Assembly: GCA_015231405.1 (NCBI GenBank)
Contig: JADGBR010000018.1
Location: 1-62,495 of the forward strand
From: Candidatus Omnitrophota bacterium
GTDB taxonomy: Bacteria; Omnitrophota; Gorgyraeia; Tantalellales; Tantalellaceae
Reading direction: 5' to 3'
Length of the DNA stretch: 62,495 nt
The first letter of the stretch is position 1; every line of letters begins with the position of its first letter. Positions 1-62,495 of this stretch are shown here, piece by piece. Below the pieces are notes generated by a model. That model saw only the letters and a program-made list of their open reading frames with translations. It made no database searches and was not told the origin of the DNA. A program made the position numbers and the translations under genes.

Positions 1-830
1 GCGCTCAGCTGGGCGCTCCCGGTAGACGAGTTATAAAAAATAGTGTTCCCTCTTGTTATCCCTTCGAGCATTATACCGTTCTCTCTGCCAAATACATTTC
101 CCATGGCGTGAAGAAAGATCATGCGCATAGCGGCCTGTTCGTTAAAATTCGTGACTTTAACTCTTGAATACTTATAGAGACTCTCTACCTGCCTTTTAGC
201 TTTTAGGTACTCGACATCCGTGACCGAACCGATCAGTCTCTGGATATCGTTTTTCCTGAGCTCCAGCCCGGTTACCTTTTCTATAGCGCTTTCTAAAAGC
301 CCGAACCATTCCACACCCAGGCTCTTCCTCAGGTCTTTATGGTCAAGGCTCTTTGTGATGACCTTTATTTTATCCGATACTTCAAGCTCCTCCAGCGTCC
401 TTCCGCCAAATACGACCGTAAAACACTCTTGGGGGCCTGGATTCAGCCTGGACGAGAGGCTTATCTGTATCATCTTGTCTTTTGTGAAGACGGGGTTATC
501 GAGGACCGTGAATATTTTTTCTTCGGGCGCCGCTTCGGCCCGAGCGAAGCCTGCCGCCTGTTTATCGAGCGCAGCGTTGATGTTAAGCTTGCTCCTGTAC
601 TCGCCGGCTCCGTCATCCTCCGCAAGCCCCTTTATAGCCATCCTCATGATCAGGCCGAATTCCATCTCGGCCCTTTCGCGGTATTCTTCCCCTACCATCT
701 CAACAATGAGCTTGAACCGGCTTTGGACCTGGAGATTGCTGACGTTTAACGCGGAATAAGAAAACGAGACATCAACCGGGGAAAGAGCGATAACAAAAGA
801 TAAAAGCGAGGCGAATATTCGACGGGTCAA
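1..830 (-). CDS. Large exported protein of unknown function, C-terminus beyond the window
   Basis: The frame is open from about 830 to the left edge (276 codons) with no stop, so the gene is truncated by the window. The best start is a TTG at 830, because no in-frame ATG lies near the beginning; this start is uncertain and has no good ribosome binding site. The N-terminus has a basic n-region (TRR), a hydrophobic stretch (residues 5-17) and a small-residue zone ending near YSAL, consistent with a Sec signal. The rest is rich in charged helices and resembles no family I know. It diverges from the 1287-residue exported protein to the right, whose signal region has a similar character. Function unknown; the reading frame itself is convincing because it has continuous sensible composition and no stops. 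Confidence 0.7.
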   Translation of the reverse strand, partial: MTRRIFASLLSFVIALSPVDVSFSYSALNVSNLQVQSRFKLIVEMVGEEYRERAEMEFGLIMRMAIKGLAEDDGAGEYRSKLNINAALDKQAAGFARAEAAPEEKIFTVLDNPVFTKDKMIQISLSSRLNPGPQECFTVVFGGRTLEELEVSDKIKVITKSLDHKDLRKSLGVEWFGLLESAIEKVTGLELRKNDIQRLIGSVTDVEYLKAKRQVESLYKYSRVKVTNFNEQAAMRMIFLHAMGNVFGRENGIMLEGITRGNTIFYNSSTGSAQLS

Positions 831-890
831 TGACCGAAAACGCGAAAAAAAGGATAATATGGGATATGCGGGGTCTACTGATCCCCTCCA

Positions 891-920
891 AGTCCTTCGT
901 TCCACGGCCCACGTCCTATT
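891..920. repeat. Degenerate relic of a GGACGT-type repeat
   Basis: Read on the minus strand, this stretch contains TAGGACGTGGG followed by further GGA units. It resembles the inverted repeats at 11667-11756 and 39841-39892. It lies in the 242-base divergent spacer between the first two genes, where no other feature is clear apart from weak promoter-like A+T-rich stretches. The match is partial, so membership of the family is tentative. Confidence 0.3.
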
Positions 921-1072
921 TTTCATATTCCACACCCCGCGCCCACGGTTTTATTGCTGCCATGTTCTTTCAACTATTCAGGACACTTAAACTTCGTTAT
1001 TATAACACAGAATCCCGATATGCTTGCTTTTTAATATTTTAATGCTTGATTGATAAACACCTGAAGGCTTAA

Positions 1073-4000
1073 ATGAAAAAATATCAGGGCTTGTATTTGA
1101 CTAACAATTGTTTATTAGGTATACTTCATTTCAATATGACCGGCCAAACAATGATGAAAAGAAAAATATTTCACAGAGTTTTCGTAGCAATATCGATTTG
1201 CGCTATGATACTCAACTGTATCGATCTGCCTTATTCCGGCGCTCTTTCTCCCATGCCCGGGAATACCCAGATCAGTGTAAGGCGTGACATGCTCACTGAT
1301 CTACTCTCGGCCACGAGAATAGTCCGTCAAAATAGCCCGGCCGATACCGCTCTTCTCGCTGATAACGAGGTGAACGTTTATTTCAGGGATAACGGCGAGA
1401 TAGTCGTTTCCGAGGAGCTGAAATCAGATGATGTTCTTCTTCTCCGGGCTATTGTCAGGGCCCAGGTGATCGCTTTACTCGGAGTATGGTCAAAAAGTTC
1501 GCCCTACAAACACAAGGTATCAAGGGAGATCATCGCGTCTTGCCCGGATATTACCGCTAAATATCTTTCCATGTTCGCCCCTGAAAAGAGACCGGCCATA
1601 GATTCGCCCGGTTTCGTCGACGGGATGTTCGCTTCGGCTTTCGAGCTTTTGATACCGGTAGACCAGGGACTCCTGGCCATTAGCGAACTAAGACCGGAAG
1701 AGATCGCCTTTCTTGAGGCCGTAAGGCCTGCTGTAAATGAAAATAGAGAGCATTATTTCACTCCCATTTTCTGGGAATGGAAGGCCCGGGAGATACTGAT
1801 ACGCCAGGCCGCTTATTATGGAAAAATATACCGCAAAGACATTCTCGGGAAAGAGAAAGGATCCGCCGAAACAAAACCCGCTAGCTCCCCGCTCAGGCTT
1901 TTATCTGACATGTACCGCGGATTAATGTTCGCCGACTCTCCCCGGAGCGCGGAGGAAATATACGCTATGGGACGGGACCAGCGCGGCGCCGGGGTGACTT
2001 TGGCAGATATCGAGAAGGAATGTTCGGTGCTTTCGAAGACGGGACTGGCGCGAAGGACGGATGAAGGGAAATTCTATCTTGCCGAATGGGTCCGGGCGCT
2101 GGATATCGAGAGATTTATCAAGTATAACCCCGCCCTCGCCGACCCTCTATCGACGGCCGAGGATATCCTTAGCCACGGTATGTTCCCGAGGCATATGGAC
2201 CTCGGCAAAAAGACGGGATACAGGACCCTCCGGAAGATCTCTTCCACTGTGAAGGTCAAGCCGTTCATGGTAGTGGAAGGCCTTGACAGGGAAAGTTCGG
2301 AGGATCTGGTCGGAAAGCTGGCCGGAATGCGTAGACATGATACCATGGGTGAAGGGCTAGTTGTCCCGGATGGGGTCCAGCGTGGGCCCGGAACAATAGT
2401 TGGAGCCATTGAAGGCGCTTTGGCAAGAGCGGCTGATAAAAAATGCGAGATATATGATTTCAGGGACCTGGCACGCATGGGTAACGATTTTTCAGGTGAT
2501 GTCCTCTTCAAGAAAATACTTGCCAGAGGAAAGGACAAACCTGAGCTTGTGATCATCAAGAACGTTTCATGGAACGTGCCCGGAATTGATAAAGACGTCC
2601 TTTTCAGGATATGGCATGCCTGTAAGACCGATAAGTTCACGGAATTCGGTGAAGGTCTGGAATTCGAGCAGACGTTCTTGTTCATAGCCGAACCCGGGGC
2701 AAATATGGATTTCAAACATTATTTTAAGCCCGGAGAGGATCGCGGCAAGGATTATGAGCTTGGGGAGATCACTTTTGCGAGGTTCGATGCGGTAGGGAAC
2801 ATTTCTTTCAATAAACGTTCCGCGTGGGCGGACTTCATACTGGAAGGACAGAGAGAAACTATGCGAGGACTGCCCGAGCCGCAAACAGGCGTCGAACCCC
2901 GGACAAAATGGGGTTTCCCTATGGATGATGACATTATCGATCCCATAAACGCGCAACTAAGCCCCGAAGAGATCCAGTCGGCTGTCGATATCTGGAGCTA
3001 TTACGCCAAGCTTAACCTTTCGGTAACGGCACAGCTTGAGAAGATGTTCAATACGTTCCTTCTCCATGTATCGCCGGAGCTTAGGGAGGCGCTTCTACGC
3101 ATGATGCACCCGCGGGGAGCGAATATAGAGATCAATAACGTTATATTCGCCTGCAATATCCTTTTACCCAAGCTCGGCTGCCCCGATGTGTGCGCGGAAT
3201 TGGCGAAGGAGGCCGGGAAAGAAGTCGATGAGATGTTCGGCGCAAGCGACGACCCGGACGATTTTCTGAGCCTTGCATTGGCCAGGGAGCTCGGTATGTC
3301 TGAACTCATGGTACTCGATCCTTTTTCTCCTGAGTTCCTGGTATCCGGCATGGACGCGGCTTCGTCCGCCGCGGAATATATCGATAAACTTGAGAACATG
3401 AGGATGCCGCCGGTCAAAGACGTCCTGGCAGATATCTCAACCGAAAATGCCGGCAGAACAAAGGAGGCGATAGCGTTCAGAGAGACCGCCGAAGCCGTTA
3501 TGGCCCTGGGAGCTAAACAGCTTTTTTTCCGAATGATAAAGCTTATCCCCGTTGATACCATGGTGGAACTCGGTGAATTGACAAAAGGCCTTAATCCAGT
3601 CGATATCATCGATGCCGGGAAGCTTGTGGATATCGAAAATGCCCTGAAAGATAAATTCACACCTGAAAAACTGTCGAGGGAGGTTTTGCCCGGGGTATCG
3701 GCGGGATATCTTGCCATGAATTATGTTATCGGCAAGGCCGTCCTGGAAGGTTTGGGTGTTACGAACGGGGAAAGCGCCATCGCGCGTGATCTTATGGACA
3801 CGATAGTTTCTTATGACTCAAGCGGGCAAATAGAGATGAGACTTGGCATAGAAGCCAGGGCCTACTCTATAGCCATGGCGATAAGCGTATCGGAAGGGAT
3901 AAGTAAAGACGAGGCCATTAAGAGGGTGAAAGGCGTTGCCGGCAAGATTTACGCCGACATTAAGGATGTACAGAGTTCGCTGATGTCCGTTACAGACATC

Positions 4001-4936
4001 TCCGAAGCTAGTCTCGCGGAGAGGTTTTTGTGGGAGCTTACTTCTGACCTTGAGAGTGTGATACAACTGAATGAAGATGAAGCGCTCAGGATCGTGGACA
4101 ACAAATCAAGAGATATATATCCTCTACGTGCCCGAGCCGCCGCCGAAGGGTGGAGCGACGCTCTTAAAGAAAGGCTGAAAGAGCTCTGGGTCCTGAGAGA
4201 TTTTATATCAGGGAGTGAAGACGGCGTCGAATGGAACGATCTTTTGAACAGCGTTAAGACGCTGAACGAGAAGAACGACCGGTATTTCGATGTTATTGGC
4301 AGAGCCGAGGCCGGCGCGGAGAATTATTACAATACAGGCGAGAGCCTCATCCTTTATGCGGACGATATATTCGACAACACGATGATCGCGGACCTTGGGA
4401 CGGCGTTCCGTAATGTTCTCAGGAACTACAGGCAGGATATCCTTAATGGCGGGAAAGTGTATATCTACGGTCGAGACCCCGTAAAAACCGAGATCCTGGT
4501 CAGGTTCATCCGCCTTTTCAGCCCCGATACCGCGACGGTGACGGTTACTTCCGCCGAACTTTCCGAGGGAAGAAGACACCTTGCCGGGGAAGCCGAGGTT
4601 ATGGAAGCGCTTGTCAGGAAAGTCAGGAGCGAGATATCTTCGACAGGCGGCAGGCTCCTCGGCGTCATAAGGGATACAGGCGACGAGCCCGAAAAACTGG
4701 CCAAAATGGCGGGCGAACTGAAAGTCCCGGTGGTACTTGTCGGCGCGGATAACCGCGGCGGATCGAGATCGATCTATTCGCTGGCCGAAGCCGTGGCCGC
4801 CGCGATGAACATAAATACCAACGAAGGCCGCGGAGGATGGCTCTGTATACTCGACCCCGTGAGGTCCATCGACGGCGACATTAAAGTCCTTCACGACGAA
4901 TACCTGCGCGCTCTCAAGGCACTTGTCGCGGCGTAA
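1073..4936 (+). CDS. Very large exported protein of unknown function (1287 aa)
   Basis: The start at 1073 is preceded by GAAGG five bases upstream. ATG codons at 1136 and 1151 would give a more ordinary signal peptide but have no Shine-Dalgarno sequence. From about residue 27 the protein has a basic n-region (MMKRK) and a hydrophobic core, followed by LPYSGALS, which looks like a Sec signal. The middle (roughly 380-590) alternates helices and strands in a way reminiscent of a degenerate AAA-type ATPase, but I see no convincing Walker A, so this is only an impression. The C-terminal 200 residues form a compact alpha/beta region with repeated hydrophobic strands (IYIYGRDP-like, LLGVI, VPVVLVGAD). 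No known family is recognised. Proteins of this size with a signal peptide are, to my knowledge, frequent in Omnitrophota. Confidence 0.8.
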   Translation: MKKYQGLYLTNNCLLGILHFNMTGQTMMKRKIFHRVFVAISICAMILNCIDLPYSGALSPMPGNTQISVRRDMLTDLLSATRIVRQNSPADTALLADNEVNVYFRDNGEIVVSEELKSDDVLLLRAIVRAQVIALLGVWSKSSPYKHKVSREIIASCPDITAKYLSMFAPEKRPAIDSPGFVDGMFASAFELLIPVDQGLLAISELRPEEIAFLEAVRPAVNENREHYFTPIFWEWKAREILIRQAAYYGKIYRKDILGKEKGSAETKPASSPLRLLSDMYRGLMFADSPRSAEEIYAMGRDQRGAGVTLADIEKECSVLSKTGLARRTDEGKFYLAEWVRALDIERFIKYNPALADPLSTAEDILSHGMFPRHMDLGKKTGYRTLRKISSTVKVKPFMVVEGLDRESSEDLVGKLAGMRRHDTMGEGLVVPDGVQRGPGTIVGAIEGALARAADKKCEIYDFRDLARMGNDFSGDVLFKKILARGKDKPELVIIKNVSWNVPGIDKDVLFRIWHACKTDKFTEFGEGLEFEQTFLFIAEPGANMDFKHYFKPGEDRGKDYELGEITFARFDAVGNISFNKRSAWADFILEGQRETMRGLPEPQTGVEPRTKWGFPMDDDIIDPINAQLSPEEIQSAVDIWSYYAKLNLSVTAQLEKMFNTFLLHVSPELREALLRMMHPRGANIEINNVIFACNILLPKLGCPDVCAELAKEAGKEVDEMFGASDDPDDFLSLALARELGMSELMVLDPFSPEFLVSGMDAASSAAEYIDKLENMRMPPVKDVLADISTENAGRTKEAIAFRETAEAVMALGAKQLFFRMIKLIPVDTMVELGELTKGLNPVDIIDAGKLVDIENALKDKFTPEKLSREVLPGVSAGYLAMNYVIGKAVLEGLGVTNGESAIARDLMDTIVSYDSSGQIEMRLGIEARAYSIAMAISVSEGISKDEAIKRVKGVAGKIYADIKDVQSSLMSVTDISEASLAERFLWELTSDLESVIQLNEDEALRIVDNKSRDIYPLRARAAAEGWSDALKERLKELWVLRDFISGSEDGVEWNDLLNSVKTLNEKNDRYFDVIGRAEAGAENYYNTGESLILYADDIFDNTMIADLGTAFRNVLRNYRQDILNGGKVYIYGRDPVKTEILVRFIRLFSPDTATVTVTSAELSEGRRHLAGEAEVMEALVRKVRSEISSTGGRLLGVIRDTGDEPEKLAKMAGELKVPVVLVGADNRGGSRSIYSLAEAVAAAMNINTNEGRGGWLCILDPVRSIDGDIKVLHDEYLRALKALVAA

Positions 4937-5077
4937 TTCTCAGCCTTTCCGCTATCTATCTGATACCCGAGATCCGCGATCGGCCGAGGCTTTTCTCTAA
5001 GGCTTTCACCATACACATGATAAATTATCGCGGAAAAAATCATACTGATTTTCGAAGTGTTCGTTGCTTCTTGTGAC

Positions 5078-5238
5078 GAAGGCGTGCAGGAGATGGGAAC
5101 CTTCTACCGGCACTTTGCAAACTTCTAGTTCGGCTTGCGGCCTTCATTGCAATATTTGCATGGTCCACGCACAAGGCTATTTTGGTTGTTGGGACAGGCA
5201 AAGTGCCGTACGAAGAACCCCATCTCCTTCACGCCCTC
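5078..5238. repeat. Imperfect 41-bp inverted repeat in a 481-bp intergenic region
   Basis: Arms 5078-5118 and 5198-5238 match at 33 of 41 positions when one is reverse-complemented, with a 79-base spacer. Read in the same frame, both arms would encode nearly the same peptide (EGV-x-EMG-x-F-x-RHFA), so they may be two inverted copies of a decayed coding fragment rather than a simple hairpin. The rest of 4937-5417 holds no convincing gene. Confidence 0.55.
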
Positions 5239-5340
5239 ACCCCCTATCACGAAAACCTGGAAGTTACCCGGGATGTTTCATGACGGTATCAGGTCAAGGT
5301 GTGGATAGAATTTCACATTTCAAGGTCAGGCACCGGGTTC

Positions 5341-5370
5341 GGGCGCGATAAATCGCCTCCCTACGTTTTT
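5341..5370 (+). terminator. Possible intrinsic terminator upstream of tolC
   Basis: A short stem (GGG, GCGA, loop TAAA, TCGC, CCC with a small internal loop) at 5341-5361 is followed within a few bases by TTTTT. It could end transcripts coming from the left before the tolC gene. The internal loop and the short T run make it weak. Confidence 0.3.
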
Positions 5371-5417
5371 GATTTTTATTATTAATTTTACCGCTTGATG
5401 CTGTATACTACTTGCCT

Positions 5418-6704
5418 ATGCGCAAACGAATACTTATATGTTTACTGCTCTCCTGGTTGATCTTTCCATCACTCGCGTTCGGACAGGAAGATCCGGAGGT
5501 GCGCATAACGCCGGCTGAAGAGAGATCGTTGACCCTCATGGAATGCTACAGGCTCGCGCTGGCCGAAAGCGAGATCATAGCGATCGACGCCCAGACCATT
5601 GAACAGGCCCGGGCGCATTTTCTAAGCGCGTTCGAGGATCTCTTCCCCGAAGTCTCTTTCCACCGCGAGGATAAAAGGCTGCATTCCTCACGCTCTCCGG
5701 CTTCGAACCGCGGCTTTGACCAGAAATTCGTTTTTTCCCAGCCTATATTCACGGGCTTTAAAGAATTCGCCGGGATGACGAAGAGCCATTACGAGACCGA
5801 GCAGCGGAAGAGCGAGAAGAAAAGGGCCGAAGAGCTACTTCTAAGGGACGTTTCAGACGCGTTCTACCTGCTCCTCGAAAAACAGGAGGACCAAAAGGTC
5901 CTTCTTACGATCAAAGGGGCCCTTGAGGAAAGGATAAAAGACCTGAACGCGAGGGTCGATATCGGTCGGTCCAGGACCAGCGAAGTCGTGAATACCGAAA
6001 CACAGCTTTATACCCTCCTCGCGAACATCGAAAGCGTTAAAAGCCAGGAACTCGTCGCGCGGGAACTGCTTCAGTTCCTGACTGGCAGATATATAGACAA
6101 AGTTACCGATCCGGAATTCGACTTTCACTTAAAGACGTCATCCGAATACCTCTCCAGGTCCGCTAAACGCGAGGACGTCCTCGCCGCTTATTTCGAGTGG
6201 AAAGCGGCCAAAGAAAATATCCTATACGTCCAAAGCGGTTTTCTACCTACGGTAAGCCTTGACGTGAACCGCTACGGGCATAAGTCTTCGTCGCCAGAGG
6301 ATTCCCGGTGGGATACCCTCATCAGCGTAGACATCCCAATTTTCGAGAAAAATACCACGCTCGGAGAGGTCCAGGAAGCTATCGCCGCCGCTAAAGTGAA
6401 GGAACTGTATTACAGGCGCGTAAAAAGGTTAGCCATTCAGGAAATTTACGACGATTACATCAACCTCCGGTCGGTCATCTCCATGCGGGACGCGTACAAA
6501 AAAGCGCGGGATTCAGCCGCCGCGAATTTCGAACTTCAGAAAAAAGACTACCAGCAGAATCTCGTCAGCAACCTCGAGGTCCTTACCGCTATCGGTAACC
6601 AGGGCGACACGGAAAGGAATTACCTGCACGCCCGGTTCGAAACCAAACGTTCCTACTGGAAACTTCTGGTAGACTCCGGCGCGATCAACGGAGAAATACA
6701 ATGA
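5418..6704 (+). CDS. TolC-family outer membrane efflux protein
   Basis: About 428 residues with a signal peptide (hydrophobic segment around residues 6-18, then LAFGQED). Long amphipathic helices follow in the two-repeat arrangement of outer membrane efflux proteins, with the typical LTLMECYRLAL motif near the start of the mature protein. Such proteins form trimeric outer-membrane channels for RND or type I exporters. An ATG at 5418 is preferred over a TTG two codons upstream; neither has a strong ribosome binding site. The stop codon overlaps a vestigial ATG (ATGA at 6701) that is followed by the same bases as the start of the downstream RND gene. The ancestral arrangement was therefore probably tolC coupled directly to the RND gene. 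Confidence 0.9.
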   Translation: MRKRILICLLLSWLIFPSLAFGQEDPEVRITPAEERSLTLMECYRLALAESEIIAIDAQTIEQARAHFLSAFEDLFPEVSFHREDKRLHSSRSPASNRGFDQKFVFSQPIFTGFKEFAGMTKSHYETEQRKSEKKRAEELLLRDVSDAFYLLLEKQEDQKVLLTIKGALEERIKDLNARVDIGRSRTSEVVNTETQLYTLLANIESVKSQELVARELLQFLTGRYIDKVTDPEFDFHLKTSSEYLSRSAKREDVLAAYFEWKAAKENILYVQSGFLPTVSLDVNRYGHKSSSPEDSRWDTLISVDIPIFEKNTTLGEVQEAIAAAKVKELYYRRVKRLAIQEIYDDYINLRSVISMRDAYKKARDSAAANFELQKKDYQQNLVSNLEVLTAIGNQGDTERNYLHARFETKRSYWKLLVDSGAINGEIQ

Positions 6705-6710
6705 CCTTAT
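6669..6710 (+). repeat. Left copy of a 42-bp direct repeat flanking an inserted methyltransferase gene
   Basis: This copy contains the last 11 codons of tolC, its stop and seven further bases. It matches 7611-7652 at 38 of 42 positions, with the final 27 bases identical. The bases after the stop repeat the first codons of the RND pump gene at 7643. Confidence 0.85.
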
Positions 6711-6734
6711 AGGCGCTACGCATATGTTAACAAT

Positions 6735-6763
6735 TTGAATGATCGCGTTTTTTCTGGTATGAT
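6735..6763 (+). promoter_or_regulatory. Sigma70-type promoter of the inserted methyltransferase gene
   Basis: TTGAAT at 6735-6740 and TATGAT at 6758-6763 are separated by exactly 17 bases. The predicted start, near 6770, would leave a leader of about 40 bases before the methyltransferase ATG. The inserted gene thus appears to carry its own promoter. Confidence 0.55.
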
Positions 6764-6811
6764 CGCGAAGGGATCTGGTAGTCGACAAAAACTAACCGTA
6801 TTTTGAGGACA

Positions 6812-7543
6812 ATGCTTGAGTCTAAAGAAAAAGAGCTGGAAAAATTCTGGTGGATAATCGCAAGGGGTGAAATTTTAAGGGCATTGTTGAACAAATATAT
6901 CTTAACGGGTGATAACAAGGTCCTCGATGTCGGCAGCGGAATGGGCTGCAATAGCGTTTTTTTCTCGGATCTTTCCCTGAGTAGGGGCATTTACGGCATA
7001 GACATTTTAAAAGGTGAATCAGAATGTGCGCTTAAAAAGGGATACAAAAAGATCCTAAATGCCGATATAGAGACCTTTTCTTTTGAGGGGGATGGCGATT
7101 ATAGGGATTTTGATATTGTCATAGCGGCTGATATTTTGGAACATTTAAAGAGTGACAAAGGCACACTTGAAAAAATTCACGGCATTATGAGTGCCCGCGG
7201 GACTTTACTGGTTACGGTCCCCGCGAACGGTTTCTTGTGGAGCCAGCATGACATTACACTGGGGCATTTACGCAGATATTCAAGAAAAAGTTTGAGTAAG
7301 TTAATTACGGAGGCAGGATTCAAGATCGAGCGGGTCTCATATTTTAATTTCTTCTTTTTTGTCCCGATCCTCCTAATGCGTTCGCTTGGGAAGCTCTTGA
7401 GGCTAAAGCAACAAGAATATTTTAAGCCTTTACCGCGGATCATAAACCGATTGTTCACTGGAATATTTTTAGCCGAAAAACACTTATTGAGGAAATTCGA
7501 CCTTCCGGCCGGCGTTTCGCTTGTCTGCATCGCAAGGAAATAG
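6812..7543 (+). CDS. Class I SAM-dependent methyltransferase, inserted between tolC and RND genes
   Basis: About 243 residues. SAM-binding motif I (VLDVGSGMG) lies near residue 37, an acidic residue follows the second strand (GIDIL), and the post-motif D(I)VIAADILEHL is typical of Methyltransf_11-like enzymes. The sequence LGHLRRYSRKSL after the core is common in methyltransferases of glycan and lipid clusters. The ATG at 6812 is used; a TTG three codons upstream is less likely because GAGGA sits just before the ATG. The gene is clearly richer in A+T than tolC and the RND gene on either side, has its own promoter, and is flanked by a 42-bp duplication. These are signs of a late insertion. The substrate is unknown. 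Confidence 0.85.
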   Translation: MLESKEKELEKFWWIIARGEILRALLNKYILTGDNKVLDVGSGMGCNSVFFSDLSLSRGIYGIDILKGESECALKKGYKKILNADIETFSFEGDGDYRDFDIVIAADILEHLKSDKGTLEKIHGIMSARGTLLVTVPANGFLWSQHDITLGHLRRYSRKSLSKLITEAGFKIERVSYFNFFFFVPILLMRSLGKLLRLKQQEYFKPLPRIINRLFTGIFLAEKHLLRKFDLPAGVSLVCIARK

Positions 7544-7610
7544 CCGCGAAAAATAATTGATCATGGGGGCAGTTGCCCCTATGCCGGACAGCTGTGGTAT
7601 ACTAGATGTA

Positions 7611-7652
7611 GCAGACTCAGTCGCCATCAACGGAGAAATACAATGACCTTAT
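7611..7652 (+). repeat. Right copy of the 42-bp direct repeat, spanning the RND start codon
   Basis: Read in the tolC frame, this copy encodes a second TolC-like tail (ADSVAINGEIQ and stop, against VDSGAINGEIQ in the left copy). It then supplies the ATG of the RND gene at 7643 through an ATGA overlap. Two of the four differences are silent, which suggests that it came from a diverged allele rather than a recent exact duplication. Confidence 0.85.
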
Positions 7653-10600
7653 CGGATATCTCGATAAAAAACCCTGTTTTCGCCTGGATGCTGATGCTTG
7701 GGATACTAGTATTCGGCTGGATGGGGTTCACGGGCCTCGGCGTCAGCCAGCTCCCGGACGTCGATTTTAACGTCGTCACCGTATCGATAACCTGGGAAGG
7801 CGCGGCTCCCGAAGTCATTGAGACCCAGGTTACCGACGTCATCGAAGACGCCATAATGAGCGTCGAAGGCATCAAAGAGGTCACTTCCGAATCAAGGCAG
7901 GGACAAAGCCGGATATCCATAGAGCTGGACCTCGAACGCGACATCGACGTATCGCTCCAGGAAGTCCAGACAAAGATAGCCCAGGCCCAGCGGAACCTCC
8001 CCATGGACATCGACCCGCCGATCGTCAGTAAATCCAACCCCGAAGACCAGCCCATAATGTGGGTCGCCTTCTCCGGCGACAGGCCTCTAGTCGAAATGAA
8101 CCGTTACGTTAACGATACCTTAAAAGACATCATAACGACCGTCCCCGGCGTGGGAAACATATTTCTCGGCGGGTATGTAGCTCCTAATCTCAGGATCTGG
8201 CTCGACGCGGATAAAATGCGTGAAAAGGAACTGTCGGTCGAGGATATCATCGCCGCCGTAGGCAGTCAGCACGCCGACCTCCCGGCCGGGTATATCGACA
8301 ACGGCCCGAAGGAGACCAATGTCCGTGTCTACGGCGAGGCCTCCACCCCGGAAGAATTCGCCGATATCGTCATACCCTCCCGCATCCGCGGCGGGCCCAT
8401 ATGGACGCCTTTAAAAATAGGCGACGTCGGAACTGTGGAGGACGGCCTCGCCGATATACGCCGGATCTCGCGAAGTCTCGGCAAAACGGCGATCGGGATG
8501 GGAATAGTTAAACAGAGAGGCACTAACGCCGTCAAGGTGGCCTCCGCGGTCAAAGCCAGGATCAAAGAGGTCGAGAAAAGACTGCCGGCGGGGACGGAGC
8601 TCAAAGTGGTCTTTGACACGACCGGGTTCATTGAAGATTCCGTGGGCGAGCTGAAATTCAACCTCCTCCTCGCGGTACTCCTGACGTCGATCGTCTGTTT
8701 CTTCTTTCTCGGGTCGTGGAGCGCGACGCTTAACGTGCTTCTAGCCATACCTACCTCTCTCATGGGCGCTTTCATAGTGCTGTATTTCTTCGGATTCACT
8801 ATCAACACTTTCACGATGCTCGGGCTGTCCCTCGTGATCGGAATAGTCGTGGACGACGCCATTATGGTCCTTGAGAATATATCCCGGTACCAGGAAAAAG
8901 GGCTCGACCGCGTGAACGCGGCTTTGACAGGGGCCAGGGAGATAACCTTCGCCGCGATGGCGGCCTCCGTCGCGATCCTCGCGATCTTCGTGCCGGTCGT
9001 TTTCATGCGGGGGGTCGTCGGTAAATTCTTTTACCAGTTCGGCATAACCATATCGGTAGCGGTGATGTTCTCGCTGCTTGAAGCGCTGACGATCGCGCCT
9101 ATGAGATGCTCCCAGTTCCTCTCGGTCGGGCACTCTTCGCTCATCGGCAGGCTCGTCGATAAGATGATGCGAGGCTTATCGTCGGGCTACCGTTCGAGCC
9201 TAGTTTTTTTCCTACGTTTCCGCGTAGCGGTGCTCATCTTATCTCTGGCCTTTTTTGCGGGGTCGATATATCTCGCCAATGTACTTAAAAAAGAGTTCGT
9301 CCCTTCCCAGGACCAGAGCCGTTTCCGCATGACCGTGACGCTCCCCTTAGGATCGTCGATCGAGAAAACCGACCAGGCGTTCAGGAAAATAGAGGCTTTC
9401 ATGGCCTCGCGGCCCGAGGTACTGAACACTTTCTGCGCCATAGGCGGTTTTTCCGGCGGGCAGGTCAACCAGGGCAGTATGTTCATCACAATGAAACCGA
9501 AAAAAGAGCGCCCTCTGGTCGACGGCCGGCCCGAAACCCAGGCGGAGTTCATGGATATCGTCAGGAAAGCCTGTAAGGAGATCCCCGAGATACAGCGCGC
9601 GGCCATACAGGATCTATCTCTCACGGGTTTCTCCGCCCAGCGCGGCTTCCCCGTCGAATTCACCATACGCGGCCCGGACTGGGCTAAACTCGGGGAACTC
9701 AGCCATTTAATGATGGAACGCATGAAAGAGACCGGCCTCATGACCGACATAGACACGGATTACCGCCCGGGCATGCCGGAGCTTCAGGTATTCCCCGACA
9801 GGATCAAAGCCTCGAAGCACGGCGTCAGCGTACTCTCCGTAGCCAACACTATTAACGCTACCGTCGGCGGGGTGCGCATCGGCAAGTACACCAGTAACGG
9901 TAAAAGGTACGATATCCGCGTCAGGCTCGCCGAAAAAGACCGCTCCGGCCCCACCGACATTTCGAAGATGTGGGTCCGCAACGGGTTCGGCGAGATCGTG
10001 CCGCTCGGAGATGTCATAACAGTAAAAGAAGAGCTGTCTCTCTTCTCCATAACCCGCAAGAACCGTGAACGCGCGATAGGCATCACCGCTAACCCGGCCA
10101 AGGGCTATTCACAGGATGAAGCGCTGTCCGCGGTAACTAAGATCGCGAAGGAGGCCTTGCCGTCAGGTTACCACATATTCTTTTCCGGAGGGTCCGAGGC
10201 TTTCCAGGAATCTTTCGATGGCCTGAAATTCGCTCTCGTCCTCGGAATATTCGTCGCCTACATGGTCCTGGCGACCCAGTTCAACAGCTTCGTCCACCCC
10301 TTCACGGTGCTTCTCGCTCTGCCTTTCAGCATCTCGGGGGCTTTTATCGCCCTATACATTAGCGGTAACACGATAAACCTTTACAGCATGATAGGGCTCA
10401 TACTGCTTATGGGGATAGTTAAAAAGAACTCGATCCTCCTCGTCGATTTCACTAATGAGAGGAGACGCCAGGGCCTTGGCGTCCGTGAAGCGCTCCTCGA
10501 TGCCTGCCCTATCCGCTTAAGACCGATACTCATGACATCCATAGCCATGATCGCTTCCGCGCTGCCCATGGCACTCGCCATAGGCCCCGGCGCCGAAGCC

Positions 10601-10747
10601 ATGGTCCCCATGGCGGTCTCTATAGTGGGCGGAGTAGCGCTCTCGACGCTCCTCACTCTTTTTGTCGTGCCCTGTGCCTATGAAGTTTTCTCAAAGCTTG
10701 AACGCGGTAAGTATGTTAAAGCTGCAGATACGCGGGATCCGATTTAA
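7643..10747 (+). CDS. RND-family efflux transporter (AcrB/MMPL-like inner membrane pump)
   Basis: 1034 residues, the full length of hydrophobe/amphiphile RND pumps. Transmembrane segment 1 lies at about residues 12-31, a large periplasmic porter domain follows, and TM4 carries the proton-relay pair Asp404-Asp405 (GIVVDDAIMVLEN). The second half repeats this layout, with GLILLMGIVKKNSIL in TM10. It would drive proton-coupled export through the TolC channel encoded upstream. No membrane fusion (adaptor) protein gene is present in the pair. Translation was probably once coupled to the tolC stop; the methyltransferase insertion now separates them. A weak promoter-like pair (TTGCCC and TATACT, 19 bases apart) precedes it near 7574-7604. 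Confidence 0.95.
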   Translation: MTLSDISIKNPVFAWMLMLGILVFGWMGFTGLGVSQLPDVDFNVVTVSITWEGAAPEVIETQVTDVIEDAIMSVEGIKEVTSESRQGQSRISIELDLERDIDVSLQEVQTKIAQAQRNLPMDIDPPIVSKSNPEDQPIMWVAFSGDRPLVEMNRYVNDTLKDIITTVPGVGNIFLGGYVAPNLRIWLDADKMREKELSVEDIIAAVGSQHADLPAGYIDNGPKETNVRVYGEASTPEEFADIVIPSRIRGGPIWTPLKIGDVGTVEDGLADIRRISRSLGKTAIGMGIVKQRGTNAVKVASAVKARIKEVEKRLPAGTELKVVFDTTGFIEDSVGELKFNLLLAVLLTSIVCFFFLGSWSATLNVLLAIPTSLMGAFIVLYFFGFTINTFTMLGLSLVIGIVVDDAIMVLENISRYQEKGLDRVNAALTGAREITFAAMAASVAILAIFVPVVFMRGVVGKFFYQFGITISVAVMFSLLEALTIAPMRCSQFLSVGHSSLIGRLVDKMMRGLSSGYRSSLVFFLRFRVAVLILSLAFFAGSIYLANVLKKEFVPSQDQSRFRMTVTLPLGSSIEKTDQAFRKIEAFMASRPEVLNTFCAIGGFSGGQVNQGSMFITMKPKKERPLVDGRPETQAEFMDIVRKACKEIPEIQRAAIQDLSLTGFSAQRGFPVEFTIRGPDWAKLGELSHLMMERMKETGLMTDIDTDYRPGMPELQVFPDRIKASKHGVSVLSVANTINATVGGVRIGKYTSNGKRYDIRVRLAEKDRSGPTDISKMWVRNGFGEIVPLGDVITVKEELSLFSITRKNRERAIGITANPAKGYSQDEALSAVTKIAKEALPSGYHIFFSGGSEAFQESFDGLKFALVLGIFVAYMVLATQFNSFVHPFTVLLALPFSISGAFIALYISGNTINLYSMIGLILLMGIVKKNSILLVDFTNERRRQGLGVREALLDACPIRLRPILMTSIAMIASALPMALAIGPGAEAMVPMAVSIVGGVALSTLLTLFVVPCAYEVFSKLERGKYVKAADTRDPI

Positions 10748-10826
10748 TTTCCTCTCTTCGATCCCTCTAGGAACTCTGAAAGAATGCTGAGTATTTCTGG
10801 CTCGGCGTTGATGAGACTGAATTGCG

Positions 10827-11654
10827 CTACCCTTTGACCCTGCGATAAAGGAACGCCGCCGTGAAGAAAACGAAATTGACCATCACTATCACCGCTCCCG
10901 ACGGGAGGTCGAGGACGTACGAGATGAAGATACCCAGGATGACCGAAGACACCGCGAATACGCCGGCAAGGGCGATCGTCGAGCGGAAACTTTTTACCAC
11001 TTGAAGCGCCGATATGCCGGGCAATATGATAAGGCTGGATACCAGCATGGTGCCGGCTATCTTTATTCCCAGAACCACTGTGAACGAGGTCAAAAGCACA
11101 AGTATCCTGTTCACCATCCGTACCTTTATCCCTGAAACCCGCGCGTATTCCTCGTCGAACGTGATGGCGAAAAGATCGTGATAAAACAGAACGACGACGA
11201 GGGCCACCGTAACCGAGATGAGGGCCGTCATCCATACCTCGCTATCGCTCACGGAAAGGATATTGCCGAAAAGATAGCTGAAAAGGTCGACGTTGAACCC
11301 CCCGGCGGTGCTCGCTATAATGACGCCAAGGGCTATCCCGAAAGACGACACAAGCCCTATGGCCGCGTCGCCGTAAACCCTGGTCTTTTCGTTCAGTTCG
11401 AGGATGACCAGCGACGCGAGCCCAACGAGCGGTATCGAAAGGGCCATCGGCTGTGCGTGAAAAAGGAGGGCGAGCGCGACCGTCGCGAAACTCACATGCG
11501 CCAGCCCGTCGCCTATCATCGAGAACCTTTTCAGGACGAGGAATATCCCGAGGAACGAACACCCAAGCGCCATGAAACACCCGGCTATTACAGCCCGCTG
11601 TATGAAAGCGTAGCTTAGCGCCTCGGTTATTTGGTTCAATATGTCCATTGCCAT
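10827..11654 (-). CDS. Metal ABC transporter permease (ZnuB/MntB family)
   Basis: 275 residues with eight or nine hydrophobic segments and the ABC-3 family pattern: GCSFLGIFLVLKRFSMIGDGLAH near residues 31-53 and GIKIAGTMLVSSLIILPG near residues 200-217. It forms the membrane channel of a zinc or manganese importer with the ATPase and binding protein encoded upstream in the same direction. It is the last gene of the minus-strand chain. A 134-base gap with an inverted GGACGT-type repeat separates it from the ATPase gene, unlike the overlaps elsewhere in the chain. Metal specificity cannot be decided from sequence alone. Confidence 0.92.
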   Translation of the reverse strand: MAMDILNQITEALSYAFIQRAVIAGCFMALGCSFLGIFLVLKRFSMIGDGLAHVSFATVALALLFHAQPMALSIPLVGLASLVILELNEKTRVYGDAAIGLVSSFGIALGVIIASTAGGFNVDLFSYLFGNILSVSDSEVWMTALISVTVALVVVLFYHDLFAITFDEEYARVSGIKVRMVNRILVLLTSFTVVLGIKIAGTMLVSSLIILPGISALQVVKSFRSTIALAGVFAVSSVILGIFISYVLDLPSGAVIVMVNFVFFTAAFLYRRVKG

Positions 11655-11666
11655 TTTTACCTGTTC

Positions 11667-11756
11667 CGTAGGACGTAAGGCGTGGGACGTAGGACGTGAA
11701 TACTACTTAGCTATCTCCTAAAACGCCCCACATCCTACGTCCCGCGTCCTACGTTA
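11667..11756. repeat. Inverted repeat built of GTAGGACGT units
   Basis: The left arm (11667-11700) and right arm (11724-11756) are imperfect reverse complements made of repeated GTAGGACGT and GTGGGACGT units. Transcribed, they could fold into a long hairpin of about 30 pairs. It lies inside the metal-importer operon between the ATPase and permease genes. A related inverted repeat is at 39841-39892 and a relic at 891-920. Confidence 0.75.
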
Positions 11757-11788
11757 TTATATCTTCAATTCCCCATTCAGCGACACTA

Positions 11789-12529
11789 CTAATGCCTATG
11801 GCAAATTATATGCTGCCCCGCTCCAAAATGCCTGGTCATAGTTTCCGAACCGCAGAATTCGCCGAAAGAGCCGTAAAATATGACCTTGCCGTCCAGGTAA
11901 AGAAGTTTTCCCGCGTATTCGCCGATAGTCGCGGCGTCATGCGAGACGAGAAGGACCGTGACGCCCTTTTCCCTGTTCAGATCCCGTACAGTTTTATAAA
12001 AAGTCTCGCGCGAAGAAGGGTCGAGGGCCGCGGTCGGCTCGTCGAGGATGAGCACTTCCGGCGAATGGACAAGCGACCGCGCGAGAAGCACCCTCTGCTG
12101 CTCGCCGCCGGAGAGCTTCCCTATCGGCCGCCCGGCAAGCTCGGCAATGCCGAGCATCTCCATGGCTTCCATGGCCCGAGAGTGATCAGAGGCGAAAAGG
12201 CGCTTAGGGAACTTCTTGCAGCAATACGCCCCCGAAGCCACTATCTCGCGTGCGACTGCCGGAAATCTGGGATCGTAAAACGACATCTTCTGCGGAAGAT
12301 ACCCGACATGCCTATTATGCGTGAATTCCGAAAAAGCTTTGCCGTTAAAAAAGACCTTGCCGGTGAACGGCACGAGGCCCAACAGTGCCTTTATGAGCGT
12401 CGTTTTCCCCGAGCCGTTCGGCCCGACTATGCCGATATAATCCCCGGCCTCCGCGGCGAAAGTGACGCCGGAAAGGGCCTCGATATCGAGATATTTGACC
12501 GAAAGGTCCTCGACTTCGATCATTCTCAT
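11789..12529 (-). CDS. Metal ABC transporter ATP-binding protein (ZnuC family)
   Basis: 246 residues. Walker A is GPNGSGKTT (36-44), the Q-loop is GYLPQ (76-80), the signature is LSGGEQQR (139-146), Walker B is VLILDEP (159-165), and the switch histidine is in VLLVSHD. It powers the zinc or manganese importer. Its start codon overlaps the last bases of the binding-protein gene (ATGA at 12526-12529), so the two are translationally coupled. Confidence 0.93.
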   Translation of the reverse strand: MRMIEVEDLSVKYLDIEALSGVTFAAEAGDYIGIVGPNGSGKTTLIKALLGLVPFTGKVFFNGKAFSEFTHNRHVGYLPQKMSFYDPRFPAVAREIVASGAYCCKKFPKRLFASDHSRAMEAMEMLGIAELAGRPIGKLSGGEQQRVLLARSLVHSPEVLILDEPTAALDPSSRETFYKTVRDLNREKGVTVLLVSHDAATIGEYAGKLLYLDGKVIFYGSFGEFCGSETMTRHFGAGQHIICHRH

Positions 12530-13443
12530 TTATACCCCAGCGCGCTTTTCAGTTTTTCCATGTTCCGCTCCATTATGTCAAAAAACGTGACGCCTTGCTC
12601 AAGCTCGTTCTTAGTCACGTTATGGCCGGCCGAGAGGAGTTCTATCTTCGCTCCGGTTTCCCCGGCGATAGAACGAGCCATCTTTGGGTCAAGCAATTCC
12701 TCGAAAAATACGTATTTCGCGCCCGTAGCCCTTATTTTATCAATGATCCCGGCGATAGCTTTAGGAGTCGGTTCAGCGTCCGGCGAAAAGCCAGAGTATG
12801 GCGAGACATGATCCAGGCCGTATCTCTTCGCGAAATACCCGAACGCGAAATGCCCGCCGTATATTATGGTCTTATTTTCGCACCGGGCTAACATTTCCCT
12901 GGTACGCCTGTCCAGGTCCATGAGCTTTTCCTTATAGGCTCGGGCGTTCCCGGTGTACATATCTTTTCCGGCGGGATCTTTTGCCAACATGGCTTTCGCG
13001 ATATTATCGGCCATTTTGGAGGCGTTATCCGGGTCCAGCCAGATATGCGGGTCCAGACCGCCGGCACGCCCCCCGAGAGCACCCGCCCCAAGCGCGGACA
13101 TAAATTCTATCCCAACGCTGGTATCGACCACCGAGATATTTGTATTTGTCAGCCCCTTAATGATATCCTCAGCCCATGGCTCCATATGACGGCTTGTGTA
13201 GACGAACATATCCGCCTTATTAACCCTGACCATATCCCTGGGACTCGGATCGAACGCGTGAGCCTCGACGCCTGGAGGGAGTAAAAGCGAGACGTTGACC
13301 CTCGCGCCGCCTACGGCTTTCGCGATATCGTATACCGGAAAGATCGTAGCGACGATCTCGACCTTCTCCCCCGCGGCGAAAGAGCTTCCCGCCGCGGGAA
13401 CCAAAGCGGCGATCATAAACACTTTTTTCAGTATTTTTCTCAT
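12526..13443 (-). CDS. Metal ABC transporter periplasmic binding protein (ZnuA/cluster A-I)
   Basis: 305 residues with a signal peptide (residues 1-24, cleavage probably after SFAA). Metal-binding histidines of the family are visible: His62 in EAHAFDPSP, His133 in DPHIWLDP and His198 in GGHFAFGYFAKRYGL. There is no long His/Asp-rich loop; the region before His133 (ALGAGALGGRAGGL) is glycine-rich instead, unlike enteric ZnuA. It captures Zn2+ or Mn2+ for the permease pair encoded downstream. Its ATG overlaps the stop of the preceding GDYXXLXY gene by four bases. Confidence 0.92.
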   Translation of the reverse strand: MRKILKKVFMIAALVPAAGSSFAAGEKVEIVATIFPVYDIAKAVGGARVNVSLLLPPGVEAHAFDPSPRDMVRVNKADMFVYTSRHMEPWAEDIIKGLTNTNISVVDTSVGIEFMSALGAGALGGRAGGLDPHIWLDPDNASKMADNIAKAMLAKDPAGKDMYTGNARAYKEKLMDLDRRTREMLARCENKTIIYGGHFAFGYFAKRYGLDHVSPYSGFSPDAEPTPKAIAGIIDKIRATGAKYVFFEELLDPKMARSIAGETGAKIELLSAGHNVTKNELEQGVTFFDIMERNMEKLKSALGYK

Positions 13444-14003
13444 ACCGTTTTTTTCGCGCCTTCTAGAATTTCCTCTATCCTTTCGCCGCCGATGTACAAA
13501 CCCTCAACAACAGCCTCGCCGTCCAATACGCGGACTTTCACGTAAACGTCACTTTTACCGGAAACGATGTTTTCCCTATAGGCTTTTTCAGCAAGCGGCG
13601 CTTTACTTTCTTCCATGTAGTATCGATTTATGCCAAGATCCATGAAAACATGTTCCCCGGCCAGATAAGCGACTCTGGCGGTTATATACTCCGCGCCATC
13701 AGGCGCCCGGACAGATACGCGAGCTATCCGCGCGAATCCACCGGCATCCTTTTCGAGAACGCCGTAAATTTTATTCCCGAGCCTGAGCTCTATCCCTTCA
13801 GGTCTCGGCGCTTTCTCTTCTTCCACGCTCAAAGTCACGTATCTCCCGCGAAACGCGTCGAAAGGGTCTACCGGAGCCCCCCGGAAAAGGAAAACCGCTC
13901 CGTTCTTGAGGATAGACTCCCGGTGGAAGATCATCGAGAGAGGCACCGACGCCTGCGCGATAATAAGGCATATAAATAGTCCCAAGGTCAGTTCTTTTCG
14001 CAT
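13440..14003 (-). CDS. GDYXXLXY domain protein
   Basis: 187 residues with a single N-terminal membrane anchor or uncleaved signal (LTLGLFICLIIAQASVPLSMI). The hallmark region is APVDPFDAFRGRYVTLSVEEE near residues 45-65, where FRGRY replaces the family's more usual FRGDY. The biochemical role of this family is unknown, but its genes typically sit next to DUF2157 membrane protein genes, as here. The start overlaps the DUF2157 gene end by 16 bases and the stop overlaps the ZnuA start. Confidence 0.8.
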   Translation of the reverse strand: MRKELTLGLFICLIIAQASVPLSMIFHRESILKNGAVFLFRGAPVDPFDAFRGRYVTLSVEEEKAPRPEGIELRLGNKIYGVLEKDAGGFARIARVSVRAPDGAEYITARVAYLAGEHVFMDLGINRYYMEESKAPLAEKAYRENIVSGKSDVYVKVRVLDGEAVVEGLYIGGERIEEILEGAKKTV

Positions 14004-15343
14004 AACAGAGATCCCTTCCGCCTGATGATAACCAGATTCGCCGCTAGAAAACCGATACCGATAATTATGAACGCGATCCCTTTAACGGCCATGCCTATTT
14101 GACTGTCAAAGAACCTCGCCAGGATAAGCGCCGCCAGCATGAACATCCCTGTATTGATCACCCTGAGGTCAAAAGACTTCATCCCGACAACTATACGCCC
14201 CACACTTACGCACAGTAGGAACAGATTGAATAAAACCATTGCGAGGGAAGCGGCCAATATACCGAGAATATACCCCAGGACGGCAGTGATAGAAAGAGCG
14301 CCGAAAAACGCTCTCATCGTTTCCCGCCTCCGGACGCTCTCAAAGAAAAAAAACAGCGCCATCCCGATAAAAGAGGCCGTAAGGATATGATCGGGTACAG
14401 CTTGAAAAGTAAAAGCTCCGGGGAGCTCGTTCGCATACTTCCCTGTCAAAGATTCCCACGGTTCCCGGAAACTGAGGACGAACATAGCGATAAAAACCCC
14501 GATCCCTCCAAAGAACCGGAAAGGTTTCTGCCAAAGAGCCGTGCTCCCTCCGAATTCGCGCGTCCCTATGAGATATACAAGCGTGATAAGCGCCGGGTAT
14601 ACCACTATCCCTGACCCGTACCATGTACGGCCGAGCGTAAAGCCTGTCCCAATAAAAACGCATAAGGCCATTACAAGCGCCAGAATGGCCGCCCGCACCG
14701 TATACTCCGCCCGGCGCATGGCCCATATTAGATGCGGCACCGCCAAAAGAAGAAGCGGCCAGAAAAGAAAAGCTTTGAAAGGATCGTCCCAGGATCCGCC
14801 GGTCCAGGCGGTCACACCGGCGACATAAATAGCGGCCGGGATCGTTGCTTCCATGAAATAAACAACCGGAAGAATGAGCATCATCCAGGAGAACATGAAT
14901 TCGCCGGTATCCCCCGGGATATTGTACGTCTGACCGATAAGCGCCATTGCCGCGCCTACGGCCAGCGAGAGAAATACTCCGGCACCTTCCCCAAAAGCGT
15001 GCGAATCCGGTCTTTTCAACAGAACCCAAAAACAGACGGACTGCGCCGCGAATAAAAGCGCCATCAAGAGGCCGGCCCGGAAGGGCCTGGACAATTCCTC
15101 CCAGTTGTGCCCGAACAACGAGATGATCCCAAGCCCTATCATAAGCGTCCCGGCAGCCGCGCATAGGATAACGGAGAACCACCGCCTGTCCGGGGTCTTA
15201 ACCTCCCCGTAATAGGCCCGGATATCGTCCGACGCCGCGGGCGAGATCACCCCTTTATCGACCATCCCGGGAAGTTCCGAGTAAAGCCATCTTAAATACT
15301 TTTTGTTCATGCGTGAATAGCCCTTTCTCATAAATACGCGCAT
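13988..15343 (-). CDS. DUF2157 multi-spanning membrane protein
   Basis: Up to 451 residues. A short cytoplasmic N-terminal helical region (LRWLYSELPGMVDKGVISP) and the motif GHNWEELSRPFRAG are typical of DUF2157. About a dozen hydrophobic segments follow. The ATG at 15343 follows the RND stop codon directly (TAGATG); an internal ATG at 15310 (MNKKYL) fits the usual family N-terminus better, so the true start is uncertain. Function is unknown. The partnership with the GDYXXLXY protein downstream is characteristic. Confidence 0.82.
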   Translation of the reverse strand: MRVFMRKGYSRMNKKYLRWLYSELPGMVDKGVISPAASDDIRAYYGEVKTPDRRWFSVILCAAAGTLMIGLGIISLFGHNWEELSRPFRAGLLMALLFAAQSVCFWVLLKRPDSHAFGEGAGVFLSLAVGAAMALIGQTYNIPGDTGEFMFSWMMLILPVVYFMEATIPAAIYVAGVTAWTGGSWDDPFKAFLFWPLLLLAVPHLIWAMRRAEYTVRAAILALVMALCVFIGTGFTLGRTWYGSGIVVYPALITLVYLIGTREFGGSTALWQKPFRFFGGIGVFIAMFVLSFREPWESLTGKYANELPGAFTFQAVPDHILTASFIGMALFFFFESVRRRETMRAFFGALSITAVLGYILGILAASLAMVLFNLFLLCVSVGRIVVGMKSFDLRVINTGMFMLAALILARFFDSQIGMAVKGIAFIIIGIGFLAANLVIIRRKGSLLCEKN

Positions 15344-18300
15344 CTAAACGGCCATTTCAGGATCAACCCGGATCGTCCGCCGGGTAAACTTTTTCGTCCA
15401 GCTCTCGAGGATAACGTAAATGCACGGGATAACGATAAGTGTCAGGACCGTCGAAAATAAGAGACCCCACGAGATAGCGAGCGCCATCGGCACGAGGAAC
15501 GGGTCACTTCCCCCGATGCCGTAGGCGACGGTCACAAGCCCGCCGACCGTAGTGACAGTCGTAAGTATGACGGGACGTATCCGCATCCTGCACGCTTTTA
15601 CGATAGCGGCGCGGGGAGCCCTGCCCTCAGCGCGGAACTTGTTTATAAAATCCACGAGAACGATGGAATCGTTGACAACTATCCCGTTAAGCCCGACGAT
15701 GCCCATGATGGCCATGAAAGAAAAAGGTTGGCTATGCAGGATGAACGCTACCACGACGCCTATAATGCCGAACGGTATGGCAAGCATCACTATGAACGGC
15801 TGGAGGAGCGACTTGAACGTATACGCGAGAATGAGATAAACTATCAGGAACGCGACGAAAAAAGCCTTTAAAAGGCTTTTAAGCGATTCGATGGATTCCT
15901 CCTGCTCGCCGCCGTATTTGACGAAATATCCCCGGTACCGTTTCCCGATATCGCTGAACCGTTTAGCCAGGTCGGCGTTTATTTTGACCGAGGTAACTTT
16001 GTCGGTATCGACGTTGCATGACACCGTGACGACCCGTTTCCCCTCAAGGTGGTGGATAGGCGTCGAGCCGCTCACCCTTTCGATCGTCGAGACCTTGGAT
16101 AGCGGGATCAGCTTACCCTCGCTGTTACTGACTGTGACCTCGCCAAAAACCGATAATTTAGAGGCTTCACTCTTATCGAACCGCACCGTTACATCGGTCT
16201 CTTCCTCGGCCTTGACCGGCTTGATCTTGGTGGCTATCCCTCCGGAGAATACGGCCCTCACCGTCCTGGCTATCTGCCCGACATTCAGGCCCGCGAGCGC
16301 CGCTTTTTTCATGTCTATATCGACCCGGATCTCCTCCTTGCCGGGCTTATTATCCCATGTAACATCGGAAGTGCCGTCTATCGTGTTAAGGTGGTCCATG
16401 TATTCTTTCGCGATCGTGTCAAGGACGTTGAAATGCTCCCCCCTTATCTTCACCTCGACCGGTTTCCCGACAGGCGGCCCGGTCTGGGGTTTATCGAACC
16501 TGAGGTCCGTAAAACCTTTAAGGTCCTTCACCCCGGCCCTGAGATCCTCGATAATGGCTTCAACCTTACGCTTCCTGTCCTGTTCCTGCGTGAGATACAC
16601 GGATATCTGCGCTACGTTACTACCTATACCCGTGAACGGGTCGTTCCTGTCCTCCTGGATCTGGCCGACCGTTGTCACATAAGTATCGAGCTCTTCTTTC
16701 GGGAGTTTAGAAACCAGCTCTTCTATCGGCAGTAGCAGATCCCTCGTCTTTTCGAGCGGCGTTCCTACGGGGGTCTCGGCCCTAATAAAGAAGTAATTGA
16801 TGCCCGAACTCGGGAAGAGCACGAATTTTATCTTGGTCGCGGCCGCGAAAATCGTCAGGATAAAAACTACGACCAGTATGAACGACACCACGTACGGCCT
16901 GTTCATGGCCGACCTCAAAAAGACCGTGTAGCGGAACACCAGCGTCCGGTACCACGGAAGTTCCCTGGTAGACCCTATTGCCCTTCCGTTCTTATTCAGC
17001 TTGATCTTGACAAAATCCGCCAGATGCGACGGCAGTACGATGAACGCCTCGGCGAGGCTGGCGAGAAGGGCCACGATAACGACCATGGGGATATCCCTTA
17101 TGAACTTGCCGATAATACCAGTCATCATTAATAGCGGCAGGAACGACGCCACGGTCGTAAAAACGGCGGCGCAAACCGACCCCAGCACTTCCTCCGTCCC
17201 TTTAACCGCGGCTTCCCTGGGCGGCATTCCTTCCTCCATGTACCTGTACACATTCTCGGCGACGATGATACCGTCATCCACCAGCATCCCCAGAACAATG
17301 ATAAGCCCGAACATGCTTATGAGGTTGATGGTTATGCCCATCTGGCTCATAACGATAAAAGTCACGCAAAACGCTATTGGAATACCCAGAAAAGTGAAGA
17401 ACGCCACCCTCTTCTCAAGAAATATGAGCAGCATGCCCATAACGATGATAACGGATCCCCAGGCGTTCGATGTAAGGACATTAAGCCGGCGTTTAGCGTA
17501 ATAGGAGTAATCGTTGACATACGCTATCTCAAGGCCCCCCGCGCCGCTTTTCTGATATTCATCGCACCGTTTTTTTATATCGCTGACTATGGATATGGCG
17601 TCACCCGACTCTTTTTTAAGTACGACGAGATTAACCGACCTCGTCCCGCGGGTCTTGTTGATCACGTCCTCGTCCTTAAAATCGTCGGCCACGGCGGCGA
17701 TATCGCGGATGGCGAGCCAGTTACCCGAATCGTTCGCCCTAATTATCACGTCGAGGATATCGTCGGCTGAAGCGAACTCCCCGGTCGTACGTATACTGAA
17801 TTCGCTCGTATCGGTACTGATCTTGCCGGCGGGCATGCTGACATTCCGCGACGCTAGGGCCCGCTCGATCTCGTCTATGGACACGTAATATGTCCTCATC
17901 TTTTCAGGGTCGAGAAGTATCTGTATCTCGCGTTCCCGGTATCCTGACTTCCTTACCCTGGCCACTCCACGGATCTCTTCAAGGACATCCTCGAGAGTAT
18001 CGGCGTGGGCGCGCAGGCTCGCCTCCGGCATGGCCCCCGAAAGCGATACCTCGATGATCGGGTACTGCTTACTCGTGATCTCGACCACTTCCGGGTCTTC
18101 CACGTCATCGGGTAGGCCCGACACTTTATCCACGGCGTTCTGTATGTCCCTTATGACCTTCTGCTTATTATCCTCGTCAGGCTCTATCTTGACGTATATG
18201 CTCGATATGTTAGCCGCGGACGTGGAAGAGATCTCCTTGATGCCGTCCACTTCTCTCAGCTCTTTTTCGATGGGCGTCGTGATCAGCTTTTCCACGTCGG

Positions 18301-18469
18301 CGGGAGTAGCTCCGGGATAAGCCGCCGTAACGCTCACTATGTCGAATTCGACGTTCGGGAACACCTCGCGGTTCATTCCCATAAGAGTGAAACCCCCGAC
18401 GATAACGATAATTACCGACAGAAGATTCACGAAAAGGGACTGGTTAACGCTGAATCGGGCTAAGCTCAT
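15344..18469 (-). CDS. RND-family efflux transporter
   Basis: 1041 residues. TM1 lies at about 12-32, followed by porter and docking domains, with the Asp-Asp pair in GMLVDDGIIVAEN near residue 400. The second half carries MGIVGLNGIVVNDSIVLVDF, where an Asn-Asp pair stands in TM10. It is more distant from AcrB than the pump at 7643 and belongs to the broad AcrB/CusA-like group, so the substrate is not predictable. Its start codon overlaps the stop of the TolC gene upstream (ATGA at 18466-18469). No adaptor gene is present. Confidence 0.94.
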   Translation of the reverse strand: MSLARFSVNQSLFVNLLSVIIVIVGGFTLMGMNREVFPNVEFDIVSVTAAYPGATPADVEKLITTPIEKELREVDGIKEISSTSAANISSIYVKIEPDEDNKQKVIRDIQNAVDKVSGLPDDVEDPEVVEITSKQYPIIEVSLSGAMPEASLRAHADTLEDVLEEIRGVARVRKSGYREREIQILLDPEKMRTYYVSIDEIERALASRNVSMPAGKISTDTSEFSIRTTGEFASADDILDVIIRANDSGNWLAIRDIAAVADDFKDEDVINKTRGTRSVNLVVLKKESGDAISIVSDIKKRCDEYQKSGAGGLEIAYVNDYSYYAKRRLNVLTSNAWGSVIIVMGMLLIFLEKRVAFFTFLGIPIAFCVTFIVMSQMGITINLISMFGLIIVLGMLVDDGIIVAENVYRYMEEGMPPREAAVKGTEEVLGSVCAAVFTTVASFLPLLMMTGIIGKFIRDIPMVVIVALLASLAEAFIVLPSHLADFVKIKLNKNGRAIGSTRELPWYRTLVFRYTVFLRSAMNRPYVVSFILVVVFILTIFAAATKIKFVLFPSSGINYFFIRAETPVGTPLEKTRDLLLPIEELVSKLPKEELDTYVTTVGQIQEDRNDPFTGIGSNVAQISVYLTQEQDRKRKVEAIIEDLRAGVKDLKGFTDLRFDKPQTGPPVGKPVEVKIRGEHFNVLDTIAKEYMDHLNTIDGTSDVTWDNKPGKEEIRVDIDMKKAALAGLNVGQIARTVRAVFSGGIATKIKPVKAEEETDVTVRFDKSEASKLSVFGEVTVSNSEGKLIPLSKVSTIERVSGSTPIHHLEGKRVVTVSCNVDTDKVTSVKINADLAKRFSDIGKRYRGYFVKYGGEQEESIESLKSLLKAFFVAFLIVYLILAYTFKSLLQPFIVMLAIPFGIIGVVVAFILHSQPFSFMAIMGIVGLNGIVVNDSIVLVDFINKFRAEGRAPRAAIVKACRMRIRPVILTTVTTVGGLVTVAYGIGGSDPFLVPMALAISWGLLFSTVLTLIVIPCIYVILESWTKKFTRRTIRVDPEMAV

Positions 18470-19929
18470 AACGACTCTTTATGTTTATCGAAAAGGGTGT
18501 TCATGGACCTTTCGAGATCTATCCTCGCCTTCTCGAGCTCCATGACCGCGCGCGCCACTTCGTGGCGCGCGGAGAGGACCTCGCGCTGATAATCTATGAG
18601 GTTCTTCGTGCTGGACCGTCCGGCGAGGAACATCCTCTCCTCCTCGTCCAGTTTCCGGGAAGTTATATCGGCGGCTTCCATTATGGATGAAAGGACATTT
18701 TCGAGCGTCGCGTATTCGCGCCACGCGTTCCCTACCTCCGTTATTATTCTGCGTTCGGTCATCGCTAGAGCGATTATCGCCGCTTCCCGCTCGTAACCGG
18801 CCCTCTCCAGCCGGCTTTCCGCCAGGCTATTCTCGAAGGGGTAAGAGAATTCCACTCCCCCGTAATAGTACGAATTGTTCTTGGAGGCCATCGAGGAAAA
18901 AGCCTCGTCGACCGACGAATCTATCCCGTTAACCGCCATGGTCCCGACGAGATCCATCTCGGGCCACATTTCGTTGGCTCTCATCTCGACGGTCATTTCC
19001 ATCATTTTAACGATTCTTGCGGCTTCCATCTGATCGCGCCGGCTGGAAAAAGCCTTTTTTAGGGCCTCTTCCAACTTAACCCTTACGGGAAGATAGGCGA
19101 GTTTTTCATTTGTGGCTATCTCCGATCGTGTATCCATATCCATCCGGAACTTGAGCTCCTCGGCCGACCTTTTAACCCTGTTCTCGGCCGCCACGACCTC
19201 GCTTTTCCGCGAAAGGACATTCGCTTCCGAAGCGTACAGGTCCGCGCGTTCGAGCCGACCTATCTCGAAGTTCTTCTTAGCCGACGAGTAAAGCTCCTCG
19301 GCCTTCCCAAGCATATCCTTAATGATCTCGAGGCTCTCCACGGAGAACATCCAGCCGAGATACGCTTTTTCCGTATCCGCGAGCGACGCCTCTATCCTGT
19401 CCTTCGCGGCAAGATCGGCGTTCTCGACCGCCAGCTGAGTCACACTGATGGTCCGCCTGTCGACGTAACCGAAGAAATTCTTTCCGACGGCCTGCCTGAA
19501 ACCCACGCTCGATTCGGTCGTATGCGAAGGGTTATTGACCACGTAGACGGAATCCGACCACGCCCGGTTATCGGAGAACGAAGCCACGAGGTCCGTACCG
19601 AACGGAAGTTTTTTGGAGACGCCGCCCCGGTAAGTGTTGCCCTGGGCTCTTTGGGAACCGAAGACGGAAAGCGGTTTCCTCCTATCCTCGGAATAGGACG
19701 TCCCTCCCGTAAGAAAGGTATCGAATATCGCGTTACTGTACTTGATATCCGTGAACGCGGCGAGATAATCGATCTTGGCGAGACGGATATCGAAATTATT
19801 ACGCAAAGCCGCCTTAAGCGCCTCTTGGCGCGTTATCATCCGCGGCGCTTCCGCCGGACCTTCTCCCGACGCCGTATGCCCTACCGTGACCGCAATTATC
19901 AAGATGCCCAGAAGAACAGGCCTTTTCAT
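18466..19929 (-). CDS. TolC-family outer membrane efflux protein
   Basis: About 487 residues from the ATG at 19929, which follows a GGGGT sequence at suitable distance; an ATG at 19935 is an alternative. An upstream in-frame extension to 20049 is unlikely because it would run through the promoter. The signal peptide is LLGILIIAVTVGHTASGE. The mature part begins with ITRQEALKAALRNNFDIRLA, the typical first helix of the family, and ends in long coiled-coil helices (RKLDEEERMFLAGRSSTKNLIDY). It forms an outer-membrane channel, probably for the RND pump with which it overlaps. Confidence 0.9.
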   Translation of the reverse strand: MKRPVLLGILIIAVTVGHTASGEGPAEAPRMITRQEALKAALRNNFDIRLAKIDYLAAFTDIKYSNAIFDTFLTGGTSYSEDRRKPLSVFGSQRAQGNTYRGGVSKKLPFGTDLVASFSDNRAWSDSVYVVNNPSHTTESSVGFRQAVGKNFFGYVDRRTISVTQLAVENADLAAKDRIEASLADTEKAYLGWMFSVESLEIIKDMLGKAEELYSSAKKNFEIGRLERADLYASEANVLSRKSEVVAAENRVKRSAEELKFRMDMDTRSEIATNEKLAYLPVRVKLEEALKKAFSSRRDQMEAARIVKMMEMTVEMRANEMWPEMDLVGTMAVNGIDSSVDEAFSSMASKNNSYYYGGVEFSYPFENSLAESRLERAGYEREAAIIALAMTERRIITEVGNAWREYATLENVLSSIMEAADITSRKLDEEERMFLAGRSSTKNLIDYQREVLSARHEVARAVMELEKARIDLERSMNTLFDKHKESL

Positions 19930-19978
19930 AGTCATACCCCATGCCTTCACACCAAAAGCAATACCGAACGATCCTTTA

Positions 19979-20007
19979 TTTATATTATTAATACCGGCGC
20001 CAGTCAA
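19979..20007 (-). promoter_or_regulatory. Sigma70-type promoter of the TolC-RND-DUF2157-Znu chain
   Basis: On the minus strand TTGACT (20007-20002) and TATAAA (19984-19979) are exactly 17 bases apart. Initiation about seven bases downstream gives a leader of roughly 40 bases before the TolC ATG at 19929. It probably drives the TolC, RND, DUF2157, GDYXXLXY and metal-importer genes. Confidence 0.65.
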
Positions 20008-20048
20008 GCGCTTTTCTCCCCACCGGGCCCAAAAACCCTGTATCGTCA

Positions 20049-20909
20049 TTACCGCGGGAAAAAAGCGTGCTTAAGCCCCCTAATGGCTTCAAGGACGGTT
20101 TCATGGAACTTTCGGTCCGACCGCCAGTGCCATGGCTCGTAGGTAATGTTATTGTTAACCGTGTCCGGATAGGAAAGCGTGAAACCGTACCGGCCGGCGT
20201 TGGCGGCGAGCCACGCGTATTCCTGAAGGCTGTCGAACTCGCTCGTATTATCCTCACCGTTGACGCCGTCGGCGTTTATGAAGTCTACCGCCTGATGCGC
20301 CGGGGATCCGTGCTCGCTGAACCCGGGAAGCGCCACCCACCGCGCGGTTTCACGGATCGAGTGATCGTGATTACTGAGATAAAAGATGAACAGGTACAGC
20401 TGGTATGCGCTTGAGCGATACCCCGATTCTATGTAGAGCCTCCGCCCGATATCGCGTTCCATGGCGCCCATCATGGAAGTATATTTCTTAAAAACATCCG
20501 GCGGGATAAAAACGGGAGGGAGTTCTCTGGTATCTTTCGGGAACTTCGCGCGTTCTTTAGGCGGGACTTTTATCACCTGGCCGGTGATCTTTACCAGCTC
20601 CTCCTTGCCTGTCGCTATGCCCCTATAAGGTATCTTCACCCCGACTTCTTTGGGGTCCAGTTCCAGGAAAGACCGTAAAAATTTTTTCTCGCCGTCCGAA
20701 AGCGGATTGTAAAGGTCCTCCATGGAAAGCGTAGCGAGAGTGGCCTCCTTTTGCCGCTCTTTTATCACGGGCCCCAGCTTGACGAGAAGGTTCTTGACCC
20801 CCGCGATATCATCCGCGGAAAGTTTATCGATATCAAGCCCGTAAGAGACCCCGGCCATAGCGAATAGCGCTATCACCAACACCAAAGCTATCTCCGGGAT
20901 CCTGCCCAT
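20049..20909 (-). CDS. M15-family D-alanyl-D-alanine carboxypeptidase (VanY-like)
   Basis: About 286 residues from the ATG at 20909, with an N-terminal hydrophobic segment (IALVLVIALFAMAG) acting as signal or anchor. The catalytic region shows SGYRS, then SEHGSPAHQAVDF and EPWHWR, the substrate and zinc-binding motifs of peptidase family M15. It would trim D-Ala from peptidoglycan stem peptides in the periplasm. The spacing between the first histidine and the aspartate is two residues longer than the usual SxHxxGxAxD form. Upstream, TAGAAT lies only seven bases before the ATG, so a nearly leaderless transcript is possible. Confidence 0.85.
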   Translation of the reverse strand: MGRIPEIALVLVIALFAMAGVSYGLDIDKLSADDIAGVKNLLVKLGPVIKERQKEATLATLSMEDLYNPLSDGEKKFLRSFLELDPKEVGVKIPYRGIATGKEELVKITGQVIKVPPKERAKFPKDTRELPPVFIPPDVFKKYTSMMGAMERDIGRRLYIESGYRSSAYQLYLFIFYLSNHDHSIRETARWVALPGFSEHGSPAHQAVDFINADGVNGEDNTSEFDSLQEYAWLAANAGRYGFTLSYPDTVNNNITYEPWHWRSDRKFHETVLEAIRGLKHAFFPR

Positions 20910-20938
20910 ATTTGATATTCTAGCATATCTCGGTCTAA

Positions 20939-21166
20939 TTTCCAGAGGAATGCCCTGTTGTTCCATATTGTTCATATGATACGCGAGTGGTATCAGGGAC
21001 TACGCCGGTCCCTATTTTGGAAATAGAAAATGATGAGAAACCTGGAACTTATGCCGTCGATCGTCTTAATACGATAGGTCTTTACCATTTGCGGGATGTA
21101 GCAGACCGTGTACAAAAACGTTACCGTCTCTCCCAGGACCTGTTCCATATGCCTCTTACTTGTTAA
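20939..21166 (+). pseudogene. Orphan 75-codon open frame, probable gene remnant
   Basis: An open frame with protein-like composition runs from just after a stop at 20936 to a TAA at 21164. It lacks any ATG in its first 60 codons; a GTG at 20987 is the only plausible early start. The product would read VVSGTTPVPILEIE, then a helical segment with LNTIGLYHLRDVADRVQKRY. The region is between the M15 peptidase and phosphoesterase genes, which are both on the other strand. It may be a fragment of a lost gene or chance. Confidence 0.3.
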
Positions 21167-21876
21167 GCCTTTACTACATCTACCCCGGACGGTTTCCCGT
21201 CCCGGACGGCTATCTTAAGCGCGTGAAAAACCCGCGCTTCAGGTGATCCGACCTCGTCCAGTTCCGCTCCGGCTCCGCCCGAAATGAATATCCTGTATCC
21301 GTCGAGTTCATATTGGTAATACGCGTGTATGTGGCCGGTGATAACACAGTCTATTCTTCCCATGTGGGGATCCATGACCCGTTTCAGTTTCGCCCATTCC
21401 TCATCCGCTATCCCTCTGCCGGTGAGCTCGTTCTTGGGAGGTATATGGAAGAGGACGATGAACCGCTTGTCCCGGTGTTTATCGAGCATCGCGCCGAGAA
21501 AGTCGAGCGCCTTGGGCTCAAAAACGCGCGAGGCAGTATCCAGGACGGCCGCCGCGAATGCGCCCGAGAGGATGATGTAATTGTGCAGGCCGAAGAACCT
21601 GTCGTAATCGCGCATATCGTGGTTGCCGCGCGAACAGTACACCGGCTTCGCTGTCGCGCATCCCGTGAACCGGCTGAACTCCGAATACTCTTCTTCCGTG
21701 CCCATCCGGACTATATCGCCGTTCACGATGAAGATGTCCCCTGGCGTACCGAGAAGCGTCCCGTAAACCCGGCTCGCGTTCCCGTCGAGCCCCGAACACC
21801 CCGGGTCCCCCATCACTACGATATCCCGGATACCGGAGAGAACATTCTCTTCTTCCGTAACGCGCACTATACCCAC
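21163..21876 (-). CDS. Calcineurin-like metallophosphoesterase
   Basis: 237 residues. Recognisable metallophosphoesterase motifs are VNGDIV (motif II), CSRGNHDMR (motif III, GNHD), the histidine of VLFHIPP and TGHIHAYY (GHxH) near the C-terminus. Motif I is MGDPGCSG, where the usual DxH histidine is missing. Without a signal peptide it is probably cytoplasmic. Its substrate could be a nucleotide, a phosphoprotein or UDP-sugar intermediates. Downstream it touches the orphan frame on the other strand. Confidence 0.8.
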   Translation of the reverse strand: MGIVRVTEEENVLSGIRDIVVMGDPGCSGLDGNASRVYGTLLGTPGDIFIVNGDIVRMGTEEEYSEFSRFTGCATAKPVYCSRGNHDMRDYDRFFGLHNYIILSGAFAAAVLDTASRVFEPKALDFLGAMLDKHRDKRFIVLFHIPPKNELTGRGIADEEWAKLKRVMDPHMGRIDCVITGHIHAYYQYELDGYRIFISGGAGAELDEVGSPEARVFHALKIAVRDGKPSGVDVVKA

Positions 21877-22016
21877 AAACTGCTCCTTCCGAAAATTAAG
21901 TTTTATTATATCAGAAACCCTGTTGAATGTGACAAGCTTTCAGGTTAGCATGCAAAAGGCCTTATTTACTCTGCCTGGCATAAGTCGAACTCACTACACC
22001 GTTAGTGCAATAAAAG

Positions 22017-22045
22017 TTGACTATTTCCCGGGTTTGTCATATAAT
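22017..22045 (+). promoter_or_regulatory. Near-consensus promoter of small RNA copy 1
   Basis: TTGACT (22017-22022) and TATAAT (22040-22045) are separated by exactly 17 bases. The upstream block GTTAGTGCAATAAAAG (22001-22016) is conserved in copy 2 with one difference, suggesting an UP element or activator site. A short inverted repeat (CACTA, TAGTG) surrounds the upstream block. Confidence 0.8.
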
Positions 22046-22051
22046 GATATC

Positions 22052-22103
22052 GTCAGAGGGGCTAGAAGACCTAGAGGAGCTGAGAAATCAGCTCTTTTTT
22101 TTT
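22052..22103 (+). ncRNA. Candidate small RNA, copy 1 (about 52 nt)
   Basis: Initiation seven bases after the -10 gives an RNA starting GTCAGAGGGG and ending in an intrinsic terminator. It has no start codon or room for an open frame, and both flanking genes are on the minus strand, so it is not a leader. The 5' part contains AGAGGGG and AGAGGAGC, which look like Shine-Dalgarno or GGA motifs. Copy 2 at 23679 has the same layout. I do not recognise the family: it is not tmRNA, 6S, SRP RNA or a known riboswitch. Confidence 0.7.
22077..22103 (+). terminator. Intrinsic terminator of small RNA copy 1
   Basis: Stem GAGCTGA with TCAGCTC closed by a GAAA (GNRA) tetraloop, followed by nine T residues (22095-22103). 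Confidence 0.9.
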
Positions 22104-22219
22104 ACTCCCTGAATATTCCCGAACCGTTAATTTCACCGACAGCAGCGACCGTCACGGCTTCATCAAGTAGCCCTCGTCTTCATAAGCGGTTCCCTATTAT
22201 GATCGGGACTTTCCCAGCC

Positions 22220-22837
22220 TCAATCATTGACGATCTCAAAACTACTGAATTTTCCGTCTTCAAGGCGGATCAGCAACCATTCATAATCGAGGCCGAAATA
22301 ACTATCCCGCTCAGGCCCCAAAACATAGATCAAGTCATATTGCCCTTTGAAATGATCGGTCCTGGTTGAAGGTCCCAAAATATTCTCGATCTCTTGTTTT
22401 GATTTGCCGGGAAGCACCGCACAAACGACATCCTTCAGCATTTTTTGCCTGACCGTAACAAGGTCTTCGGGCAAAGGCTTTGATCCGTCATTTCTCCACG
22501 AGACTGAATCAAACCCAAGCAGATCAGACCCTGTAGGCAAATGATGCGGGAAATAACGTCCGACCAGGATCCAGATCAGTATCATCGCCGGACCTAAATA
22601 GGCAAATTGCCGGATAACAATGTGCGCTTTCTTTGAAAAAAGACGCAATATACCCATAATGACCAGGCAAAGAATGGAAAAAAGAACGATACAGCTGAAG
22701 ATCATGGTTGCAATAAAGGAAAAACCCTCTCGGGAACCCGGGACCCATTCGTAATGAACGACGAGCCACAACAATATCACGTCAGCTATAAATGCCGACG
22801 GTATGAAGAACCAGTTGCGTAGCCGTATTCCTCGCAT
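22220..22837 (-). CDS. Hypothetical membrane protein with a BamE/SmpA-like C-terminal region
   Basis: 205 residues. Three hydrophobic segments lie in the first 95 residues (about 11-27, 40-63 and 78-93). A soluble C-terminal domain contains LPGKSKQEIENILG followed by paired strands ending YEWLLIRLEDGKFSSFEIVND. The pattern 'hydrophilic helix, ILG, then Y-x-x-G, then W/L-x-I-x-x-x-x-G' is common in small lipoprotein-like domains related to BamE/SmpA, but the similarity is only structural in character. A good ribosome binding site (AGAGGA) precedes the ATG. The gene is richer in A+T than its neighbours and lies between the two small RNA copies. Function unknown. Confidence 0.7.
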   Translation of the reverse strand: MRGIRLRNWFFIPSAFIADVILLWLVVHYEWVPGSREGFSFIATMIFSCIVLFSILCLVIMGILRLFSKKAHIVIRQFAYLGPAMILIWILVGRYFPHHLPTGSDLLGFDSVSWRNDGSKPLPEDLVTVRQKMLKDVVCAVLPGKSKQEIENILGPSTRTDHFKGQYDLIYVLGPERDSYFGLDYEWLLIRLEDGKFSSFEIVND

Positions 22838-22919
22838 ATCGGTCCTCTTCGATATCTAGAGCTCGCGTCCGCAATTAGTGGGAATGTTGAATAAAAAATA
22901 ACGACTCATTTACTATCTC

Positions 22920-23375
22920 TTATTCGTAAACCTTTGAATCATTGCTTTCACCAAATATCCAATATCGTATATGAGCTTTGCCCCGATATTCTATTTCCCT
23001 GTATTCAACGGCAATAGCTGATATAGTAACATTAATTTCGCATGATTGGTGCGCGAGAAATCTTAATATTCGCGAGGCCGGATCATATTCCGCGCCATCG
23101 AAGGAATACGTGCCGATCCCGGACTTATCGATAACTTCATATTTTTGGACATTAGAGATCTTTAGGACGCACCTTAGGCAATCGACCTCGCCAACTTCGG
23201 ACAATAGCCCGCGTTTAATGATCCGCGGAGAGCTGTAGTAATGGAAGATCCTGCGAAAAGGGATCTCAAGCGCGCTGCCGTCTTTTTTGACCTCATCCAA
23301 ACTGAAATACTCATCGTGGATCAGATCGTTCAAGGGGTTCAATTGAGAGGCATCATTAAAGTTTAAAATTTTCAT
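22920..23375 (-). CDS. Hypothetical protein (151 aa)
   Basis: A soluble protein of mixed alpha/beta character with no signal or membrane segment. The N-terminus (LNDLIHDEYFSLDEV, then ALEIPFRRIF) resembles a small family of uncharacterised bacterial proteins with an HD-x-YF motif; I know no function for it. Start and stop are well defined, but the ribosome binding site is weak. It shares the A+T-richer composition of its neighbour, and the pair is bracketed by the two small RNA copies. Confidence 0.6.
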   Translation of the reverse strand: MKILNFNDASQLNPLNDLIHDEYFSLDEVKKDGSALEIPFRRIFHYYSSPRIIKRGLLSEVGEVDCLRCVLKISNVQKYEVIDKSGIGTYSFDGAEYDPASRILRFLAHQSCEINVTISAIAVEYREIEYRGKAHIRYWIFGESNDSKVYE

Positions 23376-23460
23376 ATTAGCGACTCATCAACGCTGACAA
23401 CATCTCACCGCTTTATTATTCCAGACGCTTTTCAAAACAACATGCTACTAAATTATTACT

Positions 23461-23556
23461 GCAACAAATACGGGTATTCCGTTACCTGTCCGTGTTCACC
23501 CCATAAATCTTCAGACTGATCAACGCTCTACCGTACGGCTTACCCGTATTTGTTGC
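23461..23556. repeat. Perfect 16-bp inverted repeat with a 64-base spacer
   Basis: GCAACAAATACGGGTA at 23461-23476 is the exact reverse complement of 23541-23556, and partial pairing continues inward (CCGTTAC with GTACGG). It lies in the 313-base intergenic region before small RNA copy 2. It could be a long hairpin of a structured RNA, a small non-autonomous mobile element or a paired binding site. No open frame occupies the spacer. Confidence 0.8.
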
Positions 23557-23643
23557 GGAATTCCATATCCTATATATGTTTATGTACACTGTCTGCACCG
23601 CTTATGGAAAATTTATACTAAAATAATGTTAGTCCAATAAAAG

Positions 23644-23672
23644 TTGACTGTTTGCCGCGTTTTTTGTATAAT
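23644..23672 (+). promoter_or_regulatory. Near-consensus promoter of small RNA copy 2
   Basis: TTGACT (23644-23649) and TATAAT (23667-23672) are 17 bases apart, as in copy 1, although the spacer sequence has largely diverged. The upstream block GTTAGTCCAATAAAAG is shared with copy 1. Conservation of both hexamers and the upstream block while the spacer drifts supports function. Confidence 0.8.
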
Positions 23673-23678
23673 GATGTT

Positions 23679-23733
23679 GTCAGAGGGGTTATAAAAGACC
23701 AAGAGGAGCCGAGCGATCGGCTCCTTTTTTTTT
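23679..23733 (+). ncRNA. Candidate small RNA, copy 2 (about 55 nt)
   Basis: It begins GTCAGAGGGG like copy 1, has a two-base longer middle (TTATAAAAGACC) and the same AGAGGAGC before the terminator stem. Its 3' part is antisense to the last 14 codons and stop of the methyltransferase gene on the minus strand (stop at 23689-23691). It could therefore act on that messenger as well as in trans. Confidence 0.7.
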
Positions 23734-24456
23734 AAAAACACATCCGTAATTTAAAGTGAAGTCGCGTTCCCCGTCGAGTATGTCTAATAAGCTTGTTAAA
23801 GGGCCCAGAAGCAAAGAGAAAATAACGGCCCCTGCTAATTTGAAAGGCAATACCATCAAACGCCAAAATCCGTTCTTTACTCTGGAAAAAGCCACGAGGG
23901 GTATATATTGGATCCTGTTGCCGAGGTAATTAAAAAAACCTCCCAGAGGCTCGATACTTGAGACCTCCATCCCGGCCTGGCCCGCAAGATGCCTTAGTCC
24001 GTATGAAGTGAACCTGAAATAATCTTCGGGCTTCATGTGTTCTCCCCATCCCTGGGGCGCGGTCAAAAGCAGATCGCCGCCCGGTTTTAAGACACGTCTC
24101 AGTTCCTTAAGTAAAGTGATGGGTTCTTTTACGTGCTCAAGGACCTGTAAGCATAATATCCTGTCAAAGGCGGAATCTTTCGCCGGGATGTTCAGGAGGT
24201 CCCCCACCACATCTATATTACACCCCGCCCTCCGCGACAGGTCTAAGGCTATATACCCGCCTTTCACCAGCTTTCTGTATTGCCCCAGCCCGCATCCGGC
24301 GTCCAGTACCAGCATCCCGAGCGGCCCTTTCTTAAGTTCCCGTCCGAGAAATTTTATTATCTCCCTATCCTGCGGAAAAAAAAACGATACTACCCCGAAA
24401 GGCAGCCTAGATTTAATAAATGTTATCGGATCGGTATCCATGAATCGATCTCTCAC
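23689..24456 (-). CDS. Class I SAM-dependent methyltransferase
   Basis: 255 residues from a GTG at 24456 that overlaps the stop of the radical SAM gene (GTGA); an ATG at 24441 is the alternative. SAM motif I is VLDAGCGLGQYR near residue 47, followed by YIALDLS, and the post-I region is FDRILCLQVLEHVKEPITLLKELRRVLKPGG, typical of Methyltransf_11. The C-terminal third is hydrophobic and may touch the membrane. The final 14 codons are antisense to small RNA copy 2 and its terminator, and the tail KKKGADRSAPLGLL looks fortuitous. The original end of the gene may have been replaced when the RNA element arrived. The likely role is methylation of a glycan or lipid. Confidence 0.85.
   Translation of the reverse strand: MRDRFMDTDPITFIKSRLPFGVVSFFFPQDREIIKFLGRELKKGPLGMLVLDAGCGLGQYRKLVKGGYIALDLSRRAGCNIDVVGDLLNIPAKDSAFDRILCLQVLEHVKEPITLLKELRRVLKPGGDLLLTAPQGWGEHMKPEDYFRFTSYGLRHLAGQAGMEVSSIEPLGGFFNYLGNRIQYIPLVAFSRVKNGFWRLMVLPFKLAGAVIFSLLLGPLTSLLDILDGERDFTLNYGCVFKKKGADRSAPLGLL
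23705..23733 (+). terminator. Intrinsic terminator of small RNA copy 2
   Basis: Stem GGAGCCGA with TCGGCTCC, loop GCGA (GNRA), then nine T residues (23725-23733). Compared with copy 1, one T-A pair has become C-G and one G-T pair has become G-C, so pairing is maintained. Confidence 0.9.
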
Positions 24457-25880
24457 TTCCTAAAAAAATAAAAATATCTCCAGGAATATTTCACCAGGCT
24501 GACGAACGAAAGCCTGTGGAATTTTTTCATATAAAGCACCGCGTGAGTGAATAAAAAGACCATGTCGAAAAAGACATTCGGGCGAAGCTTAATGAGCCTT
24601 TTTATTAACGGAAAAAGAAAGGGGGCTTTTACCGCGACAATGAACAATTTATGCAAATTTAACAGCTCATCGATATTCCCCTGTTTGATAAGGCTTTCCC
24701 GGTGCATTGTTTTCAGGAACCTGTCGGCGTCAGACCCCGGCATATAACTGTTGTCTATAGCGTACCGTTCAATGGCTGTGCCGGGATACGGCTGCAGTAT
24801 GAACGCGACCACGGTGGTAGGCTTGATCTTTATATTTAACTCGACCGTTTCAAGGGCTTCGGCTGTCGTCTCTCCGGGGATACCGAACATATTCCCGGTG
24901 TAGAAATCGACCTTGTACTTATTCAAAAGCCTTCCGGCTTCGAGTATCTGTTCTGTCCTCAGACCCTTTTTCAGAACTTGCTGCCTTATCCGCTCATTTC
25001 CGCTTTCCAGGCCGAACGCGGCCATATAACAATTCGATGCCTTTAAAAGACTCGCCTGCTCTTCATCCACAAAAGCCGCGGTTATGCCGCAAAAATACGG
25101 GAAGCCTATCTGCTCCCTATACATCCTGAAAAATCGCCTGAACCATTCCCTGTCGGCGTTTATATTATCCGACCCGAACGTGATCAGCGGGTTCTTGCGG
25201 GTCTTCATGTAATATTTGTCTTTAATGACCTGCAGTTCTTTGATAACAAGCTCGGGGTCCCGTTTCCTGTAAAATTTACCCTTACCTTTGTACAGTTCTT
25301 TCAAAACAGGTTCATAGCAAAACGTGCAATTGCCGGGACAGTATCTGTCTACCGGGACGACCATCGGCAACATCCTGAAAAAATCATATTTGGAATACAA
25401 TTCCCTGTCGTAAAAAGGCAATTGATCCAGATCTTCCATCGGACCTATCTCATTTTTATGGATGGCCCCGTTCTTCCTTATCCACATATTAGGGATATCC
25501 GATCTTACATCATTATCCCTTATCCCGTCCATAAGCCTTAGAACGGGTGTTTCACCCTCTCCCCTGCATATGTAATCGACGAACCCGTTCTCATCCATTA
25601 TTCCCGGGAATAAGGTTGCGTACAGGTTGCCGAACATTATCTTCACGCCGTATCTCTTCTTAAGATCGCTCGAAACTCTAAGCGCCCATTCCTGACTTCC
25701 TATGAGAACGGGTACGCCTACGACATCGGGCTTCTCTTTCTCTATATCGGCGTAAAAATCCCGGGGCTCCCTGCCTATCGCGGCCGCGGTCTCATGCCCG
25801 TTCTTTTTAAGAACGGCGGATATAGACATAAGCCCGGCACATTCATGCCAGACGTTCTGGACGAACATCAGTTTTGCCAT
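24453..25880 (-). CDS. Radical SAM protein with N-terminal cobalamin-binding-type domain
   Basis: 475 residues. Residues 1-140 have the alternating fold of a B12-binding domain (PDVVGVPVLIGS, then the conserved CRGEGE near 105-110), although no DxHxxG motif is visible. The 4Fe-4S cluster motif is Cys181, Cys185 and Cys188 (CPGNCTFC). FGLESGNERI and GIPGETTAEALET follow as in the BchE/P-methylase-like group. The C-terminus carries hydrophobic helices. Reactions known for this architecture include methylations and ring formations at unactivated carbon; the substrate is unknown. It is the first gene after tRNA-Ser in its direction. Confidence 0.88.
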   Translation of the reverse strand: MAKLMFVQNVWHECAGLMSISAVLKKNGHETAAAIGREPRDFYADIEKEKPDVVGVPVLIGSQEWALRVSSDLKKRYGVKIMFGNLYATLFPGIMDENGFVDYICRGEGETPVLRLMDGIRDNDVRSDIPNMWIRKNGAIHKNEIGPMEDLDQLPFYDRELYSKYDFFRMLPMVVPVDRYCPGNCTFCYEPVLKELYKGKGKFYRKRDPELVIKELQVIKDKYYMKTRKNPLITFGSDNINADREWFRRFFRMYREQIGFPYFCGITAAFVDEEQASLLKASNCYMAAFGLESGNERIRQQVLKKGLRTEQILEAGRLLNKYKVDFYTGNMFGIPGETTAEALETVELNIKIKPTTVVAFILQPYPGTAIERYAIDNSYMPGSDADRFLKTMHRESLIKQGNIDELLNLHKLFIVAVKAPFLFPLIKRLIKLRPNVFFDMVFLFTHAVLYMKKFHRLSFVSLVKYSWRYFYFFRK

Positions 25881-25961
25881 TTTTCCTCTTTTTAGGCGAG
25901 GGATAACGCGGTTCTTGAAGATCGAGGACCAAGATCCGGTCTCCCGTCTTCGGCTGGTTTT

Positions 25962-25988
25962 GCCAAATTCTGCTTCGCAAAATTTGGC
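25962..25988. repeat. Strong hairpin overlapping the 3' CCA end of tRNA-Ser
   Basis: GCCAAATTCTGC (25962-25973), loop TTC, then GCAAAATTTGGC (25977-25988) pair over 12 positions with one mismatch. The right arm contains the encoded CCA and discriminator base of the tRNA, so in the precursor RNA the mature 3' end would be buried in a stem. Confidence 0.75.
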
Positions 25989-26072
25989 GGAGAGATAGGG
26001 ATTCGAACCCTAGGTACGTTGCCGCACACACGCTTTCCAAGCGTGCTCCTTAAACCACTCGGACATCTCTCC
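25985..26072 (-). tRNA. tRNA-Ser (anticodon GGA), CCA encoded
   Basis: The acceptor stem GGAGAGA pairs with TCTCTCC. The D-arm region is GTCCGAGTGGTTTAAGGA, the anticodon loop CTTGGAAAG presents GGA, and the long variable arm (GTGTGCGGCAACGTAC) marks a class II serine tRNA. The T-arm AGGGTTCGAATCCCT is canonical. Discriminator G is followed by an encoded CCA. It lies at the left border of the glycan locus. Confidence 0.97.
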
Positions 26073-26095
26073 GCATATCTATTGAGGCTGGAGCT

Positions 26096-26125
26096 GTTAT
26101 ACTTCTGCCCGGTAACTAAATTCAA
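26096..26125 (-). promoter_or_regulatory. Promoter of tRNA-Ser
   Basis: On the minus strand TTGAAT (26125-26120) and TATAAC (26101-26096) are 18 bases apart. The expected start is near 26089, about 17 bases before the mature tRNA 5' end. The remaining bases of 26073-26231 show nothing else. Confidence 0.55.
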
Positions 26126-26231
26126 GCTTTGATCGCTCCATGCGCCATATCTGGCATTCCGCATAACATGCCTATTCTATCGCCCTCGAGGCATATTGTC
26201 ACGAATATTCAGAAGTTTACGACGCGCCTGC

Positions 26232-28031
26232 CTAGCTTACCAGTTTATTCACTCGCCTTATCAGAACATTGTAACCCGCGCATAAAAGCTCTACCGTTCT
26301 AACCGCGGCGTCCGAGACGCGCGCCGAGGAGATTATTATTTCGTCTATCCTTTTTTCCTTAAGGACAAGGGAAAGTTCGCGGCCGGAACTTATTATCCTG
26401 ACACCGTCTATGGTCTTGCCCTGTTTACCCGGATCATCGTCTATGAAACCGTCCACTTTACAGCTGAGCAACTTGTCGCCCCTTAGCTCATGGAGAACCA
26501 TTACCCCTTTATCCCCGGCACCGTAGATAAGAACGCTTTTTTCTTTGTCCAGATGTGAATCGAAAAAATTGGAAAAAGTTTTTTCCATGCTCCGGGTGAT
26601 CTCGGCAAGAAGGAAAAAGACCATCCAGTCGATCAGGAATATCTTGTAAGAGATATCCATCCCACCCGCGAATTTTATAGCGAACGCCGCCACGGCCGAA
26701 CTTATAACCGTCGCGTTAAAAAGCTTTTTCAGGTCATTGTACCCTATATACTGCCAGATGCCCCTGTAAATATGGGTGAAATAGAACACCATCAGTTTTA
26801 CCAGCACTATCACGGGCAATGACCTGATGATCAAATCTTTATCAGCTGTTATATGGTCCTTATCGTACAACAAATAGAACGCCGAGAGATACGATAGGAA
26901 GATGAGAAAGAAATCTATCAACACTTCGAGGAACTGCCTTTTATAAAGAAGCTCCGTCAGAAGCGGCATCCCATGCCCGTTGCCTTCTTCCTTTTTGATA
27001 AGCACCCCGTTCTCGCCCGTCCTGTAGACTTTAAGTTTGCCAAGGAACACACCAAACATGACCAGCAATATAAATGAGATACCGACCACGATGTAAAGAT
27101 AAGGGTACGGCGCCGTTATGGCCACTATCCCGAGAACCCCGAAGAACGCGCTTATCGCGTAAAAAAAGATCACGGCCTTCTTCTCCGAAAGTCCGAGCCT
27201 TACCACCCTGTGCGAGGTATGGTCGCTCCCGCCCTGGAAAATAGATATCTTATTCAGTTTCCTGAGTATCATCACGAACGTGGTGTCGAAGATAGGCACT
27301 GCCAGGATCAGCACCGGAACGAGCATTATGAACATGGTATTCGCCGTCGCCGCCGTGGTCCTCGTCGTATTGGCTATAGCGCAAATGCTCATAAGGAACC
27401 CCAGCGTCAGGCTCCCGCAATCCCCCATGTATATCTTAGCGGGCTTCGAGTTGTATTTCAGAAACCCCAGCGTCGCGCCGCCAAGGGCCAGAGGCAGCAT
27501 CGCCGCCAGATGGTTGCCGGGATCGACCAGGTAGTTATAAGCGAATAGGAATAGCGATGTTATTAAGGCTATCCCAGCGGCGAGGCCGTCCATGTTATCG
27601 AGCAGGTTGAAAGCATTAGTCATCCCCGTGATCCAGATAATATAGACGAAATAAAAAACCGGCCCCCTGATGTCGCTTAGAAGCCCGGTATTTATCCATA
27701 CGGAAACCAGCACCGATGACGCGACAAGCTGCCCTATAAGCTTAACGTAAGGCCTTAAGCCTACAAGATCATCTACAAGTCCCAGCAAAAAAACGGCAAG
27801 CGCGGCCAATATAAGGACAACGAAATTCAAGCTTAGCGGAACAAGGAATGATACTGGAAGGATTATAGCGGCAAAAATAGCTATACCTCCGCTTCGACTG
27901 ACATAGCGCCCGCTCCATCTTTCGGCATCGCCCTTATAAAGGTTCTTTTGCCGGAGAGCCAGGGCCCTTACCAGCGGCGTAGCCATTAAGGATATTGTCA
28001 AAGATAATGCGAAACAAACGAGATATTTCAT
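26232..28031 (-). CDS. WecA/TagO-type phosphoglycosyltransferase fused to a CapD-like membrane and Rossmann domain
   Basis: About 599 residues from the ATG at 28031 (MKYLVC); an in-frame ATG at 28052 lacks a ribosome binding site. Counting from 28052, residues 8-340 form the multi-spanning polyprenyl-phosphate N-acetylhexosamine-1-phosphate transferase domain. Its motifs are VDDLVG (93-98), NLLDNMDGLAAG (149-160), MGDCGS (209-214) and the DHTSHR box (277-282). Residues 370-490 are four further membrane helices, as at the N-terminus of CapD/FlaA1 enzymes. Residues 505-606 form a Rossmann domain (IYGAGDKG) without the C-terminal SDR dehydratase. It probably transfers the first sugar phosphate to undecaprenyl phosphate. 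The added part may sense or bind a nucleotide. Confidence 0.9.
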   Translation of the reverse strand: MKYLVCFALSLTISLMATPLVRALALRQKNLYKGDAERWSGRYVSRSGGIAIFAAIILPVSFLVPLSLNFVVLILAALAVFLLGLVDDLVGLRPYVKLIGQLVASSVLVSVWINTGLLSDIRGPVFYFVYIIWITGMTNAFNLLDNMDGLAAGIALITSLFLFAYNYLVDPGNHLAAMLPLALGGATLGFLKYNSKPAKIYMGDCGSLTLGFLMSICAIANTTRTTAATANTMFIMLVPVLILAVPIFDTTFVMILRKLNKISIFQGGSDHTSHRVVRLGLSEKKAVIFFYAISAFFGVLGIVAITAPYPYLYIVVGISFILLVMFGVFLGKLKVYRTGENGVLIKKEEGNGHGMPLLTELLYKRQFLEVLIDFFLIFLSYLSAFYLLYDKDHITADKDLIIRSLPVIVLVKLMVFYFTHIYRGIWQYIGYNDLKKLFNATVISSAVAAFAIKFAGGMDISYKIFLIDWMVFFLLAEITRSMEKTFSNFFDSHLDKEKSVLIYGAGDKGVMVLHELRGDKLLSCKVDGFIDDDPGKQGKTIDGVRIISSGRELSLVLKEKRIDEIIISSARVSDAAVRTVELLCAGYNVLIRRVNKLVS

Positions 28032-28140
28032 AAATAGCCGCTCATTAAACAAAAGCTACGGATACCGACCTCCGACTGTTCTCGCATGGCTACCCAAAAG
28101 GATCCGGGGCATTCCTCGCCTTCCTTGTTGATAACGTCAT

Positions 28141-28168
28141 ATTATACATCATGGTTTAGATTTTTCAA
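28141..28168 (-). promoter_or_regulatory. Sigma70-type promoter upstream of the initiating transferase
   Basis: TTGAAA (28168-28163) and TATAAT (28146-28141) on the minus strand are 16 bases apart. It predicts a leader of about 100 bases before the ATG at 28031. I see no known riboswitch or JUMPstart element in the leader. Confidence 0.55.
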
Positions 28169-28193
28169 ACGTTCATAAGTCTGACTCACGTCA

Positions 28194-29108
28194 CTATTTT
28201 TTGATCCTGGCAGTTGAGCTTTCAGCTCTAAAAAAGGCTGAAATTATCCCCGCAAGCACCCCCCCTGCCCTTACCAGGTATTTTTTCCTGGCCAGGAACA
28301 GGCCAAATAATATATTTTTCAGGAATAATCCCAGGCAGGCCCAATAACAGAGCGGTATCGACAGCTCTTCGTGTTTTTTCACGAAATAGATCCTGTTGGC
28401 CGCCTGCATCTTCCCCATGTAAAATTGCGCGCTCTCTTCTATATGAGCCGTATTGTGAAGGACCCTGGCCCCCGCGAGGACGAAAAGGTCTTGTTCTCTT
28501 GATACGCCGTAGCTGAAATCCACATCCTCATAATGGCCGTACCCCCTGAACCATTCGTCAAACCCTCTTTCGAGCACTTCGCGCCTCCAAAAAGTCGCGC
28601 ATCCCACGAGCCATTCGACCTTATAGTCCCGATCCGCGGAACATATTTTCCCGAAAAATCCGGACCGGAGCACGCGTCCGACCTCGTCCGTACCCAGAAG
28701 AAAGAACCGCTCGAAGAACGTCGTCTTCGGTCTTGGATGGTTAACGATATTACAAGACGCCCCGGCGGTACCCGCGGGGGCCTTATCGAAATACTCGACG
28801 GCTTTCTCCAGCGTATCGGGAAAAAGCTCTATGTCATCATCAAAAAAAGCCACCAGACCGTGCCCGGCGCCAAGGTTCTTTATCCCTATATTCCTCTGCA
28901 CGGTAATTCCCCGATCGGACATAACATGCACTATATCCAGCTCCCCGTACCTCGCGGCGACATCCTTTGACCTGGCGCTCCCGCTTTCCACGATTATCAC
29001 TCTGGAAGGCGCCACCCGTGACGCCCGCACTGACCTCAAAAAAGCATCGAGTTGTTCCGGCCTATCGAGCGTCGGCACGATCACCGCTAATTTCCGGCAT
29101 ACATTCAT
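28194..29108 (-). CDS. GT2-family glycosyltransferase
   Basis: 304 residues. The GT-A signature is LAVIVPTLDRPEQLDAFLRSV at the N-terminus, with the metal-binding acidic cluster FFDDDIELF near residues 90-98 and a later acceptor-side motif YGHYEDVDFSYGV. A C-terminal hydrophobic segment (CYWACLGLFLKNILFGLFLA) suggests membrane association. It would add a sugar from an NDP donor to the lipid-linked glycan. GGAG and AAGGAA precede the start. Confidence 0.88.
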   Translation of the reverse strand: MNVCRKLAVIVPTLDRPEQLDAFLRSVRASRVAPSRVIIVESGSARSKDVAARYGELDIVHVMSDRGITVQRNIGIKNLGAGHGLVAFFDDDIELFPDTLEKAVEYFDKAPAGTAGASCNIVNHPRPKTTFFERFFLLGTDEVGRVLRSGFFGKICSADRDYKVEWLVGCATFWRREVLERGFDEWFRGYGHYEDVDFSYGVSREQDLFVLAGARVLHNTAHIEESAQFYMGKMQAANRIYFVKKHEELSIPLCYWACLGLFLKNILFGLFLARKKYLVRAGGVLAGIISAFFRAESSTARIKK

Positions 29109-29156
29109 TTCCTTTTCTCCTTAAAAGATACCTATCGCCCGCGCGGGATATATTTC

Positions 29157-30587
29157 TCACCCGGGTTTTCTTGTGAACACCAGCCGCAGGGTCTCCGCCA
29201 CCGATATCCTCGTCTTCTTCGTCTTTTCCCGTTTTCTGAAAAGGTTCACAAGGTACCAGAACATTTCACGTTTATACTTAAAGAAGAAGCTTGCAAGGTC
29301 AAGATAACGCCTGTTGTATACGAACAGCCTGAGGAAACCTATGAGCTGCAGCCTCTCAAGGTCGGACCTCGAAAGCTCATCGAGTTCGAGAGCATTGCCC
29401 AGGTAAGTGCTGTACTCCGACCAGTCGTTCGAAAGCACTTTATACCCTCCTTCCCCGGCTAGCGCCATCTTCCTTATCTCCGTCCCCGGGTAAGGGACCA
29501 TTATCCCGATCTGGGTCCTGTCAGGGTTGAGCTCCGCGCTGAACAATACGGTCTCGACCCCTGTCTTCATGTTCTCGTAAGGATGCCCCAGGATAAAAGC
29601 ACATTCCGTCCGGAACCCGACCCGTTTGGCCAGGGCGACAGCTTGTCTTACCTGTTCTTTCGTTATCTTTTTATTGACACGGTCAAGCACCTCCTGACTC
29701 CCCGACTCGACGCCGAAATCGACCCTCCGGCACCCGGCCTCGTACATTTTGCGGAGAATATCTTCGTTCACGGTATCGACCCTGGTGGTAACGGTCCATT
29801 TCATCTTCCGTCCTATGCCTTTACGTATAAGCTCGTCGCATAGCTTATGGGCGCGCTCCTTATCGATGGTAAAGGTCTCGTCGTAAAACGTAAAACTATC
29901 CGGGCATCTTTCGATCACAACTCTTTCCAGTTCCTCTACGACGCTTCCAACTGAACGCTTCCTTACGGTCCTACCCATAGCCTGCATACAGAATTTACAC
30001 GAAAAAGGGCACCCGCGAGCCGATAGGATACTATAGGACCTGGCATTCCCGAAATGTTTCCAGCCGGGGTATGGCAGGGCGTCGATATCGGAGATCCTTT
30101 CGTAAGGGGCAGACATTATTTCTTCGCCTGACCTGTAAACGGCTCCGGGAATACCAGCCATATCCGTCTTATTTTTTTCAATGTTCTTTAGGATCTCTAT
30201 GAAAGCGATCTCGCCTTCCCCGGCCACGCCCGCGTCTATCACGGGATACTGTTCAAGGGTCTCTTTCGGCAAAGCCGTGACATGGACGCCTCCGAGAACT
30301 ATCTTAACGCCGGGACTGATATCCTTATATGCTTTCGCCATCATGGCCGCTATGTTCATATCCTGTGTCATAGCTGTTATCCCGAGAACATCCGGCGCAA
30401 ATGCGGCTATCACGCCCATCGTATCCTTAATGGTCAGACGGTCCAGTTTCGCATCCACCGCCTTAACGGGATACCCGCTCTGCTCGACGGCGCTTACAAG
30501 ATATCCGAGACCCAGGTGCTGGTCGTCCGGCGCGTCCGTCTTTTTCCTGATCCTAACGGGCGGCGGGTTCAGTAAAAATACCTTCAT
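29157..30587 (-). CDS. Radical SAM protein with N-terminal cobalamin-binding-type domain
   Basis: 476 residues from the ATG at 30587, preceded by GGAGGG and overlapping the stop of the upstream radical SAM gene (ATGA). The B12-type domain (residues 1-140) begins MKVFLLNPPP and contains VLGGVHVTALPKE and VAGEGE. The cluster motif is Cys193, Cys197 and Cys200 (CPFSCKFC). The SAM-binding region includes FGVESGSQEVLDRV and FILGHPYE, and VPYPGTEI closes the barrel. The C-terminal tail is basic and helical. It belongs to the BchE-like group; reaction unknown. Confidence 0.9.
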   Translation of the reverse strand: MKVFLLNPPPVRIRKKTDAPDDQHLGLGYLVSAVEQSGYPVKAVDAKLDRLTIKDTMGVIAAFAPDVLGITAMTQDMNIAAMMAKAYKDISPGVKIVLGGVHVTALPKETLEQYPVIDAGVAGEGEIAFIEILKNIEKNKTDMAGIPGAVYRSGEEIMSAPYERISDIDALPYPGWKHFGNARSYSILSARGCPFSCKFCMQAMGRTVRKRSVGSVVEELERVVIERCPDSFTFYDETFTIDKERAHKLCDELIRKGIGRKMKWTVTTRVDTVNEDILRKMYEAGCRRVDFGVESGSQEVLDRVNKKITKEQVRQAVALAKRVGFRTECAFILGHPYENMKTGVETVLFSAELNPDRTQIGIMVPYPGTEIRKMALAGEGGYKVLSNDWSEYSTYLGNALELDELSRSDLERLQLIGFLRLFVYNRRYLDLASFFFKYKREMFWYLVNLFRKREKTKKTRISVAETLRLVFTRKPG

Positions 30588-32119
30588 TTTCCCTCCTTCA
30601 CTCTGGAACGCAGATACGGCGAAAGCCTCTTTTCCGCTATGAGTTTCACCGAGACTACAAGAAATCTCCGGCTGATATACAAGAATATCCTGGTTAATTT
30701 GAACACCGTACTGAATGATAAATACCATTTATCCTTAAGATCTATGACGTTCCCTCCGGCCTTCGACGACCTCAGCATCTGCTTTAACCCGTTGAAACTG
30801 AAATAGAACGACAGATTGGCGAACATAGTGTCGAACAGGAGCTCGTACCTGGAATTACCTTCCGGCACATATGGAATGTCGTCGGATTCCCACATATACT
30901 GGACCGCAAAATTCTCCCAGTGTTCTTTTATCAACAATTTTCCCGAGCGGTAAAGCTCTTCGAAAATCTCAGTGCCTGGATAAGGCGTAAGTATGTTATA
31001 CCTGACACTCGAAAGAGGCAGGGACCCGACAAGTTTCATGGTATCACGCCTGTCTTTTCTGGTCTCGGTGGGAAGTCCGAAGATAAGGGTCGCGGCGGTC
31101 TCTATTCCTTTTGCCGAGGTCTTTCTGATGCTGTCGGCGACCTCAATGACCGTCTCACCTTTGTCGATGATCTTCATTAGCTCTTCGCTCCCCGTCTCAA
31201 GTCCGAACCCGACCAACCTGAAATTGGCTTCTTTAAGCTTATCAAGAAGACCGTCGTCCAAGTTGTCCCCACGCATAGAACAGAGGAATTCCGCTTTCTT
31301 ATTAAGTCCTCCGGAAATTATACGGTCCAGGAGCTCCGAGAACCGCGCCCTATGCGCCGCCGGGTTATCGTCCACAAGCCATATCATCCTCTGGGCGTAC
31401 TTATCGATGAGCAGCCGGATCTCCGCTATGATCCTCTCCACTTCAAAGTACCTGTATCTCTTCCCGGCGACATTGCGCGAAGAGCAGAACTTGCAGTTAT
31501 ACGGGCACCCCCTCGAAGTGAACACAAGATTGAAAGAGGTATATTCAGCTATGTCTTTCTCGAAAAGATGATACGGGAATAAAGGTATACGGTTAAGATC
31601 CGGCATTAGCGGTCTGTCCGGATTATGTATGACGCTCCCGCTACGTTTGAAAGAAATACCCTGGATGTGCCTGAAATCCTTTCCCTTAAGCATCAGGTCA
31701 GCCAGTTCATTCAACGTCTCTTCGCCTTCGCCCCGCACCACAACATCTACGTTCTCATTATTAAGCGCCTCTTCTGGAAGCACGGTGGCATGTATTCCCC
31801 CGAACACCACTGTAGCGCCGCGGTCGCAGCGTTTGACCTTTGTGGCGATCTCATGCGCACGTTTACACGTAATGGTAAGGACAGATATCCCGACTATTTT
31901 CGGTGCGGAAAGTGCGCGGACCGTTGCTTCGAGTTCCAGGTCCGTCATATATCTTATCTGCTCGTCGATAATGCTGACGCCCTTTGTCCCTATTTTCTCC
32001 AGGTACCCGGCCAAATACCCGAGGCTGGTGGGAATGACCTTAGTAATGGACTCGTTAATGATCCTGTTCTGAGAGGCGGGATTAACGGCCGGATTGATCA
32101 GCAAAACGTTGTTTTTCAT
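30584..32119 (-). CDS. Radical SAM protein with N-terminal cobalamin-binding-type domain
   Basis: 511 residues from the ATG at 32119, with AGGAAGG immediately upstream and an ATGA overlap with the preceding methyltransferase. The N-terminal domain has VVFGGIHATVLPEEAL and VVRGEGEETL. The cluster cysteines are 205, 209 and 212 (CPYNCKFC). FGLETGSEELMKII and LIFGLPTE follow. It is a paralogue of the next gene downstream, and the two are co-translated. The likely role is a radical-based modification, such as C- or P-methylation, of a sugar or lipid in this locus; this is inference. Confidence 0.9.
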   Translation of the reverse strand: MKNNVLLINPAVNPASQNRIINESITKVIPTSLGYLAGYLEKIGTKGVSIIDEQIRYMTDLELEATVRALSAPKIVGISVLTITCKRAHEIATKVKRCDRGATVVFGGIHATVLPEEALNNENVDVVVRGEGEETLNELADLMLKGKDFRHIQGISFKRSGSVIHNPDRPLMPDLNRIPLFPYHLFEKDIAEYTSFNLVFTSRGCPYNCKFCSSRNVAGKRYRYFEVERIIAEIRLLIDKYAQRMIWLVDDNPAAHRARFSELLDRIISGGLNKKAEFLCSMRGDNLDDGLLDKLKEANFRLVGFGLETGSEELMKIIDKGETVIEVADSIRKTSAKGIETAATLIFGLPTETRKDRRDTMKLVGSLPLSSVRYNILTPYPGTEIFEELYRSGKLLIKEHWENFAVQYMWESDDIPYVPEGNSRYELLFDTMFANLSFYFSFNGLKQMLRSSKAGGNVIDLKDKWYLSFSTVFKLTRIFLYISRRFLVVSVKLIAEKRLSPYLRSRVKEGK

Positions 32120-32913
32120 ACCTTCCTGGCCTCTCCCGCGGGTTTTTGAGCGATACATAGTATTGTAACCCCGAACGGGACCTTTAACCCGGCTTGAATA
32201 GCCGACCCCTCAGCCATCATGAGCGCCAATAAAAAAGAATTCGTTCTTTTGCCCGGCAGGCCTAATTCAGCTATTTTCCTGTTATTCCCGCCGTGTCCCG
32301 TGACCGCGCCTCTAACGCGGTCGAGAAGGGAAAGAACGAGCGCCGGGAAAAAATTAAATATGCCGAAATATGTCCAGACCTTGACCTTGAACCCAGTCCT
32401 TTCCAGTATCCCGGTGAATTCGCCGAGCCTGTACCGCTTTTTTGTCATCGTCTCGCGATCATGTGCCCTGTAAAGAAAGTTGAACGCCGGCTCTGTCATC
32501 ACAAGGAACCCTCCGGGTGACAATACCCTGTAGGCTTCCCGTATAGCCTCCGCCTCGTCAGGTACCCACTCATGATAAAGGACATTGAATATCGTGACCA
32601 GCTTAAAAGTGCCCTCCCGGAACATCTCCGATACTCTCCTTATATCCCCCCGGACGAAATTACATCCCGGATAATTCACTTTCGCGTACCCCAGAGCGTT
32701 CTCGCTTATATCGACCCCTGTCACATCCGGCGCGAACATCTTTAAAAACGCCGTATTCCCTCCGGTACCGCACCCCATATCGAGGGCCCTCGTCCCCTTT
32801 ACATCGTCGACGCCCAGCCGCTTCAGAAACCCTGCGGTAAGTTTTCTTCTGTATAAGACCCACCAATGCGACTCGTCTATCTTGGCAAGCTGGTCGTAGA
32901 TATTTGCGCGCAT
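32116..32913 (-). CDS. Class I SAM-dependent methyltransferase
   Basis: 265 residues from the ATG at 32913, preceded by GGAGGTGAG. SAM motif I is ALDMGCGTGGNTAFL; GVDISENALGYAK and FKLVTIFNVLYHEWVPDE follow, then AYRVLSPGGFLVMTEP. It is similar in layout to the methyltransferase inserted at 6812 (WWVLYRRKL region, GEFTGILERTGFKV), including a C-terminal segment that could contact a lipid carrier. The start lies 37 bases inside the deacetylase gene and the stop overlaps the radical SAM gene. Confidence 0.87.
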   Translation of the reverse strand: MRANIYDQLAKIDESHWWVLYRRKLTAGFLKRLGVDDVKGTRALDMGCGTGGNTAFLKMFAPDVTGVDISENALGYAKVNYPGCNFVRGDIRRVSEMFREGTFKLVTIFNVLYHEWVPDEAEAIREAYRVLSPGGFLVMTEPAFNFLYRAHDRETMTKKRYRLGEFTGILERTGFKVKVWTYFGIFNFFPALVLSLLDRVRGAVTGHGGNNRKIAELGLPGKRTNSFLLALMMAEGSAIQAGLKVPFGVTILCIAQKPAGEARKV

Positions 32914-34100
32914 TTTCTCACCTCCACGGCGAGCCGTCCGGGAAGTTCGGGCTTCCACCCCTCCTTAGAAAGCCGGGAAAGCAGTTTACCGTATACCCTC
33001 ATCATCTTTTTAGTCCCGAGATAATTCGGCTCGGGATGGGTGTTGACCAGAAGCATGCCTTTCACGTTCCTGACGAGGTCTATCTTCGGAGCCCAATACG
33101 CGATAAGGTCCTCCGGGCGTATCCCGTAATAAAGCGGGACCTCGAACGGCAAAGTGCACGGAAGCTCTATGAGCCCGGAGTCAAGGATTAACGGACGCAT
33201 GAACCCAACACCGCCATTCCCTGAAAGGCTCATAAGGTCCAGGTCCAGGCAGCTCGAATCATATACAAAGAACTCCGATAACACCTTGAACATCCTCGTT
33301 GTCCTATTCCAGGCGGGAGACCTATAACCTGTAACGGAAAATTCACGGATGAACGGCGCTATGGACCTGAACTGTGACCGCATTTCGTCCTCGGCTAAAA
33401 AAGCTTCCCTGTTATTATGCCAGATCCCGTGCAGGCCTATCTCATGGCCCGTCTCCGCTATCGCGGCAATTTTTTTCATGTCGATGGCGTCCCTTTTGGG
33501 AATGATGTTCCATGACGACTTGAAACCGTATGTCTCCTCTATCCCGGCTATCTCCTGAACACGAAGAAGTCCGCCCGCGCTTTCGACGTCATGCGTCAGG
33601 ACAAGGGAAGGCATTGCCCCGTTCGTCGGGCTATCGTTCCCGAAAAGAGAGAAAAGGATCTCGCACCCGGCGTTGAACATAGAGAACGGAAAACTTTTCT
33701 TGCCGGCTTTGAAATATTCCCTTATTTTTATCCGCGAGGAGATCACGAAATACCGCATTATTTCCGGGATTAGATGATAATTGAACGGGAGCGCCGACAT
33801 GAGGGGCCTTTTATGCTCTTCCCTGTAGCTCTCAGATATCATGGCTTCTCGGAAGGCGCCATAATTCAGGGAGCTTTCACGCTCGCCACGTGCGTTCAGC
33901 CATACCAACGCAGACAGAACGCCTGAGACGATATCTCGTTGATACAACACAACTTTCTCTTTTGCCGGCGCGGCCATCGGCACTTTAAAAAGAACACCGT
34001 CCGATAAGGGGATGACCGCATCCAACCCCTCGGGCCAGTAACCTCCTCTCGGAAAGAGAGCGCCTTTCTCTAATTTGAAAAGAACCCATGTCATCTTCAT
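32877..34100 (-). CDS. NodB-type polysaccharide deacetylase (possible ArnD role)
   Basis: 407 residues from an ATG at 34100 that shares a base with the stop of the GT2 gene (TGATG). Residues 1-165 are an unassigned N-terminal region. The deacetylase part starts SLVLTHDVES (His-Asp at about 170-171) and carries TGHEIGLHGIWHNN with metal-type histidines near 219, 224 and 228, then GYRSPAW. The canonical TFDD motif is replaced by THDVE. It would remove an N-acetyl or N-formyl group. Next to an ArnC-like transferase and a formyltransferase, an ArnD-like deformylase is a reasonable inference, though it is longer than ArnD. Confidence 0.82.
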   Translation of the reverse strand: MKMTWVLFKLEKGALFPRGGYWPEGLDAVIPLSDGVLFKVPMAAPAKEKVVLYQRDIVSGVLSALVWLNARGERESSLNYGAFREAMISESYREEHKRPLMSALPFNYHLIPEIMRYFVISSRIKIREYFKAGKKSFPFSMFNAGCEILFSLFGNDSPTNGAMPSLVLTHDVESAGGLLRVQEIAGIEETYGFKSSWNIIPKRDAIDMKKIAAIAETGHEIGLHGIWHNNREAFLAEDEMRSQFRSIAPFIREFSVTGYRSPAWNRTTRMFKVLSEFFVYDSSCLDLDLMSLSGNGGVGFMRPLILDSGLIELPCTLPFEVPLYYGIRPEDLIAYWAPKIDLVRNVKGMLLVNTHPEPNYLGTKKMMRVYGKLLSRLSKEGWKPELPGRLAVEVRKCAQISTTSLPR

Positions 34101-35053
34101 CACCCGGCCATTCTTTTCTTTCCCGCCCCGCCGGTCTCTTTTTCTATGAAATAAAGCGGCCTTTTCCTGGACTCATCCAAATTTCTCCATATATATTCGC
34201 CTGCCACGCCTATCATCCCCATCTGGATACCGCTCAGCACGACACTGGCGGCCAGGACCATCTCCCATCCCGGAACAAGGTCCCCGCCGAACTTTTTAAC
34301 GGCAAGCAAAACCCCGTAAGAGCCTCCCGAAAGTACCATGAAAAAACCGAATATCATCATAACGAATAAGGGCAATTCCGAAAAAGCGAAGATCCAGTCC
34401 TTAGCCAGACTCAGACGGCTCTTAAAACTCCATTTAGATTTTCCCGCCTTACGATAGCGCCGTTCGTATTCGACAAGATCCTGATCGAACCCTATCCAGG
34501 CTATGAGGCCGAAGATAGACGTGTTCTTTTCCCTGCACTGTCCCATCGCGTCCACGGCTTTCCGGTCCAAAAGGAAAAAATCCGCCCTTGATAGGTCTAT
34601 CCCTCTATATTCCGTTCCGGTCATCCACGACAGCACGGCGTAAAATACCTGGGCCGTTTTGCGAATATGCCAGGTATCCGTGGCCCGGTCCTTTCTTAAG
34701 CCCCAGACCACTCCCGCCCCTTTCTCCCACTTATCCAGCATCTCGTTAAGGCATGAAGGATTTTCCTGCCCGTCAGCCGACATGCATAAGACCGCGTCCC
34801 CGGAGGAGTTCCCCAGACCGGCCCTGATAGCTATATGGCTTCCGCCTCGTCTGGAAAGCCGCACGCAACGGACATTATTCCCGGACATTTCTTTAACGAT
34901 ATCAAAAGTCCCGTCCGAGGAGTGGTCATCCGCGATAATTATCTCGTAATCCGTGACTTTCTTCGTTCGGACGATGATATCCCGTATTTCCTGAACGGTC
35001 CCCGGGATATTTTCCGCCTCATTGTACGCCGGCATAACTATGGACAATTTCAT
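34100..35053 (-). CDS. GT2 glycosyltransferase of the ArnC/DPM1 type
   Basis: 317 residues from the ATG at 35053, preceded by AAAGGAGAA. The N-terminus MKLSIVMPAYNEAENI, then DYEIIIADDHSSDGT and VLCMSADGQENPSCL, mark the DPM1-like GT-A fold. Two C-terminal membrane helices (about 230-252 and 268-290) and the short tail match ArnC-type enzymes, which transfer a sugar from a nucleotide to undecaprenyl phosphate. The usual DxD is read here as SADGQ. Length is close to ArnC. It overlaps the deacetylase gene and follows the formyltransferase gene by 22 bases. Confidence 0.85.
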   Translation of the reverse strand: MKLSIVMPAYNEAENIPGTVQEIRDIIVRTKKVTDYEIIIADDHSSDGTFDIVKEMSGNNVRCVRLSRRGGSHIAIRAGLGNSSGDAVLCMSADGQENPSCLNEMLDKWEKGAGVVWGLRKDRATDTWHIRKTAQVFYAVLSWMTGTEYRGIDLSRADFFLLDRKAVDAMGQCREKNTSIFGLIAWIGFDQDLVEYERRYRKAGKSKWSFKSRLSLAKDWIFAFSELPLFVMMIFGFFMVLSGGSYGVLLAVKKFGGDLVPGWEMVLAASVVLSGIQMGMIGVAGEYIWRNLDESRKRPLYFIEKETGGAGKKRMAG

Positions 35054-35075
35054 TCTATGTTCTCCTTTACCCGGG

Positions 35076-36008
35076 CTATCCGCCAAGGGTATCTTTTATA
35101 GATAAAAAATACCTTTTAAGGTCTATCCTGCGGCCGGATGGATCGCTTATTCCCGAAAGCAATACCTGCCCTTTCCCGCACAGCACCAAAATGCCTTTAT
35201 CCGTTATGGAAATTATCCGTCCCGGGATGTTACCGGAATAATTAAACTGCCGGGCCGGAAATGACGCTTCTTCTATGTATAACTTTTCACCGGAAAATAC
35301 TGTCCAGGCGCATGGATAGGGAGGAGCGAGAGCCCTTATCAGATCAAAAACTTTTTTGGCGCTTCTCGTCCAGTCTACCTTCCCATCCTCCGGAGTTCTT
35401 TTGCAGGTATACGTAGCCTTTTTCTCGTCTTGCTTTTTCCATTTTATATTTCCGGATCCGATAGCCTCGAGGAAAAGAAAATACAGGTCTATCGTCGCTC
35501 CGATTATTCCGCGATATACGTCTTCCGCGGTACAGTTCTGCGCTATCTTCACCTTTTTTTGCCGAAAAATGTCCCCACCGTCGACGGGGCCGTCGCTTAT
35601 CTTAAAAAGAGTCACTCCCGTGACCTTTTCCCCGTTAATTATCGCCCAGTTCAGCGGAGAGAAGCCCCGGTACTTGGGCAGCAATGAATCATGCGCGGCT
35701 AAACACCCTAGAGGGACCTTTGTGTAAACTTCCGCGGGTATGATCGTCCGCCATCCGCAAACAAAGACAACATCGGGCTTTAATTTGGATATCGCCGGGA
35801 TATCCTCTAAGGATATCTTTCGCGCTAGCTTGAAACGTATCGAGCGTTCCCCGCATAGAGCCATTATATCCCGCGAGGCTTTATTTTTTTCATGCCCGTC
35901 CTCTTTAAGGATGAACGCGAACGCCACATTTTGCCCGTCTTCCGTAAGCGCTTTGAGAAGTTCATATCCGCGCGGGGTGCCTCCTATGAACAGAATTTTC
36001 GCTTTCAT
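35076..36008 (-). CDS. Formyltransferase of the Fmt/ArnA N-terminal type, probable sugar N-formyltransferase
   Basis: 310 residues. The formyl_transf_N fold is shown by ILFIGGTPRGYELLKAL, the catalytic-loop motif HDSLLPKYRGFSPLNWAIINGE and PVDGGDI, with Asp143 in the position of the catalytic aspartate. A C-terminal oligonucleotide/sugar-binding-like region follows. In ArnA and Fmt the loop begins N-x-H; here it is Ala104-Ala105-His106, so the conserved Asn is missing while His is kept. Lying three bases from a DegT aminotransferase gene, it probably formylates the amino group that enzyme installs. Confidence 0.85.
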   Translation of the reverse strand: MKAKILFIGGTPRGYELLKALTEDGQNVAFAFILKEDGHEKNKASRDIMALCGERSIRFKLARKISLEDIPAISKLKPDVVFVCGWRTIIPAEVYTKVPLGCLAAHDSLLPKYRGFSPLNWAIINGEKVTGVTLFKISDGPVDGGDIFRQKKVKIAQNCTAEDVYRGIIGATIDLYFLFLEAIGSGNIKWKKQDEKKATYTCKRTPEDGKVDWTRSAKKVFDLIRALAPPYPCAWTVFSGEKLYIEEASFPARQFNYSGNIPGRIISITDKGILVLCGKGQVLLSGISDPSGRRIDLKRYFLSIKDTLGG

Positions 36009-36011
36009 ATC

Positions 36012-37187
36012 TCACATCCCCTTAAGAATATCCGCGACTGACATTAAGTCCTTATCGGTGAGCTCGTGGAATATGGGCAAAAGAATGACCGAATTCTTTG
36101 CCTCTTCGGAATTTACAAGCACCGTCCCATCCCGGTACGGGATCTCCTCGTGTGCGTTCATTATCCCTCGCCGGGTCGAGACGCCCCTGTCCAGCAATAT
36201 CTGCATTATCTTGTCCCGCGTAGCGGGCGCGCCCTTGAGCACGCGTACGGGATAGCTCTGCCAATTTGTTTCCCGACCGGCGGGTTCTTTTTCCGTCCCA
36301 AGCCACGATATTTTGCCGAGCAGCTCCGAATAGAGAGCCCCTATCTCTCTTCTTCTCCGTATGATCCGCGGCATTTTCCTCAATTGCTCGATCCCTATAG
36401 CGGCTTGTATATCGGTCATCCTGTAGTTGTATCCGGTTTCAAGATACTCCTCGAAAACGACCTTCTTGGAACCGTGCCTGGCAAGATCGGATACGCTCAT
36501 CCCGTGCTGTCTAAGAAGTCTCATCCTTCTATCGCGCTCGGCATCACCGGTCGTTATCATCCCGCCCTCGCCCGTAGTTATCACCTTTCTGGGGTGAAAG
36601 CTGAAACAGGCTATATCCCCGTGCGGCTTACCTATCATGTCCCAGGATGCGCCATTATCCAACGATATCCTGCTCCCTATTGCACAGGCCGCGTCCTCGA
36701 CGACCGGTATCCTGTATTTTTCAGTCACCCTCAATATCGCCGACATATCGCACGGCATACCCATCTGATGTACTAATAGTACCGCCGCGACGCGGCCTTT
36801 TTTATGGAAAAATTCGCCGCCCTTCTTTGCGCATTCGTTTTCCAGACAGGCCTGTAACGCTTCGGCCGTCATGTTATAAGTCCCCGGGTCTATGTCGATA
36901 AATACCGGCTCAGCCCCGGCGTGCCTCACGCTGCTAGCCGTCGCTATGAACGAATGGCTGACCGTGATAACGACATCTCCCCCGCCGACCCCTACCGCAA
37001 TTAGGGCGAGGTGTAAAGCAGTCGTGCAGTTCGAGACAGCGACCGCGTATTTGGATCCGACATATGCCGCGAATTCGGACTCAAACTCCAGCACTTTAGG
37101 CCCCCCAGCTACCCATCCCGAAGAAATAGCCGCGGCGGCAGCTTCGGCCTCTTTCCCGTCCATAAATGGTTTTGCTATGGGTATCAT
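36012..37187 (-). CDS. DegT/DnrJ/EryC1/StrS-family PLP sugar aminotransferase
   Basis: 391 residues. The PLP lysine is Lys201 in SFHPRKVITTGEGG, Asp165 (VVEDAACAIG) contacts the pyridine nitrogen, and the N-terminal region SNCTTALHLAL binds phosphate. These enzymes convert a keto sugar nucleotide into an amino sugar; ArnB and PseC belong to the family. With the formyltransferase immediately downstream, the product is likely a formamido sugar. It follows the radical SAM gene after 38 bases. Confidence 0.92.
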   Translation of the reverse strand: MIPIAKPFMDGKEAEAAAAAISSGWVAGGPKVLEFESEFAAYVGSKYAVAVSNCTTALHLALIAVGVGGGDVVITVSHSFIATASSVRHAGAEPVFIDIDPGTYNMTAEALQACLENECAKKGGEFFHKKGRVAAVLLVHQMGMPCDMSAILRVTEKYRIPVVEDAACAIGSRISLDNGASWDMIGKPHGDIACFSFHPRKVITTGEGGMITTGDAERDRRMRLLRQHGMSVSDLARHGSKKVVFEEYLETGYNYRMTDIQAAIGIEQLRKMPRIIRRRREIGALYSELLGKISWLGTEKEPAGRETNWQSYPVRVLKGAPATRDKIMQILLDRGVSTRRGIMNAHEEIPYRDGTVLVNSEEAKNSVILLPIFHELTDKDLMSVADILKGM

Positions 37188-37225
37188 CTATTATTCTCCC
37201 TTCCGGGCCTTTGCGTCGTCACGCG

Positions 37226-38809
37226 TCATCCGTCCGAATTCTTCCTCGCTGGAGTTAAATGCCTTAAAAATGGAAGAACGTGATATACCGAAATAACTAT
37301 ATCCAATGTCCTATACAAGAACCTTCCGCTTTTTATCGGGTTATGCCCATGAGCCCTCGAGATCATCCTGAGAAAAGTGAATAAATTCAGGAATGATCCC
37401 GCGAAGACCACAAACGGGAATAATGCGCGGACCATCCTCGTCTTTTCCCGCCTGACAAGAAAATATATGAACCCCTTAGGGAAATGAGGCGCGACGAATA
37501 TGACGTTATTCAGATAACTTTTTTCGTCGTTCTTTTCCACGTAAGCCTGGGTCCTGACGGTGTCGCTTTCACCAATTATCCCGTCATGCAACGCTCTTAC
37601 CGTCATTTCTGTGCCGGGGTAGAACGTGAACCCGTAAAGCTCAAGTAAATACGGCTTTTTTATACTCGCAAGCAATCTCACGGATTCAAGTATATCCTCT
37701 TTTTTTTCGTAAGGGTTGTTCAGCATTACGTCGATAACGGGTATGATTTTTCTGGCGTTGAAAGCCGCGATAGAATCCGCGAACACTTCCGTCTTTATGG
37801 GCCTTGAGTATATCTCCTTTAATACCCTGAAGCTCCCTGATTGCAGCCCTATCCCCGCGCTGATTATATCCAGGCCTGACAGAGTGCCGAGTTTTTCCGT
37901 TACAAAGCTCCCGGGAATGGTGCGGAACATGAGAGGCAATTTTATCTCGGCTTTATATTTCAGGGCGAACTCCTCGAGCCATGCGCGAGGGCGCGATAAA
38001 AAAGTATCGTCGTGAAAATTGATGAAACTTATGGTAGGTCTCGCGCGGACCGCACCGCGGAGTTCGGCCATGACATGATCGACGCTCCGGACCCTGACCT
38101 TCTTCCACTTGCTCCCGTAAAGACCCTGAAAAATATTATCGGCGCAATAAGAACAATTCAGGGGGCATCCTCTTGAGGTCGTGATATCGTAACTGTTCCC
38201 GTTGTAACGGTGGTATTTACCCAGCATATTCACCGAAAGCGGTCTTATTTTGCCACCGGCGAACACGTAAGCTGGCTCATCCAGGACAGGCAGGACCTCC
38301 AGCATGTCAAGATCATCCAGGAACGGCAGCTCTCTGGCGTCACCTCTTCTTAATGAGGCTTGTGTAAAAATCCCCGGGACATCGATCCTTTCCAGGTCTT
38401 TTCGCTCCGAAAATTCATCCAGGAACTTGTTAAACGATATTTCCCCTTCACCGACGCATACCGCGTCGAGATACTCGAGCGAATCCTCCGGATACGCGGT
38501 GACATGAATACCGCCTCCTACCGTAACGACGCTCGCGTGATATTCCTTTATGTGTTTCGCCATTTTTCTGACGATCGGGTTCTGATATGACATAAAACTT
38601 ATCCCGACGATATCGACGGATTTTCCCTTCAGAAATCTGTCAGCTTCCTCCTGGAACACAGTGTAAGCGGCGTCATCGACAATGCCGTCCTTCAGGTTGG
38701 GATATAAGAGAAAAGGATTGTGCCCGGCCTTACGCACGGAATGAAAAATATACCTTATCCCGAAAGTGCAAAGGTTTTCCTGAAGCGATATGAGTAGAAC
38801 GTTCAACAT
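37226..38809 (-). CDS. Radical SAM protein with N-terminal cobalamin-binding-type domain
   Basis: 527 residues. The N-terminal domain has VVTVGGGIHVTAYPEDS and CVGEGEISF. The cluster motif is Cys215, Cys219 and Cys222 (CPLNCSYC). GIGLQSGSFRVLKEIY stands where other members have G-x-ES-G, and MLNNPYEKKED follows. The C-terminus holds two hydrophobic stretches. It lies between an SDR and an aminotransferase gene, so a nucleotide sugar or carrier-linked sugar is a plausible substrate. It overlaps the SDR gene by seven bases. Confidence 0.88.
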   Translation of the reverse strand: MLNVLLISLQENLCTFGIRYIFHSVRKAGHNPFLLYPNLKDGIVDDAAYTVFQEEADRFLKGKSVDIVGISFMSYQNPIVRKMAKHIKEYHASVVTVGGGIHVTAYPEDSLEYLDAVCVGEGEISFNKFLDEFSERKDLERIDVPGIFTQASLRRGDARELPFLDDLDMLEVLPVLDEPAYVFAGGKIRPLSVNMLGKYHRYNGNSYDITTSRGCPLNCSYCADNIFQGLYGSKWKKVRVRSVDHVMAELRGAVRARPTISFINFHDDTFLSRPRAWLEEFALKYKAEIKLPLMFRTIPGSFVTEKLGTLSGLDIISAGIGLQSGSFRVLKEIYSRPIKTEVFADSIAAFNARKIIPVIDVMLNNPYEKKEDILESVRLLASIKKPYLLELYGFTFYPGTEMTVRALHDGIIGESDTVRTQAYVEKNDEKSYLNNVIFVAPHFPKGFIYFLVRREKTRMVRALFPFVVFAGSFLNLFTFLRMISRAHGHNPIKSGRFLYRTLDIVISVYHVLPFLRHLTPARKNSDG

Positions 38810-39792
38810 GTTCCCGGCAACCCCTCATTGCTTTTTAGCCACTCCACCAGTCTCTCCAGCCCTTTTTCTAAAGAGACTTCAACCTTGAAACCCAGTATCT
38901 CGCGCGCCTTAACGACATCGGCCAGCCTTCTTCTGACTTCGACCTTGCCTCGGTAGGGCGGAACGGGAATATATGCCGGAGAGGTCGATCCTTTGCCCAT
39001 CACTTTCATCATTGTCCCGCACAAATCCTCAAGCGACGTTTCCCTCCCGCCGGCGATGTTAAAGGCCTCGTCGGTTACATCGGACTTTAAAGCCACCACG
39101 GCGGCTCGCGCTATATCCTCGACATATATGAAATCCATCGTCTGTTTCCCGTCGCCGTAGATGAGGGGCTGTTTACCCTCCTTAAGCATGTGATACCATT
39201 TTATAAGCACTTCGGTGTATTTGCCGAATATGTCCATCCGCGGCCCGTATACGTTAAAGAATCTGAGCGCGACGTACTCCAGGCCGTACATCTCTCTGAA
39301 CGAACGGAGCATGAGCTCATTCGACGCTTTGGCCGCGCCGTAGAGAGTAAAATTATTATACGGATGGTGATCTTCTCTCGTCGGGAAAATATCGGCCATG
39401 CCATATATCGACGCTGAGGACGCCGCGACGATTTTCTTAACGGAATGCTTAACGCACGCTTCCAGGACGTTAAATGTCCCTTCATACATGACACCGAAAG
39501 CCTCCCTGGGTTCCTGGCTGCAATGCGTTATCCTGAGCGCCGCCATATGGAAACAGTACTCGGCGCCTTTAACGCAATCCGACAAAAGACCGAGATCGCG
39601 TATGTCGCCCTTTACAAGTGCCGCCTTCCCGGTCCTCAAAGCGCCTTCGATATTCCGCTCTGACCCCCGGATAAGGTTATCAAGGATAATGACCTTTCCC
39701 GCGCCTTCTTCGATCAGCCGGTCGACGATAAAAGACCCGATAAAACCGGCGCCTCCTGTTACGAGTATTCGTTTGCCAAATAGATCATTCAT
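38803..39792 (-). CDS. NAD-dependent epimerase/dehydratase (extended SDR)
   Basis: 329 residues from the ATG at 39792, preceded by GGGAGAG. The N-terminal glycine motif is TGGAGFIG, the catalytic pair is Tyr151 and Lys155 (LYGAAK), and the substrate-side motif is RFFNVYGPR. It acts on a UDP- or GDP-sugar and resembles GalE/WbpP-type epimerases, but decarboxylase or dehydratase activity cannot be excluded. In the Arn-like interpretation it would supply the keto sugar for the aminotransferase, the role of the C-terminal half of ArnA. Confidence 0.9.
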   Translation of the reverse strand: MNDLFGKRILVTGGAGFIGSFIVDRLIEEGAGKVIILDNLIRGSERNIEGALRTGKAALVKGDIRDLGLLSDCVKGAEYCFHMAALRITHCSQEPREAFGVMYEGTFNVLEACVKHSVKKIVAASSASIYGMADIFPTREDHHPYNNFTLYGAAKASNELMLRSFREMYGLEYVALRFFNVYGPRMDIFGKYTEVLIKWYHMLKEGKQPLIYGDGKQTMDFIYVEDIARAAVVALKSDVTDEAFNIAGGRETSLEDLCGTMMKVMGKGSTSPAYIPVPPYRGKVEVRRRLADVVKAREILGFKVEVSLEKGLERLVEWLKSNEGLPGTC

Positions 39793-39840
39793 GCGCTCTC
39801 CCTGTCTCGCCCATGTCGTAGTACATGCCATCTTCTTTTA

Positions 39841-39892
39841 ACGTGGGACGCAGGACGTTGACGTACCACGTCCTACATCCTACGTCCTACGG
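39841..39892. repeat. Second inverted repeat of GTAGGACGT units
   Basis: The left part (ACGTGGGACGCAGGACG) and the right part (CCACGTCCTACATCCTACG) are imperfect reverse complements made of the same units as the repeat at 11667-11756. It fills most of the 109-base gap between the GT39-like gene and the SDR gene and could form a stable hairpin in their shared transcript. Confidence 0.7.
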
Positions 39893-39901
39893 AACATCGC
39901 C

Positions 39902-41770
39902 TCAGTGTTTAATCCTGTAAATAAGGAACCTATCCCCCTTCCTTCTCACATATCCGTAGTCCCTCGAATCAAATACCTTGACCAGCTCGCTTCTTCCCGC
40001 CGGCAGTACATCCTCAAGAGATATCCCATGGTCCTTTTCGTTGTAGTACACTATGTCCGGATCGTACTCATTTATAAGTTCGCGGAAATCCTCTTTTTCG
40101 GTCGGCGTATGATGCCTGACCGTCCTGACGTTATTATATCCGGGGGGGATATAAACGTCTATATAATGACTGGCCGCTATCTTCGCCCCGGACGGAACAT
40201 TGGTCTTGAACCATTTACCGATCTCGAACGCCGCGTCCTCACCCTGTTTGTACTGGCTTAGCCTGGCGCCCACCATAGCGTATGAATCGCCGGCGAGATG
40301 GGCGGCGAAACATATCGCTATAAGTCCGATCACGGCGTTCCTCGCGAATGTATTCCCGCTCAAAAGCCAGGCCATGATCATAGCGCCTTCGACGGCCAGG
40401 ATAGACGCGACGGTGTAGAACGGCAGCATGTGATGGTGCGCCATATGCAGCATCGAGAACATTATCGCGAAAGGCACGGCAAGAAAGGACGCCAGGACGT
40501 ACCGTTTATAAGCCGCGGTCCTGTCCGGGATAATCCCCTTCCTCCAAAGCGTTATTTCCGCCGAACAGTAGGTGATAAAAAGCAGCAAAATGATGGGCCC
40601 GAACGCCATTATCTGTCCGGCAACATTCCCGATGAACGCCTTTAAAAGTCCCTCCTCTGGAATAAGCCTTAAAGCCCCCTGGCCCAAAAGCACCCAGCAA
40701 AGAGGCACATAGACCTGTATTATCTGTTTCGGAACGATAAGCCATCTGAACCCGAATACGGCGATACCGCCGATAAATAAGGCGCTGACCAGAAAAAAAT
40801 ATGAATTAACCTCGCTGATCCTGGCCATCAGTACCCTAACACTTTCTCTTTTGATCCGATTGAGAGACCATAATAAAGCCGAAACCGCCGTTAATAACAC
40901 CCCGGCGAACAGGATATATCTCATTAGAACGTTATTCCGGAGCGTTCCCATTACTCCGAATTCCGCGCACCATGTCATACCGGTCGATTTACGCACGTAG
41001 AACGCCATGCTCCCCGCTAACGCCGCAAGAACAATGCCTCCGATAATGGCAGGCAGTAAGAAAGCCTGTTTTATCTCTCGGTAAATAAATACTTTCCCTA
41101 AGCGCCCGGATCCGTTTCGCGCGAACAGCCTTTTCGACAGGTATATCGAGCTGACAGCCGGGACGATCAGAAAAACGCCCAGAAAATATTTGATCACCGC
41201 CGCGGCCGAACCGCACCATACGGCCGTCAAAAGATCCCGGGTCGACGGTTTCCCGATCACCCGCAGGGCATAATCCAGGCCGATCATCTCGATAAGCAAA
41301 AAGAGCGGATCGGGCTTCAGGTTATTCAACAGATACGCGTAATCCGGCCTTGACGCTAAAAGCCCCACGCACAAAACCTGAGGCCACCCTGTCCTGAAAT
41401 GCCGCCCGACTAAATTCCATAACGCTACCAGAGCCCCGACCCATGACAAAAGATGCACCCATCGCAAAAAAAACACCAGCGTTCCCGGAGTGCATACAAA
41501 ATATTTTGACAGGAACATACGCCATATATCGGCGACATACATCCAGAACAGCCCGTAATCATAATCCCATTGGAAGGAGGCGCTCCTCTGGCCGGAATAA
41601 TATGACCATATGGTGTCCATGCTGCTGCCTTCGTCGGTATCCATGTACACGATCATATTGGGATCGCTAATATTATTCCCGATCGTCGGCAGGGCAAGCA
41701 AGACGCTTGCCAGGCAAATAGCGATCAAAACCCCCGCAGGCCATTTTTTACTGAAGATAATATACTTCAA
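39902..41770 (-). CDS. GT39-like membrane glycosyltransferase (ArnT/PMT type)
   Basis: 622 residues with about a dozen membrane helices and a periplasmic C-terminal region of some 110 residues. After the first helix comes a luminal loop with the acidic group MDTDEGSSMD (Asp44, Asp46, Glu47), placed as in protein O-mannosyltransferases and ArnT. NLKPDPLFLLIEMIGLDYALR resembles the third-helix region of GT39 enzymes. Such enzymes transfer a sugar from a polyprenyl phosphate to an acceptor outside the cytoplasmic membrane. Overall similarity is only topological plus these motifs, so the acceptor and donor are unknown. Confidence 0.72.
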   Translation of the reverse strand: MKYIIFSKKWPAGVLIAICLASVLLALPTIGNNISDPNMIVYMDTDEGSSMDTIWSYYSGQRSASFQWDYDYGLFWMYVADIWRMFLSKYFVCTPGTLVFFLRWVHLLSWVGALVALWNLVGRHFRTGWPQVLCVGLLASRPDYAYLLNNLKPDPLFLLIEMIGLDYALRVIGKPSTRDLLTAVWCGSAAAVIKYFLGVFLIVPAVSSIYLSKRLFARNGSGRLGKVFIYREIKQAFLLPAIIGGIVLAALAGSMAFYVRKSTGMTWCAEFGVMGTLRNNVLMRYILFAGVLLTAVSALLWSLNRIKRESVRVLMARISEVNSYFFLVSALFIGGIAVFGFRWLIVPKQIIQVYVPLCWVLLGQGALRLIPEEGLLKAFIGNVAGQIMAFGPIILLLFITYCSAEITLWRKGIIPDRTAAYKRYVLASFLAVPFAIMFSMLHMAHHHMLPFYTVASILAVEGAMIMAWLLSGNTFARNAVIGLIAICFAAHLAGDSYAMVGARLSQYKQGEDAAFEIGKWFKTNVPSGAKIAASHYIDVYIPPGYNNVRTVRHHTPTEKEDFRELINEYDPDIVYYNEKDHGISLEDVLPAGRSELVKVFDSRDYGYVRRKGDRFLIYRIKH

Positions 41771-41907
41771 AAAAGCTCCGGAAAATTATTACAGTATTTC
41801 TATAGCGCCAGGTTATTATATACTCTGAGTGCTTCTGTTGCACCTTATTTCATATTAACGGAATATTTACCTTTTAATTAACACACATCGTTGTTATATT
41901 ATCATCC

Positions 41908-43638
41908 ATGGGAACCCGGAAAGAATGTACCGTGCGTGATAAATTAGTATATCATTGCTGGCAGAACCACGCTATACGTTATCCCGGGAATGAGGCAATA
42001 GTCCATTGGGACGCGCTTGGTGAACCTTTTCGTTGGACATATGGCAGCTTACTTGACGTATCCGATACTATCGCCTGCAGCCTTATCCGGAGCGGAATAG
42101 AGACAGGCGATGTATGCGCTCTCATTTTAAGGCACAATAAGTTCTTCTACCCGACTTACTTAGCCATAGCCGCTATCGGGGCCATCCCGGCGGTGCTGGC
42201 ATATCCGAACGCGCGGCTTCATCCGGATAAGTTCGTCCACGGCATGTCTGGAATGCTCGAACGGTCCGGGCTTGATTGGATATTGACGGAAAAGGACCTC
42301 GCGCCTGTTATCGACCCGCTTACCGCGGCCGGGCAAAACAGGATAAAAGGCATCCTTTTCCCCCTGGAATGGACCGGCTCGGCCCGGACAGGGAACAGGA
42401 ATTCTCTACCGATCGGAAAAAGACGGGATACGCTGGATAACGCGTCGCCGTTCTTACTTCAGCACTCCTCGGGCACTACAGGCCTGCAAAAAGCCGTAGT
42501 CATGTCCAATAAGGCCATCCTTGACCATGTTAATAATTATTCCGCGGCGATAGGGCTGTCTCAACATGACAAGGTAGTGAACTGGCTGCCCCTTTACCAT
42601 GACATGGGCCTCATAGCGGCGTTCATTCTGCCTCTCGCTTTCGGGATACCTTCGATCCAATTGGACCCTTTCCAGTGGGTCACCGCCCCGTCGATCCTGT
42701 TACATGCCGTCACAAGGGAAAAAGCTACCCTGGCCTGGATGCCTAATTTCGCATATGTTTTCTTGGCCGACAGGATACCAGACGATGAACTGGATGGCGT
42801 GGACCTTTCCAGCATAAGGATGCTCATTAATTCGAGTGAAGTGGTACGCGGGGAAAGCCACGAGAAATTCTTCAACCGTTTCGTGAAATACGGATTCCGG
42901 CGCTCGGCCCTTTCGACCTGCTACGCCATGGCCGAAGCGACATTCGCCGTTACCCAGACACCTCCAGGTTCCGACGCCGTTTCGCTGGCGGTCGACAGTC
43001 AAGCCCTGGCCAAAAGGAAGGTCCTTCCCGCGCGCGGCGTCGGCCCGTCGAAGTTATGCGTATCTTCGGGAAAACCCATACCCGGATGTTCGGTAAAGAT
43101 CTCCGACAAGGACGGAACGGAAATGCCTGACGACCGAATCGGAACGGTGCTCATAAGATCGGACTCCCTGTTCGACGGCTATATGAACGACCCGGAAAAG
43201 ACCCGCCTGTCCAAACGCGACGGGTGGTATATAAGCGGCGACCTCGGGTTCATCCATGACGGCGAATGTTTTGTCATAGGCAGAGAGGATGATGTCATAA
43301 TAAATGCCGGAAGGAATATTTTTCCCGAAGACGTGGAGGATGCCGTGAACACGGTACCTGGGGTCATTCCGGGACGTGTCGTAGCGTTCGGCGTCGAGGA
43401 TGCAGCGACAGGCACCGAGAAGGTCTGCCTGGCCGCGGAAACCCCGTATTTGACCGAAAAAGAGAAAGAAGCACTTAAACTTGCCGTCAAAATAGCCGGC
43501 ATGGCGGTCGACGTGACCATTCAAGAGGTATACCTTGTCCCGCCCAGGTGGCTGATAAAAAGCTCGTCCGGGAAACCGAGCCGTAAGACCAACATGGCTC
43601 GGATACTGTCCGGCGATATTACTCGAGGAGGAACATGA
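41908..43638 (+). CDS. Fatty acyl-AMP ligase (FAAL-type adenylating enzyme)
   Basis: 576 residues. The adenylation motif is SSGTTGLQK (187-195), FAAL-typical WLPLYHDMGL spans 226-235, the A5-like motif lies at CYAMAEATFAVTQT, A7 is SGDLGF and A8 is GREDDVIINAGRNIFPEDVE. Catalytic Lys556 is in SSGKPSRKTN. FAALs activate a fatty acid as acyl-AMP and load it on an acyl carrier protein instead of CoA; the next gene encodes such a carrier and overlaps by four bases. It is one of only two plus-strand genes in the glycan locus. No Shine-Dalgarno precedes the ATG and a T+A-rich -10-like stretch lies close to it, so a very short leader is possible. Confidence 0.9.
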   Translation: MGTRKECTVRDKLVYHCWQNHAIRYPGNEAIVHWDALGEPFRWTYGSLLDVSDTIACSLIRSGIETGDVCALILRHNKFFYPTYLAIAAIGAIPAVLAYPNARLHPDKFVHGMSGMLERSGLDWILTEKDLAPVIDPLTAAGQNRIKGILFPLEWTGSARTGNRNSLPIGKRRDTLDNASPFLLQHSSGTTGLQKAVVMSNKAILDHVNNYSAAIGLSQHDKVVNWLPLYHDMGLIAAFILPLAFGIPSIQLDPFQWVTAPSILLHAVTREKATLAWMPNFAYVFLADRIPDDELDGVDLSSIRMLINSSEVVRGESHEKFFNRFVKYGFRRSALSTCYAMAEATFAVTQTPPGSDAVSLAVDSQALAKRKVLPARGVGPSKLCVSSGKPIPGCSVKISDKDGTEMPDDRIGTVLIRSDSLFDGYMNDPEKTRLSKRDGWYISGDLGFIHDGECFVIGREDDVIINAGRNIFPEDVEDAVNTVPGVIPGRVVAFGVEDAATGTEKVCLAAETPYLTEKEKEALKLAVKIAGMAVDVTIQEVYLVPPRWLIKSSSGKPSRKTNMARILSGDITRGGT

Positions 43639-43874
43639 TATCGGAGCGGATGAAAAAAGTCATCTTAAGAGCGCTGAGACTCAAAGAGTTCGATCTCAGG
43701 GATGAGACGCGCGCCTATGAGGTCCCGGGCTGGGACTCTTTGAACCACGTCGTCGTCCTGGCGGCCATAGAAAAAGAATATAATTTGCGTTTCAGGTCGC
43801 ATGAAGTGCTGCCCCTCTCTAACATCGGCGACCTCCAGGCGCTTGTGGACAGGAAAATGGCCGACGCCCGGTGA
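43635..43874 (+). CDS. Acyl carrier protein
   Basis: 79 residues with the phosphopantetheine attachment site Ser35 in GWDSLNHV, followed by helix II and ALVDRK near the end. The ATG overlaps the ligase stop (ATGA) and a strong GAGGAGGAA ribosome site precedes it. It would accept the fatty acid from the ligase and present it to an acyltransferase, most likely the MBOAT protein encoded by the convergent operon. Its stop codon ends one base before the end of the SGNH gene on the other strand. Confidence 0.92.
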   Translation: MISERMKKVILRALRLKEFDLRDETRAYEVPGWDSLNHVVVLAAIEKEYNLRFRSHEVLPLSNIGDLQALVDRKMADAR

Positions 43875-45077
43875 TCACCCTAATCGCGCCGTGCCGGATC
43901 CGGCGCCCCCCAAGTCAGAGGCGAACATCTTGTTAACAGACTCCCTCTTCAGATGTATGGCATCTGAAAAGTCGGACTCTGTCATGCCGCACGCCTTCGG
44001 GCCGTATGACCCTATGACCGGTATACCGTTCCCGTCCGCGAAATCCCTGACATAATTCTCAACTTCATTTATAACGGAATATTTATCGCTCGCGGACAGG
44101 ATATCGTAAGCGTACGGATGGTATGGCGCCAGCCATATAACGACTTGTATTTTTTCGCGAAGCAGATACTTCACGAACACCTCGAATTCATGGGTAAGCT
44201 TAGGATCTCTACGGCTGAATGCCTGCCTGGCAAAATGGCCCAGGATGAAAGCGGCTTTAACGTTCCGGAGTATCTCGTCGTTCTCTCTCATCCTCGAGCT
44301 CCTGGAGGCTAGCATGGACCCGTCCGAAAGCTCGACGTCGGCGTCCAGGTCCGTCCGTCCGGTAGGATAATACCTCACCCGAAGAAGGCTTCCTTTATGA
44401 TCATCGCGCGCCAGTGACCTTAACCTCTGGAGCGCGGACTGGAAATAACTTATGGATAACAGCTGCGAATACTTATATATCTTAAAGACCCGGGTGTTAA
44501 TATCGTTCAAGAGCGATGAGGCCGGACTGCCGGCATACAGGCCGACGAAAGAAAAGAAGTTATACGTGTATATGTCCAGGGTCCTCCACGTCTCCACATG
44601 GTTGTGTTCATTGAATATCCACGGGTCGACTCCCAATACGACCGTACGCGGAAGCAATCCTTTTTCCCTGTATAGTTCCAGCAGCCCGATGTAGTCTCCC
44701 AGCGTGGAAGCCATTACGGAGTTATTATGGAATGTCCTGCCGGGGAATAGCCGCTCGCCTATCTGATGGGACCTGCTGGACCCGAAAACCACCACTTCGT
44801 TCCTTTCCGTTAACCCTTCTATATAGAACTTTTGAAGCAGCCTGTCATTATGATCCGATAAGATAGCGACATTTTCATTCCGCAATAACCGGGAGGCTAT
44901 ATCCCTCATCGTATCATCGGAGGTGAAAATAGCCGCCGGATCGACAATGTAGTTCACCAGGACGAGAAGTATCACCAGCGGTAAAAAAACGGCCGCTCTC
45001 GCGATAAGCCCGACTGTCAGTCCGCGCACCCTTTCCCTGTGCGCGGCGCTTTTAGAACTGAAAATAGATGAAACCAT
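43875..45077 (-). CDS. SGNH-type, DltD/AlgX-like membrane-anchored protein, partner of MBOAT acyltransferase
   Basis: 400 residues with one N-terminal membrane anchor (about 24-43), leaving the rest outside the membrane. A serine block VVFGSSRSHQIG (98-107) provides the nucleophile-like Ser of SGNH proteins and Asp372-x-x-His375 (DAIHL) the rest of the triad. GVDPWIF and WLAPYHP lie between. Such proteins cooperate with MBOAT channels in moving an acyl group onto an extracytoplasmic glycan or teichoic acid. The start lies 26 bases inside the MBOAT gene. Confidence 0.78.
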   Translation of the reverse strand: MVSSIFSSKSAAHRERVRGLTVGLIARAAVFLPLVILLVLVNYIVDPAAIFTSDDTMRDIASRLLRNENVAILSDHNDRLLQKFYIEGLTERNEVVVFGSSRSHQIGERLFPGRTFHNNSVMASTLGDYIGLLELYREKGLLPRTVVLGVDPWIFNEHNHVETWRTLDIYTYNFFSFVGLYAGSPASSLLNDINTRVFKIYKYSQLLSISYFQSALQRLRSLARDDHKGSLLRVRYYPTGRTDLDADVELSDGSMLASRSSRMRENDEILRNVKAAFILGHFARQAFSRRDPKLTHEFEVFVKYLLREKIQVVIWLAPYHPYAYDILSASDKYSVINEVENYVRDFADGNGIPVIGSYGPKACGMTESDFSDAIHLKRESVNKMFASDLGGAGSGTARLG

Positions 45078-46494
45078 TTTGTTTCATGACCCCGAAGAAC
45101 ATTATGAATAAAAGACACGTGTAATAAAACGCTGCCCTGACAGGAAAAGAATATTTCCTGACCGCCTCCAGATCGTTCTTTCGATATTGAAGCACCTGTA
45201 CCCCCAGAAGAAAGGCTGTGTAGAATAACAGCGACAAGAAATAGTGCTGTATCCCTATCCCCGGCAATACCCTGAAATTAAATAAAACGGCTTCGATCAT
45301 GCTCTTCGCCTGAGCAATGGACCCGGCCCTGAAGAAGAGCCATCCCAGACAGACCAGATGGAAGCAGAAGACCATCCTTAGAATGAGCCATGCGTTCCGC
45401 AAGATCCTGTTCCGGGGCTCGCCTATTCCTGCGAGGACCGGCTGCAATATCCTGTATCCTGAAAGAAGAGCTCCATGATATACCCCCCACAATATGAATG
45501 TCCAGCTGGCGCCGTGCCAGAACCCGCAGAGAGTGAACGTCACCATCAAAGCCGCCATCACCCCCAGCCCTCCCAACCCTCTCCAGGCGAAAGACAGCGG
45601 CATGAAAAGGTAATCCATGAACCATGTCGACAAAGACATGTGCCATCTTTTCCAGAAACCCTGAGGGTTAGTGGCAAAATAAGGGAGGTTGAAGTTGACT
45701 GGGATATCGAACCCCATCCATTTGCCGAGCCCCATAGCTATGCATGAATACCCAGCGAAATCGCCGAATATCTGAAAGGCAAAGGCATAAAGGCTTAAGA
45801 GGACCATCACCCCGTTATAATTGCCGGACGAGGAAAAGACCGGGTCAACTATCATGGCCAGATTGTCCGCAACAAAAACCTTAAGGAAGAACCCCCAGAC
45901 CATAAGGTGGCACCCCTCGTAGAACCTGCTGAACCGTAGGCGTCTGGGGCTCATTATCTGCGGCATCATCGTCTTGGCCCTCAATATCGGCCCCGCGACA
46001 AGGTGCGGGAAAAACGCCACAAATACCGCAAAATCCAGGAAATTGCGGACGGGTTTCATCTCCCCGCGGTAAATGTCTATGCTGTAGCTCATCGTTTGAA
46101 ATGTATAAAAAGATATACCTAAAGGAAGTATGATATTAAAAAGAACGGGGTCCCCGGGTAAACCGAACCGGCTGAGCAATAAATGCAGATTGGCCGAAAA
46201 GAAATTGAAATATTTAAAGATCCCGAGGATGAACAGGTTCCCGAACATCGCGCACCCCAGGATGACCTTCCGCCGCCTTTCCCCGTCCGCCATGTAAATT
46301 TGCATGCCGCAAATATAGTCGAGGACCGTCGACGCTAATAACAACGACAGGAAGCGCCAGTCCCATGACCCGTAAAAAACATAGCTGGCTATCAGTAATA
46401 GCGCGTTCTGCACCCGCACCTTGCCGTTGACCGCGAGATAAAGCAGGTAAAAAACACCCATGAACACGAAGAATTGACAGGAATTAAATACCAT
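45052..46494 (-). CDS. MBOAT-family O-acyltransferase (AlgI/DltB-like)
   Basis: 480 residues from the ATG at 46494, preceded by GGGAG. About ten membrane helices. The family motif KRWHMSLSTWF lies near residues 282-292, and the invariant histidine is in CGFWHGASWTF (His327) with a second in VYHGAL. MBOAT proteins of this class pass acyl groups across the membrane to polysaccharides. With the SGNH protein encoded downstream and the ligase and carrier encoded opposite, it makes a four-part acylation system analogous to DltABCD. Confidence 0.92.
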   Translation of the reverse strand: MVFNSCQFFVFMGVFYLLYLAVNGKVRVQNALLLIASYVFYGSWDWRFLSLLLASTVLDYICGMQIYMADGERRRKVILGCAMFGNLFILGIFKYFNFFSANLHLLLSRFGLPGDPVLFNIILPLGISFYTFQTMSYSIDIYRGEMKPVRNFLDFAVFVAFFPHLVAGPILRAKTMMPQIMSPRRLRFSRFYEGCHLMVWGFFLKVFVADNLAMIVDPVFSSSGNYNGVMVLLSLYAFAFQIFGDFAGYSCIAMGLGKWMGFDIPVNFNLPYFATNPQGFWKRWHMSLSTWFMDYLFMPLSFAWRGLGGLGVMAALMVTFTLCGFWHGASWTFILWGVYHGALLSGYRILQPVLAGIGEPRNRILRNAWLILRMVFCFHLVCLGWLFFRAGSIAQAKSMIEAVLFNFRVLPGIGIQHYFLSLLFYTAFLLGVQVLQYRKNDLEAVRKYSFPVRAAFYYTCLLFIMFFGVMKQNGFIYFQF

Positions 46495-47593
46495 TTTCAC
46501 TCCCGCAGCCGGAAATGTGTTCCCGCCACCCGAATAAGGCATCTTTTATCAGATAAGGCAGATGGTGGCTGACATTGAAGGAGAACCCGCATGAACACCC
46601 GGCGCATTCTTTGAAGAACATTTTTCTCTCGGCTTTCAGGAACTCTTTATCATCCAAAATATCCCGTAAAGGCCGGGAGGTGATATCGCCAAAACTTCCC
46701 ATGGAGAGGCACCCCCCGAGAACACCGCCTTCCGGGCTTATGTATAACCTTTTTTGAGAGGATATGCACGGCACGCCCTTTTGAACGGGATCGCCGAAAT
46801 ACGAAACGGCGTACCCGGCGCCGGAGCCCGCTAAGATAACCGACCCCGGGCGTTCCTTTTCAGCTGACCTGATCTCTTCCATAAGCCTCACCAGGGCGGC
46901 CTTATCGCCGGAACTATCTATCCAATGGACGCTCTTATTTTCCTCGATATCGAAAATGGAAGAACTCCTGTCTAAAAGGCATAAGGCGATAGGAAGGCCG
47001 TTCTCGCCGGCCAGATCCCTGACCCCCGTAAAAGTACTGAGGGTGTCCTTCATCACCGTAAAATTAATATAGGGCTTCAGCTTTGCCGCTTTTCTGGCCT
47101 TACCCAAAAGCTCAATGGCGTTCTTGACATGCGGGAAACCGCCCGGGACGTTCCTGATCCTTTCATATTCTTCCCCGACAGCGTCCAGGGATACTCCGAC
47201 GGAATACACCCCGCCTTTTATGAACTTATCGACCGCCCGTTCGTCTATAAGAAGGCCGTTGGTCGTGAACGCGGGAGTCATCCCTATACCCGAGGAGTAA
47301 GATGCGAGTTCGTATACCCCTTTATATAAAAGTGGCTCGCCTCCGGTAAAATGCACACTCGTAAAACCCGTGTCCCGGGCCTCGCGGATGACCCGCTCCC
47401 ATGTCTCGGGCCGGAGTTCGCTTCCCGCATGTTCACGCCACAGTTTGCACATCACGCAACGCGCATTGCACCTGGAGGTGACCATTATCACCAGTGTGTC
47501 AAACGCGGGCTTTGCCGAGGAATAGACTGATGGCGCCTTCGCCGCTATATACGACCTTAATATGGTCCCCAAATGCCCTATGATCTTTTTCAT
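46484..47593 (-). CDS. Radical SAM protein, SPASM-like C-terminus
   Basis: 369 residues. The cluster motif is Cys42, Cys46 and Cys49 (CNARCVMC). HFTGGEPLLYK, FTTNGLLID and GVSLDAVGEEYERIR are the classical motifs of MoaA/SPASM-type enzymes. The C-terminal part has ISPEGGVLGGCLSMGSFGDI and clustered cysteines ECAGCSCG, which suggest an auxiliary Fe-S cluster. Unlike the seven other large radical SAM proteins here it has no B12-type domain. The start overlaps the preceding gene's stop by four bases. Substrate unknown. Confidence 0.87.
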   Translation of the reverse strand: MKKIIGHLGTILRSYIAAKAPSVYSSAKPAFDTLVIMVTSRCNARCVMCKLWREHAGSELRPETWERVIREARDTGFTSVHFTGGEPLLYKGVYELASYSSGIGMTPAFTTNGLLIDERAVDKFIKGGVYSVGVSLDAVGEEYERIRNVPGGFPHVKNAIELLGKARKAAKLKPYINFTVMKDTLSTFTGVRDLAGENGLPIALCLLDRSSSIFDIEENKSVHWIDSSGDKAALVRLMEEIRSAEKERPGSVILAGSGAGYAVSYFGDPVQKGVPCISSQKRLYISPEGGVLGGCLSMGSFGDITSRPLRDILDDKEFLKAERKMFFKECAGCSCGFSFNVSHHLPYLIKDALFGWREHISGCGSENGI

Positions 47594-49395
47594 GATGTTT
47601 GGATGAAGACTTTCATGTTCTCCGCGGTAGCTTCCCTGAAATATTCGCGGGCATACGCTATCCCTTTCTCCTTTTTACGCGAGGCGAGCTCCGGGTCAAG
47701 GAGCATGATGTCCTTTATCAACCCTTTGAATATCCGTGGGTCACGGCATATCCATTTATTCTCTCCGAGCCCGAACATGGGATCGGTATCCAGGAAATTC
47801 CCGAAATCGAGATAGATGGCCGGTACGCCGACGGCCACGGCTTCCAACGCGCAAGTCGAGGAGGCGTAGACGACGATATCGCATTCTCCGAGCGATCTCC
47901 CGAGTTTATTCCCGGTATCCAGGGTGAATCTGAAATTTACCGGAGTATATATCCTAAACGCTTTATTGATATCGACACCGGGATGCGGCCTTATTGTGAC
48001 ATTATACCCTTCAGCTATCCCGGCTGAGTCCAGGAACCTGAAAGCCCGGACATATTCGTCAAGGTTGGAAGCGAGTGTAACGAGCAGGTTCACGGGCGCC
48101 GCGCCGCGGGACTTAACCCCATCTTCCGGGGAGCCTATCACCTGCCTCAGCGCGCAACCGGTAATGACCTTCTCTCTCCGGAACCCGAACTTCTCAACAA
48201 ACATATCACCGGTAATTTTACCCGTCGATATGATCTTAAGCGGTAAAGGCGTTATCTCTTCCTCGCCCTGTTCCATGATGAAATTGACATGTTTGGGAAT
48301 GAGCGCCGCGTGCTGATACCCGTATATCGGGATATTGTTCCGCCCCGCGGCCAGCGCGACCATTTTTTCCCATGACCGGTTCTCGAATGGATAAAGTATT
48401 TTCGCCGGCCGGACACGCTTCGATAATCCCAGGACACAATGGTAAATGAAATTATTCAAAAGGACCTGCCCCGAGCTAAAGGACTCGGCGATCTGGGCAT
48501 AAAGCAGAGGGCTTATATCCTCACCGTCGATATCGAACGCGATACGTTTTCCCGCGATACGACGGTAACATGAAGCCGTATACAATAAACTTCCCGGTAA
48601 GGCCCCGGCCGAAGCGAAATATTCCAAGGGATAATCCGTCCCCCCCGAGAATATCCTTTTCTTTCTCAGTATCCTGGAGAACCGGCATACCGTATAACCG
48701 CAGGAAATGTGTTTTTTGCCGGCGGAATCGAGGAACCTGGATAACCCGCCGAAATAGAAATTTCTGAAAGCTCCGTCTTTGTCAAAAGAGCCATCGATGA
48801 AATGCTCTATTATGGCCGTATCCACCCTGCCCGGACGGGGGTTAAAGAAAACAGCGGCCGCTAACTGCCTGAGCCCCAGCGTAACAAACCTCCACGCGAC
48901 GGTAACGAACGGTATGGACTTGACGCGCGAAAGCATGCAGGATGAACGACCGACCTCCGCCAACGCATGTATACCCCTCCCGGCCGCCCATGAGCGGATA
49001 AAACACGCAAGCCTGACATTGTCCGTCACGACGAGGACGCATAGAGCCGGGTTCTTTTCCATTAATTTTTTCACGCACAGAAAATCGAATACGTCCTTGC
49101 AAAGAGACGCGTGCAGCGGGTTCTTGCTTGTAAAGTCCATCGCCCACCAGCCGCGGAAAGAGTTCTCTTTGTTCAGCCGGTATATAAGCCTGCTGTATGC
49201 CGCGGCGAACGCGTCGCGGTCAACCAGGTCCCGGGCTCTGGCCTCTTCGGCGCTCCCGACAGAGCCAAGGTAACCCCTTATCGCGGAGCTTTCCCGGACC
49301 TCGTCGATAAAGAACGGCGCTATGCCTCCGGGCCCTTCTTTTACCGCCGCCTTTATAGACCGAAGCCTGTTCGAAATAACAATTCTTTTCTTCAT
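47590..49395 (-). CDS. Surface carbohydrate biosynthesis protein, GT-B-like
   Basis: 601 residues, soluble. The N-terminal half has FRGWWAMDFTSKNPL, as in a group of uncharacterised surface-carbohydrate proteins known from Leptospira O-antigen loci. The C-terminal half resembles a GT-B nucleotide-binding domain, with PIYGYQHAALIPK, VLVTLASNLDEYVRAFRFL-type strands and the late motif VVYASSTCALEAVAVGVPAIYLD. I take it to be a glycosyltransferase for an unusual sugar, by context. It is coupled by four-base overlaps to both neighbours. Confidence 0.65.
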   Translation of the reverse strand: MKKRIVISNRLRSIKAAVKEGPGGIAPFFIDEVRESSAIRGYLGSVGSAEEARARDLVDRDAFAAAYSRLIYRLNKENSFRGWWAMDFTSKNPLHASLCKDVFDFLCVKKLMEKNPALCVLVVTDNVRLACFIRSWAAGRGIHALAEVGRSSCMLSRVKSIPFVTVAWRFVTLGLRQLAAAVFFNPRPGRVDTAIIEHFIDGSFDKDGAFRNFYFGGLSRFLDSAGKKHISCGYTVCRFSRILRKKRIFSGGTDYPLEYFASAGALPGSLLYTASCYRRIAGKRIAFDIDGEDISPLLYAQIAESFSSGQVLLNNFIYHCVLGLSKRVRPAKILYPFENRSWEKMVALAAGRNNIPIYGYQHAALIPKHVNFIMEQGEEEITPLPLKIISTGKITGDMFVEKFGFRREKVITGCALRQVIGSPEDGVKSRGAAPVNLLVTLASNLDEYVRAFRFLDSAGIAEGYNVTIRPHPGVDINKAFRIYTPVNFRFTLDTGNKLGRSLGECDIVVYASSTCALEAVAVGVPAIYLDFGNFLDTDPMFGLGENKWICRDPRIFKGLIKDIMLLDPELASRKKEKGIAYAREYFREATAENMKVFIQTS

Positions 49396-50801
49396 CCCTT
49401 ATTCCCCAGCATCCCTAAGTCCTTAATTATTTTCCAGGCCGTGTCTTTTATCCCGGACTGCCTCATATGCGCGGATATACTCCGGAACACGGAAAAGTTC
49501 AGGATATTCCTTTTCAAAAAATGCCTTCTGAGGCTATTCACCCCGGCATATATGACGTCGCGGTACACGTCGTCGGGCATATCTGTCAGATTTATAGTGA
49601 GCTCCATCACCGACGCCCTGTCCAAACCAATTAAATAGTCATCGACGTCCTTTATGCGGCCTTTAGAAACGGCCATATCGAAAAGTTTAGTCCCGGGAAA
49701 AGGTGTAGCGAAAAATATATAGGGTTTTATCCCTATTTCCTTGAAAAACTCAACGGACTCGCGGACGGTCTCCTCCGTTTCCCCTATATAACCGAACATA
49801 AGGCTTGCCTCTATGGTCGGTATGTACCTTTTGGCCAAGATGGCCGCCCTCTTATTGTCTTCGCGCGTCGCTCCCTTTGCCATCACCTTGAGTATCTTAT
49901 CACTGCCAGATTCAAGCCCCAGAGAAATGATAACGCACCCGCTGTCCCTTAGCCGCTTGAGACTTTCCTCATCAAGTGTATCCACCCTCGAAGTCACGCG
50001 GTATTTTATGCCCAGCCGCCTCGAAGTGATCTCACGGCAAAACTCGGCGACCCAGCCCTTGTCGGACAATATACATTCCCCGGAAAGCGCGAATATGCTT
50101 ACCCGATAGGTCCGTTTTAAATATTCTATCTCTTCCACCACGTCGCGGACCTTCCTGTACCTGACCCCATTCGCGACCACCCTGTAACAATTGAAACAAA
50201 AAGTGCAGCTCCAGGGACATCCCCTCTGGACATGCACCTGCATAACGCCGCCGGAATTAACCAAAAGTTTTGCGATAGGGAACTTCCCGTAATCGATCGA
50301 AGCGACCCCGTCAAGCGTCGGCATCAGCTCTCTTTTTGGGGTGAATACGGCCTTATCTTTATCCCTGTACCCTATGCCCTTCACCGAAGAGATCTCGCGC
50401 CTGCCTTCAAGGGCCTCCATAAGTTCTTTTATCGTCACCTCGCCCTCGCCTATCACCGCGAAATCTATGTCGAGTTTGCCCAAACATGTCTCTTTAAGCG
50501 ACGACGCCACCGCGCCGCCGAGTATTATTTTACCGCCTTTGGTTAACCTCCGGATCTCCGGTACGAGCCAATGAAGATAGGGGTATACCGTGACGAGACC
50601 CCCTATGCCCACGATGTCCGGGCCGCTTGATCTTATACGGGCGGAAACTTCTTCCTTTTCAAACCGGTACCCGTCAATATCGAGGATCTCAACGTCATGG
50701 CCCAGGTCCCGGAGAGTGCGGTCTATATACCCTATCCCTATGGAATAATGGCGGGGGTCCTGATCCAGGACCATCGGCGGATTAATGAGAAGTATCTTCA
50801 A
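49392..50801 (-). CDS. Radical SAM protein with N-terminal cobalamin-binding-type domain
   Basis: 469 residues beginning MKILLINPPMVL. The B12-type domain includes KIILGGAVASS and VIGEGEVTI. The cluster cysteines are 195, 199 and 202 (CPWSCTFC), with a fourth nearby cysteine at 205. ISLGLESGSDKILKVM and LMFGYIGETEETVRES follow. The start lies 20 bases inside the neighbouring radical SAM gene, so the two are co-translated. Confidence 0.9.
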   Translation of the reverse strand: MKILLINPPMVLDQDPRHYSIGIGYIDRTLRDLGHDVEILDIDGYRFEKEEVSARIRSSGPDIVGIGGLVTVYPYLHWLVPEIRRLTKGGKIILGGAVASSLKETCLGKLDIDFAVIGEGEVTIKELMEALEGRREISSVKGIGYRDKDKAVFTPKRELMPTLDGVASIDYGKFPIAKLLVNSGGVMQVHVQRGCPWSCTFCFNCYRVVANGVRYRKVRDVVEEIEYLKRTYRVSIFALSGECILSDKGWVAEFCREITSRRLGIKYRVTSRVDTLDEESLKRLRDSGCVIISLGLESGSDKILKVMAKGATREDNKRAAILAKRYIPTIEASLMFGYIGETEETVRESVEFFKEIGIKPYIFFATPFPGTKLFDMAVSKGRIKDVDDYLIGLDRASVMELTINLTDMPDDVYRDVIYAGVNSLRRHFLKRNILNFSVFRSISAHMRQSGIKDTAWKIIKDLGMLGNKG

Positions 50802-52284
50802 TCGTCACTCCCTTGGTTTTACCGGTCAGACTCCCATTGAGCCGTCCTTTTACGGCCTTTATCCACGGGAGCCCGGTTATCCGCCTGTAAAGGCCGTGCA
50901 AAAGGGGTTTTGACCTTATGTACTTGACCAGGACTATCGCCATGATCGAGGCCATGGGCCTTTTCCCACTGTAAACGTAATAGTCGAAAAGCGTGAAATA
51001 TTTCTGTATCTTTCCCCTCGAAAGCCCGTCGAGCTCAAGCGTCGAGCTTGTCCTTTCAAGCCCTGAGGACCGGGCCTTATTAAGGATCCCCTTTTCCTCA
51101 CAGGCCCGGTGAAGCGCTGTCCCGGGATACGGGGCGAAAATATGGGTCAGGGCCTTGTCCGGCTGACATTCCCTGTTAAGAGCTATCGTCTTTTTGATAT
51201 CGTCCTCGGTCTCGCCGGGGACGCCTATCAGATTATAAAAATTGATCTTTATCCCATACTTCCTCGCGCTTTTAACCGTGCGGATAATATCGCCGTTCGA
51301 GTATTTTCTCTTAAGGATATTTTTCCTCACCCTCTCGCTCCCGGACTCAACCCCGATATTGACGACCCTGAACCCGCTCTTCCCGAAAGCCTCGAACAAA
51401 AGATCGGTGTCCAGTACGGGGGTGACGCGCAGATTGGTACCGAATGACAGGGCATTCGCCCGGGAGGCGTTTAACGCTCGGAGTTTTTCGCAAAGATCGA
51501 GCATCCACGCGATATTAACGCCGATGGTCTCCACCTCGAGATATATGTTCCTGATGCCGGGACCCCGCTCGCACAATCCGCTTATTTCGGTCAATATGTT
51601 ACCGGCGCTCCTCATCCTGACATATTTCCCTTCGGCCAGGCCTTTAAGGGCGTGGTTGCTGCAGTAAGTGCACTCGAACGGGCAGCCTCTGGCCAGGAGG
51701 ACCGTGTGGTAAGCGGCCTCCCTTTCGGCTATCCATCCTTCCCAGATATCCCTCCGAGGAAAAGGGAGACCGTCTATATCCTCAAGGAACGGGCGGGTCG
51801 GGTTCCTCTCCACCCCGGAGCCGTCCCTGAAATAAAAATTCCGTATGCCCGAAGGCCTCTTCCCTTTCTCCAGTTCTCCTGCCAACTCGAGCACGGGGTA
51901 TTCGCCCTCACCGACGCATGCCGCGTCAAACCCGTCCATTATGACCTCTTCCGGGTTCAGCGAGGCGTGGGGCCCGCCGATGACCAAATAGATATCATTC
52001 CTCTTCCCCCTCATATACCGGGCCATCCTTTTTATGAGATCGTACTCACTCGTAACGGCAGTGAACAATATCATCGCCGGGGAATTACGCGAAACGCTTT
52101 CGTCGAGGATACGTTCGTTCCCCGCCCCAAGCATCCTGCTCAAAACGGCAAGATCCACCCTGTGTCCCGCGCGCTTCAACACGGCCGCTATGTAAGAGAT
52201 CCCCAGATGCATTTCTTCAGGGACCAGGAACGGTTTCCTGAAAGAAACAACATCGTATGTGGAATAGACAAAAAGCGCGTTCAT
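50782..52284 (-). CDS. Radical SAM protein with N-terminal cobalamin-binding-type domain
   Basis: 500 residues from the ATG at 52284 (MNALFVYSTYD). The N-terminal domain has YLVIGGPHASLNPEEV and CVGEGEYPV. The cluster cysteines are 201, 205 and 208 (CPFECTYC). VNIGVESGSERVRK and NLIGVPGETEDDIKKT follow. It lies 16 bases after the flippase gene and overlaps the next radical SAM gene, forming the second co-translated radical SAM pair in the locus. Confidence 0.9.
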   Translation of the reverse strand: MNALFVYSTYDVVSFRKPFLVPEEMHLGISYIAAVLKRAGHRVDLAVLSRMLGAGNERILDESVSRNSPAMILFTAVTSEYDLIKRMARYMRGKRNDIYLVIGGPHASLNPEEVIMDGFDAACVGEGEYPVLELAGELEKGKRPSGIRNFYFRDGSGVERNPTRPFLEDIDGLPFPRRDIWEGWIAEREAAYHTVLLARGCPFECTYCSNHALKGLAEGKYVRMRSAGNILTEISGLCERGPGIRNIYLEVETIGVNIAWMLDLCEKLRALNASRANALSFGTNLRVTPVLDTDLLFEAFGKSGFRVVNIGVESGSERVRKNILKRKYSNGDIIRTVKSARKYGIKINFYNLIGVPGETEDDIKKTIALNRECQPDKALTHIFAPYPGTALHRACEEKGILNKARSSGLERTSSTLELDGLSRGKIQKYFTLFDYYVYSGKRPMASIMAIVLVKYIRSKPLLHGLYRRITGLPWIKAVKGRLNGSLTGKTKGVTIEDTSH

Positions 52285-52300
52285 GGCGATAATCCCATAA

Positions 52301-53560
52301 TTAAGCCGCTCTGGTACAGGAAAACCAAGGCATTGGGAACGCCTTGTTGCCATAATACCAGGTCAGCAAAAATCTCAGAAAATATACGATAGCCCCGGCC
52401 TGCGCTATGCCGATCGGCCCGTTCGCCCTCACCAGGACATAATCGAAAAATAACGCACACAACACCGTGATCAGGCTTATACGGGCCATTGAAAACGTCT
52501 TCTTCGCGAAAACGATATAATTCACCATGAAAAGGTACATCCCGTAAAATATCTGCCCTATCACGAGCCAGGGGATATAATTCGATGAACCGGTATAGTC
52601 TTCGCCCCCCAAAAGAGCCATCATTTTCTCCGAAACCGCCAGAAAACCGACGGCTCCCGCCGCTATGATAATATAGATCGCGTACGTCAACCTTACCAGC
52701 CCGGCTTTTTTCCGGGGATCCATCCTATTCATCTGCTCAAAAAATACCGGGCCGTAAGAGAGGCTGAAAGCGCTTACCGTGAACCCTATTATGGCTGTGA
52801 CCGCGCTCGCTACGCTATATAAACCGACCTCACGGTATCCGGAAAACCATTTCAGGAATACCCTGTCTATGAGCGGTATAACCACAAAACCCAGCGAGTG
52901 GAAGACCATCGGCACGCCGAAGCCCAGTATCTCCCTAATATGAACGGTATCCACTTTTACCTTTATCCCGTTCTTTATGACGAAGTACAGCCCGATGAAC
53001 AGGAAAAGCAGGTTAGTGCATACTAGCCCCAAAAGCCTGCCCCTCCAGTCAAAACCAAGTATGGCCACAAAATAGACCGATAAAGAAAATTCCAGCGCTC
53101 TTTCGGATATATTCAGAAAAGAGTATTTCAACGCTTCCCGTTTATACACCATCAGCTTAAGGGGAATGGTGTAAACAGCGGCGTTGATAGCCAAAAGCGG
53201 CACAAGGTATATGCTCCCGAACATATCCCGGAACGCCACGGCGAAAAACCGTCCGGCAAGTACAATGAAAACGAATACCGCCGCCGTTACGCCGAAATTG
53301 ACAAGTATGCCGTTAAAAATGAACCGCGGATAGTCATATCCTTCCTTGTGCCTGTCAAAATATCCCCTCACCACGGCGTTGTTCCCCAACCCTCCCAGGA
53401 TTATGGCGACGCCGAGTATTGCCGAGAAAATATTCCATTTCCCGAATTCATCGGGGGAGAGGAACCTTGTCATCACGGGCAACAGTAAAACCGGGATCGC
53501 CTGGGTGATCAATCCGGAAACTGTATAGATCGAAAACGGCCCGAAAACTTTATTTAACAT
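52301..53560 (-). CDS. Wzx-type polysaccharide flippase (MOP superfamily)
   Basis: 419 residues from the ATG at 53560. Twelve to fourteen hydrophobic segments are spread through the protein, with the typical N-terminal LPVMTRFLSPDEFGKWNIFSAI and the mid-protein FGVPMVFHSLGFVVIPLIDRVFLKWFSG. It would flip lipid-linked oligosaccharide units across the inner membrane. The presence of a Wzx type and no ABC exporter in this window points to a Wzy-type assembly, although no Wzy polymerase is evident here. It overlaps the upstream gene by 11 bases. Confidence 0.9.
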   Translation of the reverse strand: MLNKVFGPFSIYTVSGLITQAIPVLLLPVMTRFLSPDEFGKWNIFSAILGVAIILGGLGNNAVVRGYFDRHKEGYDYPRFIFNGILVNFGVTAAVFVFIVLAGRFFAVAFRDMFGSIYLVPLLAINAAVYTIPLKLMVYKREALKYSFLNISERALEFSLSVYFVAILGFDWRGRLLGLVCTNLLFLFIGLYFVIKNGIKVKVDTVHIREILGFGVPMVFHSLGFVVIPLIDRVFLKWFSGYREVGLYSVASAVTAIIGFTVSAFSLSYGPVFFEQMNRMDPRKKAGLVRLTYAIYIIIAAGAVGFLAVSEKMMALLGGEDYTGSSNYIPWLVIGQIFYGMYLFMVNYIVFAKKTFSMARISLITVLCALFFDYVLVRANGPIGIAQAGAIVYFLRFLLTWYYGNKAFPMPWFSCTRAA

Positions 53561-55514
53561 TTGAAAGAAGGTCCCTGAAACGGTCGATCGCCCTTCCATC
53601 CAGGAACGATTCCACCTTTCCCCTTATCTTTTCCCGGAGATATACCTTATAAACGCTGTCGGATATCTCCCATAACAGCGACTTCGTTATCGACTTCAGC
53701 TCTTCATAACCCGAGCTTACCAGGTCTTCTATTTCGGCGTACGGCGAATCGCCGAATACCCCGAGAGGGTCGTGCCAAATACCCCTTTTCCCTGCGCTGA
53801 GCGCCTCAAAAGTCGGAGAACTGAACGGGAAAGAAATGACAAGGTCGCTCACGGCCACAACTTCGGCAACGTCGGTATTCGCGCCGATCGATAGAAATCT
53901 GGTATGCCCGTCAAGTTTTTCCATCTTTCTTGCCATTTCCGGGCACCTGTCCTCGATCTTTTCCCTTATCTTTTTTTCCTTAAAGACGATGAATATCTTA
54001 TCCGTTTCCTCAAGAAGCCTTTCGATATCCGAAAGGAAACGCATGCCGCACTCGTATGTCGTCGTTATTTTAGGCGTTACGTTCGAGCTGTGGTATGTCG
54101 AGTCGAAGACCGCCACTACTTTCATGCCTTCCCCGCATCCTGAAGCGAGTAACGCTTCCCTCGCCCGGCTCTTTATCTTCCCCTCATTTATCTCCCTGAT
54201 ATGCTGCGCCCATAAGCAGCCCACGTCATAGTGTTCCCTGAAAGCGGTATGGGACGCCTTGAAATATTCTATGAGGCTCATGTTCCATGATATGAAATAA
54301 TCATGGTTCAGGAACCCGAAATCGTTGAACCTGTAATCCATAAAATGGCTTTTAGTCATGGAAACTGCGAAATTCTGCGAATCTATGTAATACCATGTCT
54401 TAACCCCGTTCCTCCTGAGCAGGATATTACGCAATATGCTCTGCGGTTCTATATCTACGTGCGTTATGAAGTTGCTCAATTCCACCGCGCCGAGAACGCT
54501 TCCCCATAAAGAGCGGTAATAAAGAGCTATTAACGCCGTTTCAAGCGCCGTATTATCATGTGAAAAGAACCCGGCGCATACCCTGAAAAGGGCCTTCGTG
54601 CAATCGAAAAAAACCCGTGAAGGCATGGGATAAAAATGGCTTTTTATATTAACGTAGTTCAACCCGTTCGCCCTGAAATATGCCTCATGTGCCGCGTCGA
54701 GCTTGATAGAGGAGATGAAAACCGTCTCACTCTTCTTTATGCTGCTCCCGTCAACCAGGAAATCAATTTTGCGGATGTTATTGGCAAATTGCCGGACCGG
54801 ACAGATTATCGCTACGGCGTATTTGTAAGACATTTTCCCGGAGTTTTTCACGGTCAAAGATAAGATCCATCGCGCTGTCATCCACACGGAGAATAAAGTG
54901 TATTTCCCGAGAAGGGCCGCTTTTGCGGAAAAATATCTCATGCCGGAGACTATCAGCGAGAATAACGTGAACCTGGGATATGCCCGGCCGGAACTTCCCG
55001 CAAGTTTTCCGACAGTGCGGTGAAAATACCGGTACATGAAGATCTCCTGCCCGTAAGTCCTGTAAAACTTAACGCCTCTGGCGGGAATGAGAAAAACTAT
55101 CCGGCCGCTGTATCTCTCCGCCAGCCTGGACGAGACCTCCCTGAGATAAAAAAACCTGGACAACCGCTCATTTATCCTTTTTTTGAACGCCAGGAGCACT
55201 TCTTTGCTCATGTAAAGCTCTTCAATGGCCTTTACCGTCGCGTTACCCTCTATATGAGAGCGGGAATACTCCTCGATAACGTCAAAGGCCTTCGAGTAAT
55301 TTCTACCCCTCACGGCGTATAGCCCGGTCTCGGTGTCGTCGTGGACGATCAGTCCCTTCCTGCAATATTCCCGGAACCAGGTTTTATCGGCGGTATCATC
55401 CGACACCCTGAGATAAAGAACGTCCGTCCCGCGAGCCGCATAGAACCTTATCAACAACCGGTCACGGCATGAAACTTCCTCAAAAACAACTGTCTTTTTA
55501 GGCGTCTTTTTCAT
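53550..55514 (-). CDS. Polysaccharide biosynthesis protein, PFTS-motif-like
   Basis: 654 residues, mostly soluble with a hydrophobic stretch near residues 205-225. The C-terminal third looks like a GT-B nucleotide-binding half. SFPFSSPTFEALSAGKRGIWHDP corresponds to the PFTS motif region of an uncharacterised family of polysaccharide-locus proteins, with Ser in place of Thr. VVAVFDSTYHSS and IFIVFKEKK are nearby strands. It probably transfers a sugar or sugar phosphate in this locus, by context only. Confidence 0.62.
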   Translation of the reverse strand: MKKTPKKTVVFEEVSCRDRLLIRFYAARGTDVLYLRVSDDTADKTWFREYCRKGLIVHDDTETGLYAVRGRNYSKAFDVIEEYSRSHIEGNATVKAIEELYMSKEVLLAFKKRINERLSRFFYLREVSSRLAERYSGRIVFLIPARGVKFYRTYGQEIFMYRYFHRTVGKLAGSSGRAYPRFTLFSLIVSGMRYFSAKAALLGKYTLFSVWMTARWILSLTVKNSGKMSYKYAVAIICPVRQFANNIRKIDFLVDGSSIKKSETVFISSIKLDAAHEAYFRANGLNYVNIKSHFYPMPSRVFFDCTKALFRVCAGFFSHDNTALETALIALYYRSLWGSVLGAVELSNFITHVDIEPQSILRNILLRRNGVKTWYYIDSQNFAVSMTKSHFMDYRFNDFGFLNHDYFISWNMSLIEYFKASHTAFREHYDVGCLWAQHIREINEGKIKSRAREALLASGCGEGMKVVAVFDSTYHSSNVTPKITTTYECGMRFLSDIERLLEETDKIFIVFKEKKIREKIEDRCPEMARKMEKLDGHTRFLSIGANTDVAEVVAVSDLVISFPFSSPTFEALSAGKRGIWHDPLGVFGDSPYAEIEDLVSSGYEELKSITKSLLWEISDSVYKVYLREKIRGKVESFLDGRAIDRFRDLLSNVK

Positions 55515-55517
55515 ATC

Positions 55518-56078
55518 TCACTTATTGAGCGCCCTTGTGTCGAAACGCCTGTTCACCAGAGAAAAAAATACGGCTTCCCTGAATCTGTCCCCATGCCGAT
55601 ATTTATCCCTGTACCGGGCCTGTACCTTGAACCCGGCTTTTTGAAATAAAATTACCGACGCCTTATTCGCTTTAAAACACCCTGCCTCAACGTAATGGAG
55701 CCCCAGCTCCACGAACAGATACACGACCACCCTTTTTAAGGCTTCGTAAGCCAGCCCCTTCCCCCAGTGGTCTTTATTGAAAATGCATATGCCTACAGAA
55801 CAGGAATAATGATACCTGGATATCCCGTGGATCCGTAAAGTTCCGACCAGTTTTTTTTCTTTTTTCGGGAAGATCCCGAAAAGGACGGAATCCGCGCTCC
55901 GAAGGTCCTTTTCAACATAAGCTTTCACGCTTTTTGCCGTATTCCTCGAGTTCCCGGCACCAAGGTACCTGTTGACCTCGGGGTCATTAAGCCCGTCCAC
56001 ATAATCACTGTTCACATCCCCGGGTCTTAATGTCCTTAGTAAAACTCTTTTCGAGCCTAGCTCTATCTTCTTTCTCAT
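55518..56078 (-). CDS. GNAT-family N-acetyltransferase (RimJ/RimL-like)
   Basis: 186 residues. The GNAT fold begins RVLLRTLRPGDV, contains NDPEVNRYLG, and has an acetyl-CoA loop region FNKDHWGKGLAYEAL (Q/RxxGxG/A-like) followed by NKASVILFQKAGFKVQAR. It follows the NeuB-like gene with a four-base overlap and precedes the PFTS-like gene by three bases. Acetylation of an amino sugar, perhaps the nonulosonic precursor, is the likely role. Confidence 0.83.
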   Translation of the reverse strand: MRKKIELGSKRVLLRTLRPGDVNSDYVDGLNDPEVNRYLGAGNSRNTAKSVKAYVEKDLRSADSVLFGIFPKKEKKLVGTLRIHGISRYHYSCSVGICIFNKDHWGKGLAYEALKRVVVYLFVELGLHYVEAGCFKANKASVILFQKAGFKVQARYRDKYRHGDRFREAVFFSLVNRRFDTRALNK

Positions 56079-57118
56079 TTTTTCTTCCCTGTTCTTACGG
56101 GACCGGCTAAGAGTATCATTCCGGCATTCAGCGGACTGCCTTTTTTTATCGCCTTTTTTGCCCTTTTCCCCAGCACCTCACCCAGCGTCGCCGGCGGCAT
56201 CCCGTACCCCGGACGCACCGACCTGATATTTATCTCCGTAAAGACCTCACCCTTCCCGACGTCCTCCGAAACAAAGAGCGACCTCCTGTATTTCCTCATA
56301 TTTAGCTCGGCACCGGCCGGGCGGTACGACACTTCGCCCAGAACAGACTCTATGGCCCTTATCGAAGAGACCAGTTCCTTTAACTCTTCGGGCTTTATCG
56401 AGAAGAACTCGTCAGGCGTATCTTTTCTGCCCCCGATAGTGAAATGCTTTTCTATGACCGTAGCGCCCAATGAAACCGCGGCCAGAGGCGCCGCGATGCC
56501 TATGGTATGGTCCGAAAGCCCCACTTCGCAGCCGAACTTTCTCTTCATATCAGGGATAGTCCTCAAATTCATGTTTAGAGGTGACGCGGGATAAGCGCTC
56601 GTGCACTTCAATAACGTGATGCGTCCCGAACCCGCCCGGCGCGCCGCGCGGACGGCAGACTCTATCTCGGAAAAAGTTGCCATACCCGTCGACAATATGA
56701 TCGGTTTACCGGTCGCGGCGGCATATTCTATGAGCGACGGGTCGTTGAGCTCAAAAGACGATATTTTATGCATCGGAACATTTATTTTTTCCAGTTCATC
56801 TACCCCTCTTTTGCTGAACGCCGTGGCAAAGAACACCAGGTCCTCTTTCGCGGCGCACTTCTGGAGCGCACCCAGCCACTCATAGGGCAAATAGGCTTTT
56901 TTATAAAGGTCGTAAAGGCGTTCCCCCCCCCATTTGGGATGTTCGAGAATAAAATACCTGTTCCCCGAATCGAGCGTGATATCATCGGGGGTGAAGGCCT
57001 GGAACTTGACGGCGTCGGCGCCTGCCCGGGCGGCGCGCTTGATCATCTTAAACGCCCTTGAAATCTCCTGAGCGTGGTTCGACGATATCTCTGCCACGAT
57101 GAGAACCTTTTTCCTCAT
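56075..57118 (-). CDS. NeuB/PseI-family nonulosonic acid synthase
   Basis: 347 residues. A TIM barrel spans about 1-270 with VAEISSNHAQ, ADAVKFQAFTPDDIT, HKISSFELNDPSLIEYA, ILSTGMATFSEIE and VIEKHFTI. A C-terminal SAF (antifreeze-like) domain spans about 285-347 (RRSLFVSEDVGKGEVFT). These enzymes condense phosphoenolpyruvate with an amino-hexose to form sialic, legionaminic or pseudaminic acid. The stretch YDLYKKAYLPYEW and SFELND are closer to pseudaminate synthase (PseI) than to NeuB. It is coupled by ATGA overlaps to the TylF gene upstream and the GNAT gene downstream. Confidence 0.9.
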   Translation of the reverse strand: MRKKVLIVAEISSNHAQEISRAFKMIKRAARAGADAVKFQAFTPDDITLDSGNRYFILEHPKWGGERLYDLYKKAYLPYEWLGALQKCAAKEDLVFFATAFSKRGVDELEKINVPMHKISSFELNDPSLIEYAAATGKPIILSTGMATFSEIESAVRAARRAGSGRITLLKCTSAYPASPLNMNLRTIPDMKRKFGCEVGLSDHTIGIAAPLAAVSLGATVIEKHFTIGGRKDTPDEFFSIKPEELKELVSSIRAIESVLGEVSYRPAGAELNMRKYRRSLFVSEDVGKGEVFTEINIRSVRPGYGMPPATLGEVLGKRAKKAIKKGSPLNAGMILLAGPVRTGKKK

Positions 57119-58131
57119 TTACGCTTCCCCTTCCCTTTGACGAAAAACGCGTGCGATGTTTCCGGGATAACTATCAATTCCTCATCCTTATCCGACAGGA
57201 ATTCATCCACGGCTTTTTTTATCCCCCGGAACCCTGTGCCTGGGGAGTCCGCGCCCTCGGGTATATGATAATCGTGAAACATCATCACTCCGCCGTTATT
57301 GAGCCGCCCGTAAAAATAATTGCCGCACTCGAGCGCCGGGACGTAAAGATCGCAGTCTATGTATACCATCGAGTAATTCCTGTCCTCAAGGTGCCTGAAC
57401 GAATCCCTAAAAAAACCCTCATGCACGGCAGCATTTCGGAATTTCCCGAGCAGTTCTTTGACCTCACGGCTGCCGGAGCCGACGAAATCCCCTCCCCTGG
57501 CGGCGGGATCATGTTCAGAAAGTTCGGGGAACCCTTTAAAGCTGTCGAACAGGAGATATTCTTTTTTATCTATCCCTGCCGCCAGGGATAACGTGATGAA
57601 CGCGTTACCTCCCTTATAAACCCCGCATTCGGCTATTTCCCCTTTGACCTTCAAGGAGAAATTTTCCAAAAGCTCGATAAATAGCCATGTTCCGGATGCG
57701 TAGGAATGGTCGGGTACCCCGCATGACAGGAAAAGGTCCCGAACTGCGTCGAACGTGCCAAGTACGACGTCCGCTCCGAACTCTTTCGCGAGCCTCTGCG
57801 CTATCGCCGCCGCGTGCTGGAATGAGCAATCCGCGTAATGTTCTCCTTCCCGAAACCCCATCGCTCTAAGTTTCGCCGACACAAGGTTAATAACTTCCGC
57901 CCTGTACGCGTAGATCACAATGAATATCCCGTCTTTTTCCTCTTCCAATAACTTTTCGACCGGAAAAACCGGGACCCCTTTCAGCGTTGTACCCTGGACA
58001 CCGGGCCTGTCATCGACAAAATAACTTATATCAGCCACATTCCCCCCGTCCGTAGCAAAAAAAGCCTGCCCGGTCCCGTACCCTATTTTTTTTTTACTGC
58101 CTACATGCGCCCCGATATCGTACGATCCCAT
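57115..58131 (-). CDS. TylF/MycF-type O-methyltransferase with an N-terminal Rossmann-like domain
   Basis: 338 residues. Residues 1-100 look like a small nucleotide-binding domain (ISYFVDDRPGV, PVFPVEKLLEEE, FIVIYAYR), as found in front of some sugar-modifying enzymes. Residues 110-330 are a TylF-type domain with AECGVYKGGNAF, the DSFKGFPE motif and the metal-binding YIDCDLY, then FHDYHIP. TylF enzymes methylate sugar hydroxyls in a Mg2+-dependent way. The likely role is decoration of a sugar made in this locus. Confidence 0.82.
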   Translation of the reverse strand: MGSYDIGAHVGSKKKIGYGTGQAFFATDGGNVADISYFVDDRPGVQGTTLKGVPVFPVEKLLEEEKDGIFIVIYAYRAEVINLVSAKLRAMGFREGEHYADCSFQHAAAIAQRLAKEFGADVVLGTFDAVRDLFLSCGVPDHSYASGTWLFIELLENFSLKVKGEIAECGVYKGGNAFITLSLAAGIDKKEYLLFDSFKGFPELSEHDPAARGGDFVGSGSREVKELLGKFRNAAVHEGFFRDSFRHLEDRNYSMVYIDCDLYVPALECGNYFYGRLNNGGVMMFHDYHIPEGADSPGTGFRGIKKAVDEFLSDKDEELIVIPETSHAFFVKGKGKRK

Positions 58132-58139
58132 AGCACTCC

Positions 58140-59555
58140 CTATTCGGGTTCCCTCACGCCCGCAAAAAGCCGGCTGAGCCTGTCATCCGACCTCATAATA
58201 GCGGGAACATCGATTAACTGCGTCCGCCTTGTGACCGCGTCAAAATGGTAGAACCATACCAGAACCAGGTTAAGATAAAACTCTATATCTTTCCCGCTCA
58301 TCCAGGGCCGCAGCTCATGGCTGATATACTTTGTCCTGTTAGGTGCGAAATCACTGGTCGAAAGATTATCCAGAGTGAAATTTATCTTCGCAAGATACTC
58401 CGGGAACGATCTCATTAGGGTATCGCCAGGCTGAGGAGTATAAATGTACGGGACTATCCTCAAATTTCGGCTGAGGGCCCTGAGCTCGACCGCTGCCTGT
58501 ATGTTGAGAGAGATGTCTTCATCAGTTTCAGAAGGGAACCCGAACATGAAATTCGTGGTGAGGGTCTCGACGCCTTGGCCGGTAAAATACCCGAAGAGCC
58601 TCCTGGCCTTCTCCATGTTTATCGACTTGTTGATCAACCCCTGAATCCTGGGAGAGGCTGATTCTATCGAAAAGCTAAGCTTATCCACGGAACGCGCTAT
58701 TATTTCCAGGAGATCGCCGCTGTAATCACCGATATGCCCTCTCACCGCTTCTATCGAGTAGCCCCTGGACATGGCGCCTTCCAATATCGCCTGAGCCCTG
58801 CCGGGGTCTACCAGCAGATTATCGTCTATAAAGTAAAAACTATTCAGCCCGAAATGCCGCGACCAGTGGCCCATTTCATCCAGGACCGAGCCGGCGCTTC
58901 TATAATACCATTTCTTGCTTCCAGCGAAAGTGCCGTTATAGCAGAAAGCGCAGCTCCTCGGGCACCCTCTTGAGGATAATAATGGGATTTTTCTGTCGCG
59001 ATATACTCTCGCAGGCGAATTCTCGAGGCTGACGTACGGAAGGTCGTCGAGCTCGCCTCTGAAAAAATATTTGTCCCTGATGATCATTTTTCCGTTTATG
59101 TGACTGCTGACATTTTCGAGCTCGTCTGCCCGCCCCGTTTCCCTTAGCTTGTCGGCGAGCAGAACGGAGCTTTCTTCCCCCATTCCCATGGCGATGTAAT
59201 CTACCGGAGCCTGGAGAAAACACATCTCCGGAGAGGATGTCGCCAACGGCCCGCCCCAAACAACAGGGGTTTTTGGTGAGATCTCCTTTATCATTCGCGA
59301 AAGCCGGACGGCGTTGGTTATATTGCTTCCCATGTAAACGGTCATACCCGCGAATATGACCCCGTCCTCCACCAGGCCTTTTATCCTGCCGATGGGGTCT
59401 TCCTCCATATCCTGCTCAACAAGCGCGACCTTGTACCCTTTGTCGAGCAGGGCCCTGGATATCGCGTATAATCCGTATGCCGGCAAACACCCGGAATACC
59501 GTTCCTTCGTTGCGAAATATGTATTTATCAACAGCACCGTCGACATTGGCGTCAT
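58140..59555 (-). CDS. Radical SAM protein with N-terminal cobalamin-binding-type domain
   Basis: 471 residues from the ATG at 59555 (ATGA overlap with the SPASM-like gene); an ATG at 59546 has better spacing to AGGGA. The N-terminal domain has VVWGGPLATSSPEM and GMGEESSVL. The cluster cysteines are 198, 202 and 205 (CPRSCAFC). LSFSIESASPRIQGLI and FMFGFPSETDEDI follow. It ends eight bases before the TylF gene. Substrate unknown. Confidence 0.88.
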   Translation of the reverse strand: MTPMSTVLLINTYFATKERYSGCLPAYGLYAISRALLDKGYKVALVEQDMEEDPIGRIKGLVEDGVIFAGMTVYMGSNITNAVRLSRMIKEISPKTPVVWGGPLATSSPEMCFLQAPVDYIAMGMGEESSVLLADKLRETGRADELENVSSHINGKMIIRDKYFFRGELDDLPYVSLENSPARVYRDRKIPLLSSRGCPRSCAFCYNGTFAGSKKWYYRSAGSVLDEMGHWSRHFGLNSFYFIDDNLLVDPGRAQAILEGAMSRGYSIEAVRGHIGDYSGDLLEIIARSVDKLSFSIESASPRIQGLINKSINMEKARRLFGYFTGQGVETLTTNFMFGFPSETDEDISLNIQAAVELRALSRNLRIVPYIYTPQPGDTLMRSFPEYLAKINFTLDNLSTSDFAPNRTKYISHELRPWMSGKDIEFYLNLVLVWFYHFDAVTRRTQLIDVPAIMRSDDRLSRLFAGVREPE

Positions 59556-60586
59556 TCCCTGTATAGGTCGTCCCGATCAAAGGCCTCTTCCATACCGATA
59601 GGCCCTTTTTTTCCGAAAGTTTTAGCGATGATCTTACCGATAAACTCCCTGTCTTCCGCGGCCAGGCATTTCGGGTTGTGGTCCCTGAAGAACTTCACTT
59701 TCCATCCTTTTTTGAGGATATCTGCGAGCGGCTCGTCCAGGACATTTCCGATCGATACATGTATGAAGGGACAACCGAGAAGATCCCCATTCTCCGTTAT
59801 GTAAACAAGCCCGTTCATTGTCCTGCAGCCGTAATTTATCCCGTATGCCGGGAACACGTCCCTCCTGACGGCCGGATATTTTTCCGACAGTTCTTTTATG
59901 TACCCGGCCTCTTCGTCCGTTATCAGGACATCGTACCGCCCCTCCCATTCCCCTATCGGGACAGCCGGAAGAAAAAGCACCGTGAAACCGTTTTTCTGGG
60001 CGAACTCCGCCAGTTCCAGAGTCTCGGGGGTCTTAACGCCGCCCTTAACCGCCACAGTATTAATGCAAACCTGTAAGCCCGCCTCCTTTACAAGGGAAAG
60101 ACCGCGCAAAACTTTCCGGTAAATACCTTTTTCACCCCTGGACAGATCATTCTTTTCCTCGTTAAAACTGTCAAGGCTGCACGATATCTTATCTACCCCC
60201 AGGCCTTTCAGCCTGGCCGCGGTTCCGCGGTCGAGTAATTTAGCGTTGGTCGTGACCGTTATATGGAAAAATTCCGGCCTTATCGCTTTTATGACCTCGT
60301 CCAGGTCCTCCCACATTAAAGGCTCTCCTCCCTGCAGGTTGAACTGGAAAACCCCGGCTTGATCGGCCTCGGCGGATATCCTTTTCACGTCTTCTACCCG
60401 CAATCTGCGTGGCCCGCCTCCCAGACGGCTGGCGTAACAATGCCCGCACGCGAGATTGCACTCGTACCTGTACGCCAGCTCGATCATGGCCAAAGCGTAT
60501 TCCCCGCGGGTCACTTTCCGCCTGTACGCCTCGGACTTTTCGTACGCGCGCGGCTTGGTTAATTTAAGGACATTCGGGTAAGACAT
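59552..60586 (-). CDS. Radical SAM protein, SPASM-like C-terminus
   Basis: 344 residues. The cluster cysteines are 43, 47 and 50 (CNLACGHC). FNLQGGEPLMW, VTTNAKLLD and SCSLDSFNEEKND are MoaA/SPASM motifs. In the C-terminal part GCRTMNGLVYITENGDLLGCPF and the later Cys of NPKCLAAEDREF suggest auxiliary cluster ligands. It overlaps the ATP-grasp gene by 23 bases, so the two products may act in sequence on one substrate. Confidence 0.87.
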   Translation of the reverse strand: MSYPNVLKLTKPRAYEKSEAYRRKVTRGEYALAMIELAYRYECNLACGHCYASRLGGGPRRLRVEDVKRISAEADQAGVFQFNLQGGEPLMWEDLDEVIKAIRPEFFHITVTTNAKLLDRGTAARLKGLGVDKISCSLDSFNEEKNDLSRGEKGIYRKVLRGLSLVKEAGLQVCINTVAVKGGVKTPETLELAEFAQKNGFTVLFLPAVPIGEWEGRYDVLITDEEAGYIKELSEKYPAVRRDVFPAYGINYGCRTMNGLVYITENGDLLGCPFIHVSIGNVLDEPLADILKKGWKVKFFRDHNPKCLAAEDREFIGKIIAKTFGKKGPIGMEEAFDRDDLYRE

Positions 60587-61541
60587 CGCCCTCTTTTATG
60601 ATAATATCTTCGGAATATCTCAGCATCACCAGCCCGATCTCGTAGTTCCCGAGGATCGGGACCGTCCTCTTCCCCGACGCCTGCTCGATCAGGAACCGGG
60701 GGTAATCCCCTCCGGCCTTTATGCTTAGAGCCGACCCCCCCCCGGGCCTGGGGTTCATGTCGATGAAATACACCCCCGAATCGTTCCGGATACATTGGAT
60801 GGTCACCTGTCCGAAGGACCTTATTTTTTTCACCAGTCTTATAGCGGCCGACGAAATATCATCCGACTTGACGGTACGCGCCTTGTAAGACTCCCCGGAA
60901 ACCACCTCTATCCTTTCCCTGGGTATCACCGAGATCACGTTACGGCCGATATCTGAAAAAACATCTACCGTGAATTCCCGGCCTGCGATGTATTCCTGCA
61001 ATATCCATCCGCCGGGGTCTGTCGACACGCGGGATAAGTCAGCCGGACCCATGAGCATCCTTACGCCTCTGGATCCGCTCCCGTAACGGGGCTTCAGCAT
61101 CATAGGGAACCCGATATCCGCTCTGGCCCGGTCCGATAAAAGGCCCGTGCGTGGCGTCTTAAGCCCGATGCCGCTCAAGAACGCGTGAAAGGCGTATTTA
61201 TCTCCGCTCTTCTCGATAACTTCCTTGTCGGATACCGCGACCAGAACGCCGCGCTTTTGGAATAACGCTTTATTCTCGGCGAAAAGCATAAGCTCGCCGT
61301 CACGGGCCGGCACTAAAAGCCCGATCTTTTTCTTTTCGCAAATATCCATGATCGCCCGCAAAAATCCTGGCGAAGTCGATGCCGGGACCACAAATCCGCC
61401 GTCGCTTTTATATAAGCTCGCCGACAACGGATCTTTATCCACGGTCATGACCTTGCCTTTCATGCCGAGACTCTTCAATGCGTCCTTGAACGCTTTCACG
61501 AGCCAGACCTTCCTGGAACCGCTTGTTATCAGAATGTTCAT
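60564..61541 (-). CDS. ATP-grasp ligase (carbamoyl-phosphate-synthase-like)
   Basis: 325 residues from the ATG at 61541 (ATGA overlap with the GNAT gene). The pre-ATP-grasp Rossmann part begins MNILITSGSRKVWLVKAF. The ATP-grasp domain has MMLKPRYGSGSRGVRML, WILQEYIAGREFTVDVFSD and YFIDMNPRPGGG, with the metal-binding Asn and acidic residues. Such enzymes join a carboxylate to an amine or other nucleophile. In this locus it may attach an amino acid or acid to an amino sugar; that is inference. Confidence 0.87.
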   Translation of the reverse strand: MNILITSGSRKVWLVKAFKDALKSLGMKGKVMTVDKDPLSASLYKSDGGFVVPASTSPGFLRAIMDICEKKKIGLLVPARDGELMLFAENKALFQKRGVLVAVSDKEVIEKSGDKYAFHAFLSGIGLKTPRTGLLSDRARADIGFPMMLKPRYGSGSRGVRMLMGPADLSRVSTDPGGWILQEYIAGREFTVDVFSDIGRNVISVIPRERIEVVSGESYKARTVKSDDISSAAIRLVKKIRSFGQVTIQCIRNDSGVYFIDMNPRPGGGSALSIKAGGDYPRFLIEQASGKRTVPILGNYEIGLVMLRYSEDIIIKEGDVLPECP

Positions 61542-62125
61542 TCCGTCAGCCCAGCCTTTTTTCCTGACGATACCCATTCTTCCCTGAGCATGGAGTAAAT
61601 GACGGAATCGTAATATCTTCCCCGCTTGAACTGGTGTTCCCTCAGCACTCCTTCGGATATCATTCCGAACTCCTTAAAATATGACATCACGTCCCCGCGG
61701 AACTCAAATATCTCGGCGTGAAGTTTGTGTAACCCGAGTTCTTTAAAACCTTCGGCGCATAGGAGGCCCAGGGTCGAAATGAAATCGTCCCTGTAGCCGA
61801 AGGTGTCATTTTCCCTGGAGGGATCGAACAATATCGACAATTCACCCCTTTTATTGTACTGGTCCATATGCACGATACCGCAATATCCTATTTTTTTCGC
61901 GGCTCCGCGGCCTTTTCCATGCAAGACCATGAACAGCCGCTGGTTTTTATCCGACTTTATTTTTTTGAGCCACTTTCTCTGATCTTCGTCGGTCAAAGGC
62001 TCGTTCTGCCTGAGAACGTCCATCCTCGAATTCCGCCAGTCTTTTATCAGCCATATGTCCTCTTTATCCAGCGGTTCCAAATACCGGCCACCGATCACAA
62101 GATCTTTTTTGGTTCTCTTTTTCAA
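61538..62125 (-). CDS. GNAT-family acetyltransferase, PseH-like
   Basis: 195 residues. The N-terminal IWLIKDWRNSRMDVLRQNEPLTDEDQRKWL is characteristic of PseH-like enzymes (WRN motif), which acetylate the 4-amino group of UDP-amino sugars on the way to pseudaminic acid. The acetyl-CoA part includes GYCGIVHMD and the late YFKEFGMISEGVLREHQFKRGRYYDSVIYSM. It lies 14 bases after the class III aminotransferase gene and overlaps the ATP-grasp gene. Confidence 0.85.
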   Translation of the reverse strand: MKKRTKKDLVIGGRYLEPLDKEDIWLIKDWRNSRMDVLRQNEPLTDEDQRKWLKKIKSDKNQRLFMVLHGKGRGAAKKIGYCGIVHMDQYNKRGELSILFDPSRENDTFGYRDDFISTLGLLCAEGFKELGLHKLHAEIFEFRGDVMSYFKEFGMISEGVLREHQFKRGRYYDSVIYSMLREEWVSSGKKAGLTE

Positions 62126-62139
62126 ATGCGCTCCTCGCT

Positions 62140-62495
62140 TTACGGCTTGCGGAATACCGGGCTTATCGGCCGCCCCTCCAATAAACCGGAGGCGTTACCG
62201 CGGTCAATGCCTTTTTTTATCACTCCGAGTGCGGTCTTGTACACCGAGAGCGTATAGTCTATATCCCGGCCGGTATGGCTGAAACTCATATTGTGCCCGC
62301 CCGAGAACAGCACTCCTCTTTTTATGCACTCCTGCTGAAAAAGACTTTTTAAGAGCAGGTCATCTTCCCCTGTCTTATCCTTGAAACTTATCACCGTCCT
62401 AGGCGCGGGACCTAAGCATCCCGTGAGGGCGCTCAACCCATATTCCCGGGCGAGAACATTGTATCCGTCCCTCAGCTTCCTGCCCTGTTCCCAAA
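62140..62495 (-). CDS. Class III PLP aminotransferase, C-terminal part only
   Basis: The frame is open to the right edge, so only the last 118 or so residues are visible and the start is outside. WEQGRKLRDGYNVLAREYGL, then PRTVISF, LFQQECIKRGVLFSGGHNMSFSHT and DIDYTLSVYKTAL match the C-terminal domain of glutamate-1-semialdehyde aminotransferase-like enzymes (the HNMSFSHT part near the end is typical). The PLP lysine is not visible. Homologues in glycan loci are often next to NeuB or cytidylyltransferase genes. Confidence 0.8.
   Translation of the reverse strand, partial: WEQGRKLRDGYNVLAREYGLSALTGCLGPAPRTVISFKDKTGEDDLLLKSLFQQECIKRGVLFSGGHNMSFSHTGRDIDYTLSVYKTALGVIKKGIDRGNASGLLEGRPISPVFRKP

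Follow-up and report, generated by a model that had tools for sequence, protein, structure and literature searches.

The window analyzed here (62,495 nucleotides; contig JADGBR010000018.1 of a Candidatus Omnitrophota bacterium) contains two short, closely similar stretches, each with a promoter and a terminator of its own. The initial annotation had read the pattern of their likeness as selection on a transcribed, folded RNA. Feature coordinates are collected in Table 1.

Units with their own promoter and terminator

The two stretches (copy 1, 22001-22103; copy 2, 23628-23733) are diverged copies of one layout, which runs from an upstream block through TTGACT, 17 nt, TATAAT and a short body to a terminator. 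This agrees with the earlier description, in which the coordinates were exact for copy 1 and one base late (23629) for the start of copy 2. In a search against the whole genome the copies were 82% identical over ~104 nt (E = 7.9e-23). The likeness ended sharply at GTTAGT on the upstream side and at the T-run on the downstream side, and a comparison of the flanks found no likeness beyond these boundaries. Identity was 15/16 in the block, 6/6 in both the -35 and the -10, and 11/17 in the spacer, so that the spacers had indeed diverged while the hexamers were kept; it was 9/10 in the 5' body, 9/15 in the middle of the body, and 10/11 and 9/11 in the two terminator stem arms. In the stem, the reported replacements of T-A by C-G and of G-T by G-C were likewise correct, as were the GNRA loops (GAAA in copy 1, GCGA in copy 2). 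Promoter-like sites numbered 7 in the region vs. 5.2 ± 2.3 in shuffles, i.e., the region was not richer than shuffled sequence.

Whole-genome search identified a third unit on the minus strand (copy 3, G000:C28:19758-19865). Common to all three were the block GTTAGT(G/C)CAATAAAAG (15-16/16), TTGACT, a 17-nt spacer (10-11/17 identical), TATAATGAT and a GNRA-capped terminator, with GAGA as the loop in copy 3. The sequence GTCAGAGGGG was identical in copies 1 and 2; the transcribed body of copy 3 (GTTAAACAAATCCGTTGGGGGGCAAAA) was unrelated to it, and only the block, hexamers and terminator were shared. Folding z-scores were strong for copies 2 (-4.2) and 3 (-3.5), and ordinary for copy 1 (-1.3).

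All genes adjoining copies 1 and 2 lie on the opposite strand, and a test for a cis-acting leader or attenuator found no co-directional gene directly downstream of either copy, which upholds the view that they are not leaders. All three units were antisense to both neighbors, and the terminators of copies 2 and 3 overlapped the 3' ends of convergent genes. For copy 2 this was the end of a methyltransferase ORF (23689-24456, minus), whose last residues (KKKGADRSAPLGLL) are encoded antisense to predicted small RNA 2. Copy 3 adjoins BrnT-like toxin and CopG-like antitoxin ORFs (L003 910-1504; both below Pfam cut-offs), which converge on it and share its terminator. With its own promoter and intrinsic terminator, no ORF and no co-directional gene downstream, each unit had the sequence features of a trans-acting terminated sRNA. 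The best reading of each copy is a short, terminated, apparently undescribed transcription unit, and the units are probably genes for very short RNAs.

Table 1. Positions of predicted features in the window.
Feature	Position	Strand	Basis
Operator-like site, copy 1 (GTTAGTGCAATAAAA)	22001..22015	+	GTTAGNNCAATAAAA genome matches, 9 vs. 0 for reversed control; shared with giant-gene promoters
Promoter, copy 1: TTGACT, 17 nt, TATAAT	22017..22045	+	Sequence; 11/12 sigma-70 consensus positions
Predicted small RNA 1, ~52 nt	22052..22103	+	Distance after -10, end at T-run
Intrinsic terminator hairpin, copy 1, GAAA loop	22073..22098	+	Folding, terminator scan
Operator-like site, copy 2 (GTTAGTCCAATAAAA)	23628..23642	+	As for copy 1
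Promoter, copy 2: TTGACT, 17 nt, TATAAT	23644..23672	+	Sequence; 11/12 sigma-70 consensus positions
Predicted small RNA 2, ~55 nt	23679..23733	+	Sequence, folding
Intrinsic terminator hairpin, copy 2, GCGA loop	23701..23728	+	Folding, terminator scan
Weaker operator-like site (GTTAGTCAAATACAA)	1091..1105	-	Matrix score 16.6; large secreted ORFs diverge on either side

An operator-like site at genes for giant secreted proteins

The upstream block, as GTTAGNNCAATAAAA, had 9 exact matches in the 3.66 Mb of the own genome vs. 0 for a reversed control. Three of the nine were the units; the other six preceded ORFs of at least 1002 and up to 4333 aa, namely 1282 aa (C19), 3089 aa (C22), at least 1002 aa (C31), 4333 aa (C33), at least 1213 aa (C40) and 2318 aa (C66). 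All six of these ORFs began with signal-peptide-like N-termini, as judged by reading and a crude hydrophobicity score rather than a dedicated predictor. In a baseline sample of 315 ORFs ≥150 aa, drawn from the window and 400 kb of other stretches, 3.5% reached 1000 aa and 24% had a comparable hydrophobic N-terminal core; by our own arithmetic, six long ORFs out of six would arise by chance with a probability of ~2e-9 on length alone. This enrichment is not circular, since the sites were picked by sequence only. A blastp comparison among the operator-linked proteins found no similarity.

Near-matches to the site preceded further ORFs with signal-peptide-like starts, in C16 (1076 aa), C33:79986 (734 aa), C55 (5197 aa), C10 (2751 aa), C27 (424 aa) and C74 (truncated at the contig edge). 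Reading on the opposite strand added C2 (157 aa) and C11:386505 (at least 321 aa), whose starts were of the same kind. The exceptions were a PilZ-like ORF (C29) and a ubiE-like ORF (C88), both named by reading. A site matrix gave a single match scoring ≥14 in 400 kb of other stretches. In the window, the weaker site of Table 1 has an ORF with a signal-peptide-like start on each side: on the minus strand 3-935, which is truncated by the contig end, and on the plus strand 1073-4936 (1287 aa), whose true start is probably 1151. Among the giant secreted ORFs in the 400 kb of other stretches, some (e.g., of 1508 and 1495 aa) had no site and several large ones had weak sites only; the regulon therefore takes in only part of them.

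Where the site stood with respect to the promoter varied from gene to gene. It lay upstream of the -35 in the three units and C33, between -35 and -10 in C16, over the -10 in C33:79986 and just after the -10 in C31 and C66; both orientations occurred, and C19 had two sites in inverted arrangement with 5 bp between them. The 12-mer TTAGTCCAATAA has imperfect dyad symmetry (TTA...TAA), and the operators of coding genes shared nothing beyond the site itself. Enrichment across the genome at promoters whose genes are alike in function, with position and orientation varying, is the pattern of a transcription-factor regulon, and the upstream block is on this reading a DNA control site that is not specific to the RNAs.

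This variation bears on two other explanations: it speaks against both a plain UP element and a spread through duplicated promoters, and it favors a repressor. Were the block an UP element, or an extension of the promoter sequence at strong promoters, with no dedicated regulator, its AT-richness and its abutment on the -35 in the three units would be accounted for, and strong sigma-70-like promoters are abundant in the own genome (69 matches vs. 10 in the control); but the many other strong promoters in that set lack the block, and the site also occurs between the hexamers, over or after the -10, in both orientations and as the inverted pair, which makes this explanation improbable. Even less credence is given to the units being a small mobile or repetitive element present in several copies, or remnants of giant-gene promoters that were duplicated. 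There are three copies, two of them 1.6 kb apart, with no close homologue elsewhere, as such an origin would have it; however, the boundaries of the units coincide with the operator and the terminator, their flanks are unlike, and coding-gene operators have only the site in common.

The initial annotation had taken the conserved block, the hexamers and the compensated stem as signs of selection on a folded RNA. That argument did not hold, as the block is common to at least six giant secreted-protein promoters and others and its conservation is attributed to promoter control. Conservation of block and hexamers together would be explained by co-regulation and compensation in the stem by termination; changes of this kind would be tolerated in the stem of any intrinsic terminator. 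Copy 3, against which the RNA sequence could be checked, has no GTCAGAGGGG. Since that sequence is identical in copies 1 and 2 and absent from copy 3, selection on the RNA sequence is suggested at most, and for two copies only.

Short motifs that are alike were also observed after the signal peptides of several otherwise unrelated operator-linked giants (e.g., L143, L148, L145 and the window ORF 3-935): NLQVQSIF, NLQVQSRF and NLQVQT, as well as NLAPS, LSPMPG and TLSPW. These may possibly be a common sorting or processing signal. The genome itself (G000, 3.66 Mb) exceeds most others in its class about twofold in size and is rich in ORFs >1000 aa.

Homologue searches and the function of the RNA

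In the window, Rfam 15 at curated thresholds gave a tRNA (25988-26072) as its sole match and none for the units, and a relaxed Rfam search with copies 2 and 3 gave no match on the strand of the units, in keeping with the statement that no named family has this layout. A covariance model of the three copies found no convincing outside homologue in 246 class genomes, a set that contains no other genome of the genus. The absence of homologues in related genomes had been named beforehand as grounds for rejecting the small RNA; this was borne out in part, the class genomes having yielded nothing convincing. Outside covariance matches (E 5e-4 to 0.1) were, by reading, generic terminators or promoter-terminator leaders before genes. 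Two of them, L258 (G004:C66:45590-45695) and L263 (G032:C30:46102-46208), consisted of a promoter, a ~60-nt body and a terminator, after which came another terminator and, ahead of the gene, a ribosome site; both look like attenuated leaders. The match in C88 (E 4.5e-4) was rejected as a unit, being an operator before the ubiE-like gene with no terminator. A search of genome_contigs (84,980 species) for the pattern of block, -35 and -10 gave 5 matches; every one of them came from another bacterium and lacked the GTTAGT part, and those that were read were ordinary gene promoters; with block plus TTGAC in 292 class genomes, the own genome alone was above control.

The putative seed was kept in copies 1 and 2 and absent from copy 3. 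When predicted pairing of the RNA with mRNA starts was compared, the regulon scored below the controls, and this comparison found no target; targets, if any, would therefore lie outside the regulon or elsewhere in the mRNAs. The weaker pairing is ascribed to the AT-richness of the regulon starts.

Binding of a GGA-recognizing protein had also been suggested. As a sponge for a protein of the CsrA/RsmA type, or as a mimic of a ribosome binding site, the RNA would make use of AGAGGAGC and AGAGGGG, which are purine-rich and Shine-Dalgarno-like. Sponge RNAs of the CsrB/RsmY/RsmZ type carry repeated GGA loop motifs. The units resemble these in being purine-rich and short and in containing a GGA; they differ in that there is one AGGA per RNA, paired at the base of the terminator stem, and the several single-stranded GGA loops of the known sponges are absent. 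This suggestion was not borne out, and of all the explanations weighed it is given the least credence.

A more serious rival, because all three units are antisense to both neighbors, is a decoy or insulator whose RNA has no function: the operator would titrate the regulator, or short transcription would oppose read-through between opposite-strand neighbors. Copy 3, in which operator and promoter are kept and the body differs, fits this, as do the terminators of copies 2 and 3 at convergent 3' ends. Yet GTCAGAGGGG stayed identical in copies 1 and 2 while the spacer drifted to 11/17, a decoy would have no need of a promoter and terminator, and the orientation of three cases is weak evidence. We regard it as unlikely, though well above the other alternatives.

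A predicted regulon and its occurrence in other genomes

The DNA itself shows the units, the site and its enrichment across the genome, the giant signal-peptide ORFs that accompany it, and a variant in a second genus (below). The explanation we favor, with some reserve, is that the units give rise to short terminated RNAs whose expression goes together with that of a giant secreted-protein regulon. Each copy would be a tiny autonomous transcription unit, in which the operator (GTTAGNNCAATAAAA) abuts a near-consensus sigma-70 promoter and the transcript is an RNA of ~52-57 nt ending at the GNRA-capped intrinsic terminator. A DNA-binding protein, probably a repressor given that the site is found elsewhere in between the two hexamers, overlapping the -10 or directly downstream of the -10, would hold the operator-bearing promoters until a signal releases it, after which RNAs and giant secreted proteins would be made together. 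The RNAs are placed in the regulon because the operator is common to the promoters of mutually unrelated giant secreted-protein genes, which suggests that both are switched together. On C/U-rich mRNAs that do not belong to the regulon, the RNA could then act in trans by way of its 5' segment, which is G-rich and single-stranded (GUCAGAGGGG; in copy 3, UUGGGGGGC). We are confident of the operator part of this explanation; the trans-acting RNA part is far less firm, and is put forward tentatively as somewhat doubtful. That, in a bacterium of an uncultured lineage with giant ORFs, a single operator governs a dedicated giant-secreted-protein regulon which includes a family of ~55-nt sRNAs, adjusting the rest of the cell when the giants are made, is a bolder proposal and on the whole rather unlikely. 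The likely regulon of giant secreted proteins is a more interesting result than the RNA reading.

Multicopy trans-acting sRNAs that belong to a regulon are known from the Qrr and OmrA/OmrB types. Like these, the units would be several short terminated RNAs with near-identical regulated promoters, partly different bodies and predicted co-expression with a set of protein genes. In contrast to them, they are of other sequence and lineage, are shorter than most at ~55 nt, and would belong to a regulon of giant secreted proteins.

The giant ORFs described for Omnitrophota encode secreted-type proteins of great length in which few domains are recognized, and one of them has dockerin domains (PMC10066038). 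The operator here likewise marks very long secreted-type proteins, and the C22 protein had dockerin matches. A literature search found no paper on the control of giant-ORF genes or on small RNAs in Omnitrophota. In some uncultured lineages giant ORFs pose a puzzle, and a shared operator offers a sequence handle on their control: it predicts which giant genes are expressed together and that the short RNAs rise and fall with them, both testable in existing metatranscriptomes, and could serve as bait for the regulator.

The own-genome block pattern was at chance level in 116 other genomes of the class (11 matches vs. 13 in the control), as it was across the other 17 genomes of the family and the rest of the class; the site therefore either drifts quickly or the regulon is restricted. 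In G004, of the same family and another genus, a variant form GTTAG-N-(C/T)-TAATAAAA occurred at five sites, each of them before a signal-peptide ORF; three of these ORFs have at least 1582, 1546 and 1645 aa, and the other two have 673 and 875 aa. Exact GTTAGNCTAATAAAA was found four times in G004, each time before a gene for a large secreted protein, and a single time in the 290 class genomes that remain when G004 and the own genome are set aside. Relaxed G004 sites added further secreted ORFs, and at two genes the operator abuts TTGAC as in the units. Matches to GTTACCACAATAAAA in G008 and GTTAGATCAATCAAA in G010 were set aside as repeats in coding or other contexts and not secreted-gene operators.

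At one further place in G004 (L247, G004:C27:28562-28576), an operator and promoter stand before a non-coding stretch that starts near AUGGGAGGAGAUA, has no ORF for ~280 nt and contains a long, strong terminator hairpin; it may be a parallel noncoding RNA or a leader.
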